Below are positions 1-64,000 of a DNA stretch of 64,000 nt, in pieces. The stretch covers positions 62,001 to 126,000 of the forward strand of contig CALHUI010000006.1 of the NCBI GenBank assembly GCA_938039675.1, written 5' to 3'. Each line of letters starts with the position of its first letter. Within the stretch, counting starts at the first letter, position 1. A model generated the notes under the pieces. That model had not been told where the DNA came from, did no database searches, and was given only the letters and a program-made list of their open reading frames with translations. This DNA is from an uncultured Cytophagales bacterium (lineage in GTDB: Bacteria > Bacteroidota > Bacteroidia > Cytophagales > Thermoflexibacteraceae). A program made the translations under genes and the position numbers.

Positions 1-569
1 GCACGAGGTAGTCGCGAGAGGTCAGCGGCTCGTAGCGGAAACGCTCAAAGTCCAGAAAACCGATGCGCCTGTCCATTTCGGCAAGCACGGGTGCTAAATC
101 CCACTGCGGATTGAGTGCGGCAAACAAAAACCGATGCCATTTTTGCAGCGGCACCTGCGCAAGGTTATCGGCTTCCGACGGGAAATCGCAAACGTCTTTA
201 AATTCGGGCATGTGTTCAAACTTCCCGTTGAGGGCAAACCGCCGCCCATGATACCCGCAGATGATTTTGCAGCACTTGCCCGACCGCTGCACCAACACCT
301 TGCCCCGATGCGTGCAAACATTGCTCAAACAGCGAATTTCGCCCTGTTCGTCGGAGGCAAGCAGCAGCGGTTCGTTCAAATAGCCGTCTAACAGCATCAG
401 TGGCTGTACGTGCTGCGGCAGTTGCACCGCGGCATCATCGCCGAGCCATTGCCACGAGCGGGCAAATATTTTCTCTTTCGCCGCCTCAAAGTACAACGGT
501 TCGGTATAAAACTGCGTAGGGAGGGTGTGTGCCTTGCAAATATCCGAAGAGATGTTAAAAATTTCCATT
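1..569 (-). CDS. Rieske-type aromatic ring-hydroxylating oxygenase, alpha subunit (N-terminal part)
   Basis: The first 189 residues are visible; the rest lies beyond the left edge. I translated the minus strand from the ATG at 569. A Rieske [2Fe-2S] motif is complete: C85-T-H87 and C104-G-Y-H107, with 16 residues between H87 and C104. The N-terminus (about residues 17-42, Tyr-Thr-Glu-Pro then Ala-Arg-Ser-Trp-Gln) resembles ring-hydroxylating and choline-monooxygenase-like alpha subunits, which pass electrons from the Rieske centre to a mononuclear iron in the C-terminal domain. That catalytic domain is not in the window, so the substrate cannot be guessed. The gene is divergent from the macroglobulin gene, with about 155 bp between the starts. 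The family call is strong; the reaction is unknown. Confidence 0.85.
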
Positions 570-724
570 TTTTAGATTCGTTCGTAACGTTTGGTATGAT
601 TCGTTAATCAAAGATATGCGAATGAAAACGAATAAACATTTCGGGATACGGGACATACGTCGCATGTCGCTGCAAGCCGTCAATTATCACATTTTTCGTA
701 ATTTACTCACAAACTAACATCGCC

Positions 725-3700
725 ATGAGCTTACTGCCTGTTTTTTGGAGCTTGCTTTCTCTTTGGTTAGCACCGGCTTCCGTGCAAACACATCAACAAA
801 CTTCTGACCGTCAAATTGTTACAAACATGCCGCCCGATTCGCTCTATTACCGCCGCCTGTGGAAATCGGTGGATTCGCTTTTACAAAAAAGCCTTGAAAA
901 ACAGGCACTTGTAAAGGTTACGGAAATCTACAAACGCGCCGCCGCCGAGCAAAACCATCCGCAGCAAATCAAGGCATTTGTACAGCAAATCGCACTGCGC
1001 AGCACCACCGAAGAGGAGGAGCAAAAACTCTTCAAAACCCTTGGCGAAGAAGCCGAACGGCAACCCACCCCCGCCAAACAGGTCTTGCGTTATTTTTTGG
1101 CAAAAAACTATGCCGACTATTTGAGCAACAACTTATGGCGCATAGAAGACCGCACCGCCACTGCCAATGAAGGCAGTTCGGACGACCCCGAAACGTGGAG
1201 CATACGCAAGTGGCGTGCTGAAATCCGTCGGCTTTACTTGGCTTCGTTGGAAGATGCGCCCATATTGCAAAAAATCCGCATAGAAGAGTGGCGCGAGCTG
1301 TTCAGTGCCAGCCTCAACCCTAACCAATCGGAGTTGGAAGGTAGCCCTAACCGTCGCTATCGCCCTACGCTCTACGACTTTTTGGCACATGCCGCCGTTG
1401 ATTACCTTATCAATTCGGAGAGCATCTATGAAAAAACGGCGCAACCTTTTGAAATCGGTTCTGCGGAGTTTTTTGTACCACTGCCCGACTTTGAAAAGCT
1501 CACGTTCAACACCCGCGACACGGCAAACACCCAATTGGCAGCCGTGCGCATTTTGCAGCAGTTGGCAGCTTTCCACAGGCAGGCTAACCGCATGGACGCA
1601 CTGGCTGATTTAGACCTCAAACGCCTTGACCTCATGTATCGGCACGCCACCTTTGCCGATAAGGACAACGCCTACGAGCAGGCACTTGTTGCAGCCGAAA
1701 AAACCTATGCCGCCACGCCCGTCGCTGCCGATTTTGCCTACGAGCAGGCGGTTTTATATCGGGAGCAGGGGCAAAAGTTCAACCGCCTGATGCCCGACGA
1801 CCCCAACCGCTTCATGCTGAAAAAATCGCTGGAAATTGCCGAAGCAACTGTCAAAAAATACCCCAAAACACAAGGGGCAAACAATTGCCAACAACTGATT
1901 CAGCGGCTGAAAATGAGCAGTTTTTCGGTCAAAGCCGAAGCCGTGAATCCGCCGCAGCAGCCCTTCCGAATCTTGCTGACGCATCAAAACTTGCCGCAAG
2001 TGTGGTGCAAAACTATTCCGCTGACCGATGAAGACGAGCAGGAAATTGAAAATTGGAACACCCGCGATGTTGCCTTGCGGAAACTATTTGCAGCGCAAGG
2101 CATTGCTTGGAACATTGTCCTGCCTTCCGACGACGGCGACATGCAAAGCCATGCTACCGAAATAGCCGCCCCTGCGCTTAACTTGGGCAAATATTTGCTC
2201 ATTGTTGCCAATAACCAACGGTTTGCAAACAGCCAAAAAGGCGAAAAAGTAGCCTATGGTGTGCTGAAAATTAGCAGCATGGCATTTATGGAACGCCGCC
2301 GCGAAGGGTTTGCCGAGTACTTCCTTGCCGACCGCACAAGCGGGCAACCCGTTGCAGGCGCAAAAGCAGAAGTAGCCTTGCGGCAGTACAACTACCGCAA
2401 CAGCCGCTACGAGCGCAAGCCCTATCAAACCCTTACCACCGATGCAGAGGGCATGGTGCGCGTTGCGGAACGCCCCGAAACCAAACCCGCAGGCTTAGAG
2501 CAAGGCTATGCCGATTTTTCCGTTACGTTTATCCATCCCGACGGAAAAGACCGCCTTAGCAACGTTGCACAAGGCACAATTGTGTTCAACACCTATGGCG
2601 AAAGCCCCGCGCCGCAGGTTAAAACCGATGTGCATTTCTTCACCGACCGCAGCATCTACCGCCCCGGACAAACGATTTACTACAAAATCCTGCTCACGCA
2701 ACGGCACAACGGCGAGCGGAGACCGCTTGCCAATGCAGGCAAAATAACCGTCTTCCTCTTTGATGCCAATGGGCAACAGGTCGCCGAGCAAGAAGTTACC
2801 ATTAACGAATTTGGCAGCGGCAGCGGCAGTTTTTTAGCCCCCACAGGTGGCTTGAACGGACAAATGCGCTTGGTTGCTCTTGAAACTTCGCACTATTTCC
2901 GCGTGGAAGACTACAAACGCCCCAAGTTTGAGGTAAAAACCGATGCCTTAGCCAAAGCCGTCCGCTTGGGCGATGAGGCAGAAGTTACGGGACTTGCCAA
3001 AGCCTATTCGGGTGCGGCTGTGGACGGGGCAAAGGTGAGCTATCGCGTGGTGCGCAAGCCCTACAACCGCTTCCAACCGTGGTGGTATTGGTATCCGCAA
3101 GACGAAACACCAACCGAAATTGCCAAAGGAACGCTTCAAACCGATGCTGAGGGCAAATTCGGCATCAAATTCTCTGCCCTGCCCGACAACGCCGTTGCCC
3201 GCAGCCTGCAACCGCTGTTTAATTTTGAAATCAGTGTGGATGTTACCGACATCAACGGCGAAACGCAAAGCACGGTCAAAAATGTTTTCATCGGCTACAA
3301 TGCCGTTAGCCTAAACGCCGACATAGGTGAGAAAATCGCCCTTGAAAAAGGCAGCGAAAAAGTGAAAATCAGTGCATTAAACGCCGAGCAGCAGAACGTA
3401 GCCACGCAAGGCACTGCCAAACTTGTCAAGCTGAAAGCCCCGAACCGCATTTTCCGCGAGCGTTTGTGGGAGCAGCCCGATTTGTTCGCCATGAGCAAGG
3501 AGGAATTTTACAAACAGTTTCCCAACGACCCCTACGCCGCCGAACACCTGATGCCCAACTGGGAAGCCGAAAAAACCATCGGCACATATGCTTTTGATAC
3601 CGACAAACAGCCCGAAATCAGCCTGCCTGTAGGCGAACCAGGTGCTTACCTGTTGGAAATCAGCGCAAAAGACCCGTTTGGGAGCGAGGTTACAAGCCGC

Positions 3701-6700
3701 CGCTATTTCACGGTTTATTCCGAAAAAAGCAATCGCTTGCCCTATCCCGTTGCATTGTGGGAAGCAGCCTTGCCGTCGGCGAAAGGCAGCAGCGGCGCAG
3801 TAGAACCGTCCGATGCGGCACGCTGGCAAATCGGCAGCGGCTTTTCGGATGCCTACATCCGCTACGAAACCGAAGCACTGAATCAATTGGCTTCATCTAA
3901 CGTATTGAAAATCAGCAATCAGGCGCAAGTTCAAACCTTTGACGCGGAAGAGCGACACTGTGGCAATGTAGCCATGCGCGCCGTGATGATTCGCAACGGG
4001 CGATTCTATCAGGCGAGCCGATTGGTGCAAGTGCCGCATACAAATAAGCAACTCAACATCCGCTTTGAAACTTTTCGCAACAAATTATTGCCCGGCGAAA
4101 AAGAAGAATGGCGGCTGAAAATCAGCAACAAAGACGGCACGGCAGACCGCGCCGCCGCCGAGATGGTCGCCACGCTCTACGATGCCTCTCTGGATGTTTT
4201 CGGGGTGCACGAGTTCAATTTCCCCGCCCCGCCAACTTTCGGCATTTCTTACAATTGGCGCGGGCAAACCTTTGGCAGTCAGTCGTTTAACCAAACGGGC
4301 AGCAATCCGTACACGGGCAGCTTGCAGCAGCGTTACTACGACCAACTGCAATGGCTGAACGCAAGCCTTAACAGAGACGAACGCTTTATGATGTTCAGCC
4401 TGTCGTCTAAACGAACGGCGGCACGTGCAGAGGAAATGTCTATGGTTACAGCGGCAATGGCAGACGGCGACGGCGAGGATGAATCAACGCCACGCGAGCA
4501 GGCAACCGCAGCAACAACTAATCAACAACAGCCCGAAAAAAGACCCGTTGAGCAGCCCAAAGTGCGCACCAACTTCAACGAAACGGCGTTTTTCTATCCG
4601 CACCTGCAAACCGACGAAGAAGGCAACTTGATAATCCGCTTTACGCTGCCCGAATTGCTCACGCGCTGGAAAATGCTGGGTTTTGCGCACAAAAAAGACA
4701 TGCGCTACGGCTTTGTGGAAAACGAATTGGTGGCGCAAAAAGACCTGATGGTTATGCCCAATCCGCCGCGCTTCTTCCGCGAGCGCGACGAGATGACGTT
4801 TGCCGCCAAAATCACCAATTTGAGCGACAAGGCACTGACGGGCGAAGCGCAAATCCGCTTTTTTGACGCAATTACCATGCAGCCGATTGACGTGCAGATG
4901 TATCCGCGCATGGTGGAGGCAATGTCGCCGCAAGCCATTGCCGAAGCGCGTTCCAAAAAGCCTTTTACCGTTGCCAAAGGTCAGAGCACCGCTGTCAGTT
5001 GGGCAATTCAGATTCCCGACGGAACGGTACAGGCAATCACCTACCGCATCACGGCGCAGGCGGGCAATTTCAGCGACGGCGAAGAAATGACTCTACCCGT
5101 GCTCACCGACCGCATGTTGATTACCGAAACGCTGCCGCTGCCCGTTCGCGGCGGACAAAGCAAGACTTTTGAGCTGGAAAAATTGACCGACAACCGCAGC
5201 CAAAGTCTTCGCCACCAAAGCCTCACGCTGGAATTTACCAACAATCCGGCGTGGTATGCCTTGCAGGCACTGCCTTATCTGATGGAGTACCCGCACGAGT
5301 GCGCCGAGCAAACGTTCAGCCGTTTCTATGCCAACAGCATTGCCACACACGTGGTACATAGCAGCCCGCAAATCAAGGCAGTATTTGACGCATGGCAGCA
5401 ACAAAACGGCGGCTCTGCGCTGGCTTCCAACTTGCAGAAAAACGAAGACTTGAAATACTTGCTCTTGCAGGAAACCCCTTGGGTGCGTCAGGCACTCAAC
5501 GAAGCCGACCGCAAGCGCACGGTCGCTGTCCTGTTTGACCTGATGCGCATGACCCGCGAACTGGAATCTGCCATTACCAAATTGGAAAAAATGCAGTACC
5601 CGAGCGGTGGCTTCCCATGGTTTGAAGGGATGCCCGAAAGCCGATGGGTTACGCAGCACATCGCCGCGGGTTTGGGGCATTTGAGCCGCTTGGGTGTGCT
5701 CACCGTCCGCCCTGATGCTTTGGCAAATACCAAACCTGCCTACAACGCCCCGATTGACGCAAGCCGCACTTGGGCGATGCTGCAACGCGCCGTCAAATTC
5801 CTTGACCAAAAGATTTTTGAGGATTATCAGCAACTCAAAAAGTTGGAAAAAGAGGGCAAAATCAAGATGAGCGACCCGCACATCGGCTACGAGCATTACC
5901 ACTACCTCTACATGCGCAGTTTCTTTGGCGACATTGAGCCGCTGCCCAACTTCAAAATCGCCATTCAGTATTTCACCAATCAGGCAGAGCAATATTGGAC
6001 AAAAACAGGACTCTATACGCAAGGCATGGCAGCCCTTGCCCTGCACCGCACGGGCAAAACGGCAAGTGCCAAAACCATTGCGCAGTCGCTCAAAGAACGC
6101 GCTATCGTAAACGAAGAAACGGGCATGTATTGGAAAGCCAACCATAGCTATTGGTGGTATGAACTGCCCATTGAAACGCAGGCACTGATGATTGAGGTTT
6201 TCGCCGAAATTGCGCAAGATGCCCAAGCTGTTAATGACCTGAAAATCTGGCTGTTGAAGCAAAAACAAACGCAGGATTGGAAAACAACCAAAGCCACTGC
6301 GGAAGCCGTGTATGCGCTCTTGCTGCAAGGCGACAACTGGCTGGCGGAAACCGCAATGGCAGACATTCGCGTGGGTGCGCAAAAAATAGACCCTACCCGA
6401 ATGGACGACGTGAGAGTGGAAGCAGGAACGGGCTATTTTCAGGTCAAATGGAATCGCGGCGAAATCAAACCCGACATGGGCAAAGTAACCGTGAGCAAAC
6501 CCGGCAAAGGCATTGCTTGGGGCGGTTTGTACTGGCAGTATTTTGAAGATTTGGACAAAATAACCCCTGCCGAAACACCGCTCAAACTGCGCAAGCAACT
6601 CTACATTGAGCGCGTTACCGAAAAAGGACTTGTTTTAGAGCCGATTACCGAACAAACACCCGTCAAAATCGGCGACAAGGTGAAGGTGCGCATTGAACTG

Positions 6701-7000
6701 CGCGTTGACCGCGCCATGGAATACGTCCACCTGAAAGACATGCGCGCCGCAGGTTTTGAGCCTTTGAACACCCTGAGCGGCTACCGTTGGCAAGGCGGGC
6801 TGGGCTACTACGAAAGCACCCGCGACGCTGCCACTAACTTCTTTTTCGGTTGGCTGCCGCAGGGCACGCACGTGTTTGAGTATGCCCTGCGCGCTACACA
6901 GGCAGGCGATTTTTCCAACGGCTTAGCCACTATCCAATGTATGTACGCCCCCGAATTTACCGCTCATTCGGCAGGCATTCGCGTGCGCATTGCGGAATGA
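725..7000 (+). CDS. Thioester-containing alpha-2-macroglobulin family protein, 2091 aa
   Basis: Large exported protein of the bacterial alpha-2-macroglobulin family, which traps proteases by covalent thioester capture in the periplasm or at the outer membrane. Seen: a short hydrophobic N-terminus (about residues 3-20) without a lipobox Cys, a helical N-terminal region to about 410, a carboxypeptidase-regulatory-like segment around 530-630, an MG2 domain starting near 635 (Phe-Thr-Asp-Arg-Ser-Ile-Tyr-Arg-Pro-Gly), and the macroglobulin core near 1285-1370. The thioester motif is intact: C1526-A-E-Q1529, followed by an alpha-helical toroid region. The C-terminal end resembles the receptor-binding-like domain. 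No penicillin-binding protein 1C gene lies beside it, unlike the pairing known in Escherichia coli. It is closed by a strong hairpin at 7021-7051 and looks monocistronic. Confidence 0.92.
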   Translation: MSLLPVFWSLLSLWLAPASVQTHQQTSDRQIVTNMPPDSLYYRRLWKSVDSLLQKSLEKQALVKVTEIYKRAAAEQNHPQQIKAFVQQIALRSTTEEEEQKLFKTLGEEAERQPTPAKQVLRYFLAKNYADYLSNNLWRIEDRTATANEGSSDDPETWSIRKWRAEIRRLYLASLEDAPILQKIRIEEWRELFSASLNPNQSELEGSPNRRYRPTLYDFLAHAAVDYLINSESIYEKTAQPFEIGSAEFFVPLPDFEKLTFNTRDTANTQLAAVRILQQLAAFHRQANRMDALADLDLKRLDLMYRHATFADKDNAYEQALVAAEKTYAATPVAADFAYEQAVLYREQGQKFNRLMPDDPNRFMLKKSLEIAEATVKKYPKTQGANNCQQLIQRLKMSSFSVKAEAVNPPQQPFRILLTHQNLPQVWCKTIPLTDEDEQEIENWNTRDVALRKLFAAQGIAWNIVLPSDDGDMQSHATEIAAPALNLGKYLLIVANNQRFANSQKGEKVAYGVLKISSMAFMERRREGFAEYFLADRTSGQPVAGAKAEVALRQYNYRNSRYERKPYQTLTTDAEGMVRVAERPETKPAGLEQGYADFSVTFIHPDGKDRLSNVAQGTIVFNTYGESPAPQVKTDVHFFTDRSIYRPGQTIYYKILLTQRHNGERRPLANAGKITVFLFDANGQQVAEQEVTINEFGSGSGSFLAPTGGLNGQMRLVALETSHYFRVEDYKRPKFEVKTDALAKAVRLGDEAEVTGLAKAYSGAAVDGAKVSYRVVRKPYNRFQPWWYWYPQDETPTEIAKGTLQTDAEGKFGIKFSALPDNAVARSLQPLFNFEISVDVTDINGETQSTVKNVFIGYNAVSLNADIGEKIALEKGSEKVKISALNAEQQNVATQGTAKLVKLKAPNRIFRERLWEQPDLFAMSKEEFYKQFPNDPYAAEHLMPNWEAEKTIGTYAFDTDKQPEISLPVGEPGAYLLEISAKDPFGSEVTSRRYFTVYSEKSNRLPYPVALWEAALPSAKGSSGAVEPSDAARWQIGSGFSDAYIRYETEALNQLASSNVLKISNQAQVQTFDAEERHCGNVAMRAVMIRNGRFYQASRLVQVPHTNKQLNIRFETFRNKLLPGEKEEWRLKISNKDGTADRAAAEMVATLYDASLDVFGVHEFNFPAPPTFGISYNWRGQTFGSQSFNQTGSNPYTGSLQQRYYDQLQWLNASLNRDERFMMFSLSSKRTAARAEEMSMVTAAMADGDGEDESTPREQATAATTNQQQPEKRPVEQPKVRTNFNETAFFYPHLQTDEEGNLIIRFTLPELLTRWKMLGFAHKKDMRYGFVENELVAQKDLMVMPNPPRFFRERDEMTFAAKITNLSDKALTGEAQIRFFDAITMQPIDVQMYPRMVEAMSPQAIAEARSKKPFTVAKGQSTAVSWAIQIPDGTVQAITYRITAQAGNFSDGEEMTLPVLTDRMLITETLPLPVRGGQSKTFELEKLTDNRSQSLRHQSLTLEFTNNPAWYALQALPYLMEYPHECAEQTFSRFYANSIATHVVHSSPQIKAVFDAWQQQNGGSALASNLQKNEDLKYLLLQETPWVRQALNEADRKRTVAVLFDLMRMTRELESAITKLEKMQYPSGGFPWFEGMPESRWVTQHIAAGLGHLSRLGVLTVRPDALANTKPAYNAPIDASRTWAMLQRAVKFLDQKIFEDYQQLKKLEKEGKIKMSDPHIGYEHYHYLYMRSFFGDIEPLPNFKIAIQYFTNQAEQYWTKTGLYTQGMAALALHRTGKTASAKTIAQSLKERAIVNEETGMYWKANHSYWWYELPIETQALMIEVFAEIAQDAQAVNDLKIWLLKQKQTQDWKTTKATAEAVYALLLQGDNWLAETAMADIRVGAQKIDPTRMDDVRVEAGTGYFQVKWNRGEIKPDMGKVTVSKPGKGIAWGGLYWQYFEDLDKITPAETPLKLRKQLYIERVTEKGLVLEPITEQTPVKIGDKVKVRIELRVDRAMEYVHLKDMRAAGFEPLNTLSGYRWQGGLGYYESTRDAATNFFFGWLPQGTHVFEYALRATQAGDFSNGLATIQCMYAPEFTAHSAGIRVRIAE

Positions 7001-7019
7001 TGACATGATAACAATAAAA

Positions 7020-7052
7020 AAACCCGATAGGTCTCAAAGACCTGCCGGGTTT
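7020..7052 (+). terminator. Hairpin terminator after the macroglobulin gene
   Basis: Arms AACCCGATAGGTCT (7021-7034) and AGACCTGCCGGGTT (7038-7051) pair over 14 positions with two mismatches around a CAA loop. An A-run precedes it, and the convergent gene ends at 7072, so it can act on both strands. It is closely related to the hairpin at 50989-51021. Confidence 0.7.
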
Positions 7053-7071
7053 AAGTATCTGACCATGAGTA

Positions 7072-7500
7072 TCAAAACAGGGTTTGAATTTTACCCGCAA
7101 TCCATTGCTTGATGCGTTTGCCTTCTATCTTAATGCCTTCTTTGGGGGCTTTTTCCAGAAAGTCCTTCTTGAATTGCTGATGCCAAATAATGGCAATGTC
7201 GGCACGTGTGAATTGCAGCAGAATGTTAAGTGCCAAGTCGGCAGGGCCTTTGCCGTTGAATCCCCATTCGTGGCCTGTCGGGCTGTGCATCAACACTTTG
7301 TGCGGGATGTTCGTCGTCGGTGCACCATCGGCACCGCGCATGAGCACCACATTGCCGTCAAATTTACCGCAGTAGCGGTCGGCAAAGTGGCGGCTGTGTT
7401 TTTCCATAGCCCCTTGCAGCATTTGCCGGCAGTCGGGGCCTACGCCGCGCTCCAAACTGACCGCATCGGTAATGGGCTTGTTGCAAACTACGCAGTTCAT
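7072..7500 (-). CDS. Small zinc-finger protein with DUF6166-like domain
   Basis: 142-residue protein that begins with a four-cysteine or Cys-rich knuckle: C3-x2-C6 and a G-V-G-P-D-C24 turn, typical of the small DUF6011-like zinc motif that precedes many uncharacterised domains. Residues about 75-120 carry a Trp-Gly-Phe-Asn-Gly-Lys-Gly-Pro-Ala-Asp-Leu-Ala-Leu-Asn stretch, which I recognise as similar to DUF6166. Its ATG overlaps the pdxA stop codon by four bases (ATGA), so translation is probably coupled to pdxA and it is the last gene of the pheT-pepA-pdxA operon. The function is unknown; nucleic-acid binding is only a guess from the zinc knuckle. Confidence 0.7.
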   Translation of the reverse strand: MNCVVCNKPITDAVSLERGVGPDCRQMLQGAMEKHSRHFADRYCGKFDGNVVLMRGADGAPTTNIPHKVLMHSPTGHEWGFNGKGPADLALNILLQFTRADIAIIWHQQFKKDFLEKAPKEGIKIEGKRIKQWIAGKIQTLF

Positions 7501-8597
7501 AACAAACTTTCGGGTTTGGCATCTTCTTCTTGCATAACGGCGGCCAGTGTTTCGTTGGAAGCACTGCTGGGTTTGCGTTCCAATTTTGCCAGTTCACGAT
7601 TTTTCAGGATGGTTATAGCTTCAAAAATAGCAGCCCGCAGCGACCCTTCATCTGCAATGCCCTTGCCTGCAATATCGTAGGCGGTGCCGTGGTCGGGGGA
7701 GGTGCGCACTACGGACAGTCCGGCGGTGAAATTTACACCGTGCTCAAATGCCAACATTTTAAAAGGAATTAGTCCTTGGTCGTGGTACATAGCCAATACG
7801 GCATCAAATTGGCGATATTGATGTTTACCGAAGAATCCGTCGGCGGGGTAGGGGCCAAAGACCAACTGCCCTTTATCGAGGAAAGATTGTACGGTTGGTG
7901 CTATAATGGCGCTGTCTTCTTCTCCTAACAGCCCGTTTTCGCCTGCGTGCGGGTTCAGCCCGAGCACGGCAATGCGTGGCTTACGAATAGCAAAATCTAG
8001 ACGAAGGGATTGCAACAACAGGTCAATTTTTTGAGCAACCTTGTCTCTTGTCAATACTTGCGATACCTGATGAAGCGGTATGTGCCCCGTTACGGTGCCT
8101 ATGCGCAACTCTTCGCTTGTGAGCAGCATCAAGTGTTCTTTTGCCTGAAAAACATCGGCATAATATTCTGTATGGCCGGGATAAGGGAAGGCTTCGCTTT
8201 GGATATTGTGCTTGTTGATAGGTGCAGTTACAACCGCCTGAGTGCGACCATTTTTCAAGTCTTCGGTAGAGGCTTGCAGCGCCTGACAGGCAGCTAAACC
8301 CGCTTCCTGTGTTACTTGTCCGGGGGCAGGCTCATGTGTATCGTCCCAGCAACTTATCAAATTGATTTTTTTGCTGCTGAAAGGCTGCCCGGCCTGCACA
8401 GATTGGTAGCTGAAATGCTCAATGTTGAGCAGCTTGCGGTAGCGCGCAAGTACCTTATGTGAACCGTATAGCACAGGGGTAAAGAGTTTCAGTATTCGGT
8501 TGTCCTGCAAAGCCTTGATAACTACCTCCGGCCCGATGCCGTTGTAGTCGCCCAGTGTAATGCCGATAACAGGCAACTGTTCTTTTATATCTTCCAT
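7497..8597 (-). CDS. pdxA: 4-hydroxythreonine-4-phosphate dehydrogenase PdxA
   Basis: Oxidises 4-phosphohydroxy-L-threonine with NAD(P) in the deoxyxylulose-5-phosphate-independent half of pyridoxal phosphate synthesis, before ring closure by PdxJ. Seen: the N-terminal Ile-Thr-Leu-Gly-Asp-x-Asn-Gly-Ile-Gly-Pro-Glu motif (residues 13-24), the Pro-Gly-His-Thr-Glu motif near 140-144, and the three metal ligands H172, H217 and H272, which match H166, H211 and H266 of the E. coli enzyme. Residues 299-313 (Thr-Ser-Pro-Asp-His-Gly-Thr-Ala) complete the active site. At 366 residues it is about 35 longer than usual because of a charged C-terminal tail after residue 340. It lies 90 bp downstream of pepA and overlaps the next gene by four bases. 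Confidence 0.95.
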   Translation of the reverse strand: MEDIKEQLPVIGITLGDYNGIGPEVVIKALQDNRILKLFTPVLYGSHKVLARYRKLLNIEHFSYQSVQAGQPFSSKKINLISCWDDTHEPAPGQVTQEAGLAACQALQASTEDLKNGRTQAVVTAPINKHNIQSEAFPYPGHTEYYADVFQAKEHLMLLTSEELRIGTVTGHIPLHQVSQVLTRDKVAQKIDLLLQSLRLDFAIRKPRIAVLGLNPHAGENGLLGEEDSAIIAPTVQSFLDKGQLVFGPYPADGFFGKHQYRQFDAVLAMYHDQGLIPFKMLAFEHGVNFTAGLSVVRTSPDHGTAYDIAGKGIADEGSLRAAIFEAITILKNRELAKLERKPSSASNETLAAVMQEEDAKPESLL

Positions 8598-8687
8598 GTT
8601 TTACTGTTGTGCGTGGTTGCTTAGGATGCTGATTTTACGGCATTTTAACAATAGCATGTGCTTGTGTATCAAGTTCAACCCGTCAAA

Positions 8688-10139
8688 TCAGGCAAAAAAA
8701 CCTTTCACAAAATCGTATAACAGCCTTGCACCGTAACCTGTTCCGTTAGGTCCGCGATAGTGGTCGGCAGATTTGATGAAAGTTGGACCGGCGATGTCTA
8801 AATGAATCCAGTCGTATGCGGTAAAATGTTCCAGGAACTTGCCTGCCGTAATAGCACCCGCCTCAGGAATACCTGTATTTTTAATGTCGGCAATATCCGA
8901 TTGAATGTACTGGTCGTAGTCGTCCCACAGCGGAAACTCTACTATCCGTTCGTAAACGGTTCTGCCCGATGCAATGAGTCGCTGTTTTACTTCATCGGGT
9001 GCTGTACCCATCATCACGCAGGCTTGGCGTCCGATGGCGCGCATAGCTGCACCTGTCAGTGTTGCCAAATCAATCACTAACCGGGGCTCATATTTTTGAG
9101 CGTAAATGAGTGCATCAGCCAGAATCAATCGGCCTTCGGCATCTGTATTTAGTACTTCCACGCTTTTGCCGTTGGCATATGTAATGATATCGCCGGGTAC
9201 ATAGGCATGCGACGAGATGCGGTTGTCGGTAGAAGGAATCAGCCCTACGACGTACACAGGCAACTTATTGGAGGCAATGGCTGTGAATGCGCCAATTACG
9301 GCGGCAGCGCCGCCCATATCGCATTTCATGGTTTCCATGCCTTCGGAGGTTTTGATGCTGTAACCGCCTGTGTCATAAACAATTCCCTTGCCAACCAACA
9401 CCAACGGTTTTGCATTGAGAGCATTGGCAGGCTTGTAAGTCAGGATGTTAAAAGCCGGTTCTGTAGCGCTGCCTTTACTTACGGTCAGCAAGCCGTTCAT
9501 GCGGAGAGCTTCTATTTGTGCTTTGTGCAAAACTTCTACCTCAAAACCGGCTTCTTGACCTGCTGCAATGGCTCGTGTGGAAAGTTCCTGTATTGTAAGC
9601 ATCGTTGGAGGCTCGTTTACTAAATCACGCACAAGAAAGTTGGCTGCCGTTACCCTTGAAAGTTCATCTAATGCAGGTTGAATATTATTGGCTGCATAGC
9701 AATAAATCGTCGGGGTTTGCTGTTTTGCCTGTTTGGCAGGTTGGTAGTTTAAAAATTGATAAGAGCCCAAGGCTATTCCTTCTGTCAATGCGAGCAGTGC
9801 AGCGGTTTTATCATTGCCAACGGTGAGTTGTATTTGTGAGCTGCCGTCTTTCCGCATCAGTTTGGCAATGCGGTTGCCTGCGCGTCTGATTTTTTCTAAT
9901 CGCTCATAATCAGGCAGTTGTTTCCCTTTGTGCTGATTCCATGCGGCGATGCAGTAAATTTTGCGCATCCACTGGTTCAAAACAATTACTTCATCACCTT
10001 TTTGGGCTTTTTGCATCAGATAGTCGTATTCCGGTTTGCCAGAGCAAAACGCAAAAGCCTCTTCCGGACTGCTAAGCATCAGCACCGCAAGGTCGATATT
10101 ATTTTCAATAGCACCGGTGTGTAAAATTTTTACCTGCAT
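8688..10139 (-). CDS. pepA: Leucyl aminopeptidase, M17 family
   Basis: Cytosolic dizinc/manganese exopeptidase that removes N-terminal hydrophobic residues from peptides. The M17 signature Asn-Thr-Asp-Ala-Glu-Gly-Arg-Leu is at 331-338. The metal-binding and catalytic residues are visible as K251 and D256 in Gly-Lys-Gly-Ile-Val-Tyr-Asp-Thr-Gly-Gly, K263, D274, D333, E335 and R337, so the enzyme should be active. The 483-residue length is normal for the family, with a variable N-terminal domain of about 160 residues. It starts 15 bp after pheT stops, and sits in the same transcript as pheT and pdxA. Confidence 0.94.
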   Translation of the reverse strand: MQVKILHTGAIENNIDLAVLMLSSPEEAFAFCSGKPEYDYLMQKAQKGDEVIVLNQWMRKIYCIAAWNQHKGKQLPDYERLEKIRRAGNRIAKLMRKDGSSQIQLTVGNDKTAALLALTEGIALGSYQFLNYQPAKQAKQQTPTIYCYAANNIQPALDELSRVTAANFLVRDLVNEPPTMLTIQELSTRAIAAGQEAGFEVEVLHKAQIEALRMNGLLTVSKGSATEPAFNILTYKPANALNAKPLVLVGKGIVYDTGGYSIKTSEGMETMKCDMGGAAAVIGAFTAIASNKLPVYVVGLIPSTDNRISSHAYVPGDIITYANGKSVEVLNTDAEGRLILADALIYAQKYEPRLVIDLATLTGAAMRAIGRQACVMMGTAPDEVKQRLIASGRTVYERIVEFPLWDDYDQYIQSDIADIKNTGIPEAGAITAGKFLEHFTAYDWIHLDIAGPTFIKSADHYRGPNGTGYGARLLYDFVKGFFA

Positions 10140-10153
10140 GATTTCTGTTGTTT

Positions 10154-12583
10154 TTATTTTCTGATAACTGCTCCGAGCTGTCGTTCAAATGCGCCCATCA
10201 GTTTTTCCATGATTTTGTCAATGACTTGGTCGGTCAGGGTTTGATGTTGGTCTTGGAGAATGAAACTGAGCGCATAGGCTTTTTTGCCGCTGCCAAGACT
10301 TTCGCCCGTGAACACGTCAAAAACATTGATTGTTTTAAGCAACCGTTGTTCGGTTTGATAAGCTAATCGGCGAATTTGGTCAAAACTCACTTGATTATCA
10401 AGCACTAACGACAGGTCGCGGCGCACTTCGGGGAACTTGGAAAGTTCGCTGTATGTCGGTTGTTTCAATTTGCCGGCCAAATATGTCCAGTCTATTTCTG
10501 CATAGAACACTTCCTGCTTAATATCTACCGATTTGGCGTGTTGCATTTGCACCAAGCCTACTCTGGCCACCTCGCGCTTGTCTATTACAAAAGCCAACCC
10601 GTAGGCAAACAAGTTGCTGCCATCTATTTCCTGCGGGTCGGCTTGTGTTGCGCCCAACTTTTGCAGCACTTTTTGTACCGTGCCTGCCAGTTGGAAAAAG
10701 TCTGTTTTCTTTTCGGCAACCTGCCAGCTTTCCGAATGTTGGTTGCCCGTAGCAAAAAGCACAAGTCGGTCATTTTCCGCATAGAAAGTTGTTCCGTCGG
10801 CTTTGGTTTGTTTTTGATAGGTTTTGCCGAACTCGAAGAAGCGAAAATTTTTTTGGCGATGGCTGATATTGCGGGCAAGTACTTCCAAACCCGAAAACAG
10901 GAGCGACTGGCGCATCACCCCCAGCTCGCTGCTGAGGCGGTTGGCAATTTCCACATTGTGTTCCACAGGCATGGCCAGCGCTTCGGCATAAGTCGGTTTG
11001 GTCAGCGAGTTGGTAATTATTTCGTGATAACCGATTGCTGCCAGCATTTTGGTCAATTCCATGCGAATTTTGAACAAGTCGGGCGCTGCATACTCTGCCA
11101 GATAGTCTGCATTGAGCGAGGGTTTCAGTTCTACGTTGTCAAAGCCATAAATGCGCAAAATTTCTTCGGCGATGTCCGCATCTTTGCATACATCTACGCG
11201 ATAGGGCGGAACGGAGACGGTAAAAGTGGCTTCGTCTTCTGCCAAAATCTGAATTTCAAGGCGTTGCAAAATTTGACGAATCAAGGCGCGGTCTAACTGC
11301 TTGCCAATCAGGCGGTCTATATTTTTGTATTTAACCGTGAATTGCCGATGCGGAATCGGCTGAGGGTAGATGTCAATAATATCCGAAGAAATTTCTCCGC
11401 CTGCAATGTCAATAATGATGGAAGCGGCGCGTTTCAAGGCTGTAACTGTCATATTAGGGTCGGTGCCGCGCTCAAAGCGATAGGCTGCATCCGTTTTCAG
11501 CCGATGATGCATAGCACTGGAACGAATGTAGCTTGGATGAAAGTATGCACTTTCAAGGAAAATGGCTGTCGTGCGGTCGGAAATACCCGATTCTTTGCCG
11601 CCGAATACGCCTCCGATACACATGGGTTGGCTGTTTCCGTCGCAAATCATCAGGTCGCGAGCGGTGAGTTTGCGCTCCACATCGTCTAAGGTGCGGAAAA
11701 CCGTGCCTTCGGGCAAAGTTTTTACGCGGATAGTACGCCCTGCAATTTTGTCTAAATCAAAAGCGTGCAGCGGTTGGCCTAACTCGTGCAGTACATAGTT
11801 AGTGGCATCTACCACATTGTTAATGGGGGTGAGTCCGATTGCCTGCAAACGTTTTTTGAGCCATTCGGGCGATTCTTTCACCTGTAAGCCGCTGATAGTC
11901 AAGCCTGAATAGCGTGGGCAGGCTTCCGTGTTTTCTACAATGACCTCTATTTTTTCCCGACGACTGCCTACTTTGTGTTCAAAAGGCTCGGGGAAGCAGA
12001 TGGGCAGACCTGTCAATGCGTGCAGGTCGCGGGCTATTCCATAGTGAGAGGCTGCATCGGCATGGTTGGGGGTCAGCCCGATTTCAAACACGTAATCATT
12101 TTCCAATTGCAGCAACTGTGCAGCGGGCGTTCCGGGAGGCAGGTCGGTGTCTAATACCATAATGCCGTCGTGGGAAGTGCCCAGTCCAAGTTCATCTTCG
12201 GCGCAAATCATGCCTTCGGAGGCTTCGCCTCTAATTTTGGCTTTTTTGATGGTAAAAGGTTTACCTTGTGTAGGGTACAGAGTTGCGCCAACGGTTGCTA
12301 CAAGCACCTTTTGTCCGGCGGCTATGTTGGGAGCACCGCAAACGATGGGGGCAACCACTCCTCCACCAATATCTACGGTAGTCAGGCTGAGTTTGTCTGC
12401 GTTGGGGTGTTTTTGGCAAGTCAGCACATGGCCAATAACTACACCTGCCAATCCGCCTTTAACGGTTTCTACGGGATAAATTGCTTCTACTTCCAGCCCT
12501 ATGCTGGTCAGCATTTTGCCGATTGTTTCGGGTGATTCGCTTATGTTGATAAACTGTTTGAGCCATTGATAGGAAATCTTCAT
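10154..12583 (-). CDS. pheT: Phenylalanyl-tRNA synthetase beta subunit
   Basis: Beta chain of the alpha2beta2 phenylalanyl-tRNA synthetase; it holds the tRNA-binding and editing domains. Domain order fits the full-length bacterial form of about 800 residues: an EMAP/OB tRNA-binding domain near 40-150 (Val-Ile-Gly-His-Val-Leu-x3-Lys-His-Pro-Asn-Ala-Asp-Lys-Leu), the B3/B4 editing region near 210-380, B5 near 400-480, a class II synthetase-like core, and a C-terminal FDX-ACB anticodon-binding domain near 715-809. The alpha-subunit gene pheS is not adjacent, which is common outside the Proteobacteria. First gene of the minus-strand operon, divergent from ccoG. Confidence 0.96.
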   Translation of the reverse strand: MKISYQWLKQFINISESPETIGKMLTSIGLEVEAIYPVETVKGGLAGVVIGHVLTCQKHPNADKLSLTTVDIGGGVVAPIVCGAPNIAAGQKVLVATVGATLYPTQGKPFTIKKAKIRGEASEGMICAEDELGLGTSHDGIMVLDTDLPPGTPAAQLLQLENDYVFEIGLTPNHADAASHYGIARDLHALTGLPICFPEPFEHKVGSRREKIEVIVENTEACPRYSGLTISGLQVKESPEWLKKRLQAIGLTPINNVVDATNYVLHELGQPLHAFDLDKIAGRTIRVKTLPEGTVFRTLDDVERKLTARDLMICDGNSQPMCIGGVFGGKESGISDRTTAIFLESAYFHPSYIRSSAMHHRLKTDAAYRFERGTDPNMTVTALKRAASIIIDIAGGEISSDIIDIYPQPIPHRQFTVKYKNIDRLIGKQLDRALIRQILQRLEIQILAEDEATFTVSVPPYRVDVCKDADIAEEILRIYGFDNVELKPSLNADYLAEYAAPDLFKIRMELTKMLAAIGYHEIITNSLTKPTYAEALAMPVEHNVEIANRLSSELGVMRQSLLFSGLEVLARNISHRQKNFRFFEFGKTYQKQTKADGTTFYAENDRLVLFATGNQHSESWQVAEKKTDFFQLAGTVQKVLQKLGATQADPQEIDGSNLFAYGLAFVIDKREVARVGLVQMQHAKSVDIKQEVFYAEIDWTYLAGKLKQPTYSELSKFPEVRRDLSLVLDNQVSFDQIRRLAYQTEQRLLKTINVFDVFTGESLGSGKKAYALSFILQDQHQTLTDQVIDKIMEKLMGAFERQLGAVIRK

Positions 12584-12632
12584 AAAAAATTGATTTGCAA
12601 CAATGGCAAAGTTATTGAAAAAATGGGGCAGA

Positions 12633-12644
12633 TGACCTAAATCA
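12633..12644. promoter_or_regulatory. Putative CRP/FNR-family binding site upstream of ccoG
   Basis: TGACCTAAATCA, extended to the six-base inverted repeat AGATGA / TCATCT around a CCTAAA centre (12630-12647), followed by a T-run. Its centre is about 44 bp before the transcription start predicted from the -7-like box CATATTTG at 12669-12676, the usual place for a class II activator. A sister site is at 45072-45083. Binding by an FNR-like regulator is an inference from the symmetry, position and target gene. Confidence 0.45.
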
Positions 12645-12683
12645 TCTTTTTTGAGCGGAGGTTGTATTCATATTTGCATTAAA

Positions 12684-12710
12684 TAAACCTGACGGGTTTG
12701 GTCAGGTTTA
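12684..12710. repeat. Perfect 10-bp inverted repeat in the ccoG leader
   Basis: TAAACCTGAC (12684-12693) and GTCAGGTTTA (12701-12710) are exact reverse complements around a GGGTTTG loop, 18 bp before the ccoG start codon. In the mRNA this would form a hairpin close to the translation start. The arm sequence is related to the hairpin family at 7021, 20486 and 50989. Confidence 0.6.
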
Positions 12711-12728
12711 CTACATGCAACAATAGCT

Positions 12729-14156
12729 ATGAAAAATATCACAGACCATCTGCTGCATCAAGACGAATCTTTTCGCGACCGTCTGACAACTGTTGATGAA
12801 AAAGGTAAACGCAAGTGGGTTTATCCAAAGAAACCTTCTGGCGATTTTACACGCTATCGAAACTGGTTTGCAGCCATTTTACTGACTTTTTTGTTTGCCG
12901 GGCCATTTATTAAAATTAACGGCTATCCGCTGCTGCTGATTAATATTCTGGAACGCAGGTTTGTTATTTTGGGCAATGTGTTCTGGCCGCAGGATATGTA
13001 TATTTTTGTGTTGATGCTGCTGGCGGGGGTTGTCTTCATTATCCTGTTTACGGTGGTTTACGGCAGACTTTTTTGCGGGTGGGCATGTCCGCAAACAATT
13101 TTTATGGAGATGGTTTTCCGCAAAATTGAGTATCTTATAGAAGGCGACTACATGCAGCAGAAAGCCTTGGACAAAATGCCGTGGAATCGCGAAAAAATCT
13201 TGAAAAAAGGCACCAAATACGCTGTTTTTTACGCCATTTCGCTATTGATTGCCAATACGTTTCTTGCTTACATCATCGGTATTGAGGAATTGTACAAAAT
13301 TGTTACCGAACCTGTCAGCCAACATCTGGCGGGTTTTATAGCCATGTTGATATTCAGCGGTGTATTCTATACGGTGTTTGCCTATTTTCGTGAACAAATT
13401 TGCACGGTTGTTTGTCCTTACGGCCGCTTGCAGGGGGTTCTGTTAGACAAAAATTCGGTGGTGATTACCTACGATGAGGTACGCGGCGAACCTCGCGGCA
13501 AGATGCGCAAAAATGAAGTACGTACACTCGGCGACTGTATTGACTGTATGCAGTGCGTACATGTTTGTCCGACAGGCATTGACATCCGCAACGGCACACA
13601 ATTGGAATGTATCAACTGCACGGCCTGCATTGATGCCTGCGACAGCATTATGGACAAAATTGGCAAACCGCGTGGCTTGGTGCGCTATGCCTCCCGCAAT
13701 GAAATCGAGCAAGGCCGCTATCCGGATGCAGAAAAACCCAAGCGATTCACTGCGCGCATGGCTGCTTATTCGGTAGTCTTATTGGTGCTTCTGGGCATTA
13801 TCGGTAGTTTTCTGTTCACCCGTGGCATGATTGGCGTGCGAGTAATGCGTGCACAAGGTACGTTGTTCCAAAAAAATGAAAACGGGAACATTACCAATTT
13901 GTATAATATCAAAATTATTAACAAGTCGCACGATGCTTTGCCTGTGCAAATCAGATTGCTGGAACCACAGGGCAAAATTCGTCTTGTAGGCGATGCGCTG
14001 ACAGTACCTGCCGAAGGGCTTGCCGATGGGGCATTTTTTATTGAGTTAGATAAAAGTCAATTGACAGGTATGAAAACTCCTGTTAAAATCGGTGTTTACA
14101 ATGCCAATAATGAATTGCTGGAAACAGCTAAAACAAGTTTTATGGGGCCTATGTAG
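12729..14156 (+). CDS. ccoG: Cytochrome cbb3 oxidase accessory protein CcoG (FixG)
   Basis: Membrane iron-sulfur protein needed to mature cbb3-type cytochrome c oxidase; the family is known to reduce copper during assembly of its Cu centre. Seen: transmembrane segments near 46-62, 90-111, 165-185 and 200-220, then cysteine pairs C116/C120 and C225/C229. Two complete 4Fe-4S motifs follow, C270-x2-C273-x2-C276-x3-C280-P and C294-x2-C297-x2-C300-x3-C304. Another transmembrane segment is at about 345-365, followed by a C-terminal Ig-like (FixG_C) domain. All expected Cys ligands are present. It heads a ccoG-ccoH-SafE operon, but the ccoNOP structural genes are not in the window. Confidence 0.95.
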   Translation: MKNITDHLLHQDESFRDRLTTVDEKGKRKWVYPKKPSGDFTRYRNWFAAILLTFLFAGPFIKINGYPLLLINILERRFVILGNVFWPQDMYIFVLMLLAGVVFIILFTVVYGRLFCGWACPQTIFMEMVFRKIEYLIEGDYMQQKALDKMPWNREKILKKGTKYAVFYAISLLIANTFLAYIIGIEELYKIVTEPVSQHLAGFIAMLIFSGVFYTVFAYFREQICTVVCPYGRLQGVLLDKNSVVITYDEVRGEPRGKMRKNEVRTLGDCIDCMQCVHVCPTGIDIRNGTQLECINCTACIDACDSIMDKIGKPRGLVRYASRNEIEQGRYPDAEKPKRFTARMAAYSVVLLVLLGIIGSFLFTRGMIGVRVMRAQGTLFQKNENGNITNLYNIKIINKSHDALPVQIRLLEPQGKIRLVGDALTVPAEGLADGAFFIELDKSQLTGMKTPVKIGVYNANNELLETAKTSFMGPM

Positions 14157-14228
14157 CACAATAAGCTATTGTCCAAAAACTTGTCAGGTGGCATATATTT
14201 ATTTTCAAACTTAAAACGAATCAGACAG

Positions 14229-14669
14229 ATGAGATTTCACTGGGGACACGGACTTGTAGTAGCTTTTGTACTTTTTGCGATGATGATTGGGTATATGGTA
14301 GTAGTGGCCGTGCGCAGCGATGTACCTATGGTAAGTAAAGATTATTACCGTCAGGAAGAGAACTTTAACGCACATGCAGAGGCAGTAAAACATGCAAAAG
14401 AGGCAGGTAGCTTGCTTCGCATGGAAGAAACAGCCACCGGATTGACTTTCATATGCCCTAAAGAATGGGTAAAAACAAGCCAAGGGGAAATTTATTTTTA
14501 CCGTCCCTCCGATGCGCGGCTGGATTTCAAAGTTGCTTTTACCCCCGACGAAGAAGGCAGGCAAATTATTCATACCGAGCTCCTTACCAAAGGATACTGG
14601 CGTGCCAAGCTGCAACTGACAAGCAACGGCAAAAGCTATTTTAAAGATTATGCATTTCAGGTGCAATAA
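14229..14669 (+). CDS. ccoH: FixH/CcoH family cbb3 oxidase assembly protein
   Basis: 146-residue single-pass membrane protein with a FixH-like C-terminal domain. I take the ATG at 14229 (Met-Arg-Phe-His-Trp-Gly-His-Gly), which is the usual N-terminus of the Bacteroidota family; a TTG 60 bp upstream would only add an unlikely leader. The membrane anchor is at residues 8-28, followed by the conserved Val-Ser-Lys-Asp-Tyr-Tyr-Arg-Gln-Glu sequence near 35-45 that marks the family. It acts in assembly or stability of the cbb3 oxidase. It lies 72 bp after ccoG and 14 bp before the next gene. Confidence 0.88.
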   Translation: MRFHWGHGLVVAFVLFAMMIGYMVVVAVRSDVPMVSKDYYRQEENFNAHAEAVKHAKEAGSLLRMEETATGLTFICPKEWVKTSQGEIYFYRPSDARLDFKVAFTPDEEGRQIIHTELLTKGYWRAKLQLTSNGKSYFKDYAFQVQ

Positions 14670-14683
14670 AAATATACAGAATC

Positions 14684-15400
14684 ATGATTGGCCTTTGGAG
14701 TGGATTTCTGATGGGTTTGCTTGGCAGTTTTCACTGTGTCGGGATGTGTGGTGCCATTGCACTATCCATCCCGATGGATTTGAGCACCCGCTTGGCATTA
14801 ATTCGGGATGCTGTTTTGTATAACAGTGGCAGAGTGATTACGTACACACTGATTGGCGTGCTGCTGGGATATTTCGGCGAAACCTTTTTCAAATCGGGTT
14901 ATCAGCAATGGATAGCTTTTGAACTGGGCATCCTGATTGTGATTGTTTATTTTTTGCCGGGCACACTCGGCAGCAAATTCAGCCGCTGGCTGGGGTTGAG
15001 CTACCTTACAGATTTCATCAAAAAGGGCTTCAGCTGGTTGTTGCACCGTCCTTCGCCTGCCACTTTCGTATTGATTGGTATGTTAAACGGACTGCTGCCT
15101 TGCGGCTTTATTTATATGGCGGGCGCAACAGCCATTCTTGCCGATAGCATGACGGGCGGCATATTACACATGACGGGTTTTGGCATGGGTACCGTTCCTA
15201 TGATGCTTGCCACTGCCATTTCCAGTCGGTTGATTAGTATCAAGGTGCGTAATACCATCAAGGGGGTTCGCCCGTATCTGGCAGTGCTTTTGGCCACACT
15301 TTTCATCTTGCGCGGTTTAGGGCTTGGAATTCCTTACATTAGCCCCAAATTGCCCGACCCCAACCAAAAAGAGGCCATTTATTGCCATCCCGTAAAATAA
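14684..15400 (+). CDS. SafE/TauE-like membrane protein of the cbb3 assembly cluster
   Basis: 238-residue polytopic membrane protein of the sulfite exporter TauE/SafE (DsbD-like) family. The N-terminal Gly-Ser-x-His-Cys-x-Gly-Met-Cys-Gly motif (residues 14-23) is the diagnostic feature and could bind copper or a thiol. About six hydrophobic segments follow, with a second Gly-Leu-Leu-Pro-Cys-Gly motif near residue 140. In Bacteroidota this family usually closes the cco cluster, and the position here behind ccoH fits a role in copper or thiol supply for oxidase assembly rather than sulfite export. That role is inferred from context. Confidence 0.85.
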   Translation: MIGLWSGFLMGLLGSFHCVGMCGAIALSIPMDLSTRLALIRDAVLYNSGRVITYTLIGVLLGYFGETFFKSGYQQWIAFELGILIVIVYFLPGTLGSKFSRWLGLSYLTDFIKKGFSWLLHRPSPATFVLIGMLNGLLPCGFIYMAGATAILADSMTGGILHMTGFGMGTVPMMLATAISSRLISIKVRNTIKGVRPYLAVLLATLFILRGLGLGIPYISPKLPDPNQKEAIYCHPVK

Positions 15401-15427
15401 TACATTAATTAACTTCGCCAGATGGTG

Positions 15428-15445
15428 CAGATTCTCAAAAATCTG
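15428..15445. terminator. Short hairpin between convergent genes
   Basis: CAGATT (15428-15433) and AATCTG (15440-15445) form a six-base stem between the SafE-like gene and the convergent TPR gene. It is weak, without a strong U-run, so only a tentative bidirectional terminator. Confidence 0.35.
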
Positions 15446-15465
15446 AAATATCGGTTTAAATGACC

Positions 15466-16836
15466 TTACTGCGTCTGTGGCAGTGGAATATCTTCTTCAA
15501 CAAAATCAGGGGCATTGAGTTTACCTTCCATATTGGCCAACTCCAACTGTACGGTTTTGGTGAAACTTCCCGCTTCTGCTTTTTTATAGGCAGCTTTTGC
15601 CTTATCCGTTTGTCCGGTTATTTTGTAGATGGTAGCAATGGCAAAATTTACCATTGCGCGGTTTTCTACATCTAACGCCTGATTGCCTGAAATAATTTCC
15701 AGTACTTTGAGCGATTCTACATACTGTTTGGCGCGGTAGTAGGCCATTGCCTGCAAAAAAAGCATCTGATAATCGCCCGGCGTATGTTTGAGGCCTTGTG
15801 AAGTAATATTGACTACGTCCGTAAATCGCTGCGATTCCATCAGTGCATGGGCAAGAGCTTTGCAAATTTCACCTTTTTTGGAAGGCTCGCTTTCATTGGT
15901 CAATGCGTTTTGATAGGCGGCAATAACAGCATCCTGTTTCAGTTCCTTTTTTGCTATTTCTGCCTGTAACATGTAGGCAGGGGTCAGGTTTGGTTGAATT
16001 TTAATGGCAATATCCAAATTTTCGCGGGATTTGGCAAAGTCGTATATTTTGTAGTAGCACATGGCCGTTGCTAAGTATGTTCGCGGATTGTAACGGGCAA
16101 TCTGATTTTTGAAATAGCCATGGTCGGCATTTTTCCAATAGTCAAACGCCAGTTCAAAATTGCCCAACTTATAGCAGGCATAACCCATTTCGTAGTAGTA
16201 CTTGGCTATAATTTTGGGGTCTTTTTCGGTTAAGGTGCTAATGAGTTTGTTTAAAATTTCTTTTGCTGCACGAAAGTCGTTGAGTTCATTGAGAATTTTT
16301 CCTTCCAAATACATCAAATTTTCGTTGCTGGGAGCCAGTGCTCGGGCTTGAATCACATGCGGTTTGGCGCGTGCATATTCCTTGTTGCGCATCAGGGCTA
16401 TTACGATATTGGTTTTGTAATCAACTTTTTTGGATATGTCTGTTTCATATTTGAAAGCATTGTCTAAGGTGAGGATGTATTCATTGCTTTTTTGCGATAG
16501 TTTGTAAGATTGTGCCAACAGCAAAAGCCCCGGGACAAAGTCTTTTTTCACTTGCAGACACTTTTCCATTGTCATAATGGTGTTGGGCAAATCTTTCAGA
16601 CCGTAGTAGCAAAGCGCTTTGGAGTGGTAGTACTTAAAATTGTTGGCTTCAAGGCTGATAGCTCTGTCGTATATTTCTATTGCTTCGATGAAGCACTTGC
16701 TTGTACGAAATTTTTCAGCCTTTATGTAATAGTCTAATGATGTAGATTCGCTGTCGGCTTGCGCATACAGTTGAGCTGTTAAAAAAGGTATTATCAATGC
16801 AATCAGTGTAGTGGATTGTAGAAAATATTTACGCAT
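15466..16836 (-). CDS. Exported tetratricopeptide repeat protein
   Basis: 456-residue protein with a clear signal peptide (Met-Arg-Lys-Tyr then a hydrophobic stretch, cleavage likely after Leu-Tyr-Ala near residue 26). The rest is a chain of TPR helices from about 30 to 430, with repeated Ala/Tyr/Gly patterns such as Ala-Leu-Cys-Tyr-Tyr-Gly-Leu and Ala-Met-Cys-Tyr-Tyr-Lys. It is likely a periplasmic scaffold. No catalytic domain is seen. It is divergent from the secreted unknown at 16926 and convergent with the cco accessory genes. Confidence 0.8.
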   Translation of the reverse strand: MRKYFLQSTTLIALIIPFLTAQLYAQADSESTSLDYYIKAEKFRTSKCFIEAIEIYDRAISLEANNFKYYHSKALCYYGLKDLPNTIMTMEKCLQVKKDFVPGLLLLAQSYKLSQKSNEYILTLDNAFKYETDISKKVDYKTNIVIALMRNKEYARAKPHVIQARALAPSNENLMYLEGKILNELNDFRAAKEILNKLISTLTEKDPKIIAKYYYEMGYACYKLGNFELAFDYWKNADHGYFKNQIARYNPRTYLATAMCYYKIYDFAKSRENLDIAIKIQPNLTPAYMLQAEIAKKELKQDAVIAAYQNALTNESEPSKKGEICKALAHALMESQRFTDVVNITSQGLKHTPGDYQMLFLQAMAYYRAKQYVESLKVLEIISGNQALDVENRAMVNFAIATIYKITGQTDKAKAAYKKAEAGSFTKTVQLELANMEGKLNAPDFVEEDIPLPQTQ

Positions 16837-16925
16837 ACGACAGATTATCTGATTTAAAATTGTTGCAAAATGCTTTCCGCAAATTTGTGATTTTCCTTTA
16901 ATTTGCTATTCAAGATAACGCACAA

Positions 16926-17699
16926 ATGGACAGGCTATTATATCAAAGCTACTTGTTGCTGTTGCCGGCTTTGTTGGTATGGATGTTCCAAGGCGAGGCA
17001 CGAGCGCAAAAGGATGCGGAGAAAATAATGGCAGCATTGGAAAAAGCAGGAATTGATAAGCCTAATGCTCAACTGCTCGGTGCGGAAATTGATGCAATTA
17101 CGGTGTTGTACCGCCAACTCAGCGACAGTACGATTCAGTACACCTCATTGATAAAATACCAAAAGCACTACCAGACCGTAGGCAGCATTTTGTCAGGCAA
17201 AAAAATTAAGCCTGAGCTTATTATGACCGCATGGCCTGCTACTAAGGACATGCTCTCCTCGGCAACTATGCGCGTTGTCAAACGGAAAATCATAGAAATG
17301 GAAGCCTCCGACGAATCGGCTAAATACCAGAAAGCATTTATTGCACTTGAAAGCGAAATGATGAAGTCGGATTTGGTGGCCAAATCGCGGCAATATGACT
17401 ACATGTTGCAGGAATACCTGAAAAAAATAGAGGCATGGAAGAAAGGCAGCCCCGAATACGATAGTTTTTTTCTTGATTTGCGGATAACTATCAACGGCTT
17501 GCTTGATATACACAAGGCGCTGAAAAACGGAACAGGCGCAGAAAACCTCAAAATCAGCAAGGAGTTCCGCGCCTCTGTTAAACGGCTTCGCAATGTGGAC
17601 TTTCACCGCGACAATGAATTTGTGCAGAAGTTTAAAGCCTCTTCGTTAGTGGAGCAAACCATTGTAACAGGCGAATTTCTTTGCGACAACATCAAATAA
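16926..17699 (+). CDS. Secreted helical protein of unknown function
   Basis: 257 residues, not recognised. It has a hydrophobic N-terminal signal (residues 8-24, ending Gly-Glu-Ala-Arg-Ala-Gln) and a mature part rich in Lys, Glu and Leu, predicted by eye to be mostly alpha-helical with a heptad-like stretch at 100-190. No cysteine pattern or enzyme motif is seen. It is divergent from the TPR protein gene, so the two may share a regulatory region of 89 bp, and its stop lies only 2 bp from the convergent fahA stop. An exported partner of the TPR protein is possible but unproven. Confidence 0.7.
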   Translation: MDRLLYQSYLLLLPALLVWMFQGEARAQKDAEKIMAALEKAGIDKPNAQLLGAEIDAITVLYRQLSDSTIQYTSLIKYQKHYQTVGSILSGKKIKPELIMTAWPATKDMLSSATMRVVKRKIIEMEASDESAKYQKAFIALESEMMKSDLVAKSRQYDYMLQEYLKKIEAWKKGSPEYDSFFLDLRITINGLLDIHKALKNGTGAENLKISKEFRASVKRLRNVDFHRDNEFVQKFKASSLVEQTIVTGEFLCDNIK

Positions 17700-17701
17700 G
17701 C

Positions 17702-18943
17702 CTACTCCGCAGGTAGCAGCAGCGTTTCTACTTTGCCAAATCCTACGCGAATGCCGTCTTTTTCGCAGTGACCGCGCATGATGACTACGTCCAAATCGTT
17801 GATAGCCGTTCGTGTGCTGCCGTCGCTCATGGTAATCGGGTTTTTCCGGTTCCAAGTCAATTCCAGCATAGAGCCGAACGAATCGGGTGTTGAGCCGCTG
17901 ATGGTGCCTGAGGCCATAAGGTCGCCTACGCGGATATTGCAGCCATTGACGGTGTGGTGTGCCAACTGCTGTGCCATGTTCCAATACAGGTATTTGAAAT
18001 TGGAACGGCAGACAACCGTTTCTTTCTCTGCCCTCTTTGGCATAATGGCCACTTCTAATTGGATATCAAATGTGCGTGCACCTTCGGTTTGCAGATAGGG
18101 AAGAACGGGCGGGTTTTGTTCAGGCCCTTGCGTGCGGAAAGATTCCAGCGCATCTAAGGTTACAATCCATGGCGATATGGAAGAACCAAAGTTTTTACTC
18201 AGAAAAGGACCCAGTGGAACGTACTCCCACTTTTGCAGGTCGCGGGCTGACCAATCGTTAAACAGCACCAGTCCGAAGATATAATCTTCGGCATGCTCAG
18301 TAGGTACGCGCTCACCAAGTTCTGTATCGCGGCCGATAATGAAGGCTACCTCTAACTCAAAATCTACCGCTTGGGAAGGTCCGAAAACAGGTGGTTCGTT
18401 GTCGTTAGGGCGCGACTGACCCATCGGACGGCGGATGGGCGTACCCGAAATTACGATAGAAGATGCTCTGCCATGATAAGCAACGGGTAGGTATTTCCAG
18501 TTGGGCCTCAGCGCATTGGCCTCGCCTCGGAACATTTTGCCTACATTGGTGGCGTGCTCTTCGCTGCTGTAAAAATCGGTATAATCGCCAATTTCAACGG
18601 GCAGGTGCATAGAGGCTTCCTCCATCGGTACAAGCAATTTTTGCTGATGGTGGAACAGCAGACTTGTAGGGTCCTGCAGTTGCTCCTGTAAACGCTTGCG
18701 CACTGCACGATGGACGGGTTTACCCAAGCGAATGTAGTCGTTCAGTACAGGTTTATCAAAAACTTTTTTGGGGATTTTGATATCCTCAAAAACTCCTTTT
18801 TTATATGCCCGTTTCAGGTCTATGATGAAATTGCCAATAGCAACTCCGGCACGCGGCTTTTTTTTACCGTACGAAAAAATGCCGTAGGGCAGGTTGTAAA
18901 TGGAAAAATCGGAATTTTGAGGGATGTCAAGCCAACTTTGCAT
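17702..18943 (-). CDS. fahA: Fumarylacetoacetase
   Basis: Hydrolyses 4-fumarylacetoacetate to fumarate and acetoacetate, the last step of tyrosine degradation through homogentisate. The 413-residue length matches the family. Seen: the N-terminal SH3-like domain (about 1-120), then the Ca/Mg ligand and catalytic region Asp-Tyr-Thr-Asp-Phe-Tyr-Ser-Ser-Glu-Glu-His-Ala near 130-141 with the catalytic His, and Ala-Tyr-His-Gly-Arg-Ala-Ser-Ser-Ile further on. Metal-binding Glu/Asp residues are visible in Asp-Phe-Glu-Leu-Glu and in Phe-Asn-Asp-Trp-Ser-Ala-Arg-Asp. The start codon is 5 bp behind the xylA stop, so it is probably cotranscribed with xylA, an unusual pairing. No other homogentisate-pathway gene is in the window. 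Confidence 0.95.
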   Translation of the reverse strand: MQSWLDIPQNSDFSIYNLPYGIFSYGKKKPRAGVAIGNFIIDLKRAYKKGVFEDIKIPKKVFDKPVLNDYIRLGKPVHRAVRKRLQEQLQDPTSLLFHHQQKLLVPMEEASMHLPVEIGDYTDFYSSEEHATNVGKMFRGEANALRPNWKYLPVAYHGRASSIVISGTPIRRPMGQSRPNDNEPPVFGPSQAVDFELEVAFIIGRDTELGERVPTEHAEDYIFGLVLFNDWSARDLQKWEYVPLGPFLSKNFGSSISPWIVTLDALESFRTQGPEQNPPVLPYLQTEGARTFDIQLEVAIMPKRAEKETVVCRSNFKYLYWNMAQQLAHHTVNGCNIRVGDLMASGTISGSTPDSFGSMLELTWNRKNPITMSDGSTRTAINDLDVVIMRGHCEKDGIRVGFGKVETLLLPAE

Positions 18944-18948
18944 GTTTT

Positions 18949-20277
18949 TTATCGGATGTATTGATTGATAATATTTTCGTACAATTCCTGTTTGCCGCTG
19001 ATGAGTTTTGGTTCAGGGCTTTCCGAAGCGATGCGGTGCAAGTCTTCCAATGAAAGTTTGCCCTGCTCAAAATCGGCACCCGCGCCGCTGTCAAAGCTCG
19101 CATAGCGGTTTTGGCGCATTTGCAGGTACGGCGATTTTTTGAGAATGTTGTCAGCAATTATCAGTGCACGAGCAAAAGCATCCATTCCGCCAATATGCGC
19201 AATGAACAAATCTTCCGAGTCGGTTGAATTGCGGCGCGTTTTCGCATCAAAGTTAATGCCTCCGCTTGTAAATCCACCTGCTTCCAGAATAATCAACATG
19301 GCTTCGGTGAGTTCAAACAGGTCGGTGGGGAACTGGTCGGTATCCCAGCCGTTTTGGTAGTCGCCGCGGTTCGCATCTATGCTGGCGAACATGCCTGCAT
19401 CGGCTGCTACGCGCAACTCGTGCTGAAAACTGTGCCCTGCAAGCGTGGCATGGTTGGTTTCCAAGTTGAGGCGGAAATCGTCCTGCAAGCCGTATTGGCG
19501 CAAAAAGCCAATGCAAGTGGCTGCGTCAAAATCGTATTGGTGCTTACTTGGCTCTGCGGGTTTGGGTTCTATGTAGAAATAGCCTTTGAAACCCTGCTTG
19601 CGGGCGTAGTCGCGTGCTATGGTAAGGAAACGCCCCATGTGCTCCAATTCGCGCTTCATGTCGGTATTGTGGAGGCTGAGGTAGCCTTCGCGCCCGCCCC
19701 AGAAGGTATAGCCTGCCCCGCCAAGCTCGATACAAACGTCTAAGGCGTTTTTCACCTGCGCACCTGCATAAGCAACTACGCTAAAATCGGGGTTGGTGGC
19801 AGCACCGTTCATGTAGCGGCGGTGGCTGAATAAGTTAGCGGTGTTCCAGAGCAACTGCACACTTGAAGCCGCCTGTTTGGCTTTGGCATAGTCGGTCATG
19901 ATGCGCATGCGGCACTCGCTTTCGGCTATTGATGTGCCTTCTTCCACCAAGTCAAAATCGTGGAAGCAGTAGAAGCCTGCACCTAATTTGGTAATAAATT
20001 CAAAAGCCGCATCCATTTTTTCCTTGGCTTGGGCAATGGGGTCGGAGGCGGTTACCCAAGGGAAATCTTTGGTCGGTACACCGAACGGGTCACTGCCTGT
20101 ACCGCAGAACGAATGCCAGTAGGCTACTGCAAAACGCAGATGTTCTTTGAGCGTTTTACCTGCCACTATGCGGTTGGCATCGTAGTATTTGAATGCCAGT
20201 GGATTATCGGAATCAGGCCCTTCGTAAGGAATCGCACCGATGCCGGGGAAATATTCTTTGTCGCCGAGTGTTATCAT
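18949..20277 (-). CDS. xylA: Xylose isomerase
   Basis: Interconverts D-xylose and D-xylulose using two divalent metals in a TIM barrel. The 442-residue (class II) length is typical. Seen: Trp-His-Ser-Phe-Cys-Gly-Thr-Gly-x-Asp-Pro-Phe-Gly near 53-65, the catalytic His in Phe-Cys-Phe-His-Asp-Phe-Asp (near 103), Phe-Trp-Gly-Gly-Arg-Glu-Gly-Tyr near 188, the Glu-Pro-Lys-Pro metal ligand near 234-237, and Gly-Gly-Ile-Asn-Phe-Asp-Ala-Lys near 340. No xylulokinase, transporter or regulator lies beside it; instead fahA follows directly. Confidence 0.96.
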
Positions 20278-20562
20278 TTTCGTATTTGTCTGAGTAGTGA
20301 TTCAGGCAAATTTAGCAAAGTTGAGATGATAAGGCGCAGAAGTTGAGTAATTAGATTTATAGGGGCAAGGCATGCCCTGTCCTTAATAGATGCAATACTG
20401 AATTAAATTGAATTTTTTATGGTTTTTTTGCAAAATTGCGTTTTTACGTAAATTTTTATTTAATTTGTTGAAAAATGAAACATTTAAATCTGAAAGGTCT
20501 CAAAAAACTTGTCAGGTTTGAAGTTAAATTCGCATTGAATGAAGCAAAGCTATGGCACGGCA
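20278..20562. other. Intergenic region with a degenerate hairpin element
   Basis: No gene is supported here. It holds the xylA upstream region on the minus strand and a worn copy of the hairpin family at 20486-20519: AAATCTGAAAGGTCT on the left, and AACTTGTCAGGTTT on the right. A short open frame over 20475-20690 on the plus strand has no protein-like features. Confidence 0.5.
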
Positions 20563-21091
20563 TCAGCCACAGGCTATGGCAGTATAGTTTACGTTGCGAA
20601 AGCGATAGGCACAGATGGAACTCGTATAGGAGACAGCAATCAATGGAGTTTTTTGAGCAGGCTGCAGCGGTGGCAGTTCCGATGACGTAGAACTATTTAC
20701 CTCATTGCTGTATAAATTTTTGAAAACGTCCCACGATTCATAGCCAAGGTAGGTCACCAGCATGTCTCTGATAAATTTCTGCAAAAACTTGGGCAGTTTA
20801 TCGCTGTCTAACAGGCGCTTGAGCGATGATTCAATTCCTGTTTCCTTGTCTTCTTGTAAGTTACAGGTAGCAAAAATGTCCCCGATTCAGCGCTTTGATA
20901 AAAGCGGAATAACAGCGTATTTTGCGGCAATGAGCAGGACAGTTACCCAGACCAAGCGGTTTCCATTTTTCAGCCCATTCTGCTGCTATTTTGGCGTGCA
21001 GTTTTTCGCACAACAGCTTTACATAGGGCGCATCGGCTGCCAGATGCTTGCGGGTGTTGAAGTCTTTGGGAAGGGAAAAACGTTTTTTCAT
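20563..21091 (-). pseudogene. Remnant of a protein with a Gly-Tyr-x-Ser-Trp-x-x-Phe domain
   Basis: Two reading frames join across a one-base shift near 20865. The upstream part (21091 down) starts Met-Lys-Lys-Arg-Phe-Ser-Leu and runs helical to Tyr-Ser-Ala-Phe-Ile-Lys-Ala-Leu. The downstream part, which I read back to about 20880, holds Ser-Ser-Leu-Lys-Arg-Leu-Leu, then Leu-Val-Thr-Tyr-Leu-Gly-Tyr-Glu-Ser-Trp-Asp-Val-Phe-Lys. That last string resembles the small helical domain found at the N-terminus of many Bacteroidota signalling proteins. The protein is not otherwise recognised. It lies directly after the broken kinase gene and looks decayed in the same way. Low confidence that the two parts were one gene. 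Confidence 0.35.
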
Positions 21092-21260
21092 AGCGATTGG
21101 GGTTTAATATTGTCAAAACAAACTTGCTGTATGCTGTCTTGACAATATTAGTCAGTCCTCGGTTGCGCTATGAGGCACCTGTTGCAAAAGGCTGTTTTGG
21201 CGTTGCAAAAGGCGGGTCATCTTCCAATATAAAAATTTCCATACGCTATGCCTGTTTAGG

Positions 21261-24200
21261 TTATTGTCGTTTCTGTTTGTTGTCGGTACTTCTATGAACG
21301 ATTAGCTCAAAATAAGCGCCGTTGTTATTGGCAATACGCATCTCTCCGTCAAGGTCGCCGGACATGCGGTACAGGTCGGCAAGTGCGCTCGCACCTTTTT
21401 GCAGCACGGCTTCAGGGTAGCCGCTGCCATTGTCTTGGTAAGTAAACATCCAGCCGCCCTTATCGTTTTTTTGATAGCAATGTGGATGTGAGGCGCATAG
21501 GGCAAATTTCGCAAATACTTTTCGGCATTGTGGTAAAGTTCGTTCATAATGCGTTCTGAACCGCTCATTTCTTTGACTTGCAACTTCACATTTTCCACCG
21601 AAGCACTCCATTGTAACTCATCAAAATTGCTGCCGGCGGCAATGCTACTAAGTTCGTAGATGATTTTACTAATGTAGGTAAGCAGGTCGTACCGATAGGT
21701 AGCATCTTTTGTTTGTTCCTCATAAATTCTGCGCGACAAGTGAGCACGAATGGAAGCGATAGTGGCAATTTTTTCAAGCGATTCTATAGCTTTAGGGTCG
21801 GTTTGGTACTTTATTTCTTCCTTAATCAGTTCTATAAGGAGTTGGTAATTATGCTTGGTGTGGTGCGATTGCGAAGTTCGTAGCCCGACCAGTTTTTGCC
21901 GTTGCTTTTCAATGAGTTCATTTTGGGTTTGAAGTTCCTCTGCCTGCGTGGTTAATTGTTGATTGGCTGCTCTCAGTTCGCCGGTGCGCTCGGCAACGGT
22001 TTTTTCCAATAATTTGCTGCTCAAGCACCCGCTGACGAATTTTATAGCCGGTGTAAAGTCCGATGCCAATACTCACCAACAATATTAACCAGAAAGTTTT
22101 GGTCAGGTATCAGGGCGCGCTGATGTTCAGATAAAGACGGGCTATGTCTTCGCCGCTGCTCCAAATGTCGGGGGCGGCAGAGGCGCGCACTTCCAGCACA
22201 TAATCGCCGAAACTCATGCGGGGTAGGTTGAGCAGGCTATTGTTGCTCATGCTTACCCATGCCGTATCGGGGCGGCTGAACAGGTTAAACCAGCCGTCAT
22301 TTTTCAGGATAATCCCGTATTCGTAGCGATTGTTGTCGGGCGTGCCCAAACCCAGAGCAGCAAAGGTGAATTGCAGGTCGTTTTCATCGTGCGCCAGTGC
22401 AATGGCTTTGCGAAACTCTAAGGCCGTATCCTGAGATACATAGTCCTTGTTCATCACATTCAGATGAGTAAGCACCACACGCGGCGCGGTTTGCTTTTGC
22501 CATGCAATGACGCTATCGGGGTGAAAATAGTTAAAGCCATTTGCGCCACCGACAAAAATTTCGCCGCTACTGCTTTTGAAAATAGCATTTTGGTTAAAGC
22601 CGCCGCTTTGCAGCCCGTTGTATTGGTTGTAGTAAATGCGTGTTCCGTCTCGTTGATGGAGGCGGCACAAGCCGTTCTGAGTAGCTACCCAAAGAAAGCC
22701 TTTGTCGTCTTCTTCAATGGCGAATTGTTCGGAAAATTCTGAAAGCGCTCAAATGTGCCGTCTTTTTTCAGGCGATTGAGTCCGTTTTCCGTGCCTGCCC
22801 AAACCTCATCTGCCTTGCTGACAAATACCGTAATTACTTTGTTGCCGGAAATAGATTTAGGATTGGCAGCGTCGTAGCCATAGCGCCGCTCAAAGCAAAG
22901 TTTTTTTCGGTCAAACTGATACAGCCCGCTTATCTCCGAACCTACATAGATTTTATCGGGGCTGATGGCTAAACTCATCAATTGCCCTCCTCCTACGCTG
23001 ATTGTGTCAGAAAAACAACTCTTAGTTTTGTCAATAGGGTATCGTCTGAATGTTTGCGTGCGCGGGTTGTAGCATAACAGGTCTAAACCTATCCCCCAAT
23101 CTATTGCCCAAAGGTTTCCATCTTCGTCTGCTTTTGAATCAACAATAAAAGGTGGTGATAGACGTAATACTTGCTCAATTGCTAATTTATCCTCCTTGTC
23201 TTCGTTGCGCAGGGCAGGCGATAAGTACTCAGCTTTTTTGCTAATGGAATCGATTTGATAGATGCCTGCCCCTAAGGTACCTGTGTAAATAGATGTACCG
23301 GTGCTTATTAAAGTGCGGATATTAGCTTTCCCACCATAAGCGCCTCTGGTATAAACAGGTTCTTGCGGATTAGGCAACGATAATGTGTCATAATCACGGC
23401 TGACTCTGTTCCAAAAGGACATATTGGCTTGTGTACCTACCCAAATACGCTTTTGCTCATCTTCTGTAAAGGTTTGTACGTTTGAGCCGGAGAGTGGCAC
23501 TTTTTTATCTACTAAGCGCGGATACTCATGGAAAAACTGCGGACGTGAAGGAAAGTAGGCTAATCCGTTAGCAGTACCTGCCTATATATTTCCGTTCGTA
23601 TCATAATGCAAAGTTTTGACTATCTTATTTATAATAGCAAAATTGTTAAATCGGTTGGGTAAGTGCTGGGAATGTTGTTGTCTGTCGCGGTCTGTTTCTA
23701 CCAGACCGCCGATAGTAGCTAACCATATTTTACGGTTGGCATTGTCATACAGCGCGTCATATGTCGTCGCAGCACCCTGCATGTAATGCATATCTGAGAA
23801 AGAGAATATCGGACTGTTAGTAACTAAGGTTAACCTGCGAGTATTTAGGTTGTATTGCCGGATATTTATTGCGGCATTATCGCCAAAAAAATAAATATTT
23901 CCCTTCTCATCATGAGTCATGGCAAAGGTGCGCAAGCCGTAAGGGATGCCTTCGCCCGCATAGGTTTGTACAAAGGCATCGCGGGTTTTGTCGTATTTCA
24001 TAAAGCCCCTGCGGCATAGAGTTCGCCTTGGTATTCCAACAGATTCGGGTAAACGCTTTGCGCTTTGGTCGTGTCTTGTTTGGGTAAGTTGAAACGGCAA
24101 ACATAGTCCTTTATTTTGCCTGTTTCTATGCGGTAAGATTGGTAAATCAGGGATGCGCCATCTTTGTATCCATTATGTTGTTTGACCCACCAAATATTAC

Positions 24201-24624
24201 CGTCACTGTCAGCAAATAAAATAGCTAACTCCCGCATGGCATTTGGGTCTGGACGAGGATAGCGTTTCCATTGCCGCAAAACGGGGTCATATTGGTTGAG
24301 CTATGTAGCGCTCATCACCCAAATATGGCCTTTGCCGTCCTGCGTAATTTTATGGATGGTATTATCGGCAATGGAGTTTTTATTGTCAGGCTGATGCTGA
24401 AAAATCTGTATGTTTTTGCCGTCGTAGCGCGCAAGCCCGGCATCGGTGCCAATCCATACAAAACCTGCTTTGTCTTCAAATAAGGCATTAATACTATTGC
24501 TTGGCAGCCCTTCGGCAGTAGTGAGGTGGCGGAATTTGGGCGGGGGGTGCGCCCATAGCGCCGTACTGCTCAAAAAATACAACAGCAGAGAAAGTACGAT
24601 TACGGGTAAAATATAACTTTTCAT
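21261..24624 (-). pseudogene. Broken two-component propeller sensor histidine kinase
   Basis: A gene of about 1,120 codons in pieces. In order from 24624: signal peptide and first propeller blades (Thr-Thr-Ala-Glu-Gly-Leu-Pro-Ser-Asn-Ser-Ile), more blades, a Y_Y_Y-type Ig domain near 22110-22500, a transmembrane segment at about 22050-22100, a coiled coil, a HisKA_2-like His box (His-His-Thr-Lys-His-Asn-Tyr, near 21865) and an ATPase with Asn-Glu-Leu-Tyr-His-Asn-Ala and Asp-Asn-Gly-Ser-Gly. Lesions: in-frame TAG at 24301, frameshift near 24010, in-frame TAG at 23582 and TGA at 22110 (each a likely former TGG Trp codon), frameshifts near 22740 and 22015, and a one-base loss in a seven-A run near 21470. 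It cannot make a working sensor. Confidence 0.85.
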
Positions 24625-24810
24625 AGTTGTAGTATAACTTTAGTTGCTTGCCATAGGATGCTTGCAATTCATAAAATGTTTACTTGTTTTTTACCAATCG
24701 GATTTTTTATCTTAAAATAGTACCTTAGAACAGGCTATTTCCTCAAAAATAGTGGGTAGTTCGATTATATAATGGCACTTTCATCATATAATCAAATTAT
24801 CTGACAACAA

Positions 24811-24840
24811 TAGTTGTTTAGAGTTGTTTAAAGTTGTTAA
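24811..24840. repeat. Three tandem 10-bp repeats in a divergent promoter region
   Basis: TAGTTGTTTA, GAGTTGTTTA and AAGTTGTTAA follow one another exactly, one helical turn apart, 46 bp before the gene at 24886 and about 190 bp before the broken kinase. The spacing would put three identical faces on the same side of DNA, as in an operator. No regulator is known. Confidence 0.45.
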
Positions 24841-24885
24841 AATTGCACATAAGCGTTTTACTTATACCTATGGCAATTTGTCAAC

Positions 24886-26142
24886 TTGACTTATATAAAG
24901 TATAGCTTTACCCTATTGATTTTTTCACTGCTGTCGTATGCAGGCGCGGCGTTTGGACAGACTGTTACAAGGGATTTTCCCTATGCAGGAACTACCTATC
25001 GCTACCAGATAGTGCCTGTGCAAGACAGTTCGGTTTATCGCTTGCACATTCAGGCACTGAAAAGCCGCGAACAAGGTACCACTATTCACAAGGGACGTAT
25101 AGCGGCTACTTTTAGCCATCCGCGGCACTGGCGCACAACCATTTTTGCCTCGCAAAAGAAAAAGGGCGGATGGACTACCCGTCAGGAAAGCTATCTGGAA
25201 GTGTCTTTCGACCGTCAGCGGCAAGCAGTCGCCTATTTTGACAATGGTACTTTGATTGACCTTATCGAACCTGCGCCTACGGACAATTTCTCCGGTGAGT
25301 GGCAGGAGTTAAATGGCAGGATTGCGCTTATAACTGCTGTGGAGTATTACGTTATGAATTACAACCGCGCTTTGGGACAGCATGAGGCAGGCGAGGAGTT
25401 GGAAACAGAAGAGTCGTTCATGCCGGAACAAATGATGGCAGCGCGGCAAGAGCAGCGCGATAGCCTTGTAGCTGCCATTATTGAACAAAGACAACAGCCA
25501 ATAGCAGATATAACCCCTACGGCGGAAGCAATTGCGCAAGCAGCTACGGAAAGTCCCGCCATGCAGGACTCTGCGGCAGTGGCAACAGTTCAAGGCATCA
25601 CCCTTACCGCTTCAGATTCTACGGCAATCGCACAGACTGCAGTTCAGCCCACCCCACAGTCCATTCGTCTGGAAGGTGAGTTTTCGCTACCCTTCGTCAG
25701 TCAATTGCCCATGGATGATAAAATTTACATCTTAGAAGCACGTCATGATGACTTATATCCCGGTCGCATAGAACTGAAGTTACGGCGTTATGATGCAGAC
25801 AGTAATCGTACAGAATTGGTGTATGTAAGCTACGTCCGCATCAAAGACAGCACCGATGTCGGCGGTAATTACAACGTGCTGATTCACCTCGCGGAAAACA
25901 ATGGCTACAAGTGGACAACCTACCCGAATAGCTTTTTAGAATGTTCGTTAGACCTTACGGCGCATAAGATGAACTACCGCGTAGTAGGCAGCAAGCTGAC
26001 AAGCCGCCTGCAAAACCCCGAACACGCACAAAAAGAAGAAGAGCTTCCCGTAGAAATCACCGGACTGGAAAAGCAAGATGTGCTGCTCTCAGCGGCGCGC
26101 TACTTTATTAAGTCTTGTTCAAAGGTACTACTGGCGAATTGA
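24886..26142 (+). CDS. Exported two-lobed protein of unknown function
   Basis: 418 residues, not recognised. A TTG start is needed; no in-frame ATG precedes it. Signal peptide at residues 1-25 (Leu-Ser-Tyr-Ala-Gly-Ala-Ala-Phe-Gly-Gln). Two similar beta-rich lobes, about 26-160 and 260-410, flank a low-complexity Gln/Ala/Thr linker (about 160-260). The lobes share a pattern of Trp-Arg/Lys-Thr-Thr, then Glu-Val/Cys-Ser-x-Asp, each near the same relative position, and both end in Ala-x-x-Tyr-x-Ile/Val-x-x-Tyr/Ser. This suggests an ancient internal duplication. It sits in the accessory stretch, divergent from the broken kinase; a ligand or surface role is only a guess. Confidence 0.6.
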   Translation: MTYIKYSFTLLIFSLLSYAGAAFGQTVTRDFPYAGTTYRYQIVPVQDSSVYRLHIQALKSREQGTTIHKGRIAATFSHPRHWRTTIFASQKKKGGWTTRQESYLEVSFDRQRQAVAYFDNGTLIDLIEPAPTDNFSGEWQELNGRIALITAVEYYVMNYNRALGQHEAGEELETEESFMPEQMMAARQEQRDSLVAAIIEQRQQPIADITPTAEAIAQAATESPAMQDSAAVATVQGITLTASDSTAIAQTAVQPTPQSIRLEGEFSLPFVSQLPMDDKIYILEARHDDLYPGRIELKLRRYDADSNRTELVYVSYVRIKDSTDVGGNYNVLIHLAENNGYKWTTYPNSFLECSLDLTAHKMNYRVVGSKLTSRLQNPEHAQKEEELPVEITGLEKQDVLLSAARYFIKSCSKVLLAN

Positions 26143-26271
26143 GCTATTCATAAACCTTCATTCTATCTATTTACTTCTTTGAGGTTATCCGTAAACTCGC
26201 GGGTATAACGCCGAAGTCCCGTAAAAAACTCAGGCGGCAGATGCCGAAAAGCCGAAAGAGTAGGTGTTAAA

Positions 26272-26556
26272 ATGCACAAGCGTATCATGGGAAGTTTCAG
26301 AGTATTTGTTCAAGACCAGTATGGCAAGCCCTACAAAGGTGTAAGAGTTAGAGGACATTGGGGGTTTATGAGCTACACTAATGATTTTTATACTGATGAT
26401 TCGGGTTGGGCATACATGGAATGGTCGGCATCTTCTCCTTTACAGACTTTATGGATTGCAGGACAAGAATATCCGGGCAAATTATTTCCTAATGGTGGTT
26501 CGGTAGTAGTTACAGTTGAAAAAACTGTTTGGGGCGAGGAGTATCTTACAGTTTAA
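26272..26556 (+). CDS. Small beta-rich protein of unknown function
   Basis: 94 residues from the ATG at 26272; a second ATG at 26287 gives 89 and may be the true start. The sequence Ser-Phe-Arg-Val-Phe-Val-x-Asp-x-Tyr-Gly-Lys-Pro-x-Lys-Gly-Val-Arg-Val, then Thr-Asp-Asp-Ser-Gly-Trp-Ala, has the look of a carboxypeptidase-regulatory-like or transthyretin-like beta-sandwich. There is no signal peptide and no cysteine. It stands alone between a secreted unknown and repeat-like DNA. The coding call rests on this fold-like pattern only. Confidence 0.5.
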   Translation: MHKRIMGSFRVFVQDQYGKPYKGVRVRGHWGFMSYTNDFYTDDSGWAYMEWSASSPLQTLWIAGQEYPGKLFPNGGSVVVTVEKTVWGEEYLTV

Positions 26557-26878
26557 ACTGTTCACATAAGTAAGCAATTGAGCAGCTGAGAACGTACTGC
26601 GTATTTACACCGTAGGCATTACTTATTGGCATAAAAGTATGATATGCTGCCCCTGAAGGGAGCAAAAAAGGGACAAAGGATGCCTTTTTCTACCGATATA
26701 AAGTGCCTATGGCACAGGATATGATTTACAACGGCGCGTGCAACGGCATAAAATACCTTGTCAGGGGGGTATATCGTTAGTAACCTCGTCCCCATGCTAC
26801 CAACCAAAAAATTAGCACAAACCCGCGTTATCCGTCAAAAATCCGTGTGCATGAAAACAAGGCAGTAGCGCTTTGGAA
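26557..26878. other. Non-coding stretch with small palindromes, repeat-like
   Basis: No gene is supported. It contains GTGCC-TAT-GGCAC (26703-26715), a GC-rich stem around CCCCTGAAGGG near 26645-26660, and CCTTGTCAGGGGG near 26757, a half-copy of the hairpin family. The composition resembles intergenic repeats that are scattered in Bacteroidota genomes, but one window cannot show copy number. Confidence 0.35.
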
Positions 26879-26886
26879 TATCTTTG
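26879..26886 (+). promoter_or_regulatory. -7 box TATCTTTG just before queA
   Basis: TATCTTTG matches the Bacteroidota -7 consensus TAnnTTTG exactly and ends only 4 bp before the ATG at 26891. If used, the transcript would start at or next to the start codon, giving a leaderless mRNA. No convincing -33 TTTG is seen upstream. Confidence 0.35.
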
Positions 26887-26890
26887 CGGC

Positions 26891-28123
26891 ATGAAAAACC
26901 AGCCGCTGTTGCAACCTGTTCGTCAGGAAGATTTCTGGTACGAACTGCCCGATGAGCGCATTGCCCGCTTCCCGCTGGAAGAGCGTGATGCTTCCAATTT
27001 GTTGGTCTATCGCAAAGGCGAAATCCGCCACAGCCGTTTCCGGCAAATCGCCGATGAACTGAAAAGGGGAGACACGCTGTTTTTCAATAACACAAAGGTA
27101 ATTCCTGCCAGAATTTATTTCCGGAAAGAAACCGGAGCACTCATAGAGGTATTTTTGTTGCATCCCGTAGCCCCTACGTCGGATGTAGCACTTATCATGC
27201 AGCAGACTGAGCACTGTACATGGGCTTGTGCCGTCGGTAACCTGAAACGCCTCAAAGACGATACGCTGCTCGAGCGCGAGGTAGAGATAGAAGATAAAAC
27301 GGTCAAACTACAAGCTACTTTACAAAATCGTGAAGTGCAATGGATTGATTTTCAGTGGAATAATACAGATGTAAGTTTCGCCGAACTGCTGACTTATGTA
27401 GGCGTAACCCCACTGCCGCCCTATCTGAAACGCGAAGCGGAAGAAAAAGACAAGCAGTTTTACCAAACCGTTTATGCCAAACAGGAAGGGGCAGTAGCCG
27501 CACCAACGGCGGGCTTGCATTTTACTGACTACATTTTACAGGAGGCATTGCCGCAAAAAGGCGTACAAACCGACTATCTCACGCTGCACGTGGCAGGCGG
27601 AACTTTTCAGCCCATCAAGCACGAGAACGTATTAGACCACCCCATGCACTCCGAACAGATGATTGTCAGCATAGAAAATATCGACCGCCTGCTGGCTGCC
27701 GAAGATGTAGTTGCCGTCGGAACAACTTCCATGCGCACTTTGGAAAGCCTTTATTGGTACGGCGTACTGCTTGGCGAAAACCCTGATGCCACTTTCCACA
27801 TTCCCAAACTGATGCCCTACGGCTACGAGCCGGCGCAGTTGCCCACACGCAAGGAGTCCGTTGCCCGCGTAAAGGACTATATGCAACGCCATCAGCTGAA
27901 AAAATTGCAGGGCGAAACCGAAATCATGATTATTCCGGGCTATGATTTTAAAGTTTGCGATGCGCTGATTACCAACTTCCACCTGCCCGGCACAACGCTG
28001 ATTATGCTGGTGGCAGCATTTATTGGCAATGATTGGCAAAAAGTTTATCAGGAAGCGTTGGATAATAATTACCGCTTCCTGAGCTTTGGCGATTCATCGC
28101 TGCTTTTTCGCAAGAAAATGTAG
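26891..28123 (+). CDS. queA: S-adenosylmethionine:tRNA ribosyltransferase-isomerase QueA
   Basis: Transfers and isomerises the ribose of S-adenosylmethionine onto preQ1 in tRNA, forming epoxyqueuosine at the wobble position. I take the ATG at 26891 (410 residues); the TTG at 26873 overlaps the promoter-like box. Seen: Pro-Asp-Glu-Arg-Ile-Ala-x-Phe-Pro-Leu-Glu-Glu-Arg-Asp near 21-34, Phe-Asn-Asn-Thr-Lys-Val-Ile-Pro-Ala-Arg near 65-74, the strong signature Ala-Ala-Pro-Thr-Ala-Gly-Leu-His-Phe-Thr near 202-211, His-Val-Ala-Gly-Gly-Thr-Phe-Gln-Pro near 230, and Thr-Asn-Phe-His-Leu-Pro-Gly-Thr-Thr-Leu near the C-terminus. Somewhat longer than the 340-360 residues usual, as common in Bacteroidota. 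It is convergent with the next gene. Confidence 0.95.
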   Translation: MKNQPLLQPVRQEDFWYELPDERIARFPLEERDASNLLVYRKGEIRHSRFRQIADELKRGDTLFFNNTKVIPARIYFRKETGALIEVFLLHPVAPTSDVALIMQQTEHCTWACAVGNLKRLKDDTLLEREVEIEDKTVKLQATLQNREVQWIDFQWNNTDVSFAELLTYVGVTPLPPYLKREAEEKDKQFYQTVYAKQEGAVAAPTAGLHFTDYILQEALPQKGVQTDYLTLHVAGGTFQPIKHENVLDHPMHSEQMIVSIENIDRLLAAEDVVAVGTTSMRTLESLYWYGVLLGENPDATFHIPKLMPYGYEPAQLPTRKESVARVKDYMQRHQLKKLQGETEIMIIPGYDFKVCDALITNFHLPGTTLIMLVAAFIGNDWQKVYQEALDNNYRFLSFGDSSLLFRKKM

Positions 28124-28152
28124 TATCGCGTTTGCCAAATAGCACTTGCAGT

Positions 28153-29361
28153 TTACTCTTTTCCTTCTGCAAAAGCCTGCAAATAGGCATACCGCTGGGT
28201 CAAGTGCCCGCCTTGGGTGATGGTAGCGCGTGCAATGACGCCCTCGTCGTCTTTGAGCAGGTGAGCCAGAATGCGCTCAATGAAGATACCGCCAAACTCC
28301 TCTGAGGCATCGCGGGGCAGTTCGCTGGGCAGGTTATCTATTGCCATGACCGAAACGTTGTCGGGATTGCTGTAGGGCGGCTCCAATTGTTCGGTAAACC
28401 GGTTGTAATCGTACACAGGGTCGCCGATTTTGCTGGGGCGCTTGGTGGAAGGGATGGAACCGTTAATATCGCAGGTAATGTCGGCAATGACGCGGATGCG
28501 GAAATCATTGCGCTTCATTTCTTCCGCTGTAAACAGTCGGGGGGCTTTCGGATGCCAGTAAGCGGCAGCAATCAGCAGGTCGGTATTCCGATAAAAGGGT
28601 TCAAAATGCGATTCAAAATGCTCAGGGAAGCTGTAAAATTCTTCGGCAATAAACTTACGTCCTTTTTTGTGTACGTGATAGGCAGAGGAGCTTAACTGTG
28701 TATAAACAGGCATGGAAAACTGTTTCTGGTTGAGATATTCCACCACATCCACGCGCTCGATTTTCATTTCGTCCAGCATTTCCATTGCTCCTTTAGCAAC
28801 GCGCCCGCTGCCTGTCAGGGCAATTTTGATGGGTGGCAAGGCTAATTTGTGCAGTCCGAAAATCAACTCGTGGCGGTCGAAGCACTGATGTGCGGGTTTT
28901 AGATGGAACAGGTTGTACTTTTCGCCGTAAGCCAAAATACCGTTGTAAGCACCTACCAACCCCGCATAATGCCCGAAAGCAATCAGACGATTGCCTTTTT
29001 CGTCGGTGAGCGTTTCATAGTCCACCATGGTAATATTTTTTTGCAAAAGTGCTTGCAAAAGCGGGCGATTGTATGCCTGCTTTTTTATCGTATGTGAAAA
29101 AAAGAAATACGTTTTATTGGCTATCAGGTTGGCAATCGGCACTTCTTTAATGCCCAGCAATACATCGCAGTGGGTCAAATCTTCGGTAAGCGGCAGCCCT
29201 TCGGCGGCATATTCTTCGTCCGTATAGCAGCGGATGGGGCTGGGCTGTACATATATTTCAATATCCGGATGCAGACGGCGCAACAGGGTGCACTGGCGCG
29301 GTGTCAGCGGTACGCGGCGGTCGGGTGGAGTCTTGCCTTCTCTGATGATTCCGATTTTCAT
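28153..29361 (-). CDS. Saccharopine dehydrogenase-like / alanine dehydrogenase-PNT N-terminal family oxidoreductase
   Basis: 402 residues from the ATG at 29361 (Met-Lys-Ile-Gly-Ile-Ile-Arg-Glu-Gly-Lys); a longer frame upstream overlaps the neighbouring gene and reads as untranslated leader. The N-terminal half has the alanine dehydrogenase/PNT pattern Arg-Glu-Gly-Lys-x-Pro-Pro-Asp-Arg-Arg-Val-Pro-Leu-Thr-Pro, with His in Phe-Ser-His-Thr-Ile-Lys-Lys, as in lysine-forming saccharopine dehydrogenases. A Rossmann motif (Ala-Leu-Thr-Gly-Ser-Gly-Arg-Val-Ala-Lys-Gly-Ala) follows at about 175, then Ala-Asp-Ile-Thr-Cys-Asp-Ile-Asn-Gly-Ser near 305. The family reduces or oxidises amino/keto acids with NAD. 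Substrate not settled; a saccharopine-type role is more likely than alanine. Confidence 0.8.
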   Translation of the reverse strand: MKIGIIREGKTPPDRRVPLTPRQCTLLRRLHPDIEIYVQPSPIRCYTDEEYAAEGLPLTEDLTHCDVLLGIKEVPIANLIANKTYFFFSHTIKKQAYNRPLLQALLQKNITMVDYETLTDEKGNRLIAFGHYAGLVGAYNGILAYGEKYNLFHLKPAHQCFDRHELIFGLHKLALPPIKIALTGSGRVAKGAMEMLDEMKIERVDVVEYLNQKQFSMPVYTQLSSSAYHVHKKGRKFIAEEFYSFPEHFESHFEPFYRNTDLLIAAAYWHPKAPRLFTAEEMKRNDFRIRVIADITCDINGSIPSTKRPSKIGDPVYDYNRFTEQLEPPYSNPDNVSVMAIDNLPSELPRDASEEFGGIFIERILAHLLKDDEGVIARATITQGGHLTQRYAYLQAFAEGKE

Positions 29362-29440
29362 GATAATGTGGTTGGTTGATTGAGCGGGTAGAGTGATATA
29401 AATGATTCGATGATGTAATGATTTGACAGTGCGAGATTGC

Positions 29441-29974
29441 TCAGTTTGCCTGATGGCGCACAAAGTAATGCCACAAAACAATGCCTGTTGTTACGGCAAT
29501 ATTAAATGAATGTTTGGTGCCGAACTGTGGAATTTCCAGTGCAAAGTCTGCCATGTTAACGGCTGCATCGCTTACACCGCTTGCTTCGTTGCCAAAAATA
29601 AAAGCATAATTAGCTTCTGGTTGTGGAGTAAATTCATGCAGCATGATTTTTTCGTCGGTTTGTTCTACAACGGCCAGTTGAAAACCTTCGCTTTTCAGAT
29701 GTGCCAAGCAGGCTTTCGTATCTGCAAAGTGTTCCCATGCAACGCTTTCCTGCGCGCCGAGTGCTGTTTTGTGAATATCGCGGTTGGGCGGAGTGGCCGT
29801 AATGCCGCACAAGTAGAGTTTATAAATTCCGAAAGCATCTGCCGTTCGGAACACCGAGCCTACATTGAGCGCACTGCGCACATTGTCCAGCACAATAGCT
29901 ACGCGGCGATTGGCAAATTGACCATAGGCTGCTGCATCTATCCGCCCCAATTCTTCCATGTTGAGTTTGCGCAT
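29441..29974 (-). CDS. SpoU/TrmH-family RNA methyltransferase
   Basis: Transfers a methyl group from S-adenosylmethionine to RNA, probably a 2'-O-ribose; knot-type (SPOUT) fold. I take the ATG at 29974 (177 residues); the longer reading has an unlikely Cys-rich leader. The three family motifs are present: motif 1 Leu-Asp-Asn-Val-Arg-Ser-Ala-Leu-Asn-Val-Gly-Ser-Val-Phe-Arg-Thr near 28-43, motif 2 Phe-Gly-Asn-Glu-Ala-Ser-Gly-Val near 130-137, and motif 3 Ile-Pro-Gln-Phe-Gly-Thr-Lys-His-Ser-Phe-Asn-Ile-Ala near 150-162. No extra RNA-binding domain is seen, so this is the small form. Which RNA it modifies cannot be read. It is divergent from the nudix gene. Confidence 0.9.
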   Translation of the reverse strand: MRKLNMEELGRIDAAAYGQFANRRVAIVLDNVRSALNVGSVFRTADAFGIYKLYLCGITATPPNRDIHKTALGAQESVAWEHFADTKACLAHLKSEGFQLAVVEQTDEKIMLHEFTPQPEANYAFIFGNEASGVSDAAVNMADFALEIPQFGTKHSFNIAVTTGIVLWHYFVRHQAN

Positions 29975-30109
29975 ATTTTTGACTTGTTTAAATGCAGATA
30001 TTGGCAGACTGCACAGATGTAAACAGATAAAGCATCCGTAAGTATCCGTTCGTCCGTATTCCCCGATTAAACGGCGCAAAGTTAGGTCAATAATGCCGAC
30101 CTTTGCCTC

Positions 30110-30526
30110 ATGTCTGCTGTCTTATACGTAACCTGTGCCATTATCGTAGCTAACGGGCGCGTGCTGGCCGCGCGTCGTGCGCTTAACCGTTCGCAGGGCG
30201 GTTTGTGGGAATTCCCCGGTGGCAAAATTCACGAGGGAGAATCTGCTGAGGAGTGTATCCTACGCGAAATCGGGGAGGAACTTGGTGCGGCTGTGCAAAT
30301 CATTACCCGCCTGCCCGATTGTGTATATCATTACCCCGACAAGTCTGTTTGTCTGATTCCTTTTGTCTGCGAACCTGAGCAATATACTGATTTTCAAGTG
30401 ATTGAACATGAGGAAATCCGTTGGTGTACCGACGAAGAGCTGCACTTGCTGGAATGGTGCGCCGCTGATATACCCGTATTGGAACAGTACATGGCTTGGA
30501 AAATTGCAGACAAAAAACCGGATTAA
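30110..30526 (+). CDS. Nudix hydrolase, MutT-like (8-oxo-dGTP diphosphatase type)
   Basis: 138-residue protein with a complete nudix box at about residues 38-60: Gly-Gly-Lys-Ile-His-Glu-Gly-Glu-Ser-Ala-Glu-Glu, then Leu-Arg-Glu-Ile-Gly-Glu-Glu-Leu-Gly. Together with an N-terminal Val-Leu-Ala-Ala-Arg-Arg and a Gly-Gly-Leu-Trp-Glu-Phe-Pro-Gly-Gly, this is the MutT pattern, in which oxidised nucleotides such as 8-oxo-dGTP are hydrolysed to prevent mutation. The final part (Trp-Cys-x2-Glu-Glu-Leu, Pro-Val-Leu) matches MutT as well. Other nudix substrates remain possible. The alaS -7 box lies just after its stop codon. Confidence 0.88.
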   Translation: MSAVLYVTCAIIVANGRVLAARRALNRSQGGLWEFPGGKIHEGESAEECILREIGEELGAAVQIITRLPDCVYHYPDKSVCLIPFVCEPEQYTDFQVIEHEEIRWCTDEELHLLEWCAADIPVLEQYMAWKIADKKPD

Positions 30527-30530
30527 CCTT

Positions 30531-30538
30531 TATCTTTG
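30531..30538 (+). promoter_or_regulatory. -7 box TATCTTTG of alaS
   Basis: Exact match to TAnnTTTG, beginning 4 bp after the nudix gene stop and 39 bp before the alaS start codon. It suggests that alaS has its own promoter. Confidence 0.45.
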
Positions 30539-30576
30539 CCCGTTCAAATGTCTATAGACATATTTCACCTATTAAA

Positions 30577-33243
30577 ATGATGACCTCCAACGAAATACGC
30601 CGGCAATTCTTAGACTTTTTCACCAAAAAATGCGGCCATGCTTACGTGCACTCTGCACCAATGGTACTGAAAAATGACCCTACCCTGATGTTTTCCAACT
30701 CAGGTATGGTGCAGTTCAAAGATTATTTTTTGGGCAATCGCATTGCCGAACATAAGCGCGTAGCCAACTCACAAAAATGCTTGCGTGTTTCGGGCAAGCA
30801 CAATGACCTGGAAGACGTGGGGCTGGATACTTACCACCACACCATGTTTGAGATGCTGGGCAACTGGTCGTTTGGCGATTATTTCAAAAAAGAAGCCATT
30901 CAGTGGGCGTGGGAACTGCTGACCGAAGTGTATCGCCTGCCCAAAGACCGACTCTATGTTACCGTTTTTGGCGGCGATGAAAAAGAAGGCCTTAGCCGCG
31001 ATGAGGAAGCCCGCGAACTCTGGAAACAACACATTGAAGAATCCCGCATTTTGTACGGCAACAAAAAAGACAACTTCTGGGAAATGGGCGACCAAGGACC
31101 TTGCGGGCCTTGCTCCGAAATCCATATAGACTTGCGCCCCGACGAGGAACGCGTACAGATTTCAGGTTGCGATTTGGTAAACAAAGACCACCCGCAGGTA
31201 ATTGAAATCTGGAATCTGGTATTTATGCAGTTCAATCGCAAAGCAGACGGTAGCCTCGAGCCACTTCCCGATAAGCACGTGGATACAGGCATGGGATTCG
31301 AGCGTCTGGTGCGCGCCATTCAGAACAAAGTTTCTAACTATGACACCGACATTTTCCAACCGATTATCCGCCAATTGGAGGAACAGTCCGGTAAAAATTA
31401 TCATCGAGCCGAACAGGAAAACAGCAAAGCAGCAGTTGCCATGCGCGTAGTTGCCGACCACCTGCGCGCGGTTGTCTTTGCTATTGCCGACGGGCAGTTG
31501 CCCTCTAACAACAAGGCAGGTTATGTTATCCGCCGCATTTTGCGCCGTGCCGTGCGCTACGGATACACGTTTTTGGGATTCCGCCAGCCGTTTATGTGCT
31601 GTCTTGTACCACTCATAGCAGAGCAATTTGCAGGAATTTTCCCCGAAGTAAAAGCACAGTTAGATTTTATTGTCAATGTTGTGCGTGAAGAAGAGGCTGC
31701 TTTTCTCCGCACATTAGAAAATGGCTTGCGTATGCTGGATGATATTATCGCACAGTCTGCAGCCAGTAAACTCATTGACGGCAAAGTAGCATTTGAATTG
31801 TACGATACCTACGGCTTCCCGCTGGATTTGACGGCGCTGATTGCACGCGAAAACGGCTTGCTGATAGACGAAGCAGGCTTTGACAAAGCCATGCAAGAGC
31901 AAAAAGACCGTTCGCGCAATGCCGCTGCTTCCGAAAAAGGCGATTGGGTCATTCTGGAAGCCTCGGATGAGCCGACGGAATTTGTGGGCTACGAAGCCGA
32001 CGAGGCCGAAGCCCGTTTGCTCCGTTACCGCCAGATAATCGACAAAAAAGGTACACAATACCAGATTGTATTAGACCGCACACCGTTCTATGCCGAAAGC
32101 GGCGGACAGGTTGGCGATACAGGTATTTTGGTAGTGCAGGGCGAAAACCCGCGCAAAATTCGCATTGCCGATACTAAAAAGGAAATTGACCAGATTGTTC
32201 ATTTTACTTATGATAATCTGCCTGAAATTTTGGCAGGAGTTAAGGGTGTGCCTGTTGTTACGGCACTGATTGACAACAACCGCCGTCGCTTGATTGAAAG
32301 CAATCACACGGCAACTCACTTGATGCACGCTGCCCTGCGCGAGGTGCTCGGTACGCACGTTGTGCAAAAAGGCTCATTGGTAAACGATGAGGTGTTGCGT
32401 TTCGACTTCTCACATTTTGCTAAAATGACCGAATCGGAAATTGCTCAGGTAGAAAAAATTGTCAATGCAAAAATTCGCAAGAATATCCCGTTAGATGAGC
32501 AGCGCAATGTGCCGATTGAAAAGGCCAAAGCAATGGGTGCAATGGCCTTGTTCGGTGAAAAATACGGCGACTTTGTACGCGTGATTACATTTGATAAAAA
32601 TTTTAGCGTAGAACTTTGCGGCGGTACACACGTTGCGCAAACAGGTGCTATCGGGCAGTTTAAAATTCTTTCCGAAAGTTCCTCTGCCGCCGGTGTGCGT
32701 CGTATTGAGGCCGTTACGGCAGCCAAGGCGGAGCAAGTTATCAACGAAGAACTCGCCTTGCTCGATGCAATACGTGCGCTGTTAAAAAATCCGAAAGATT
32801 TGCTCAAATCCGTAGAAAACCTGCTGAACGAGAAGCAATCCTTACAAAAAGAAATTGAACGCCTGCAAAATGAAGCATTGCAAGGCATCAAACAGCAGTT
32901 GCGCACACAAATTACCAATAAAAACGGTGTTCAGTTCCTTGCCGCACAGGTAGAAGTACCCAAGCCTGATGCCCTCAAAACACTGGCATTCCAACTCAAA
33001 CAGGAAACGGAATCGTTGTTTGCGGTGCTTACGGCAGCCATTGACAGCAAAGTACATATTGCGGTGATGATAGCCGACGAGTTGGTAAAAGAGCATAACT
33101 GGAATGCCTCCCAAATTGTGAAAGACCTTGCCAAGTTGGTAGAAGGCGGCGGCGGCGGTCAGCCTTTCTTTGCCACAGCCGCAGGAAAAAATACGGCACA
33201 ACTGAAGGCTGTGCTTTCGGCTGCTGAACAGATTTTGGCGTAG
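30577..33243 (+). CDS. alaS: Alanyl-tRNA synthetase
   Basis: Charges tRNA-Ala and hydrolyses mischarged tRNA. I take the ATG at 30577 (888 residues), where the usual Ser-x-Glu-Ile-Arg-x-x-Phe-Leu-x-Phe-Phe N-terminus begins; the ATG at 30580 is an alternative, and a longer frame starting inside the nudix gene is not credible. Seen: class II motifs near 30-120 (Met-Val-Gln-Phe-Lys), motif 3-like Gly-Met-Gly-Phe-Glu-Arg near 234, the editing-domain zinc ligands H577 and H581 plus C681 and H685, a coiled coil near 730-770, and a DHHA1 domain ending with five glycines and Gln-Pro. A hairpin at 33302-33332 ends the transcript. Confidence 0.97.
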   Translation: MMTSNEIRRQFLDFFTKKCGHAYVHSAPMVLKNDPTLMFSNSGMVQFKDYFLGNRIAEHKRVANSQKCLRVSGKHNDLEDVGLDTYHHTMFEMLGNWSFGDYFKKEAIQWAWELLTEVYRLPKDRLYVTVFGGDEKEGLSRDEEARELWKQHIEESRILYGNKKDNFWEMGDQGPCGPCSEIHIDLRPDEERVQISGCDLVNKDHPQVIEIWNLVFMQFNRKADGSLEPLPDKHVDTGMGFERLVRAIQNKVSNYDTDIFQPIIRQLEEQSGKNYHRAEQENSKAAVAMRVVADHLRAVVFAIADGQLPSNNKAGYVIRRILRRAVRYGYTFLGFRQPFMCCLVPLIAEQFAGIFPEVKAQLDFIVNVVREEEAAFLRTLENGLRMLDDIIAQSAASKLIDGKVAFELYDTYGFPLDLTALIARENGLLIDEAGFDKAMQEQKDRSRNAAASEKGDWVILEASDEPTEFVGYEADEAEARLLRYRQIIDKKGTQYQIVLDRTPFYAESGGQVGDTGILVVQGENPRKIRIADTKKEIDQIVHFTYDNLPEILAGVKGVPVVTALIDNNRRRLIESNHTATHLMHAALREVLGTHVVQKGSLVNDEVLRFDFSHFAKMTESEIAQVEKIVNAKIRKNIPLDEQRNVPIEKAKAMGAMALFGEKYGDFVRVITFDKNFSVELCGGTHVAQTGAIGQFKILSESSSAAGVRRIEAVTAAKAEQVINEELALLDAIRALLKNPKDLLKSVENLLNEKQSLQKEIERLQNEALQGIKQQLRTQITNKNGVQFLAAQVEVPKPDALKTLAFQLKQETESLFAVLTAAIDSKVHIAVMIADELVKEHNWNASQIVKDLAKLVEGGGGGQPFFATAAGKNTAQLKAVLSAAEQILA

Positions 33244-33301
33244 ATACTTAGTTGCACTACCTTCTGACTCGTAGAGTATTTGCAGAAAATACATACGCCG
33301 T

Positions 33302-33332
33302 AAGGACACAAGCATTTGGGTCTTATGTCCTT
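33302..33332 (+). terminator. Hairpin terminator after alaS
   Basis: AAGGACACAAG (33302-33312) and CTTATGTCCTT (33322-33332) form an 11-bp stem with one mismatch, followed by a T-rich run. Confidence 0.65.
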
Positions 33333-33394
33333 TATTTTATTGACAAAGAATGCTTTCCTTTTTGGTAAGGCCAACAACAGCCTTAGGTAACGAA

Positions 33395-33428
33395 AAAAGC
33401 CTGTGAATATTGGCATCCACAGGCTTTT
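33395..33428 (-). terminator. Bidirectional hairpin terminator between alaS and sufD
   Basis: AAAAGCCTGTG (33395-33405) and CACAGGCTTTT (33418-33428) are perfect 11-base arms, with A and T runs at the base so that either strand is terminated. It ends sufD, whose stop is at 33445. Confidence 0.75.
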
Positions 33429-33444
33429 AATTGACGACAAAATT

Positions 33445-34749
33445 TTAAATATCCATTTTTAACCGCGCGGCAATAATTTTTTCAACATACTCGCGGACGC
33501 TTTTTACTTGTATGCGCTCCAACACATCTTCGGCAAAAGCCAACATGAGCAGGGCGCGGGCAGTTTCTTCGTTGATACCGCGGGTGCACAGGTAGAACAG
33601 CAACTCCTCGTCTAATGCACCTACTGTGCAGCCATGCGAACATTTTACGTCATCCGCCCAAATTTCCAATTGCGGTTTAGTGTCCACGTTGGCATCGGGT
33701 GAAAGCAGAATGTTTTTGTTAGACTGGAACGCATTGGTTTTTTGTGCATCTTGACGGACAAATATTTTGCCGTTGAATACTGCATGCGATTTGCCGTCCA
33801 GCAAACCTTTGTAGAGTTCGTTGCTGTGCGAATGTGGTTGGCGGTGGTCGGCTACGGTGTGGTTATCTACGACTGTGTTGCCGTCCAGTACGTACAAACC
33901 GTTCATAAAGGCTTCGCAATTTTGCCCGTCAATGGCAATGTGCAAGTTATTGCGCACAATTTCGCCGCTGAGCGAAACGGTTGTGTTGGCATAGTAGCTG
34001 TCTTGCAACTGCCAAGTTTGCGTAAAGCCGATGTGAGAAGAAGTGTTGGCTTCGTTCTGAATTTTATAGTGGTCAAAACGGGCGTTGCCGCCTACAAACA
34101 CCTCTGTTACCATGTTGGTCAGGCTGTGGTTGGCCTGTTCGGTGCTGTTGTAATGCTCTACAAGGGTCAGTTGGGCGCTTGTGCCTACTACAAACAAGTT
34201 GCGGGTTTGTACCAACACGTCGCCGGCTTCTGCCGAGGCGATGTAATGCAAGATGACGGGGGCTTCCACCGTTTTGTTGTTTGGAACGTAAATAAAAGCA
34301 CCTTCTGCATCGGCAGCCGTATTGAGAGCAGCAAAAATATGGTGCTCGTCGTTGGCATACTTGCCGAAGTGCTTGCCGAACTCAGCGGCGTATTTGCTCT
34401 TAGCTTCGCTGAGGTTGCTGATTTTCAGGTCTGACTCGGGAGTGACCACACGGGAAAGTGCCGGTATGTAAACACCGTTTACAAACACCAACACATTGGC
34501 GTTTTGCTCGTCGTAAGCCTCAACGAAAGGTTTGGCAATTGCAGCAGCTATATTGCTTGCATTGCCATTGGCAAACGTATAGGCGCGCGAAGCAATGTTT
34601 TTCAGATTGAGATATTTCCACTCTTCGTTTTTCGTAGTGGGAATGTCCAACGAGCGAAAAAGTTCGGCAGCGTGCTTTTGTATATCGGATTGCGGCGGTT
34701 TGGCTTCCAAATAAGCCAGTGCCAGCGATTTTAAATGAGTTTTTCCCAT
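33445..34749 (-). CDS. sufD: Fe-S cluster scaffold protein SufD
   Basis: Component of the SufBC2D scaffold that builds iron-sulfur clusters. The 434-residue protein has a helical N-terminus (about 1-110, with Asn-Glu-Glu-Trp-Lys-Tyr near 40), then a beta-helix core and the C-terminal SufD pattern (His-Gly-Cys-Thr-Val-Gly-Ala-Leu-Asp near 376, Leu-Phe-Tyr-Leu-x-x-Arg-Gly-Ile near 390). The Cys-His arrangement Ser-His-Gly-Cys near 373-376 is the conserved region expected at the SufB-SufD interface. It lies 17 bp after sufC. The usual partner sufB is not in the window. Confidence 0.94.
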   Translation of the reverse strand: MGKTHLKSLALAYLEAKPPQSDIQKHAAELFRSLDIPTTKNEEWKYLNLKNIASRAYTFANGNASNIAAAIAKPFVEAYDEQNANVLVFVNGVYIPALSRVVTPESDLKISNLSEAKSKYAAEFGKHFGKYANDEHHIFAALNTAADAEGAFIYVPNNKTVEAPVILHYIASAEAGDVLVQTRNLFVVGTSAQLTLVEHYNSTEQANHSLTNMVTEVFVGGNARFDHYKIQNEANTSSHIGFTQTWQLQDSYYANTTVSLSGEIVRNNLHIAIDGQNCEAFMNGLYVLDGNTVVDNHTVADHRQPHSHSNELYKGLLDGKSHAVFNGKIFVRQDAQKTNAFQSNKNILLSPDANVDTKPQLEIWADDVKCSHGCTVGALDEELLFYLCTRGINEETARALLMLAFAEDVLERIQVKSVREYVEKIIAARLKMDI

Positions 34750-34765
34750 TCCTCAAACAGACATT

Positions 34766-35548
34766 TTAAGGGTTTACGGTAGCTGATGAGGCGTTTTCGG
34801 TTTCTACTTCTGCCTTAATCCAGTCGTAGCCTTTTTCTTCCAACTCAAGCGCCAACTCTTTGGTGCCCGAACGCACGATGCGGCCTTTGTAGAGTACGTG
34901 CACATAATCGGGAACGATATAATCCAGCAGGCGCTGATAGTGCGTGATAACCAAAATGCCGTTGTCTTTGTTGCGCAGCGTATTTACGCCGTTGGCAACA
35001 ATGCGCAGCGCGTCAATGTCCAGCCCTGAATCGGTTTCGTCTAAGATTGCTAACTTAGGCTCCAGCACTGCCATTTGGAAAATTTCGTTGCGCTTTTTCT
35101 CACCGCCCGAAAAGCCTTCGTTTAGTGAACGATTAAGCAGTGCTTGGTCCATATTTACGAGTTTCATTTTCTCTTTAATCAGTTTGAGAAAATGAACGGC
35201 ATCCAAAGGTTCTTCGCCGCGGTATTTGCGCACCGAATTAACGGCGGCTTTTAAAAAGTTGGTATTACTTACGCCGGGAATTTCTACCGGATATTGGAAG
35301 GCCAGAAAAAGCCCTTCACCCGCGCGCTCTTCGGGGGCAAGTTCTAACAGGTTTTTGCCGTTGAATTCCACTTCGCCGCCTGTTACTTCGTAGTCTTCCC
35401 GACCTGCCAGCACAGATGCTAAGGTGCTCTTGCCCGAACCGTTAGGCCCCATGATGGCATGCACTTCGCCGGGTTTGATTTCCAGATTAATTCCTTTTAA
35501 TATTTGCTTATCGCCAATGGCAGCCTGCAAATTTTTGATAGATAGCAT
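34766..35548 (-). CDS. sufC: Fe-S cluster assembly ATPase SufC
   Basis: ABC-type ATPase of the SufBCD complex. Seen: Walker A Gly-Pro-Asn-Gly-Ser-Gly-Lys-Ser-Thr near 35-43, the SufC-specific Phe-Leu-Ala-Phe-Gln-Tyr-Pro Q-loop near 91-97, the signature Phe-Ser-Gly-Gly-Glu-Lys-Lys-Arg near 148-155, Walker B with Leu-Asp-Glu-Thr-Asp-Ser-Gly-Leu-Asp near 172-180, and the switch His (Ile-Thr-His-Tyr). Length 260 is normal. First gene of a two-gene sufC-sufD unit; sufB would be expected before it but a divergent OmpA-type gene lies there. Confidence 0.96.
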
Positions 35549-35742
35549 ATCTTTAAGCCGATTAATTACGTTAATAAAAGAAAACGGGTCTGCAAAGTTC
35601 TCAATTATTTAGAATAGTTTTAAACAAACTGTCGGATTTTTTATAGCATACCCAATATTTACCCCGCCTTTGCAACGCAACTGATGTTTTAAACGTCTGT
35701 TCTTCATGCGTATTACACTTTTCCAATTTAAATTCAACTGCT

Positions 35743-37791
35743 ATGGTAGTCAAGTATGGCTTTGTTGTTTTATTGGGCATACTTTTTTGTGTAAGTATGT
35801 CTGCAAATGCACAGGAAGATAAAAAAGAAAAAAGACGCAATGGGCGGCGCAAAGACCCTAAGGAAACTACGCTGAAAGGGCAGGAATTTAATTTGGAAGA
35901 TACCGTTTTATTTTACGACGAAAACGAAATCAGTTTTCGCAATATCAACAAAGTTGCATTTTATTACAACGAGCGGCAAATAAATCTGATTAATAAGTAC
36001 CAAAAAGAAAAACAGTGGGATAATTTGTTTAGAAGCCTGTTGAGTTATATCTCGCGCTTCGGGGCAGGCAATTTCATTGACCCTTCGAGTATGGATATGT
36101 TGTGGCAGTTGGCGCGTGTGTCGGGGCAATTGGGCAAAACCCAGATTATCCGGGAGGCATTTCAACTTATCATTAAGCATTACAGAGGAGATTTGAGAAG
36201 TGCTTGGCAGCGTTATGACAGCCTGTCGCGCTTTGATAAGCCCCGCTACGTGAGTTTAGACCAATACTACCAAATGTTGGAATTGCGCAAGCACATTGAC
36301 ACATTGCGCCCGCCTCACGGTGTGCTTACGAACATAGGCAATGCTGTCAATTCCAAATTTGAAGACTACGGCGTAACTGTTTCCCGCGACGGAAAAACAC
36401 TGATTTTCACCTCTAAACGCAATCGCACGCCGGGTACTAACCGCCTGAACCAGACCTATAACGAAGACCTCTACGTGACCGAGCGCATCGGTGATGACAC
36501 CACGCAGTGGCAGGATGCCTTGCCTTTTGCCGATATTAATTCCAATTACAACGAAGGTTCGCCTTGTTTGAGTGCAAAAGGTGATTTTATTATTTTCTCC
36601 CGCTGCGAAGCACCGGACGGTAAAGGTAACTGCGACTTATACATCAGCTATCGGGTTGATGGACGCTATTGGTCAGAGCCCGAAAATTTGGGCATTGTAA
36701 ACAGTACTGCATGGGACTCACACCCCAGCCTGTCTGTTACGGAGGATACGCTGTTTTTCTCTTCCGACCGCGCAGGCGGTTTTGGCGGGGCCGATTTGTA
36801 TTTTTCCGTGCGCAAGCCCGATGGACAATGGGGAGAGGCCCAAAATCTTGGCCCGGTAATTAATACACAGAAAAATGAAGTCAGTCCGTTTATTCATCAT
36901 AAGTACAATGTGCTTTACTTCAGTTCCGACGGGCAGTTGGTCAATTATGGCGATTTTGACATATTTAAAAGCTACAATATTCGCGGCAGATGGACAGAGC
37001 CTAAAAATCTCGGCCCTTTGGTAAACAGCAAAGGCCGCGAGTTTTACTTTGCCATAGATGAACAGTCGGACAAGCTGTTTTTTGCCAAAGCCGAAGAAGA
37101 CAACCCGCGCAATTTAGATATTTATTCCTATCCTATGCCGATGGAGGCTAAACCCAATGCCGTTGTTCGCTTTACGGGGAAAGTCCGCGAAATAACCACC
37201 GGTGAAATTTTTAAAGGCATTGTATCTATTATAGACCTGAGCGACGGGGTAGAAGTTATGCCGCGCTATCTGTCCGAAGAGGGGATATTTGAGTTCGAGC
37301 TCATCAACAACAAGCGCTACATGCTCATTGTGCAAGGCGAAAACTTCTTTCGCTTAGAGGAAGTATTTCTTCTGCAAGGCGATACGGAAAAGAACGTAGC
37401 TGTAAAAAGCATCGAAAATGTTCGGTTTGAATCTATTGAATTTGCGGAAGGCAGTGCGCAGATTCTGCCGACTATGGAAAACGACCTTCACCTGGTAATC
37501 AACTTCTTGGTTGATTACCCCGAATTTCAATTGAAAATATCGGGACATACCGACAGCTCCGGCGATGCTGCCAGCAATTTGAAACTGTCGCAGCGCAGAG
37601 CGGATGCCATCAAGAAATACTTGGTTAATTACGGACAAATCAATCCCGAACGTATTCAAGCCGTCGGCTATGGCAGTAGCCAACCTATTATCTACCCCGA
37701 AAAAACACCGGAGCACAAGAAAATCAACCGCCGAGTCGAGTTTAAAATCTACAAGGGTAATGAATTGGCAGAAGACGATGATAACAAGTAA
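35743..37791 (+). CDS. OmpA-family outer membrane protein with PD40 propeller
   Basis: 682 residues: signal peptide (1-23, ending Ala-Asn-Ala-Gln), charged and helical region to about 200, then PD40-type blades at about 205-450. Typical strings are Asp-Gly-Lys-Thr-Leu-Ile-Phe-Thr-Ser and Phe-Phe-Ser-Ser-Asp-Arg-Ala-Gly-Gly-Phe-Gly-Gly. A carboxypeptidase-like beta domain follows at about 470-555, and a C-terminal OmpA peptidoglycan-binding domain at about 562-675 (Ser-Gly-His-Thr-Asp-Ser-Ser-Gly, Asn-Arg-Arg-Val-Glu-Phe). The OmpA domain should anchor it to diaminopimelic peptidoglycan. In Bacteroidota this architecture is common in outer-membrane and gliding or type IX secretion-associated proteins, but the exact role is not shown here. 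It is divergent from sufC. Confidence 0.88.
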   Translation: MVVKYGFVVLLGILFCVSMSANAQEDKKEKRRNGRRKDPKETTLKGQEFNLEDTVLFYDENEISFRNINKVAFYYNERQINLINKYQKEKQWDNLFRSLLSYISRFGAGNFIDPSSMDMLWQLARVSGQLGKTQIIREAFQLIIKHYRGDLRSAWQRYDSLSRFDKPRYVSLDQYYQMLELRKHIDTLRPPHGVLTNIGNAVNSKFEDYGVTVSRDGKTLIFTSKRNRTPGTNRLNQTYNEDLYVTERIGDDTTQWQDALPFADINSNYNEGSPCLSAKGDFIIFSRCEAPDGKGNCDLYISYRVDGRYWSEPENLGIVNSTAWDSHPSLSVTEDTLFFSSDRAGGFGGADLYFSVRKPDGQWGEAQNLGPVINTQKNEVSPFIHHKYNVLYFSSDGQLVNYGDFDIFKSYNIRGRWTEPKNLGPLVNSKGREFYFAIDEQSDKLFFAKAEEDNPRNLDIYSYPMPMEAKPNAVVRFTGKVREITTGEIFKGIVSIIDLSDGVEVMPRYLSEEGIFEFELINNKRYMLIVQGENFFRLEEVFLLQGDTEKNVAVKSIENVRFESIEFAEGSAQILPTMENDLHLVINFLVDYPEFQLKISGHTDSSGDAASNLKLSQRRADAIKKYLVNYGQINPERIQAVGYGSSQPIIYPEKTPEHKKINRRVEFKIYKGNELAEDDDNK

Positions 37792-37820
37792 GTCGGCACA
37801 GGGCTTGCAACATAATTCTT

Positions 37821-37828
37821 TACCTTTG
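37821..37828 (+). promoter_or_regulatory. -7 box TACCTTTG of lon
   Basis: Exact TAnnTTTG match, 85 bp before the lon ATG. No well-spaced -33 element is seen. Confidence 0.4.
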
Positions 37829-37913
37829 TAAAAAAGGGATTCCGCTGTATTGTCTGCATCAAGTACGATGCAAAAATGACAATTTGGCATCTTTATCATC
37901 ATTTGACAACATT

Positions 37914-40415
37914 ATGTCACACTATTCCTTTAACGATATTCTATCAATAGCCATGTCGGAAGAAGAGGCAGAAGATTTTATTCCGCTGATGAAAGGCACA
38001 GAGCAATCCATGGAAGAAAATAGCGATTTTCCGGCCGAATTGCCCATATTACCTGTGCGCAATTCGGTGCTATTTCCCGGAGTTATTATGCCTGTTACGG
38101 TCAGTCGCCAAAAAGCCATTAAATTGGTACGCAAAGCCTACAAAAGCGACCGTATCGTAGGAGTAGTTACCCAAAAAAATAACAATGCCGACGACCCCCG
38201 ATTAGACGACATCTACACCGTAGGTACTGTGGCGCGCATCATGAAACTGATTGCTCTGCCCGACGGTCATACTACTATCATCATTCAAGGGCAGCGCAAG
38301 TTTCATTTGGATGTCATTCTGCGCGAGCACCCATATCTAACCGGTCAGGTTACTTATCTGACCGACGAAATGCCGGACGAGCGTAAAAAGGATATAAAAG
38401 CATTAGCGCAGTCGTTGAAAGAGGCGGCTCACAAAATCATGCGCCTGAATCCTGACATTCCGCAGGATGCTGAAATTGCCATCAGCAACATAGAGAGTAC
38501 CGACTTTTTGATTCATTTTCTTTCTGCCAATATCAATGCAGAAGTGAAAGACAAACAGGAATTGCTGGAATATAACTCGGTGAAGGAGCGCGGTACAAAG
38601 TTGCTGGCACACATGCTCAAAGAGATAGAACTGCTGCAAATCAAACAGGAAATTCATTCCAAAGCCCATTCCGATTTAGACCAGCAACAGCGCGACTATT
38701 TCCTTCGCCAGCAAATCAAAGTTTTGCAGGATGAGCTCGGCGTGGATGGACACGAGCAGGAAATAGAGCGTCTTCGTCTTCGCGGTGCTCAAAAAAACTG
38801 GCCGGAGGCTGTCGCCAAACACTTTAATAAAGAATTAGACAAAGCCCTGCGCCTGAACCCTCAATCACCCGAATTCCCCATTGCCATCAGCTATGCGGAA
38901 TTTATGGTGGACTTGCCTTGGAACGAGTTTTCCGAAGATACCTTTGACCTGAAAAAAGCACAGGCCATCTTAGATGAAGACCATTATGGGCTGGCAAAGG
39001 CCAAGCAGCGCATTATTGAATACTTGGCCGTTCTTAAACTGAAAGGCGGTAATATGCGCGGCCCTATTTTGTGTTTCTACGGCCCTCCCGGTGTAGGCAA
39101 AACCTCCCTTGGGCGTTCTATTGCCAAAGCGCTGGGCAGAAAATACATCCGCATGTCGCTTGGCGGCCTGCGCGATGAGGCGGAAATTCGCGGGCATCGC
39201 AAAACCTACATAGGCGCAATGCCCGGCCGTATTTTGCAAAGCATCAAAAAGGCAGGCACAGCCAATCCGGTGTTTATTCTGGATGAAATTGACAAGGTAG
39301 GCAACGACTTCCGCGGCGACCCTGCATCAGCCTTGCTGGAAGTGCTTGACCCCGAGCAAAATAGTACCTTCTTAGACAACTATTTGGAGGTAGAATACGA
39401 CCTTTCAAAGGTGATGTTCATTGCAACCGCCAACTCGCTCGATACTATCCATCCTGCGCTGCGCGACCGCATGGAAATCATAGAAATTACAGGTTACACA
39501 CAAGAAGAAAAGGTGCAGATTGCCAAACAACACCTATTGCCCAAACTTCGCAAAGACCATGGCCTCAAAGCCAAAGATTTCAGCATAGACGATAAAACCC
39601 TGCTGAAAATTGTAGAAGAATACACCCGCGAATCGGGCGTTCGCAATTTGGAGCAAAAACTCGGTGCAGTAGTGCGTCATGTAGCCAAATGGGTGGCTAT
39701 GGAAGAGCCTTATCAGAAGCGGATTAAATCCTCTGATGTGGAGGCAATTTTGGGTGCCCCTATTTTTGACCACGAAATGTATCAAAACAACAATTTTGCC
39801 GGCGTTGTAACAGGTTTGGCATGGACACAAGCGGGCGGCGAAATCTTGTTTGTGGAAGCAAGCCTCAACAAAGGCAAAGGAGCACTTACCTTGTCAGGGC
39901 AATTGGGCGACGTAATGAAAGAGTCTGCTATTACGGCACTTTCCTATCTGAAAGCACACGCCGATGAACTTGGCATAGACCACCGCATTTTTAATAATTA
40001 CGACCTCCATATCCACGTTCCGGCAGGTGCTGTACCCAAAGACGGTCCTTCGGCAGGTATTACCATGCTGACTGCACTGGCTTCTATCTACACACAGCGC
40101 AAAGTAAAAGACCGCTTGGCAATGACCGGCGAAATCACGCTGCGCGGGAAAGTATTGCCCGTAGGCGGTATTAAAGAAAAACTGCTGGCTGCCCGGCGTG
40201 CAGGTATCAGCGAAGTAGTACTTTCTGCCCGCAACCGCAAAGATGTGGAAGAGATAGATACACAATACCTCCACGATTTGACCATTCACTATGTAGAAAC
40301 CATAGATGAGGTGTTACAAAAGGCACTGCTGTCCGAAAAAGTAGCCAAACCTATGAACTTCGAAGTAGAAACCGCACCACAGGTAACTGCCAACGGACAT
40401 ACCGCAGGCGCGTAG
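37914..40415 (+). CDS. lon: ATP-dependent Lon protease
   Basis: Cytosolic AAA+ serine protease that degrades damaged and regulatory proteins. I take the ATG at 37914 (833 residues); a TTG 30 bp upstream only adds a weak leader. Seen: an N-terminal Lon substrate-binding domain (about 40-240), helical region with Asp-Gln-Gln-Gln-Arg-Asp-Tyr-Phe-Leu-Arg-Gln near 260, Walker A Gly-Pro-Pro-Gly-Val-Gly-Lys-Thr at 390-397, Walker B Phe-Ile-Leu-Asp-Glu-Ile-Asp-Lys near 454-461, and the catalytic dyad S713 (Asp-Gly-Pro-Ser-Ala-Gly) with K756 (Gly-Gly-Ile-Lys-Glu-Lys), spaced exactly as in E. coli Lon. A ppiD-like chaperone gene follows 86 bp on, so both form a protein-quality unit. Confidence 0.97.
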   Translation: MSHYSFNDILSIAMSEEEAEDFIPLMKGTEQSMEENSDFPAELPILPVRNSVLFPGVIMPVTVSRQKAIKLVRKAYKSDRIVGVVTQKNNNADDPRLDDIYTVGTVARIMKLIALPDGHTTIIIQGQRKFHLDVILREHPYLTGQVTYLTDEMPDERKKDIKALAQSLKEAAHKIMRLNPDIPQDAEIAISNIESTDFLIHFLSANINAEVKDKQELLEYNSVKERGTKLLAHMLKEIELLQIKQEIHSKAHSDLDQQQRDYFLRQQIKVLQDELGVDGHEQEIERLRLRGAQKNWPEAVAKHFNKELDKALRLNPQSPEFPIAISYAEFMVDLPWNEFSEDTFDLKKAQAILDEDHYGLAKAKQRIIEYLAVLKLKGGNMRGPILCFYGPPGVGKTSLGRSIAKALGRKYIRMSLGGLRDEAEIRGHRKTYIGAMPGRILQSIKKAGTANPVFILDEIDKVGNDFRGDPASALLEVLDPEQNSTFLDNYLEVEYDLSKVMFIATANSLDTIHPALRDRMEIIEITGYTQEEKVQIAKQHLLPKLRKDHGLKAKDFSIDDKTLLKIVEEYTRESGVRNLEQKLGAVVRHVAKWVAMEEPYQKRIKSSDVEAILGAPIFDHEMYQNNNFAGVVTGLAWTQAGGEILFVEASLNKGKGALTLSGQLGDVMKESAITALSYLKAHADELGIDHRIFNNYDLHIHVPAGAVPKDGPSAGITMLTALASIYTQRKVKDRLAMTGEITLRGKVLPVGGIKEKLLAARRAGISEVVLSARNRKDVEEIDTQYLHDLTIHYVETIDEVLQKALLSEKVAKPMNFEVETAPQVTANGHTAGA

Positions 40416-40501
40416 GTAACAAAAAGAGTGTTAAAAAATTAAGTTGAGTATTGGTAAGGACCAAACACCGTGCTAAATTCGCGGTTCAAAAATTGTGATA
40501 A

Positions 40502-42616
40502 ATGGCAATCATTACACGAATTAGGCAACTTTCTACTGCGGTTATCGCGGTTATTTTCATTGCGCTGGGGCTTTTTATTGTTGGCGGAGACTTGTTATCT
40601 CCCAATTCTTCCATTATGAACATGTTTAATAGTAAGGAAGTAGCCCGCATCAATGGTGTAAGCATCTCACCTCAAGAATTTAGCGAACAACTGAACATCA
40701 GCCGAGCAAACTTGGCCAGTCGTTTGGGGCGCAGCGTTACCGAAGCTGAGTCGGACTTCCTGCGTTATGAGGCTTTCAATGAGTTGATTTACAAATATGC
40801 TATGGTGCCTCAGATGGAAAAATTAGGCCTGATGGTAACACCCGAAGAGGTAGTTGATATGGTTCAGGGCAACAACATCCATCCTGAGTTAAGAGAAGCA
40901 TTCAGAAATCCGCAAACAGGAGAGGTTGACAGAAATCAAATCATTACTTTTTTAAATAATCTGGCTTCCTTGCCGGCAGAACAACGTGCACAGTTTGAAT
41001 CTTTCGAGCGCTCACTGGCTCCTACACGTCTCAGGCAAAAGTATTCTCACCTGATGTTGTATTCAACTTTTGCCACCAAGCAAGAAGCTCAAACATACTA
41101 TCACGACATCAACGACCGCCGTACAATTAAATTTTTGTATGTGCCTTTTACTGCTATTCCCGACTCTGCCATTAAATACACAGAAAGCGACTTGCAGGCT
41201 TTTCTAAATGCCAATCAGTCTAAATACAAGCGCAAGGAAAACCGTGCCATAGAGTACGTCACATTCCCGTTCAAGCCTTCATCCAAAGATACAGCAGCAA
41301 TCAAAGCACAGGTTATACGCTTGAAAGAAGAAATGGCCGCACTGCCTGAGTCCGATTTGGAAGTATTTGTTACTAACAATTCCGATTTTGTAAACCCATA
41401 TCGCGATTTTAAACCTGCTGACATTCCTGAAGAAATTCCGGGCGATAGCTTGAAAGTAGGTGCCGTAGTCGGCCCATACCTCAAAAATGGTTTCTATGTG
41501 GTATATCGCATCGTAAAGTCAAGTCAGGATTCAGTGAACTCTGCTAAGGCAAGCCATATCTTGTTCCGATTCGGCGACGATAAAAACAAAGCAAAACAAG
41601 AAGCCGAAAAGATTTTGGCACAACTGAAAAGCGGTGCGGACTTTGCTTTCATGGCCAATATGTATAGCCAAGACCCGGGCAGCCAATCACGTGGCGGCAA
41701 CTTGGGCTGGTTTACCGAAAAGCAAATGGTAGAACCTTTTGAAAAAGCCGTAATGAATGCCACCAAAACAGGTCTGATTCCTAATTTGGTTGAAACAGAA
41801 TACGGCTATCACATCATCAACGTTACAGGTTTGAAAACTCGTACAAAATATACCATTGCAGCCATTGCAAAAGAACTGTTGCCAAGCGAAGCTACCAAAA
41901 ACGAGGCCTTTATGAAGGCAGGCGAATTCGCAAAAGCTAAAACTGCAAAAGAATACATAGAAAAAGTAATTGCTGCCAAAGATTTGATTAGCATTCAGGC
42001 TCTTACCATTCCGGAAGATGCACGCAACATCAATAACCTGACAAGCCCCAAAGTGAGAGAAATTGTACGTTGGGCTTATGCCGACGAACGCAATATCGGC
42101 GACGTTTCCGAAGTATTTGAGTTGGAAGACCAATATTTGGTAGCCATGCTCCGTGGCGGCTCAGAAGAAGGTGATGCCAGAGTAGAAGACGTGCGCGAGC
42201 AATTAATTATCGACTATCGCAAAGAGAAAAAAGCGGAAATGATTCGTGAGAAACTCTCTAAATTGAAAGGCAATACTTTGGAAGAACTTGTGAAAGGTTA
42301 TGGTGCAGGTGCTGAAATTATCGAGCAACCCGACGTAACACCTCTTACCTCAGGTATCCGTCAAGCCAACTATGCGCCTAATGTGGTAGGAGCTACTTAT
42401 GCACTGAAAAAAGGCGAGCGTTCAAAAATCGTGAGAGACGACTACGGCATGTTCATCATTGAGGTTACACAAGTTGATGATGCCAGCGAACTTGCAGACT
42501 ATGCTACCTATAAGAATCAGATTGAAGAGCGCCGCAGGTTGCAAACCGAAGACAATATTATTAAAGCCATTAAGAAGTTAGCAAAAGTAAAAGATAACAC
42601 TGCCCGTTATTTCTAA
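40502..42616 (+). CDS. PpiD-like periplasmic peptidyl-prolyl isomerase/chaperone
   Basis: 704 residues. An N-terminal membrane anchor at about 10-30 (Ala-Val-Ile-Ala-Val-Ile-Phe-Ile-Ala-Leu) leaves the rest in the periplasm. A SurA_N-like helical domain (about 45-180) precedes a parvulin PPIC domain at about 346-445, with Ala-Ser-His-Ile-Leu-Phe, Asp-Pro-Gly-Ser-Gln-Ser-Arg-Gly-Gly-Asn-Leu-Gly-Trp-Phe and Gly-Tyr-His-Ile-Ile-Asn all readable. A second, degraded PPIC-like region is possible at about 460-600. The family assists folding of outer-membrane proteins at the inner membrane. It follows lon and is closed by a strong terminator at 42642-42664. Confidence 0.9.
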   Translation: MAIITRIRQLSTAVIAVIFIALGLFIVGGDLLSPNSSIMNMFNSKEVARINGVSISPQEFSEQLNISRANLASRLGRSVTEAESDFLRYEAFNELIYKYAMVPQMEKLGLMVTPEEVVDMVQGNNIHPELREAFRNPQTGEVDRNQIITFLNNLASLPAEQRAQFESFERSLAPTRLRQKYSHLMLYSTFATKQEAQTYYHDINDRRTIKFLYVPFTAIPDSAIKYTESDLQAFLNANQSKYKRKENRAIEYVTFPFKPSSKDTAAIKAQVIRLKEEMAALPESDLEVFVTNNSDFVNPYRDFKPADIPEEIPGDSLKVGAVVGPYLKNGFYVVYRIVKSSQDSVNSAKASHILFRFGDDKNKAKQEAEKILAQLKSGADFAFMANMYSQDPGSQSRGGNLGWFTEKQMVEPFEKAVMNATKTGLIPNLVETEYGYHIINVTGLKTRTKYTIAAIAKELLPSEATKNEAFMKAGEFAKAKTAKEYIEKVIAAKDLISIQALTIPEDARNINNLTSPKVREIVRWAYADERNIGDVSEVFELEDQYLVAMLRGGSEEGDARVEDVREQLIIDYRKEKKAEMIREKLSKLKGNTLEELVKGYGAGAEIIEQPDVTPLTSGIRQANYAPNVVGATYALKKGERSKIVRDDYGMFIIEVTQVDDASELADYATYKNQIEERRRLQTEDNIIKAIKKLAKVKDNTARYF

Positions 42617-42641
42617 TAGCTTTTCAGGCAAATTAAATTAC

Positions 42642-42671
42642 AGTCCCAACTTTTGGTTGGGGCTTTTTTTG
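42642..42671 (+). terminator. Rho-independent terminator after the PpiD-like gene
   Basis: AGTCCCAAC (42642-42650) pairs with GTTGGGGCT (42656-42664), a nine-base stem with one G-U pair, followed by seven T. Confidence 0.85.
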
Positions 42672-42775
42672 TTTATCTTAGACCAATTTTTAATAATTTG
42701 GCAAAACTTGGTATTGAATAGTAAAAAAATATTAGTAAAACAACTTTTTTACCGCACATTTCTCAATAATTGCAT

Positions 42776-43882
42776 ATGAATATTGAACGTTTAGAAAATT
42801 GGGGTATGCCTTCAACGGTTGAAACAGATGTAGCAGTAGCATCCCGAAAGAAACCTTTTATTATTGCAGGGCCTTGCAGTGCTGAAACTCCTGAACAGTT
42901 ATTGGCTACTTGCAAAGGGCTGGCCAATACCGGCATTAATGCATTGCGTGCAGGTATTTGGAAGCCACGTACCCGCCCCAACAGCTTTGAAGGAGTAGGA
43001 GAGGTGGGTTTGCAGTGGTTTAAAGAAGTTCGCGACGAATTAGGCATACCAATTGCCACAGAGGTAGCTACGGCAGGACATGTTGAGTTAGCATTAAAAT
43101 ATGGTGTAGATATTCTTTGGATAGGTGCGCGCAGTACGGTTAATCCTTTTACCGTACAGGAAATAGCAGATGCTTTAAGAGGTGTGGACATCCCTGTGAT
43201 AGTAAAAAACCCCCTAAACCCCGATTTGGCACTGTGGATAGGTGGTATGGAGCGCATTGCCAATGCCGGTATTACCAAATTGGCAGCCATGCACAGAGGA
43301 TTTTCAACCTTTGAGAAAACCAAATACCGTAACATCCCTATGTGGCAAATAGCCATCGAGTTGCGCAGCCAAATGCCCGAACTGCCTATTTTCTTTGACC
43401 CCAGCCATACCGGAGGCAAGCGGGAGTTTATTTATCCGCTTTCGCAAAAAGCCCTTGATTTGGACTATGACGGCTTGATGATTGAGTCGCACATAGACCC
43501 CGATAACGCATGGAGCGATGCTTCGCAGCAAGTAACACCGGAGCGATTTGCCGAAATTCTCAGCGAACTGAAAATCAGAGAAGTAACATCTGACAATACA
43601 GAGTTTCAAAGCGCTTTGGAGGAGTTGCGCAACAAACTGGATTTAATTGACCGTGAAATTGTGGAGTTGCTTGCATCGCGTATGAACATCGTTGAAAAAT
43701 TAGGGACTTATAAACGCGAAAACAACGTGGCTGTATTTCAGGTAGATAGGTGGATTAAGGTATTTCAGTCACGCCCTGAATGGGGCGAAAAGATGGGCTT
43801 AAATAAGGATTTTATAGGCCATATTTTCAAACTCATTCACGATGAGTCCATTCGCATTCAGACCGCCAAGATTAGCGACTAA
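42776..43882 (+). CDS. Bifunctional DAHP synthase / chorismate mutase
   Basis: Joins 3-deoxy-D-arabino-heptulosonate 7-phosphate synthase (first shikimate step) to chorismate mutase (first step to phenylalanine and tyrosine). I take the ATG at 42776 (368 residues). The N-terminal TIM barrel (about 1-260) is of the short microbial type: Ala-Gly-Pro-Cys-Ser-Ala-Glu-Thr near 31-38, Lys-Pro-Arg-Thr-Arg-Pro near 63-68, the Pro-Val-Ile-Val-Lys-Asn-Pro strand, and Phe-Phe-Asp-Pro-Ser-His-Thr-Gly-Gly near 205-213. A helical AroQ-type mutase domain spans about 270-365 (Leu-Asp-Leu-Ile-Asp-Arg-Glu-Ile-Val-Glu-Leu-Leu, then Arg-Met). The mutase domain may serve as the feedback sensor, as known for this fusion type. 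Ended by the hairpin at 43907. Confidence 0.93.
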   Translation: MNIERLENWGMPSTVETDVAVASRKKPFIIAGPCSAETPEQLLATCKGLANTGINALRAGIWKPRTRPNSFEGVGEVGLQWFKEVRDELGIPIATEVATAGHVELALKYGVDILWIGARSTVNPFTVQEIADALRGVDIPVIVKNPLNPDLALWIGGMERIANAGITKLAAMHRGFSTFEKTKYRNIPMWQIAIELRSQMPELPIFFDPSHTGGKREFIYPLSQKALDLDYDGLMIESHIDPDNAWSDASQQVTPERFAEILSELKIREVTSDNTEFQSALEELRNKLDLIDREIVELLASRMNIVEKLGTYKRENNVAVFQVDRWIKVFQSRPEWGEKMGLNKDFIGHIFKLIHDESIRIQTAKISD

Positions 43883-43906
43883 TTAACATTGCTTTTTATT
43901 GCCTCC

Positions 43907-43940
43907 GCCGCTCAAAGACAATTTGGGCGGCATTTCTTTT
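43907..43940 (+). terminator. Terminator after the DAHP synthase/chorismate mutase gene
   Basis: GCCGCTCAAA (43907-43916) pairs with TTTGGGCGGC (43922-43931) over ten bases with one G-U pair, loop GACAA, then a T-rich tail. Confidence 0.75.
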
Positions 43941-44003
43941 TTATCAATCTTTGCTGCCTGTTTTTACGTATGGCTATTTGAGTAATCGATTAAATTTTTT
44001 GCT

Positions 44004-44657
44004 ATGAAAAAGTTATTTGGGCTAATTGTGCTTTCCCTTATCACAGGAGCAGAGCTACGTGCGCAGAACTTCTCAAAAGATATGTGGCACGATGGAGAAG
44101 TGGATTTATTCTCCGGCGAAACCATCAGGGGAAAAATCAAGTACGATTTGGACAATAACTCCTTGCAGGCAACTACGGGAGGAACGGTGCGCTCTTTTAG
44201 CTCCTACCAGGTGGAATCTTTCCGGATTTTTGATGATTTACAAAAAACGCCGCGTTCGTTTTACACCTTGCCCTACAAAAAAGCCGGTAATTATGACAGT
44301 CCGTTTTTTTTCGAGTTGTTATACGAAGGAACCAAACTGACTTTGCTTAACCGAGAGGTTTTTGTTCAGCGTGCCATCGGTGCGCCCAACCCTTGGGGAT
44401 GGGGGTGGTGGGGGCCTCGAATGGGTATGGGTACTACCGTTGTGCAGTTAGACAGCTACTATGTGCTGGATATGGCAAAAGAGCAGGTAATAAAGCTAAG
44501 CGACCAACGAACTGACTGGCTGACACTGATGAAAGACTTCCGCGACGAGATGAGTGAGTTTATGCGGGCTAACAAACTTTCTGTTACCGAGCGGAAAGAT
44601 GTTTTGAAAATTATGGCTCACTACGACGAACTTGTTAAAACTGCCTCCAACAAATAG
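44004..44657 (+). CDS. Exported protein of unknown function
   Basis: 217 residues, not recognised. Signal peptide 1-21 (Leu-Ile-Thr-Gly-Ala-Glu-Leu-Arg-Ala-Gln). The mature part starts with Asp-Leu-Phe-Ser-Gly-Glu-Thr-Ile-Arg-Gly-Lys-Ile-Lys-Tyr-Asp, a beta-strand pattern seen in many Bacteroidota periplasmic proteins that read as a coat-like SH3 barrel. A Trp/Gly/Pro-rich stretch (about 129-142) could be a surface loop. The C-terminal 60 residues are helical and charged. It stands alone between the chorismate mutase fusion and the ArsR gene; I see no operon link to either. Confidence 0.6.
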   Translation: MKKLFGLIVLSLITGAELRAQNFSKDMWHDGEVDLFSGETIRGKIKYDLDNNSLQATTGGTVRSFSSYQVESFRIFDDLQKTPRSFYTLPYKKAGNYDSPFFFELLYEGTKLTLLNREVFVQRAIGAPNPWGWGWWGPRMGMGTTVVQLDSYYVLDMAKEQVIKLSDQRTDWLTLMKDFRDEMSEFMRANKLSVTERKDVLKIMAHYDELVKTASNK

Positions 44658-44693
44658 TGCAAGGTGGAGGCAAGAAAAAAATCATAAATCATA

Positions 44694-44723
44694 TTGATAT
44701 ATGAAAATATATTTATATATTTG
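44694..44723 (+). promoter_or_regulatory. arsR promoter with 17-bp operator-like motif
   Basis: A -33 TTG (44694-44696) and a perfect -7 box TATATTTG (44716-44723), 19 bp apart, lie 23 bp before the arsR ATG. The spacer is filled by TATATGAAAATATATTT (44698-44714). The same motif, with one or two changes, appears at 46648-46664 and 48692-48708. A repressor bound there would block the promoter, so autoregulation by ArsR is likely but inferred. Confidence 0.55.
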
Positions 44724-44746
44724 CATTGTTATTCACTTACACGGTT

Positions 44747-45058
44747 ATGGAGATAGAAACGATTGCGTTGCGAATTGATACAAAAAAATTGGAACGGGCT
44801 GCTTTTGTGCTAAAGGCTGTGGCGCATCCGGTACGTATTGCGATTATAGATTTATTAGACCAGTGTGGCCGCCTAAATGTGAGCGAGTTGCAAAATAAGT
44901 TAGACATAGAGCAGGCTTTGTTGTCGCACCATCTGACTAACATGCGCGACCGCGGCATCCTCAGTGCTGAGCGCGAAGGTAAATGTATTTACTACTCACT
45001 AATCGATACAACAATCACCAATATTATTCACTGTATCAACAGTTGTACACGATTTTAA
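44747..45058 (+). CDS. ArsR/SmtB-family transcriptional repressor, probable sulfide-responsive type
   Basis: 103 residues from the ATG at 44747, a winged-helix regulator with Ala-His-Pro-Val-Arg-Ile-Ala-Ile-Ile-Asp-Leu-Leu near 26-37 and the recognition helix Gln-Ala-Leu-Leu-Ser-His-His-Leu-Thr-Asn-Met-Arg near 56-67. The wing Gly-Lys-Cys-Ile-Tyr-Tyr-Ser-Leu is near 78-85. The metal motif of arsenic sensors (Cys-x-Cys in helix 3) is absent. Four cysteines remain: C40, C80, C96 and C100. Known persulfide-sensing ArsR proteins (SqrR, BigR) use a Cys pair that forms a tetrasulfide bridge, and the neighbours here are sulfide genes, so I infer a sulfide or persulfide sensor. The signal is not proven. 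Confidence 0.8.
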   Translation: MEIETIALRIDTKKLERAAFVLKAVAHPVRIAIIDLLDQCGRLNVSELQNKLDIEQALLSHHLTNMRDRGILSAEREGKCIYYSLIDTTITNIIHCINSCTRF

Positions 45059-45071
45059 TTATCTGGAAAAC

Positions 45072-45083
45072 TGACGTAAGTCA
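45072..45083. promoter_or_regulatory. Putative CRP/FNR-family site upstream of the persulfide dioxygenase
   Basis: TGACGTAAGTCA with TGAC/GTCA arms, followed by a T-run, 75 bp before the start codon at 45158. It shares TGAC-n-TAA-n-TCA with the ccoG site at 12633-12644. A -7-like box TAATTTTA lies at 45113-45120. Suggests a second, redox-linked input to this gene, separate from ArsR. Confidence 0.4.
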
Positions 45084-45157
45084 TTTTTTAGCAGCTTCAA
45101 TTTTTTGACTTTTAATTTTAGTTGATAGTTGATTTATTTTTTTAAACTATACAAACC

Positions 45158-46552
45158 ATGAAAATCGAGCAATTGTACACAGGTTGTCTGGCTGAGGCAG
45201 CCTATTTTATCGAGTCAGCCGGCGAGGCTGCTGTGATTGACCCCATCCGTGAAACTGAGCCTTACATAAAGTTGGCACAGGAACGCGGTGTTAAAATCAA
45301 GTACATTTTTGAGACGCATTTCCATGCCGATTTCGTATCCGGCCACTTAGATTTGTCGCACGCCACAGGAGCACCTATTGTATTCGGCCCTACTGCGAAG
45401 GCACAGTTTGACTACATTGAAGCTAAAGACGGTGAAATTTTTGAAATAGGCGATGTTACACTGAAAGTGCTGCATACGCCCGGACATACGCCGGAATCCA
45501 TGTGTTTGCTGCTCTACGACGAAAACGGTAAGGAACATGCCGTATTTACAGGTGATACACTGTTTGTAGGTGATGTAGGTCGCCCTGACTTGCTGGACGG
45601 CGTTATTATCTCCAAAGAAGAGCAGGTAAGCAACCTGTACGATAGCTTGAACAAGAAAATCAAAACTTTGCCCGATGATGTAATTGTCTATCCCGGACAT
45701 GGCCCGGGTTCACTTTGCGGCAAAAGTATCGGCAAAGAAACTCAGTCCACCATTGGCAGAGAGAAAATGTTCAACTATGCGTTGCAACCGATGACGCGTG
45801 AAGAATTTACCCGAATTATTCTGGCAGACCAGTTGCCTGCACCTCAATACTTCGTTAAGAATGCCATCATTAACCGAACCGGTTATGAGTCAATCGATGA
45901 TGTGTTAGGTCGCAACGTACAGCCATTGGGCGTTACATCGGTAGAATTGGAAATAGAAACCGGTGCGTTGGTGTTAGACACCCGCAACTCCGACGTATTT
46001 GCAATAGGCCATATTCCTAATTCGCTACAAATAGGGCTGGATGGTTCTTTTGCCGTATGGGTCGGTACGCTCATTACCGATATCAAACAACGAATCGTAG
46101 TAGTCGCCGACAAAGGTCGTGAGCGCGAAGCCATTCTGCGTTTGGCACGCGTAGGCTACGAAAATGTCGCCGGCTATCTGGAAGGAGGTTTTGATTCATG
46201 GCGTGAGGCAGGTATGCCCGTTGCCACTACCGAAGTGATTACTGCCGAAGAATTAGAGCGAATTTTTGACGTTGCTACTACCAAAATTTTGGACGTGCGC
46301 CGTACCAACGAGTACAAAGCTGGTCATTTGCCCAATGCCATCAACATCCCGCTGCGCGACTTAGAAAAGAATCTGCACCAGTTGAACCCTAAGGAACGCT
46401 ACTTCGTACATTGTGCCGGAGGCTATCGCTCTATGATTGCGGCTTCTATTCTGGCTCGCAATGGCTATAACAAAGTGGTGAATGTGAATGGAGGCATGGA
46501 GGCTATTGCAAAAACTCAACTACCTGTTCTTACAGAAGCAAAAATAGCATAG
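45158..46552 (+). CDS. ETHE1-like persulfide dioxygenase with two rhodanese domains
   Basis: 464 residues. The N-terminal metallo-beta-lactamase domain (about 1-250) has H54-x-H56-x-D58 and H63 of the family, H110, D133 and H181, and the Gly-Asp-Val-Gly-Arg-Pro-Asp-Leu motif (138-145) of the ETHE1 group. Such enzymes oxidise glutathione or other persulfide to sulfite with O2. Two rhodanese domains follow: the first (about 265-350) lacks a catalytic Cys (Val-Val-Val-Ala-Asp-Lys-Gly-Arg), whereas the second (about 360-455) keeps it as C419 in His-Cys-Ala-Gly-Gly-Tyr-Arg-Ser. Together they could pass sulfane sulfur between carriers. It lies between arsR and the sulfide:quinone reductase and has its own terminator (46568-46602). 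Confidence 0.9.
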   Translation: MKIEQLYTGCLAEAAYFIESAGEAAVIDPIRETEPYIKLAQERGVKIKYIFETHFHADFVSGHLDLSHATGAPIVFGPTAKAQFDYIEAKDGEIFEIGDVTLKVLHTPGHTPESMCLLLYDENGKEHAVFTGDTLFVGDVGRPDLLDGVIISKEEQVSNLYDSLNKKIKTLPDDVIVYPGHGPGSLCGKSIGKETQSTIGREKMFNYALQPMTREEFTRIILADQLPAPQYFVKNAIINRTGYESIDDVLGRNVQPLGVTSVELEIETGALVLDTRNSDVFAIGHIPNSLQIGLDGSFAVWVGTLITDIKQRIVVVADKGREREAILRLARVGYENVAGYLEGGFDSWREAGMPVATTEVITAEELERIFDVATTKILDVRRTNEYKAGHLPNAINIPLRDLEKNLHQLNPKERYFVHCAGGYRSMIAASILARNGYNKVVNVNGGMEAIAKTQLPVLTEAKIA

Positions 46553-46567
46553 ACAGTAACCTAACTC

Positions 46568-46602
46568 AAACTAAGGCGGCTCTTGAAAAGCCGTCTTAGT
46601 TT
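46568..46602 (+). terminator. Terminator after the persulfide dioxygenase gene
   Basis: AAACTAAGGCGGCT (46568-46581) pairs with AGCCGTCTTAGTTT (46589-46602), 14 bases with one G-U pair, followed by T. This separates the transcript from the sulfide:quinone reductase gene. Confidence 0.8.
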
Positions 46603-46647
46603 TTTAAAAAAACATTTTTATATATAAATACGTGCAAAACATTTTTT

Positions 46648-46665
46648 TATATGTGAATATATTTG
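46648..46665 (+). promoter_or_regulatory. Operator-like motif and -7 box before the sulfide:quinone reductase
   Basis: TATATGTGAATATATTT (46648-46664) matches the arsR promoter motif at 15 of 17 bases; the -7 box TATATTTG (46658-46665) overlaps its right end. The start codon is 37 bp downstream. No clear -33 element. Confidence 0.5.
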
Positions 46666-46701
46666 TACATTGAGGCAAACTTAGTAACATGTAATTTTAA
46701 T

Positions 46702-47916
46702 ATGAAAACTAACCTCAAATCGCATTATCAGGTATTAATTGCCGGCGGAGGCAATGGAGGAATATCGGTGGCTGCACAGCTATTGCGCAAACAGTCTAAT
46801 TTAGATATTGCTATTGTAGAGCCTTCCGATAAACACTATTACCAGCCTGCATGGACGCTTGTAGGCGGGGGAGACTATGATATTAATGATACAGTCCGCA
46901 ATGAAGCTGATTTTATTCCCAAAAATGCGACATGGATAAAAGATAAGGTTGCACAATTTTTACCGGATGAAAACAAGGTTATATTGGCAGGTGGCGATGC
47001 AGTTACTTACGACTGGTTAGTAATTGCTATCGGAATACAACTCAATTGGTCAGCCATTAAAGGGCTAGAAGGAAACTTAGGTAAAAACGGCATTACCTCC
47101 AATTATTTGTTCAATGTGGCTCCTTATACATTTGAATGTATCAAAAACTTTAAAGGCGGAAAAGCGATTTTTACCAATCCAAGCACACCTATCAAGTGTG
47201 GAGGGGCGCCTCAAAAAATTATGTACTTGGCTGCCGATTATTTCCGCAAGCATGGTATATTAGATAAGGCAGATATTCATTACTACTCCGGCAGCGCTGT
47301 GATTTTCGGAGTAAAAAAATATGCTGAAACACTTAACAAAGTTATTCAGCGATACGGCATCAAAACGCACTTCAAGCACAATTTGGTAGAGATTCGCGCC
47401 AATGAGAAGAAAGCGATTTTTGAAACCGAGCAAGACGGACAAAAAGTGCAAGTAGTTGAAAACTACGAGTTTATACATGTAACTCCACCACAGTCTGCAC
47501 CCGATGTAGTTCGTACAAGCCCGTTAGCAGTACCTGACTCACCAGGAGGATGGCTGGATGTAGACAAAGGTACTTTGAGGCACAACCGATACAAAAACGT
47601 ATTCGGAATTGGCGATAATACAAGCACGCCCAATGCCAAAACAGGTGCCGCCATTCGCAAACAAGCCCCTGTTTTGGTTGAAAATTTATACCGTAGTATC
47701 ACAGGGCAACAAATGGATGCCATGTACAACGGTTATGGCTCCTGTCCGCTAGTTACAGGCTATGGCAAATTAGTGCTGGCAGAGTTTGACTACAACAACG
47801 AGCCTATTGAAACGTTTCCTTTTGACCAAAGAAAAGAACGCTGGACAATGTATCAACTCAAAAAACGTATATTGCCGTGGCTGTACTGGAATAAAATCCT
47901 AAAAGGAACAGCTTAA
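46702..47916 (+). CDS. sqr: Sulfide:quinone oxidoreductase, type II (SQOR-like)
   Basis: Membrane-associated FAD enzyme that oxidises sulfide and passes electrons to quinone, leaving a persulfide. I take the ATG at 46702 (404 residues); the TTG at 46663 overlaps the operator-like motif. Seen: the FAD motif Gly-Gly-Gly-Asn-Gly-Gly near 15-20, Gln-Pro-Ala-Trp-Thr-Leu-Val-Gly-Gly-Gly near 48-57, and the two redox cysteines C166 (Ser-Thr-Pro-Ile-Lys-Cys-Gly-Gly-Ala-Pro-Gln-Lys) and C348 (Ser-Cys-Pro-Leu-Val-Thr-Gly-Tyr-Gly). This matches type II SQR, the form in mitochondria, with no third cysteine as in type I. Its persulfide product fits the upstream dioxygenase. A C-terminal amphipathic end (Leu-Pro-Trp-Leu-Tyr-Trp) could bind the membrane. 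Confidence 0.94.
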   Translation: MKTNLKSHYQVLIAGGGNGGISVAAQLLRKQSNLDIAIVEPSDKHYYQPAWTLVGGGDYDINDTVRNEADFIPKNATWIKDKVAQFLPDENKVILAGGDAVTYDWLVIAIGIQLNWSAIKGLEGNLGKNGITSNYLFNVAPYTFECIKNFKGGKAIFTNPSTPIKCGGAPQKIMYLAADYFRKHGILDKADIHYYSGSAVIFGVKKYAETLNKVIQRYGIKTHFKHNLVEIRANEKKAIFETEQDGQKVQVVENYEFIHVTPPQSAPDVVRTSPLAVPDSPGGWLDVDKGTLRHNRYKNVFGIGDNTSTPNAKTGAAIRKQAPVLVENLYRSITGQQMDAMYNGYGSCPLVTGYGKLVLAEFDYNNEPIETFPFDQRKERWTMYQLKKRILPWLYWNKILKGTA

Positions 47917-47925
47917 TTTTTTGGT

Positions 47926-48117
47926 ATGTTAATCAAGTATAAAAAATGGTTGCTTGCCTCGATAGGTATTTTGGTAGGTGGCGTTGCCGGGTGGTCATTC
48001 TGGTACTATATCGGCTGTGAAAGCGGCACCTGCCCAATTACTTCCAACCCGTATCGCAGCATGGCATACGGTGCAGTGATGGGTTTGCTGTTGTTTTGGC
48101 CGGAGCGAAGCGAGTAA
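47926..48117 (+). CDS. DUF6132 small membrane protein
   Basis: 63 residues with two membrane helices (about 8-30 and 43-58), separated by Gly-Cys-Glu-Ser-Gly-Thr-Cys-Pro-Ile-Thr-Ser-Asn-Pro. I recognise this Cys-x-x-Gly-Thr-Cys-Pro-Ile-Thr loop as DUF6132 (YtxH-like glycine zipper look). The family often sits next to rhodanese, SQR or thioredoxin genes. Here it lies 9 bp after sqr and shares its terminator. The paired cysteines could carry sulfane sulfur, but that is an inference. Function unknown. Confidence 0.78.
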   Translation: MLIKYKKWLLASIGILVGGVAGWSFWYYIGCESGTCPITSNPYRSMAYGAVMGLLLFWPERSE

Positions 48118-48139
48118 AATGCCGCTATTTTATAATTGC

Positions 48140-48181
48140 AAAAAGACTTGATGTCTCTGAAAAGAGATATTAAGTCTTTTT
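48140..48181 (+). terminator. Strong terminator of the sqr-DUF6132 transcript
   Basis: AAAAAGACTTGATGTCTCT (48140-48158) pairs with its partner at 48163-48181 over 19 bases with two G-U type mismatches and a GAAA tetraloop; an AT-rich tail with six T follows. Confidence 0.85.
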
Positions 48182-48271
48182 ATTTTTTGTACAATGATAT
48201 TGTGCTTTTACACCTGCAAAAATTACTTGTGTGCTTTATCTATGCCTATCAGCAAAATATTTATACCATTT

Positions 48272-48616
48272 TTATTTGAGGTTTTTGAGCTGTTTGAGCA
48301 CTTTTTGAATAGACAACTGCATTTGCGTTAAAATAGTATCGGGCACTATGCTCTGCAATTGTGCATCAGCCCCTTAGCCTGACCTTTTTTGGTTAAATCA
48401 AATTTAAGAATTAAATTATTTCCTTTGATAACAGGTGTGCTGTATTCCTGCTGTCTTCCGGGTAGCGTTCCATAATAGAGAAGACCGTTGGTATTAACCG
48501 TTCCCACAGCAGAGTTGAGTAAATCAGCAAGGAATGACTCCCTCTTTAACATTCAATGCGATTTGATTCAGTTCTTTGCAGCTGGCGGCAAGCAAAGGGA
48601 GCGGAGACACAATCAA
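48272..48616 (-). pseudogene. Remnant of a small lipoprotein gene
   Basis: Three frames fit one protein. From about 48616 a leader with a lipobox-like Leu-Leu-Ala-Ala-Ser-Cys reads Lys-Glu-Leu-Asn-Gln; after a one-base shift near 48545 the frame runs from Ser-Phe-Leu-Ala-Asp-Leu-Leu-Asn to Lys-Phe-Asp-Leu-Thr-Lys-Lys-Gly; after a second shift near 48365 it ends Leu-Gln-Ser-Ile-Val-Pro-Asp-Thr then Leu-Lys-Asn-Leu-Lys and a stop at 48272-48274. Family not recognised. Two frameshifts in about 110 codons argue for decay. The start choice (TTG at 48616) is a guess. Confidence 0.4.
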
Positions 48617-48675
48617 CTTGTTTGCTCACAATTTAAACAAATTACCGAAATCTTGCATATGTGAAATAAAGTTGG

Positions 48676-48708
48676 TATTATTGAACATATTTATATGAAA
48701 ATATGTTT
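48676..48708 (+). promoter_or_regulatory. Promoter and operator-like inverted repeat at the DUF2490 relic
   Basis: A TTG (48653-48655) and TATTATTG (48676-48683), 20 bp apart, look like -33 and -7 boxes. Directly after them AACATATTT (48684-48692) and AAATATGTT (48699-48707) form a perfect nine-base inverted repeat with a six-base spacer. Within it TATATGAAAATATGTTT (48692-48708) matches the arsR motif at 16 of 17 bases. It may be a third ArsR site, left in front of a dead gene. Confidence 0.45.
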
Positions 48709-49179
48709 AAAATAAAGTTATACGCAACAGTCCTGACTATTTATTCTTTGCTGATTTTTTCACCTGCCTATGCACAATCGCATATTAACTGGTGGACGAG
48801 ATTATCAATTAAAATGACTGTTACCTCTGTTTTATTTACAGAGTTAGAAGGGCAGATTCGCCGTATAGATACGATGATATAGAGTGTAGTATTCTTGTAA
48901 AGTGTGTTGGTAATTTTATTACAATTTATATGTTTTTTACGATAAAAAAAGGAACATTAAAATCTCCTTTTTTTGTTATTTTTTTAAAAATATTGCCTCT
49001 AAATTTAAGAGTATCGTTAGACGGACGAATTGCTGTTGCACGTGTATGGGGTAACAGAGCATCAGTTATATGACTACAATCGTTTAATTTTCAATATTAA
49101 CTACAAGCCCAATCCACATTGGCGAATTGAATTGGGTTACATATATGCCAACCGATTATTGCGCAAACAAATGCAATAA
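48703..49179 (+). pseudogene. Relic of a DUF2490 outer-membrane-like protein
   Basis: A 59-codon frame from the ATG at 48703 has a signal peptide (ending Pro-Ala-Tyr-Ala-Gln) and Asn-Trp-Trp-Thr-Arg-Leu-Ser, then Glu-Leu-Glu-Gly-Gln-Ile-Arg-Arg, and stops at 48880. About 150 bp on, a separate frame gives Glu-His-Gln-Leu-Tyr-Asp-Tyr-Asn-Arg-Leu, Tyr-Lys-Pro-Asn-Pro-His-Trp-Arg-Ile-Glu-Leu-Gly-Tyr and stops at 49177-49179. Both match the start and end of DUF2490 (beta-barrel-like, about 220 residues). The middle is lost or scrambled by deletion, so the gene is dead. Confidence 0.6.
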
Positions 49180-49262
49180 ATAGATGAAAATAATCTTATT
49201 ATGCATTTCTGCTATACGCTGCTTTAGAAAAATTAATCACTATTTTTATTAAAACAAGGACC

Positions 49263-50960
49263 GTGAAAAAACAACGCGAACGCAGGGATTTTCTTAAACA
49301 ATTAAGTGCGATAGGTATTGGTGGCGCAACGTTTTCCGCGCTGCCTTTCAGTGTAGAGGCTCATCGGGGAGGAAAGTTACAAGAATCTCAAAACCAGAAC
49401 TTTACTATCAATTTACTGCAAACCACCGATGTGCATTGCCAACTGCACGCACACGATGAGTTGTTCTGGGAAAATGGGAAAGCCGTTTTTCGTAAAGCGG
49501 GTGGCTATGCACACATGGCAACCTACTTGAATGAGTTTCGCAAAAAAAATCCGTACACTTTTTTAGTTGATACGGGTGATATGTTTCAGGGCAGTGAGCT
49601 TTCGGTTAAAACCAAAGGCAAAGCGTTGATTCCTATTCTCAATCAACTGAATTATAACCTGTACATACCGGGCAACTGGGAAGTGGTGTACTACAAAAAA
49701 ACAATGCAGCAACTGCTTGGTGCGCTTCATGCACCGAAGGTCTGTACTAATATGTATCACGACCTTGGCAATGGTAAAAGGGGCGAATTGATTTTCCTCC
49801 CTTATTATGTTTGGCATGTAAACGGTATTAAAATCGGCTTTATTGGTTACACCGACCCGCTAGTACCGATACGCCAGTCTCCAAATTACAGTAAGGGTAT
49901 TATTTACACACAGCCCGAAGAAAATATTGCCTATTATGTAGATGTATTGCGCAATCAGGAGCAATGCCATTTTGTCATTTTGCTCTCGCACTTGGGGCTT
50001 TCGCAGCAAATTCACTTAGCCAACCTGCCTGTTTGCGAAGGGGTGGACTATGTTTTCGGCGGCGATACACACGAGCGCGTGCGCACACCGATTGTCTGCA
50101 AATATGCCAAAGTGGTAGAGCCGGGTGCGTTCGGTTCTTTTGTAGGTAAACTGGAACTGACCGTACAGAACGGCAAAATCGTGAAAGATGAATATGAACT
50201 GGTAGAAATCAGTAGCACGCGCTACAAGCCCGACAAGGCAATGGAAGCGCTGATAGCAGAAAGTGAGCACCCGTTTTTAGAAGACTTGCAAACCATTATC
50301 GGCTACAGCACGCTGCCACTTTATCGCTATTTCGTTATTGAAAATACGATTGACACCATGATTCTGGATGCGCTGTACTGGAAATTGCAGAAGGAATACA
50401 ACGTAGATGTAGTGCTTTCCAATGGTTTCCGATTCTGCTCGCCGCGGGCTACCCCCGACAAAACAGGTAATATCCCGATTAACAGTGCCTTCTTGTACGA
50501 AATGCTACCCGTTGACAGCACAGTGCGTGTGGCGCAGGCAACAGGCAAGCAAATCAGCGAATGGCTGGAAAAAGAGCTGAACAATGTATTTGCTAAAAAT
50601 GCCGCCGAGCGCTTTGGCGGATGGGTAGTGAAATTTAAAGGCATGAAAATCACTTTCTATGCGCATGGCGAAAAAGGACAGCGGGTGCAAAGTGTGCTTA
50701 TCAACAATGAGCCGTTAAACCCCGATAAGACCTATACACTCTGCGCCTGCGAACGCGATGGCGACCCCGAAGATGTACTTTGCCGCATGAAAGATGTTAA
50801 AAATATGAAAAATACACCCTTCACGCTGCATATGGTCGTAAAGGATTATCTGAAAGCCAACAGCCCTGTAACGCCTACGCCTGCCGTTGCTGCCAAGGCC
50901 TTGGATGTGCCGCAGGATTTGCTCACACAGGTGCGCGGAGTGGATTATCAGTTCCGATAA
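49263..50960 (+). CDS. Tat-exported SoxB-like metallophosphoesterase / 5'-nucleotidase family protein
   Basis: 565 residues, GTG start preceded by AAGGA. A twin-arginine signal (Arg-Arg-Asp-Phe-Leu-Lys, residues 7-12) sends it folded to the periplasm. The N-terminal calcineurin-like domain has metal ligands D56 and H58 (Thr-Asp-Val-His), D103/D106 (Asp-Thr-Gly-Asp), N138 (Gly-Asn-Trp-Glu), H243 and H270 (Gly-Gly-Asp-Thr-His). Gly-Asn-Trp-Glu, Arg-Lys-Ala-Gly-Gly-Tyr-Ala-His-Met-Ala-Thr and Ser-Asn-Gly-Phe-Arg-Phe resemble thiosulfohydrolase SoxB (Gly-His-Trp-Glu) more than the nucleotidase Gly-Asn-His-Glu. A 5'-nucleotidase C-terminal domain follows. Close to sulfide genes, so a role in sulfur oxidation is plausible; a nucleotidase is the alternative. 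No soxAXYZ genes are in view. Confidence 0.75.
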   Translation: MKKQRERRDFLKQLSAIGIGGATFSALPFSVEAHRGGKLQESQNQNFTINLLQTTDVHCQLHAHDELFWENGKAVFRKAGGYAHMATYLNEFRKKNPYTFLVDTGDMFQGSELSVKTKGKALIPILNQLNYNLYIPGNWEVVYYKKTMQQLLGALHAPKVCTNMYHDLGNGKRGELIFLPYYVWHVNGIKIGFIGYTDPLVPIRQSPNYSKGIIYTQPEENIAYYVDVLRNQEQCHFVILLSHLGLSQQIHLANLPVCEGVDYVFGGDTHERVRTPIVCKYAKVVEPGAFGSFVGKLELTVQNGKIVKDEYELVEISSTRYKPDKAMEALIAESEHPFLEDLQTIIGYSTLPLYRYFVIENTIDTMILDALYWKLQKEYNVDVVLSNGFRFCSPRATPDKTGNIPINSAFLYEMLPVDSTVRVAQATGKQISEWLEKELNNVFAKNAAERFGGWVVKFKGMKITFYAHGEKGQRVQSVLINNEPLNPDKTYTLCACERDGDPEDVLCRMKDVKNMKNTPFTLHMVVKDYLKANSPVTPTPAVAAKALDVPQDLLTQVRGVDYQFR

Positions 50961-50988
50961 GGTATAAATCATTCAAAATCAACCATTT

Positions 50989-51024
50989 AAACCTAACAGG
51001 TCTTAAAGACCTATTAGGTTTTTT
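50989..51024 (+). terminator. Hairpin terminator after the SoxB-like gene
   Basis: AAACCTAACAGGTCT (50989-51003) pairs with AGACCTATTAGGTTT (51007-51021) over 15 bases with one mismatch and a TAA loop, then further T. It belongs to the hairpin family seen at 7021. Confidence 0.75.
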
Positions 51025-51172
51025 GTATGAGTTGGGAGAGCAATTTAAAACGCACTTGTAAATTTTTCAACCGAAAAGTCGCTGATTTTTACATAGTCGT
51101 GTTGTTTTTATGACGATTTTTTTGCTTGCGAGTACTTTGCGTTACAACATAAAAACACTTCGCGCTGCTTTC

Positions 51173-54100
51173 TTACCCAATCATCCGATATTCCAGATTC
51201 AAATCGGCTAATTTTTGCAAAAACTCGTTGCCCGGGTTGATTTTATACCTGCGCGATACGCTTTCAACGTTTATGTTTTGAATGGGGTCAAAAACGGTTA
51301 CTCGCAGCTCGCAAGTGCCTGCATGTTGCTGAACGGCTTGCTGCAAGGCATTGAGCATATCGGCGGAAATCTGTTGTACGTTGATGCGCAGTTCCAACTT
51401 GCGAATCATTTTTTCACGGATATCTGCCAGCAGTTGAATTTGCGTCGGACGAAACTCCCATGCACCCATTTGTCCGTAGCGCTCTTGTACTTTGCCTCTC
51501 AGGAAAAGAAACTGCCCCAACGAAAGCATGTAGCTGTGTTTCAGGTAATCTTCGCCAAAGAGGGCAAATTCCAGCGAACCCTGATAGTCTTCGATGGTAA
51601 AAATACCGAAAGGCTTGCCGTTTTTGCCTACGCGATTGTTTACGTTGGCAACAATGCCTGCAATTTTTATTTCTTGGCCTTTAAAATTTTCAATTTCAGT
51701 AACAGCACAGGTGCAGAAATTCTTGATGTCTTGGCGGAACTGGTCTAACGGATGACCGGAGAGATAAAAACCGACTACTTCTTTCTCAAATTTGAGTTTA
51801 ATTAAATCCGTCCATGGCTCGCAAGGCGGCAATTTGGGTTTAGCCACCGTACTGCCGCCACCGCTGCCAAAAAGGGAGGCCTGCAGCGAAAGTTTTTCGC
51901 TTTGTGCGGCATTGCCGTAGCGGATGATTTTTTCGATACCGGAACTATCGCCCTCGGGCGTATGGAAATACTGCGCGCGGTGAATATCGGTAAAGCAGTC
52001 AAAACCTCCGCCATAGGCAAGGCTTTCAAAGGTTTTTTTATTGACGGTGCGCAGATTGATGCGTTCGGCAAAATCCCAGATACTGCTGAACGCACCTTTT
52101 GCTTCGCGCTCCTGAATGATACTATCCACAGCCGCCTCGCCTGCACCTTTAATAGCACCCAGTCCAAAGCGGATTTGTCCCTTTTTATTTACGTCAAAAG
52201 TGGCGGATGATTCGTTTATGTCGGGGCCTAATACGGTCAGCCCCATGCGTCTACATTCTTCAAGGAAGAAGCTGATTTTGTCAATATCGCCCATGGAATG
52301 GGTCAGCACCGATGCCATGTACTCGGCAGGGTAGTTGGCTTTGAGATAGCCCGTTTGGTAAGCCACTACAGAGTAAGCCGCAGAGTGAGAACGGTTAAAT
52401 CCATACTCGGCAAATTTTTCCATAATGCCGAAAATTTCTTCGGCTTTATTTTGCGGAATATTGTGTAGTTGTTTGGCTCCGGCAATAAATTTATCTTTTT
52501 CCTTCGCCATTTTTTCCTTATCCTTTTTACCCATTGCACGGCGCAACAAATCTGCGCCGCCGAGCGAATAGCCGGCCAGAATCTGAGCAGTTTGCATAAT
52601 CTGCTCCTGATAAACCATAATACCAAAAGTATAACCAAGGATAGGCTCTAACAGCGGATGCGGAAACTCCACCTGTTCGTGCCCGTGCTTGCGGGCAATA
52701 TAGTTCGGGATGAACTGCATCGGCCCCGGACGGTAAAGAGCGTTCATCGCAATCAGGTCTTCTATGTTGGTGGGTTTCAGTTCTTTGAGGTACATCCGCA
52801 TACCTTCGGATTCAAACTGAAAAGTACCTATGGTTTCGCCGCGTTGATAGAGTTCAAAAGTTTTGGGGTCGTCGTAAGGGATGCGGTCTATGTCAATTTC
52901 TTTGCCATGATTTTTCTTGATGAGTTTGATGGCATCTTGAATGATGGTAAGGGTTTTTAAGCCCAAAAAGTCCATTTTGAGCATACCCGCATCTTCAATT
53001 ACCTTGCCGTCAAACTGAGTAACGAGCAGGTCGGAGTCTTTGGCAACGCAAACGGGTATATAGTCTGTCAAATCTGCCGGAGCGATGATAACGCCTGCCG
53101 CGTGGATACCCGTATTGCGCACCGAACCTTCCAAAATTTCAGCACTTTTCAGAATTTCGGCGCGAAGGTCGTTGCCCTTGCGAATGGCTGCCAATTCGGG
53201 TACTTCTTCGTAGGCCTTGGCCAGTGTGATGCCGGGCTTTTCGGGAATCAGTTTGGCTAACTGGTTGGTTTCCTCCAACGGGAAGTCCAGCACACGGCCT
53301 ACGTCCTTCACCGACATTTTAGCCGCCATGCTGCCATAGGTGATAATTTGCGCCACTTGATTTCTGCCGTATTTTTCCACCACATAATCAATAACGCGCT
53401 GACGGCCTACGTCGTCAAAGTCCACGTCAATATCGGGCATAGACACGCGCTCGGGATTCAGGAAACGCTCGAAAAGCAAATTGTACTTAATCGGGTCAAT
53501 GTTGGTAATGCCTGTACAGTAAGCTACTGCTGAACCTGCCGCAGAACCCCGCCCTGGCCCAACGGCTACACCTAACTTCCGTGCGGCAGCAATAAAATCC
53601 TGTACGATGAGGAAGTAGCCCGGAAAGCCCATTTTTTGGATAATTTCCAGCTCAAAGTTGAGGCGTTCCTCTATTTCCGACGTAATCGTTCCGTAGTTGC
53701 GTTTGGCACCCAAAAAGGTGAGATGACGCAAGTAGTCGTCTTGGGTTTGAAAACCTTCGGGTAGCGGAAAGTTGGGTAGCAGAATGTCGCGCTTGAGTTT
53801 TAACTTTTCAACTTTTTCTACAATTTCGTTAGTATTATCCAGCGCTTGCGGTAAGTCGCCGAACAATTGGTTCATTTCTGCCTGCGACTTGAAGAAAAAT
53901 TCGTTATTGGGGAAGCCAAACCGAAAGCCTTTGCCATCGCCAATGGGGGTGGAGCGCTTTTCGCCCGTGTTGATACACAGCAGAATATCGTGCGGGCCCG
54001 CATCTTTCTGGTCAATGTAGTGGCTGTCGTTGGTGGCAATAATTTTGAGGTTGTACTTTTTGGCAAAACCAATGAGGGTTTGGTTTACGTCTTCTTGGCT

Positions 54101-54667
54101 GATACTCGTTCCGTCTATGTCGTTGATGTGGTGGCGCTGCAACTCTATGTAATAGTCTTCGCCGAAAAGGTCAATCCACCATTGCAACAGTTTTTCGGCT
54201 GCCGCTGCCCCCTGATGAATGATGGCTTGCGGCACTTCCGCACCAATGCAGCAGGAAGTAGCAATCAGGCCTTTGTGATATTTCTGAATCAGTTCCTTGT
54301 CTATGCGCGGATATTTGCTGTACAAGCCCTCAATGAAGCCCAGCGAACACAGTTTGGAGAGGTTGCGATAGCCTTCGGGATTTTTGGCCAGCAGCAGTTG
54401 GTGAAAGCGAACGTCTTTGCTGCCTTTGCCGAACTCTTTTCGGTGGCGGTCTGCCACAAGGTAAAACTCACAGCCTACAATAGGTTTTATGCCGTGTTTA
54501 TCGGCTTCTGCTACAAATTTGAAAGCTCCGAACATATTGCCGTGGTCGGTTAGGGCAACGGCTTTCATGCCGTCGGCAGCGGCTTTTTTCATCATGCCGG
54601 AAATGCTTGCTGCGCCGTCCAACAGCGAAAATTGTGTGTGGCAGTGCAGGTGTGAGAAGGATTGCAT
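51173..54667 (-). CDS. dnaE: DNA polymerase III alpha subunit
   Basis: Replicative DNA polymerase. I take the ATG at 54667 (1164 residues); an in-frame TTG two codons earlier is not needed. Seen: an N-terminal PHP domain (His-Leu-His-Cys-His near 7-11, Ala-Leu-Thr-Asp-His-Gly-Asn near 39-45), the catalytic aspartates in Pro-Asp-Ile-Asp-Val-Asp-Phe-Asp-Asp at 411-419, the Gly-Pro-Gly-Arg-Gly-Ser-Ala-Ala-Gly-Ser motif about 40 residues before them, the finger domain with Met-Val-Tyr-Gln-Glu-Gln-Ile-Met, a helix-hairpin-helix region, and an OB-fold near 990-1070. The complete enzyme length agrees with DnaE1. Followed by an AddB-like gene upstream on the same strand with 76 bp between. Confidence 0.97.
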   Translation of the reverse strand: MQSFSHLHCHTQFSLLDGAASISGMMKKAAADGMKAVALTDHGNMFGAFKFVAEADKHGIKPIVGCEFYLVADRHRKEFGKGSKDVRFHQLLLAKNPEGYRNLSKLCSLGFIEGLYSKYPRIDKELIQKYHKGLIATSCCIGAEVPQAIIHQGAAAAEKLLQWWIDLFGEDYYIELQRHHINDIDGTSISQEDVNQTLIGFAKKYNLKIIATNDSHYIDQKDAGPHDILLCINTGEKRSTPIGDGKGFRFGFPNNEFFFKSQAEMNQLFGDLPQALDNTNEIVEKVEKLKLKRDILLPNFPLPEGFQTQDDYLRHLTFLGAKRNYGTITSEIEERLNFELEIIQKMGFPGYFLIVQDFIAAARKLGVAVGPGRGSAAGSAVAYCTGITNIDPIKYNLLFERFLNPERVSMPDIDVDFDDVGRQRVIDYVVEKYGRNQVAQIITYGSMAAKMSVKDVGRVLDFPLEETNQLAKLIPEKPGITLAKAYEEVPELAAIRKGNDLRAEILKSAEILEGSVRNTGIHAAGVIIAPADLTDYIPVCVAKDSDLLVTQFDGKVIEDAGMLKMDFLGLKTLTIIQDAIKLIKKNHGKEIDIDRIPYDDPKTFELYQRGETIGTFQFESEGMRMYLKELKPTNIEDLIAMNALYRPGPMQFIPNYIARKHGHEQVEFPHPLLEPILGYTFGIMVYQEQIMQTAQILAGYSLGGADLLRRAMGKKDKEKMAKEKDKFIAGAKQLHNIPQNKAEEIFGIMEKFAEYGFNRSHSAAYSVVAYQTGYLKANYPAEYMASVLTHSMGDIDKISFFLEECRRMGLTVLGPDINESSATFDVNKKGQIRFGLGAIKGAGEAAVDSIIQEREAKGAFSSIWDFAERINLRTVNKKTFESLAYGGGFDCFTDIHRAQYFHTPEGDSSGIEKIIRYGNAAQSEKLSLQASLFGSGGGSTVAKPKLPPCEPWTDLIKLKFEKEVVGFYLSGHPLDQFRQDIKNFCTCAVTEIENFKGQEIKIAGIVANVNNRVGKNGKPFGIFTIEDYQGSLEFALFGEDYLKHSYMLSLGQFLFLRGKVQERYGQMGAWEFRPTQIQLLADIREKMIRKLELRINVQQISADMLNALQQAVQQHAGTCELRVTVFDPIQNINVESVSRRYKINPGNEFLQKLADLNLEYRMIG

Positions 54668-54743
54668 AGGCAAATGCGGTGTGCAAAAAGTGTGTATTTA
54701 CAAAATTATGCTTTATTCGTTCCAATCGGAACTATCAGCGATT

Positions 54744-57698
54744 TTACCCCTCCGCCTCATTTTCCGAAACATTGCGCTCTGCGAACGGAATTGTGGGGTC
54801 TAACATTTCACTAATGATTTTTTGGAGGAAGGTTTCCACATAAGCATTAAAATCGCTTATCGTTTGTGGCTCGTCGCCCAGTTTGTAGGGCTGAAAACCT
54901 TCATTGAGTTTTCGGAAAAAGTAGAAGCCCGATGTTATGTTGAAATCATGGATTAACTGCGCAGCTTTTGCCGATGTTTTGAAAGTTGGTTGATTTTGCG
55001 AATGCTTGATTAGCAGGTATTTGTAAATCAGCAATTGTACCACCTTGCTCTTTTGCGGATTGACAAATAACTCTTCCAAATTGGCAGCCGTCAGGTCTGC
55101 TTGGCTGAAAGTACCTGTTTTGTAGTCCACTACGCGCAGTTGGTTGTTGCAAATATCAATGCGGTCGGCTGTTCCCTTTAACAATACGGGAACGGTTTGG
55201 CCGGTAGCAAGCAGCCGAACGTTAAGTGGTGTGCGCAAATCGGTTTCCTGTGCGAGCAGCTCAAAAGGTGCATCCGCTTTTTCCTTATTAAGGAATTGTT
55301 CAATCAGCCAGCCGGCGATGTATTTAAGCAGGTAGTTTTTGCCCTTGTCCGTAATAATGCCGCCTTTGATGCGTGTAATGGCATCGTTGAGCAGTTGGTC
55401 AAGTTTTTCGGGGTTGTTGGCAAGTTCGGCGATGGCTTGGGGGGTAAGGTTTTTTTGTTCGTAGTTTTTGAACAGGTTTTCCAGTGTTTGGTGAATCATT
55501 GAGCCGAAGGTATGGTCCATCATATCCTCTTCCATCTCATTCGGTTCGCCCAAAGCAAGGATATATCGCTGAAAAAATGCCAGCGGATTGTCTATGTACA
55601 GGTTGATGGCAGAGGGGGGAATACCTTTCTGCAAATATTCACGCACCATTGCCAGCACTTCAGGGGTTTTTTCTACCTGCAAAACAGCGGCTGCTTTTTC
55701 GGGCAAGTTGAGTTGCAAGCGGTATTGACGCAGCGTAATATTGTCGTATTTGGCAAGTTCAGCTTCTAATTGTGTAATGTAGCGGCTTTTTTCGGTTGTA
55801 CTGATGCCTCTGCCACCGACTGCATCCACATACACAAGCGTTACATGGCGCGCATGGTGCAACAAACGGTAAAAAGTATAGGCATAGGTTGCGTCGTTTT
55901 CTGTGTGGGTAGGCATACCGAACCGCTTGCGGATATCCATCGGGATAACCGAGCCAAACTGTTTGCCCTTGGGCATGATGCCTTCGTTGCAGGAAAGAAT
56001 AATGAGACGCTCAAAATCTAAGGTGCGGCTTTCCAGCATTCCCATCAATTGCAGTGGGCTAAGCGGCTCTCCGGTAAAGGGCACCACAGCCCCGCGAATG
56101 GTTTCATAGAGAAACTGCTGCAAGGTATGGGCAGTGATTTGTTTTTTGTAATCTCCCAGTACGCTCTCTATGCGTTTGAGCAGGGTGAAAAATTGCAACA
56201 GAAACTCATTTTCCAGTACGTTATTTTCCCTGTCAAACAGTTGTGAAAGAACTTGGCACAGGTCAAAAAGGGCTTGCAGCGCGGCATCGGCGCAGTTGTC
56301 CCACCAGCGAAAGACTGTTTGATAGAAGCTCGTTCCTTCGCCCCACGCCAACAGGGTTTCCAGCGGCACATACACCAAATTTTCTTTCTGAATATGAATC
56401 AGATGCTCTTGTACTTTGTCATAGTCCTGAGCGAATCGGGTGGAATATTGCAGGTAGGGGTGGCGCAGCAGTTTAAAAATATCACGAAAATAGACCAAGC
56501 GCTGCCCGTTTGGGTCGGTTGCAAAGTTGGCCTGCATGGCAAAAAGATTGTCTATGAGGCTAAAAAACGGCGTTTTGTCCATGGAAAGCCCCATAGTAAT
56601 GTTCAGGTACTCTTTGGCGGACAGCTCCGCTCCATTGATTGCCACAGTCGGCAGGGCATACAGCACAGGCATCAACATACTTTCATCGGGCAACAACATC
56701 CCTACATAGTTAATGGACTGTTTAAAGTCTGCAATGCCTTCGGCAAGGGATGGGGCGGCTCGTATTTTTTCAAGTATGGCTTTTTGCAACAGGTCGCCGC
56801 AGAGTTTTGCCTGCGTAACCTTATTGCTGACGGCAATTATGTCAATCTGTTTGGGTGCTTGGGTTAGCGATTGCTCCCATGTATAGTCAGGCGGAATCAG
56901 TCCTTGGCTTTTATGTCGCCTCAAATACAAGCCTGCTTCGTGGCGCGGTTGCGCGGTGATATAAAACTCATCGGTATCCCAATAGAACTCGGCAATGCCC
57001 AACCGCTTGAAGCCCTGAAAAATTTCCGTTTCAGCCGCTGCCAATTGGTTAAATCCTATGAAAAATACTTTTTTGAGTTGCTGTTTTTCGGCAATTTGTT
57101 TGGCATTTTCTGCCACAATGCGGTAGGCCATACCCAGATAGGCACTGCCTGCATCCAACAGTTTGCCCCGAAAATGGAAGTAAGTATTTTTCAGATATTG
57201 CCAAAATTGATAATAAGCCGATACGGTGCTGTTCTGTCCGATTTTCGCCTGTACGTAGGCGATGTCTTGTCCCAATTCTTCAGCCCATCGCTCAATGGCT
57301 TTGGCTTCCTCCACGTATTCAAACAGTTTGTCAGCCTCTACCATATTTTTATCAATTAAATCAAAATCGCGCAGCAATGCAGCACCCAGCGGCGCGAATC
57401 TGTCTAAGTTATGGTTGGGGTCGGTATCAAAAATTCGGTAGCTTTCATACAGCGAAAATAAAAGCGAAACATGGTCGGGGATGGTGAGCCCGGCGATACG
57501 CGCTACAAAATCATCAGCAGCTAAAATTTCGGGCGCAAGGAACGAATGAGGGGCAATTTTTGCCAAATATTGCTTCATGTACAAGCATGCCCGACGCGTA
57601 GGAAGTATCAAATACCACGACGTAAGTTCTTCCCAACCCCTTACAGAGATATGGTCTTCTAATAAACTATTAGCAACCTTTTCCAAAAATACTGACAT
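54744..57698 (-). CDS. AddB-like PD-(D/E)XK nuclease family protein
   Basis: 984 residues from the ATG at 57698; a GTG 39 bp further up gives a weaker leader. The N-terminal part (about 1-690) is an inactivated helicase-like fold as in AddB: Leu-Ile-Leu-Pro-Thr-Arg-Arg-Ala near 33-40, and Leu-Glu-Ser-Arg-Thr-Leu-Asp-Phe-Glu near 560. The C-terminal RecB-type nuclease domain has Gly-Ser-Met-Ile-His-Gln-Thr-Leu-Glu near 740, and Asp-Arg-Ile-Asp and Val-Val-Asp-Tyr-Lys-Thr-Gly near 835-860, the Asp/Lys catalytic residues. AddAB resects double-strand breaks for recombination. The AddA-type helicase is not beside it. It shares the minus strand with dnaE. Confidence 0.85.
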   Translation of the reverse strand: MSVFLEKVANSLLEDHISVRGWEELTSWYLILPTRRACLYMKQYLAKIAPHSFLAPEILAADDFVARIAGLTIPDHVSLLFSLYESYRIFDTDPNHNLDRFAPLGAALLRDFDLIDKNMVEADKLFEYVEEAKAIERWAEELGQDIAYVQAKIGQNSTVSAYYQFWQYLKNTYFHFRGKLLDAGSAYLGMAYRIVAENAKQIAEKQQLKKVFFIGFNQLAAAETEIFQGFKRLGIAEFYWDTDEFYITAQPRHEAGLYLRRHKSQGLIPPDYTWEQSLTQAPKQIDIIAVSNKVTQAKLCGDLLQKAILEKIRAAPSLAEGIADFKQSINYVGMLLPDESMLMPVLYALPTVAINGAELSAKEYLNITMGLSMDKTPFFSLIDNLFAMQANFATDPNGQRLVYFRDIFKLLRHPYLQYSTRFAQDYDKVQEHLIHIQKENLVYVPLETLLAWGEGTSFYQTVFRWWDNCADAALQALFDLCQVLSQLFDRENNVLENEFLLQFFTLLKRIESVLGDYKKQITAHTLQQFLYETIRGAVVPFTGEPLSPLQLMGMLESRTLDFERLIILSCNEGIMPKGKQFGSVIPMDIRKRFGMPTHTENDATYAYTFYRLLHHARHVTLVYVDAVGGRGISTTEKSRYITQLEAELAKYDNITLRQYRLQLNLPEKAAAVLQVEKTPEVLAMVREYLQKGIPPSAINLYIDNPLAFFQRYILALGEPNEMEEDMMDHTFGSMIHQTLENLFKNYEQKNLTPQAIAELANNPEKLDQLLNDAITRIKGGIITDKGKNYLLKYIAGWLIEQFLNKEKADAPFELLAQETDLRTPLNVRLLATGQTVPVLLKGTADRIDICNNQLRVVDYKTGTFSQADLTAANLEELFVNPQKSKVVQLLIYKYLLIKHSQNQPTFKTSAKAAQLIHDFNITSGFYFFRKLNEGFQPYKLGDEPQTISDFNAYVETFLQKIISEMLDPTIPFAERNVSENEAEG

Positions 57699-57830
57699 AG
57701 GTGTAATAAATCTTGCAACGAAATTATAAGCATTCACCGGTAATATTTGCAGGTGTTTTGTTAGTTTGTCTATTTTGACTTAAAATTGAGAGACACAACC
57801 TAAATAACCAATCATTATTCATTCAAAACA

Positions 57831-60800
57831 GTGAAAAAAATGTTAGCAAAACTTACTAAGCAGCTATGCTTTGCTTTGGGCATGGTGTTGCTGATGGCTG
57901 CCCAAGCAATGGCTCAAACAACCGTAACCGGTAAGGTAACGGATGCAGGCACGAAAGAAACACTTGCCGGCGTAAATATTAAGGTGAAAGACCGCGTAGT
58001 AGGTACTATCACCGACGGGAAAGGCAATTTCACACTGAAAGTAAACAGTGCGCCTCCGTTTACCTTACAGGTGTCTATTATAGGCTATCAAAGCAAAGAA
58101 GTTGAAGTTACTTCCGACGGTATGAACTTAGATATTGCGTTGGACGAGCAAACTATCATGGGTCAGGAAGTAGTGGTTTCTGCTTCCCGCGTGGAAGAGA
58201 GCGTACTGAGGTCGCCTGTTACTGTTGAGCGTATGGACATTATGCAAATCCGCGAAACACCGGCAGCCAACTTCTACGACGCTTTGCAAAACATGAAAGG
58301 CGTAGAAATGAGTACGCAGAGTTTGACCTTCCGCTCATTCAATACCCGTGGTTTCAATGCAAACGGCAACGTGCGTACGGTGCAAATGATTGACGGTATG
58401 GACAACCAAGCACCCGGTTTGAACTTCCCCGTAGGCAACATTGTAGGTATCTCCGAGCTTGACCTTGAGACACTGGAACTGCTGCCCGGTGCAGCATCTG
58501 CCCTCTATGGACCAAACGCTCTCAACGGTATCATTTTAATGAACTCCAAAAATCCGTTCCAGTATCAGGGCGCAAGTGCCTATGTGCGCACAGGTTTGAT
58601 GAGCGAGAAAAACCGTTTGAAACCCGGTACGGAAGATGCACTAGGCGCAACAGGCATGGTTGATGCTGCTATCCGCTATGCTAAATCCATCAACGACAAG
58701 TTGGCATTTAAAATAAACATAGGCTATTTGCGTGCCAACGACTGGCAAGCCTCCGATATCCGCGACCAGAGCTTGCTGAACGGTTTCAACGCTACTACAG
58801 GCAACCGCACCAATAACCCGGGCTACAACGGCGTGAATACCTACGGCGACGAGAATAACGTAAACCTGTTTACTTCTCTGTTTGCCAATGGTCAACCGGG
58901 CACGGGCGCGGGCGGTACTTCGCCTTTCTTAGGTGCAATTGCCAACTTCCGCTATCCGGCAGGGCTGCCCGGCATCGGTGGTGCTTCACTCACTCAGCTG
59001 ACAGGTCAAACACCTCAACAAATTTTTAACGCGATTATTCCGAACACATTTATTTCGCGTACCGGCTATAATGAGCGCGACTTGGCAGACTACACCACTA
59101 AGAGTGTGAAGTTCAACAGTGCATTGCATTATCGCTTGAATGATAAAGTAGAAGCCATTTTGCAAGCCAACTTAGGTTTAGGTACTACCGTTTATACAGG
59201 TGCTGACCGCTATTCGCTGAGCAACTTTACGCTGGCACAGTACAAGGCCGAGGTACGCGGTTCTAATTTTTATATGCGCGCCTATACTACCCGTGAAAAC
59301 TCCGGCGACTCTTATGCCATCGGTACATTGGGTTCAGGTATCAACGAAGCATGGAAACCAAGCACTACATGGTTTCCTCAATACTTTGGTGCATTTGGCG
59401 AGCGCGCCTTGACTACTTATGCTACCACTTTTGCGGGTGCTTTGGCACAGGGGCAAAACCCTGCCGCCGCCGCTGCCGCCGCTGCCGCCGCTGCCCAAGC
59501 AGGGTTCAACACCTTCCATCAGCAAGCACGTGATATAGCCGACCAAGGACGCTTCCTGCCCGGCTCAGCAGAGTTCCAACGCGCATCCGAAGCTGTTCGC
59601 AGCCGTCCTATCCCAGGCAACGCACAAGGCGTAGGTGCTCGCTTTACCGACAAAACCAGCCTGTATCACTTCGAGGGTATGTACAACTTCTCTAATCAGA
59701 TTAAGTTTGCCGAAATCATTGTAGGTGCCAATTACCGCATATATGCGCTCAACTCCGAAGGTACACTCTTTGCACGCCAAGATGACGGCAGTGAATTTAA
59801 CATCAATGAATACGGCGGCTATGTACAGGCTTCCAAAAAACTGTTTGAAGACCGTTTGAAATTAAGCGGTTCGCTGCGCTACGACAAAAACCAAAACTTC
59901 AAAGGACAAGTGAACCCGCGCGCTTCTGCCGTATTGACAGTTGCCAAAGACCACAACATTCGAGTCTCTTATCAGACAGGTTTCCGCATTCCAACTACTC
60001 AGAACCAATACATTGACCTGCAAACTCCGCAGGCTCGCTTGTTAGGCGGTCTGCCGCTGTTCCGCGAGCGCTATAACATGATTAACAACCCTGTTTATAC
60101 GCTGCAATCGGTACAGGCATTTGGTGCTGCTTTGCAACGTGGTGTAGCTCCTGCCGAAGCTGCCCGCCTGCTGCAAAAGTTTCAGTTCCGCGACTTCGAG
60201 CCTGAGCGTGTGCGTTCATTTGAAATTGGCTACAAGAGCTTGATTGCCAACAAGCTGTCTATTGATGCGTATTATTACAACAGCACATTTATCAATTTTG
60301 ACGGTGGTGCGGTAGTAGTACAGTCCAGACAACAAGTTCCTGCCGATGTACCTCCTCTGACATTGCTAAGCGCTAACACACGTAACGTTTACAGCTTCCC
60401 TGTAAACAGTGACCAGCAACTGAACAACCACGGTTGGGCATTGGGCGTAGACTATGCCCTTCCTAAGGGCTTTGCTGTTGGCGGTAACGTTTCTTATAAC
60501 GAACTGCTCAATACAGAAAAACTCCCCGCAGGCTTTGAAACATCTTTCAACACGCCTAAGTATCGCTATAACCTGTCGCTTTCTAACCGCAACTGGATTA
60601 AGAACGTGAGCTTTAGCGTAAATTATCGCTGGCAAGACGAGTTCGTATGGCAAAGCTCTTTCGTAGGTCCTGTAATTCGCGGTGCTAACCAAAGCATTGT
60701 ACCTGCGTTCAGTACATTAGATGCACAGGTAAGCCTGAAAATACCTTCTATTAAGTCTATTGTAAAAGTAGGCGGCAGCAACCTACTGAACCAAAGCTAT

Positions 60801-60875
60801 ACACAAGCTTGGGGCAACCCTTCAGTAGGTGCTATCTACTACATCCAAATTACTTTTGATGAGTTCCTGAACTAA
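57831..60875 (+). CDS. TonB-dependent outer membrane receptor
   Basis: 1014 residues with a GTG start at 57831 (Val-Lys-Lys-Met-Leu). Signal peptide at 1-25 ending Ala-Met-Ala-Gln. Domain order: CarboxypepD_reg-like beta domain (about 27-115), plug domain (about 120-235, with Arg-Ser-Phe-Asn-Thr-Arg-Gly-Phe and Gly-Ala-Ala-Ser-Ala-Leu-Tyr-Gly-Pro-Asn-Ala), then a 22-strand barrel ending in an aromatic-type C-terminal strand. It imports a ligand too large for porins through the energy-coupled TonB system. An 11-residue alanine run occurs at about 545-555, coded by a GCC/GCT repeat. No SusD-like partner follows, so it is not a SusCD pair. Substrate unknown. Confidence 0.92.
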   Translation: MKKMLAKLTKQLCFALGMVLLMAAQAMAQTTVTGKVTDAGTKETLAGVNIKVKDRVVGTITDGKGNFTLKVNSAPPFTLQVSIIGYQSKEVEVTSDGMNLDIALDEQTIMGQEVVVSASRVEESVLRSPVTVERMDIMQIRETPAANFYDALQNMKGVEMSTQSLTFRSFNTRGFNANGNVRTVQMIDGMDNQAPGLNFPVGNIVGISELDLETLELLPGAASALYGPNALNGIILMNSKNPFQYQGASAYVRTGLMSEKNRLKPGTEDALGATGMVDAAIRYAKSINDKLAFKINIGYLRANDWQASDIRDQSLLNGFNATTGNRTNNPGYNGVNTYGDENNVNLFTSLFANGQPGTGAGGTSPFLGAIANFRYPAGLPGIGGASLTQLTGQTPQQIFNAIIPNTFISRTGYNERDLADYTTKSVKFNSALHYRLNDKVEAILQANLGLGTTVYTGADRYSLSNFTLAQYKAEVRGSNFYMRAYTTRENSGDSYAIGTLGSGINEAWKPSTTWFPQYFGAFGERALTTYATTFAGALAQGQNPAAAAAAAAAAAQAGFNTFHQQARDIADQGRFLPGSAEFQRASEAVRSRPIPGNAQGVGARFTDKTSLYHFEGMYNFSNQIKFAEIIVGANYRIYALNSEGTLFARQDDGSEFNINEYGGYVQASKKLFEDRLKLSGSLRYDKNQNFKGQVNPRASAVLTVAKDHNIRVSYQTGFRIPTTQNQYIDLQTPQARLLGGLPLFRERYNMINNPVYTLQSVQAFGAALQRGVAPAEAARLLQKFQFRDFEPERVRSFEIGYKSLIANKLSIDAYYYNSTFINFDGGAVVVQSRQQVPADVPPLTLLSANTRNVYSFPVNSDQQLNNHGWALGVDYALPKGFAVGGNVSYNELLNTEKLPAGFETSFNTPKYRYNLSLSNRNWIKNVSFSVNYRWQDEFVWQSSFVGPVIRGANQSIVPAFSTLDAQVSLKIPSIKSIVKVGGSNLLNQSYTQAWGNPSVGAIYYIQITFDEFLN

Positions 60876-60901
60876 TTTCGGAAATTCATTGCACCGAAAA
60901 G

Positions 60902-60936
60902 CTCTGCCGTCTTTTATGACGGCGGGGTTTTTTGTT
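60902..60936 (+). terminator. Terminator after the TonB receptor gene
   Basis: CTCTGCCGTC (60902-60911) pairs with GACGGCGGGG (60918-60927), perfect over the inner six bases with wobble pairs outside, and six T follow. Confidence 0.8.
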
Positions 60937-61325
60937 TGACGATATTTTGCCTGTTGGTCTGTAATATTTTCTTGTGAAAGTCGCTCTCTTACGCTGCTGA
61001 TAAAACAACTGCTTCTACGTGAGGCATTTATACCTCATAGCCTTGAAGGCAATATTGGTGATACTGCCTGCCCATGCCCGACAAACCGTAACCGGCGTCC
61101 ATGCAGGCAAGTGAAATTTCTTTCGGGAAATATATTTACTATTTTGAGGACACCACCCGCCAATTGCAACTATTTGATGTTTAGGAAAAATTGCTGCAAA
61201 AGGGTTGTTTAAGAAATCTGATACAGACATTCCTTATTTGGGTATGTCGGACTTTGCATGTGGGTTGAAATTTGATATAGATGCTGCATGACGGATATAC
61301 AACCACATAATCAATCAAGTAAAAA
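60937..61325. other. Non-coding, decayed stretch
   Basis: No gene is supported. A short plus-strand frame at about 61100-61180 reads Ala-Ser-Glu-Ile-Ser-Phe-Gly-Lys-Tyr-Ile-Tyr-Tyr-Phe-Glu-Asp-Thr-Thr-Arg and then stops; together with the kinase fragment that follows it, it may be debris of one sensor kinase gene. An opposing frame at 61015-61230 has no convincing features. Confidence 0.35.
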
Positions 61326-61442
61326 ATGAGGCTTTGCTCATGCAAAACCCAAGTTGAAGCACTTGATGGCTACATAAAAGCAGAAAGTGCCCCCGGCGAA
61401 GGAAGTACTTTCTACGTATGGTTTCCGAACGACACTGATTGA
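61326..61442 (+). pseudogene. C-terminal fragment of a sensor histidine kinase
   Basis: 38 codons that read like the last part of a kinase ATPase domain: Cys-Lys-Thr-Gln-Val-Glu-Ala-Leu-Asp-Gly-Tyr-Ile-Lys-Ala-Glu-Ser, then the G2 box Ala-Pro-Gly-Glu-Gly-Ser-Thr-Phe-Tyr-Val-Trp-Phe-Pro. An in-frame TAA lies just upstream (61320-61322), and the rest of the domain is missing. This is a relic, left between the TonB receptor and a convergent methyltransferase. Confidence 0.65.
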
Positions 61443-61444
61443 GT

Positions 61445-62233
61445 TTATGTCGCTTTGGTAACAACGGCAAATAAATCTAAGCATACATCAGGGTTGCTAT
61501 CTAACGAAAAATCCTTTATGCTGATATTGCTGACTAATTCGTTGTCCTGATGCATCAACTTATTGCGGTTGATGCGGTTCAATATGTCGTAAGGAATCTG
61601 CAATACCTGACGCGGCAGTTTGTGCTGTAAATCAAAAATATCCCAGCGCATAATTCGCTGCACCGAGCGACGGTTTTGCTCGTGGTACTTCATCACCGCT
61701 TCACTGCCTTTTACGCCTTTCAACTCTACCCGCCCCGGGAAGTACTGTTCCAGCAGTGTTTTTAATTGGGCGGGCGTGTATTCGCGAACATGCCAAGGGT
61801 TGCGGGAGAGTGTATAGTTAATATTAGGTGTGCTGATGATAGCTTTACCCCCCGGTTTCAGTACACGCCTGATTTCGCGGAGGAAGGCATGGTCATCTTC
61901 GATGTGTTCTATTACTTGCAGCGTAACTACCACGTCAAAATCATTATCCTTTATTCCTTGCAAGGGCGGAATAAAGCAGTCAATAAACGTAAATCTTGGG
62001 TAGAGTTTTGACAAGTGGTTAAGTAATTGCGTATTCTTGTCAATGGCGGTGTAGTGCTCGCAGCGGTCTGCAAAAACAGTAAGACCTTTGCCTGTTCCGC
62101 AACCCACTTCCAGCAGGTTGCCGTGCACGATTTCCGCTGCTTTTTTATAGGCAAAAAACAAGCGATTGTTTAACACGTTATCGCTTGCAATTTCGTAGGA
62201 AGTAACCTCAGAGGTTTTGAACATTTTTTCCAT
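61445..62233 (-). CDS. Class I SAM-dependent methyltransferase
   Basis: 262 residues from the ATG at 62233. The SAM-binding core is clear: Leu-Leu-Glu-Val-Gly-Cys-Gly-Thr-Gly-Lys-Gly near 42-52 (motif I), Ala-Ile-Asp-Lys-Asn near 65-69, Asp-Val-Val-Val-Thr-Leu-Gln-Val-Ile-Glu-His-Ile near 102-113, and Val-Leu-Lys-Pro-Gly-Gly-Lys-Ala near 126-133. The C-terminal 100 residues are basic and carry no known substrate domain. It is a small-molecule or lipid-type (Methyltransf_11/23) enzyme by its motifs; the substrate is not evident from context. Convergent with the kinase relic. Confidence 0.85.
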   Translation of the reverse strand: MEKMFKTSEVTSYEIASDNVLNNRLFFAYKKAAEIVHGNLLEVGCGTGKGLTVFADRCEHYTAIDKNTQLLNHLSKLYPRFTFIDCFIPPLQGIKDNDFDVVVTLQVIEHIEDDHAFLREIRRVLKPGGKAIISTPNINYTLSRNPWHVREYTPAQLKTLLEQYFPGRVELKGVKGSEAVMKYHEQNRRSVQRIMRWDIFDLQHKLPRQVLQIPYDILNRINRNKLMHQDNELVSNISIKDFSLDSNPDVCLDLFAVVTKAT

Positions 62234-62377
62234 CAGCAATGATGTTATTCATCGGCTGCAAAGTTACGCAGCTTTTCCGTTTGCTTGCGTCGTTGTTTTG
62301 TTTTTTGGTTACTGCATCCGATTTCGGCTGAAAATCATTAGCTTTCAATCAATTTACATTAGCTATTCCACCGAACA

Positions 62378-63724
62378 ATGAAAACGAAAAAACTACACTC
62401 GCGCCGCACATTTGTTAAAGCCTCTGCACTGGCTTCGGGCGGCTTGCTTGCCATGGGTATGCCTTGGGGTGCATATGCCCGCCATGCCGATGATACGATT
62501 AAATTGGCGCTCATCGGTTGTGGCGGCAGGGGAACGGGTGCTGCGGCTCAGGCACTTTCCGTAAAGCAAAATACGAAGCTGATAGCCATGGCCGATGCCT
62601 TTGCAGACCGCCTCGAGGATTCGTACAAAGCGCTCACTGCCAAATCGTTCAAAGACTGGACAGGCACCGAAGTAAACGTTGCATCTAAGGTAGATGTTCC
62701 CCAAGAGCGTCGTTTTGTTGGGTTTGACGGCTACCTGACAGCCATTGAACTCGCCGATGTAGTGATTTTGGCTATGCCGCCCGGTTTTCGCCCTGCGCAC
62801 TTTGAGGCGTGTATCAAAGCGGGCAAGCATGTGTTTATGGAAAAACCCGTAGCAACCGATGCGCCCGGCGTACGCAAAGTATTGGAAACCGCCGAACTCG
62901 CCAAGCAGAAAAAACTCAACGTAGTAGTCGGCTTGCAGCGGCACTACCAAACCAGCTACTGCCAAATGATGCAGCGTATCCATAGCGGCGAAATCGGCGA
63001 TATTGTAGCCGGACAGGTTTACTGGAATAGCGATGGCGTATGGGTGATAGACCGCAAACCCGAATGGACGGAAATGGAATATCAGATGCGGAACTGGTAC
63101 TATTTCAACTGGCTTTGTGGCAACCACATTGTAGAGCAGCACATCCACAATATTGATGTGTTCAACTGGGCCAAAAATGCCTACCCCGTGCGTGCGCAGG
63201 GAATGGGGGGCAGGGAAGTTCGCACTGGCAAACAATACGGCGAAATTTTTGACCATCACTTTGTGGAATTTGAATATGCAGACGGTACGATACTTAACAG
63301 CCAGTGCCGCCACATCCCCGGCACGATGAGCCGCATTTCGGAAACAATCATTGGTACGAAGGGGCGCGCCACAACCCACAATAACCACGTTATCACCGAC
63401 CTGAAAGGCAATCGCTTGTGGAGTTATCGGAAGAAAGAAAAAGAGCTGAATCCTTATCAGGTAGAACACGACGAACTGTCTGAGGCGGTCGCCAAAGGTG
63501 AATTTAAGTTTCAGGACGCCGAATTTGGCGCAAAAAGCACGATGACAGCCATTTTGGGACGCATGGCTACTTATTCGGGGCAAGTGGTTACATGGGAAGA
63601 AGCCTTGAACTCCAATATTAATCTGATGCCCGACAAGCTCGCATGGGATGCGTTGCCCAAAGTCTTGCCCGACGCAAACGGCTCGTATCCTGCGGCAATT
63701 CCCGGTAAAACAAAAGTTATATAG
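62378..63724 (+). CDS. Tat-exported Gfo/Idh/MocA family oxidoreductase
   Basis: 448 residues. A twin-arginine signal (Ser-Arg-Arg-Thr-Phe-Val-Lys, residues 8-14) with a hydrophobic stretch to about 34 implies export with a bound cofactor. The Rossmann motif Leu-Ile-Gly-Cys-Gly-Gly-Arg-Gly is near 46-53, and the family motif Glu-Lys-Pro (Val-Phe-Met-Glu-Lys-Pro-Val-Ala-Thr-Asp) near 151-160. A beta-sheet C-terminal domain with Gly-Asn-His-Ile-Val-Glu-Gln-His-Ile-His-Asn-Ile-Asp near 247-259 supplies the usual acid-base residues. Family members oxidise or epimerise sugars or inositols with NAD(P). Such exported forms are common in Bacteroidota, but the substrate is unknown. The alkB-like gene follows 19 bp on. 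Confidence 0.9.
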   Translation: MKTKKLHSRRTFVKASALASGGLLAMGMPWGAYARHADDTIKLALIGCGGRGTGAAAQALSVKQNTKLIAMADAFADRLEDSYKALTAKSFKDWTGTEVNVASKVDVPQERRFVGFDGYLTAIELADVVILAMPPGFRPAHFEACIKAGKHVFMEKPVATDAPGVRKVLETAELAKQKKLNVVVGLQRHYQTSYCQMMQRIHSGEIGDIVAGQVYWNSDGVWVIDRKPEWTEMEYQMRNWYYFNWLCGNHIVEQHIHNIDVFNWAKNAYPVRAQGMGGREVRTGKQYGEIFDHHFVEFEYADGTILNSQCRHIPGTMSRISETIIGTKGRATTHNNHVITDLKGNRLWSYRKKEKELNPYQVEHDELSEAVAKGEFKFQDAEFGAKSTMTAILGRMATYSGQVVTWEEALNSNINLMPDKLAWDALPKVLPDANGSYPAAIPGKTKVI

Positions 63725-63743
63725 CAAAAAAAACTTATATGTT

Positions 63744-64000
63744 ATGAATATTGGTAAAAAAATCGGCTTTTTTTCTGCTTTTATTATTCCTGCTTTGGTT
63801 GTGGCCGGATTTTACATCGGTGGATGGTGGAATTATATGTCGGCCGTATTTGTGTTCATTCTCATTCCCTTGCTCGATGCACAAGTGGGTTTAGACGATG
63901 AAAACGTACCCGAAAGTGAGGTTAAAATCGTATCAGAAGAATTTTACTATCGCTTTATAACTTACGTATGGACGTATTTTCAGGTGGTATTTTTGCTCTG
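63744..64000 (+). CDS. AlkB-type alkane 1-monooxygenase (N-terminal part)
   Basis: The first 85 residues are in the window, from the ATG at 63744; the gene continues past the right edge. Two membrane segments are visible (about 8-45), with Trp-Trp-Asn-Tyr-Met then Val-Phe-Ile-Leu-Ile-Pro-Leu-Leu-Asp-Ala-Gln-Val-Gly near 35-50, and Phe-Tyr-Tyr-Arg-Phe-Ile-Thr-Tyr-Val-Trp at about 70-79. This matches the N-terminus of the integral-membrane diiron alkane hydroxylase family, but none of the histidine boxes that would confirm it are in view. It could instead be a related fatty acid or xylene monooxygenase. Starts 19 bp after the preceding oxidoreductase. Confidence 0.7.
   Translation, partial: MNIGKKIGFFSAFIIPALVVAGFYIGGWWNYMSAVFVFILIPLLDAQVGLDDENVPESEVKIVSEEFYYRFITYVWTYFQVVFLL

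Follow-up and report, generated by a model that had tools for sequence, protein, structure and literature searches.

Persulfide-sensing repressors of the ArsR family include SqrR of Rhodobacter capsulatus, BigR of Xylella and Acinetobacter, YgaV, HlyU and SoxR-sHdrR, and excerpts of two papers describe a cysteine pair, one residue in alpha2 and one in alpha5, as common to them (PMC10509353; PMC12423496). According to PMC5823870, BigR sits on the -10 region of its operon and so on a core element of the promoter. Two further persulfide regulators, both responsive to reactive sulfur species, belong to families unrelated to ArsR: CstR (PMC9774590), of the CsoR type, and FisR, a sigma-54 activator that is described in PMC7315123 as controlling SQR, PDO1 and TauE. 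Going by titles and abstract openings, none of the open-licence papers listed dealt with the ArsR clade or the operator described below in Bacteroidota.

The ArsR protein studied here is encoded in a 64,000-nt stretch of DNA from an uncultured Cytophagales bacterium (the window), and it has sulfide-gene targets, as predicted here, in common with the ArsR-type persulfide sensors. Its gene is followed by a gene that we call pdo1, a putative name taken from its domains, by an sqr-like gene and by the remnant of a DUF2490 gene (Table 1). The best NCBIfam model for sqr was type III SQR with 231.7 bits, which is under the cut-off of 525 for that model. The gap between arsR and pdo1 contains a second dyad, TGACGTAAGTCA, which we take to be CRP/FNR-like.

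Table 1. Genes, promoter elements and candidate operator sites of the arsR locus (window coordinates)
Feature	Position	Strand	Remarks
TTG of -33 element, arsR promoter	44694..44696	+	19 nt ahead of TATATTTG
Predicted ArsR operator	44697..44720	.	24-bp dyad ATATATGAA-AATATA-TTTATATAT; overlaps -7 box
-7 element TATATTTG, arsR promoter	44716..44723	+	
arsR	44747..45058	+	ATG 44747; 103-aa winged-helix repressor, ArsR family
Conserved dyad TGACGTAAGTCA	45072..45083	.	between arsR and pdo1
pdo1, PDO-type protein (putative)	45158..46552	+	Pfam Lactamase_B (MBL fold) and two Rhodanese stretches
Weak, degenerate candidate operator, sqr promoter	46647..46670	.	contains -7 element TATATTTG at 46658-46665
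sqr, sulfide:quinone reductase-like	46702..47916	+	Pfam Pyr_redox_2
DUF6132 small protein	47926..48117	+	Pfam
Perfect 9-6-9 inverted repeat AACATATTT/AAATATGTT	48684..48707	.	two mismatches in orthologous G006 sequence (by eye)
Operator-core-like block TATATGAAAATATGTTT	48692..48708	+	spans start codon of DUF2490 remnant
DUF2490 gene, 5' remnant	48703..48880	+	signal peptide (by eye) plus about 30 residues

An earlier note had reported one AT-rich 17-bp motif in the promoters of arsR, sqr and the decayed DUF2490 gene. Indeed, the 17-mers lie exactly at 44698-44714, 46648-46664 and 48692-48708 (sites 1 to 3), but they are unequal in strength, site 1 being strong and site 2 weak in this genome. 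Housekeeping promoters of Bacteroidota consist of a TTG, a spacer of about 19-21 nt and the element TAnnTTTG. The arsR promoter fits this consensus (TTG at 44694, spacer of 19, TATATTTG at 44716), and the first 17-mer fills the spacer between the -33 and -7 elements, just as the second overlaps the -7 box of sqr. A sigma-70 scan of the region showed no excess, with 12 found versus 14.0 expected. As the entire operator, the 17-mer was ruled out, since it makes up just the left two thirds of a 24-bp dyad that is seen in the orthologs. This dyad has a 9-6-9 architecture with the consensus ATAYATGAA-N6-TTCATRTAT and the core CATGAA-N6-TTCATG, and 20 of its 24 positions are self-complementary at site 1. 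The 18-bp core upstream of arsR, TATTGATATATGAAAATA, does not vary among the four genomes of the genus, whereas its flanks diverge. When the window was scored with a profile trained exclusively on 24 distinct sites from Pontibacter arsR upstreams, site 1 reached 25.3, the top score of the window, as compared with Markov maxima per 64 kb of 9.2 (mean), 12.7 (95%) and 15.7 (highest). A broader profile, R1, with a training set that takes in the window sites too, also ranked the arsR site first in 4/4 genomes of the genus. ArsR very probably binds this dyad and would thereby repress its own gene and control arsR-pdo1; since the dyad sits between the -33 and -7 elements, binding would block RNA polymerase.

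The dyad is linked to arsR orthologs beyond the genus. Among 32 other ortholog upstreams, which include near-duplicates (L057/L060; L058, L059, L061 and L062), 17 scored at least 12 (null fraction, 0.0003) and 22 had p ≤ 0.005; four of the 17 (L047, L048, L051 and L053) carry the genus handle that holds Pontibacter and two of these repeat training upstreams, the remainder being 13/28. The other 15 of the 32 scored below 12, among them L046 and L013, whose proteins are 70% and 62% identical, and therefore, the operator is not universal. As a control, flanks of ArsR paralogs were scored, and 1/22 reached 12; this one, L024, borders the end of a contig and may belong to an ortholog as its 5' portion, with L016 as the 3' portion, but it stays counted. 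A best R1 match with E ≤ 0.057 was found in 11/12 ArsR-bearing genomes and in 1/12 genomes without ArsR (no match at E 1e-15; the 12 controls were picked from 20 listed as matchless), a contrast that is partly circular because all 12 bearers trained R1 and the E threshold was chosen after the fact. The single match in an ArsR-less genome had an E of 0.018 and lay across an ORF start. A pdo1 match, mostly to its rhodanese part, was located near arsR in 30/33 loci (L073-L105) and, with flanks of only 1.5 kb, in 17/32 loci (L010-L016 and L046-L070). The ArsR clade itself is patchy, since it was present at E 1e-20 in 18/296 genomes in the phylum search.

Further sulfur genes carry the dyad. In three congeners, the next-ranked R1 match (150 candidates were scored per genome) fell in the promoter of another PDO-type gene, pdo2, which is unlinked to the first and whose site in the window genome scored only 5.2. 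G009, from another genus, had a match before an unlinked sqr (22.8) and a second site ahead of TauE (19.3). A match at a SulP gene was seen in G056 (25.0). A genus-wide search with a core pattern drawn from the arsR and DUF2490 sites placed 12/13 matches with no more than one mismatch at arsR, sqr, pdo2 or DUF2490; it also found the exact DUF2490 core in G006, which the R1 search had missed. A degenerate pattern built from the three sites had no further exact match in the 3.28-Mb genome. With up to two mismatches, it matched five times in the window versus 0.13 times in shuffles, the pattern being derived from these very sites, and 13 times in the whole genome versus 7 times for the reversed pattern, so that the loose matches are mostly background; loose matches to the core pattern numbered 26, versus 22 for its reverse. 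Comparative genomics thus supports well the proposal of an autoregulated, sulfide-related regulon in a group of Cytophagales, as predicted from sequence.

Through sites of varying strength, ArsR would act on sqr, on pdo2 and probably, within this genus, on DUF2490. Under a rival view, the dyad is genuine but neither site 2 nor site 3 is used; the sqr operator would then have been lost in this genome and the DUF2490 block would be a translation-start feature. This is somewhat unlikely, but the window sites themselves speak for it: with the Pontibacter profile, sites 2 and 3 scored no more than 3.9 and 8.1, self-complementarity falls to 10 (site 2) and 14 (site 3) of 24 positions, and the window sqr upstream had a p of 0.16 given the local base composition. 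Across the order, 21/28 sqr upstreams had p > 0.02. The congeners argue against it, since the position orthologous to site 2 scored 13.8, 8.7 and 10.4 in G006, G007 and G008, with p values of 0.005-0.02, and outside the genus, too, there are sqr genes with a site (L217 and L219).

At site 3, the nine-base inverted repeat that had been described is present (AACATATTT at 48684-48692 and AAATATGTT at 48699-48707), but no exact TAnnTTTG was found in 48600-48720, so the -7 box said to precede the third 17-mer fell away. The site is not strictly in front of the DUF2490 gene, since it includes the start codon (ATG, 48703-48705); a start-codon location without an exact -7 box also fits an unused site. 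On the other hand, 4/4 genomes of the genus keep the block where DUF2490 starts, with an exact core match, and it is retained in G008 although the matching fragment is just 38% identical. G006, G007 and G008 encode intact DUF2490 proteins of 242-247 aa, and conservation of the block there led us to drop pure start-codon coincidence and lends support to the idea of an operator left at a decayed member, which is plausible.

ArsR matched Pfam HTH_5 with 34.8 bits (cut-off of 22), and its predicted fold matches ArsR structures, which places it in the ArsR/SmtB family. As the earlier note had it, the classical arsenic-sensing Cys-x-Cys in alpha3 is absent, and the only cysteines are at positions 40, 80, 96 and 100. 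Outside the genus, a Cys is rarely found at positions 40 and 80 (at position 40 in just 6/32 orthologs), whereas C96 is present in 29/32 and C100 in 28/32. In the model, C96 lies within alpha5 (88-99), C100 lies just past it and alpha2 ends with C40. ArsR might be an ordinary SqrR/BigR-type sensor that pairs C40 with C96 or C100, a reading that we consider unlikely. SqrR, HlyU, YgaV and BigR are among its close matches in sequence and fold, the target genes are alike and C40 does end alpha2, but the alignment puts Asp35 where SqrR and YgaV have their alpha2 Cys, the residue there is Cys in 0/32 orthologs and the BigR equivalog model of NCBIfam gave 57.9 bits, versus a cut-off of 155. The alignment with SqrR stops at residue 97, short of SqrR C107. 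A SqrR-type cysteine pair was set aside, there being no such alpha2 Cys; because one of the two sensing cysteines of its relatives is missing, ArsR may sense sulfide differently.

Sensing of a metal or metalloid by way of C96 and C100, with sulfide genes as targets since metals and sulfide co-occur, is improbable for ArsR, even if the closest solved structure in both sequence and fold is SmtB of Mycobacterium smegmatis (8qkf), the general metalloregulator model NF033788 is passed with 75.2 bits (cut-off of 55) and three alpha5 cysteines serve atypical As(III) sensors, as an excerpt of PMC10509353 has it; just two cysteines are widely conserved here, and the targets named above are sulfide or sulfane-sulfur genes. 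That the three motifs are alike by chance, as AT-rich promoters and start-codon contexts of Bacteroidota may be, is hardly credible. Loose matches barely exceed those of reversed patterns, and with the Pontibacter profile neither site 2 nor site 3 is significant in the window. However, that profile, from another genus, predicts a site 1 that is conserved in four genomes, four genes take nearly all close matches and a blind search led to a further PDO-type gene as the second target.

We therefore return to the repressor model, in which sulfane sulfur from SQR would most likely modify C96/C100 at the end of alpha5 and the modified ArsR would release the DNA, switching on persulfide oxidation. 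Taken as one reading, binding to the dyad, autorepression, sulfide-gene targets and sensing by C96/C100 are probable. Two orthologs, L051 and L089, have neither C96 nor C100 and yet a strong operator (22.5 and 21.7). Only tentatively, and with some doubt, do we extend the model to an ArsR clade in several Bacteroidota classes in which a C-x3-C dithiol at the end of alpha5 senses sulfane sulfur without an alpha2 Cys and which, in Cytophagales, governs a multigene regulon (PDO, SQR, rhodanese, TauE, SulP and DUF2490) through the 24-bp CATGAA-N6-TTCATG operator. If true, a sulfide-linked clade lacking the alpha2 Cys would be a second chemical solution within one fold. With the operator, sulfide regulation in Cytophagales can in part be predicted from sequence. 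The differences in strength between its sites suggest that the genes are turned on in a certain order, and DUF2490 gets a proposed regulatory context.

Compared with the known systems, the window ArsR shares its fold with SqrR (6o8o; TM, 0.78), and its site likewise lies on a core promoter element, as for BigR. By eye, the CATGAA-N6-TTCATG core is unlike the HlyU site TAATTCAGACTAAATTA given in an excerpt of PMC4330345. The atypical As(III) sensors (SSN cluster 5 in the part of PMC10509353 cited above) also place ligand cysteines in alpha5, but three versus two in the window ArsR, whose predicted targets are sulfur genes. The persulfide-sensing ArsR repressors combine a Cys in mid-alpha2 (SqrR C41) with one in alpha5 (SqrR C107 and BigR C108), whereas the window ArsR has Asp35 at the alpha2 position and its conserved cysteines, C96 and C100, at the end of alpha5.

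The predicted operator of arsR is a 24-bp dyad. TATTGATATATGAAAATA is invariant upstream of arsR in the four genomes of the genus (that of the window and the congeners G006, G007 and G008), with diverging flanking DNA, and a dyad ATACATGAA-N6-TTCATGTAT is visible upstream of many arsR orthologs of other genera. The earlier note had proposed an autoregulated sulfide regulon with a 17-bp motif ahead of arsR (44698-44714, site 1), sqr (46648-46664, site 2) and the DUF2490 remnant (48692-48708, site 3). The three 17-mers were indeed found at these positions, and the regulon stood in outline; the motif size did not, as orthologs of other genera display the 24-bp dyad, nor did a -7 box at site 3 or the choice of cysteines. 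The pattern built from the three 17-mers had no further exact match in the 3.28-Mb genome and, at two mismatches, 13 matches versus 7 for the reversed pattern; thus, only close matches are informative.

A palindromic profile was trained exclusively on Pontibacter loci (24 distinct sites out of 32 loci; L099 excluded). Its top score in the window was 25.3, at 44697-44720; the maxima of 100 Markov sequences of 64 kb had a mean of 9.2, a 95th percentile of 12.7 and a highest value of 15.7. Scores of at least 12 were reached in 17 of 32 other ortholog upstreams (null fraction, 0.0003), among which L047 and L048 duplicate training upstreams and L051 and L053 also carry g79, the genus handle of the Pontibacter sequences; outside g79, 13/28 reached 12, near-duplicates among them. 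The other 15 of the 32 remained under 12, including L046 (70% identical protein) and L013 (62%), and 1/22 ArsR-paralog flanks scored 12 or more. At the arsR promoter, the dyad begins directly after TTG (44694-44696) and extends into TATATTTG (44716-44723), with a spacer of 19, and a repressor bound there would be expected to keep RNA polymerase off.

Genes of the arsR locus and their positions in the window
Gene	Position	Description
arsR	44747-45058	ArsR-family gene
PDO-type protein gene (pdo1)	45158-46552	MBL stretch and two rhodanese stretches
Sulfide:quinone reductase-like protein gene (sqr)	46702-47916	
DUF6132 gene	47926-48117	
DUF2490 remnant	start codon ATG 48703-48705	gene reduced to 5' end

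The putative PDO and SQR names rest on domains and gene neighbours; with 57.8 bits the PDO-type protein stayed below the Blh cut-off of 625, and with 231.7 bits the sqr product fell short of the 525 required by the type III SQR model. The order arsR-pdo-sqr is common to G006, G007 and G008. Between arsR and pdo1 lies the window's sole TGAC-N4-GTCA dyad, TGACGTAAGTCA (45072-45083); G006 and G007 carry it unchanged, G008 with one base different. It resembles a CRP/FNR-type site, through which pdo1 may receive a second input.

A broader operator profile, R1 (35 sites, among them those at arsR in the four genomes of the genus), was used to score 150 of about 2000 candidates per genome. Among these, the arsR site was the top hit in each genome of the genus (E 0.002-0.045); in G006, G007 and G008 it was followed by the promoter of another PDO-rhodanese gene (pdo2), located on a different contig. 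In the window's own genome pdo2 lies at C4:62758-64113, and the 17-mer pattern with two mismatches matches C4:62670-62686, about 71 bp upstream of its start. The pdo2 block is kept in 4/4 genomes, with profile scores of 5.2 (window's genome), 20.1, 19.9 and 8.1. With at most one mismatch, the core TATATGAANATATGTTT occurs at 13 places in the genus, of which one is within an ORF and the other 12 are at arsR, sqr, pdo2 or DUF2490; with up to two mismatches there were 26 matches in total versus 22 for the reversed pattern.

R1 was also run on eight further genomes, where it found sites in addition to those at arsR. One in G009, scoring 22.8, was upstream of an unlinked sqr (72% identical protein). 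The same genome carries a second site (19.3) ahead of a TauE/SafE exporter gene immediately after arsR. A site in G056 (25.0; L171 1501-1524) precedes a gene of the SulP sulfate permease family, which suggests that sulfate or sulfite transport belongs to the regulon. The very strong site in G201 (29.0; L161 1500-1523) lies upstream of a gene for a large protein that has no Pfam match and is exported by appearance; the arsR upstream of G201 is the same as that of Pontibacter fetidus (L077). Several weaker matches in these eight genomes were at or within unrelated genes. A match at E 0.057 or better was found in 11/12 ArsR-bearing genomes, all 12 of which had supplied training sites to R1, versus 1/12 genomes without an ArsR ortholog. 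G025, which has an sqr homolog and no ArsR ortholog at E 1e-15, carries an operator-like site (21.6; L202 1501-1524) spanning an ORF start. A pdo1 match, largely to the rhodanese part, was present near arsR in 30/33 loci L073-L105 (about 12 kb each, except L084 and L099 with about 6.5 kb) and in 17/32 loci with 1.5-kb flanks.

The sqr site of the window scored 3.9 with the Pontibacter profile; when local base composition was used, the score was -0.9 (p 0.16). The same position scored 13.8 in G006, 8.7 in G007 and 10.4 in G008 (p 0.005, 0.02 and 0.005), second best in each 10-kb locus. Across the order, 7/28 sqr upstreams had p ≤0.02, the strongest being L217 and L219 (p 0 of 200). From these scores, sqr would be a regulon member in part of the group, and the predicted site in the window is weak or decaying.

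The DUF2490 remnant comprises a 5' end coding for a signal peptide (by eye) and about 30 residues, plus 3' scraps (by eye); the congener proteins are intact (242-247 aa), encoded 7.3 kb from arsR in G006 and on other contigs in G007 and G008. The start codon, ATG 48703-48705, lies inside the site 3 motif, and the block might have a role in translation start. No exact TAnnTTTG was found preceding site 3, where the earlier note had placed a -7 box. Its proposal of an operator left at a decayed member gains from the block TTTATATGAAnATATGTTT at the same place in all four DUF2490 starts, including G008 (matching fragment 38% identical), and from an exact core in 4/4 genomes, but the dyad lacks its right arm there (14/24 positions self-complementary versus 20 at site 1). 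A regulon site outliving its gene is thus a probable but unproven reading of candidate site 3. A perfect 9-6-9 inverted repeat with oppositely oriented arms, AACATATTT/AAATATGTT (48684-48707), also lies over this start and is imperfect in G006. By eye, 48118-48700 resembles a contracted remnant of the stretch of about 3.9 kb between DUF6132 and DUF2490 in G006 (L039 5322-9254).

The clade of this ArsR may sense sulfur without the alpha2 cysteine of the known persulfide sensors. In the predicted structure of the 103-aa ArsR (mean pLDDT, 94.4), residues 28-40 form alpha2 and residues 88-99 form alpha5, and the nearest structure by sequence and fold is mycobacterial SmtB, with SqrR, NolR and HlyU close behind. 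The cysteines at 40 and 80, which the earlier note had named, are present in only 6/32 and 4/32 orthologs; position 96 is Cys in 29/32 and position 100 in 28/32 (two rows stop before 100), and C96 and C100 are the sole cysteines in 5/32. We infer that the ArsR proteins of this clade may be alpha5 dithiol sensors. L051 and L089 have neither cysteine and retain the operator, so some lineages can dispense with the pair. A C-x3-C terminus was found in 10/19 further relatives from a phylum search, five of these 10 with a pdo1 match within 1.5 kb. A separate ArsR group (L193-L199; seven genomes, same class) has 'HKLRQ' in alpha2, lacks the C-terminal C-x3-C and in 5/7 has a pdo1 match within 1.5 kb, without the 24-bp operator. 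Known ArsR persulfide sensors are described as having two conserved cysteines (PMC12423496, PMC10451225, PMC5823870, PMC9774590) or a shared alpha2-alpha5 pair (PMC10509353). The alpha2 Cys of SqrR and that of YgaV both align to Asp35 of ArsR, a position held by Asp in 24, Glu in 4, Lys in 3 and Ala in 1 of 32 orthologs; thus, where SqrR and YgaV carry a cysteine in alpha2, the ArsR described here has an aspartate.
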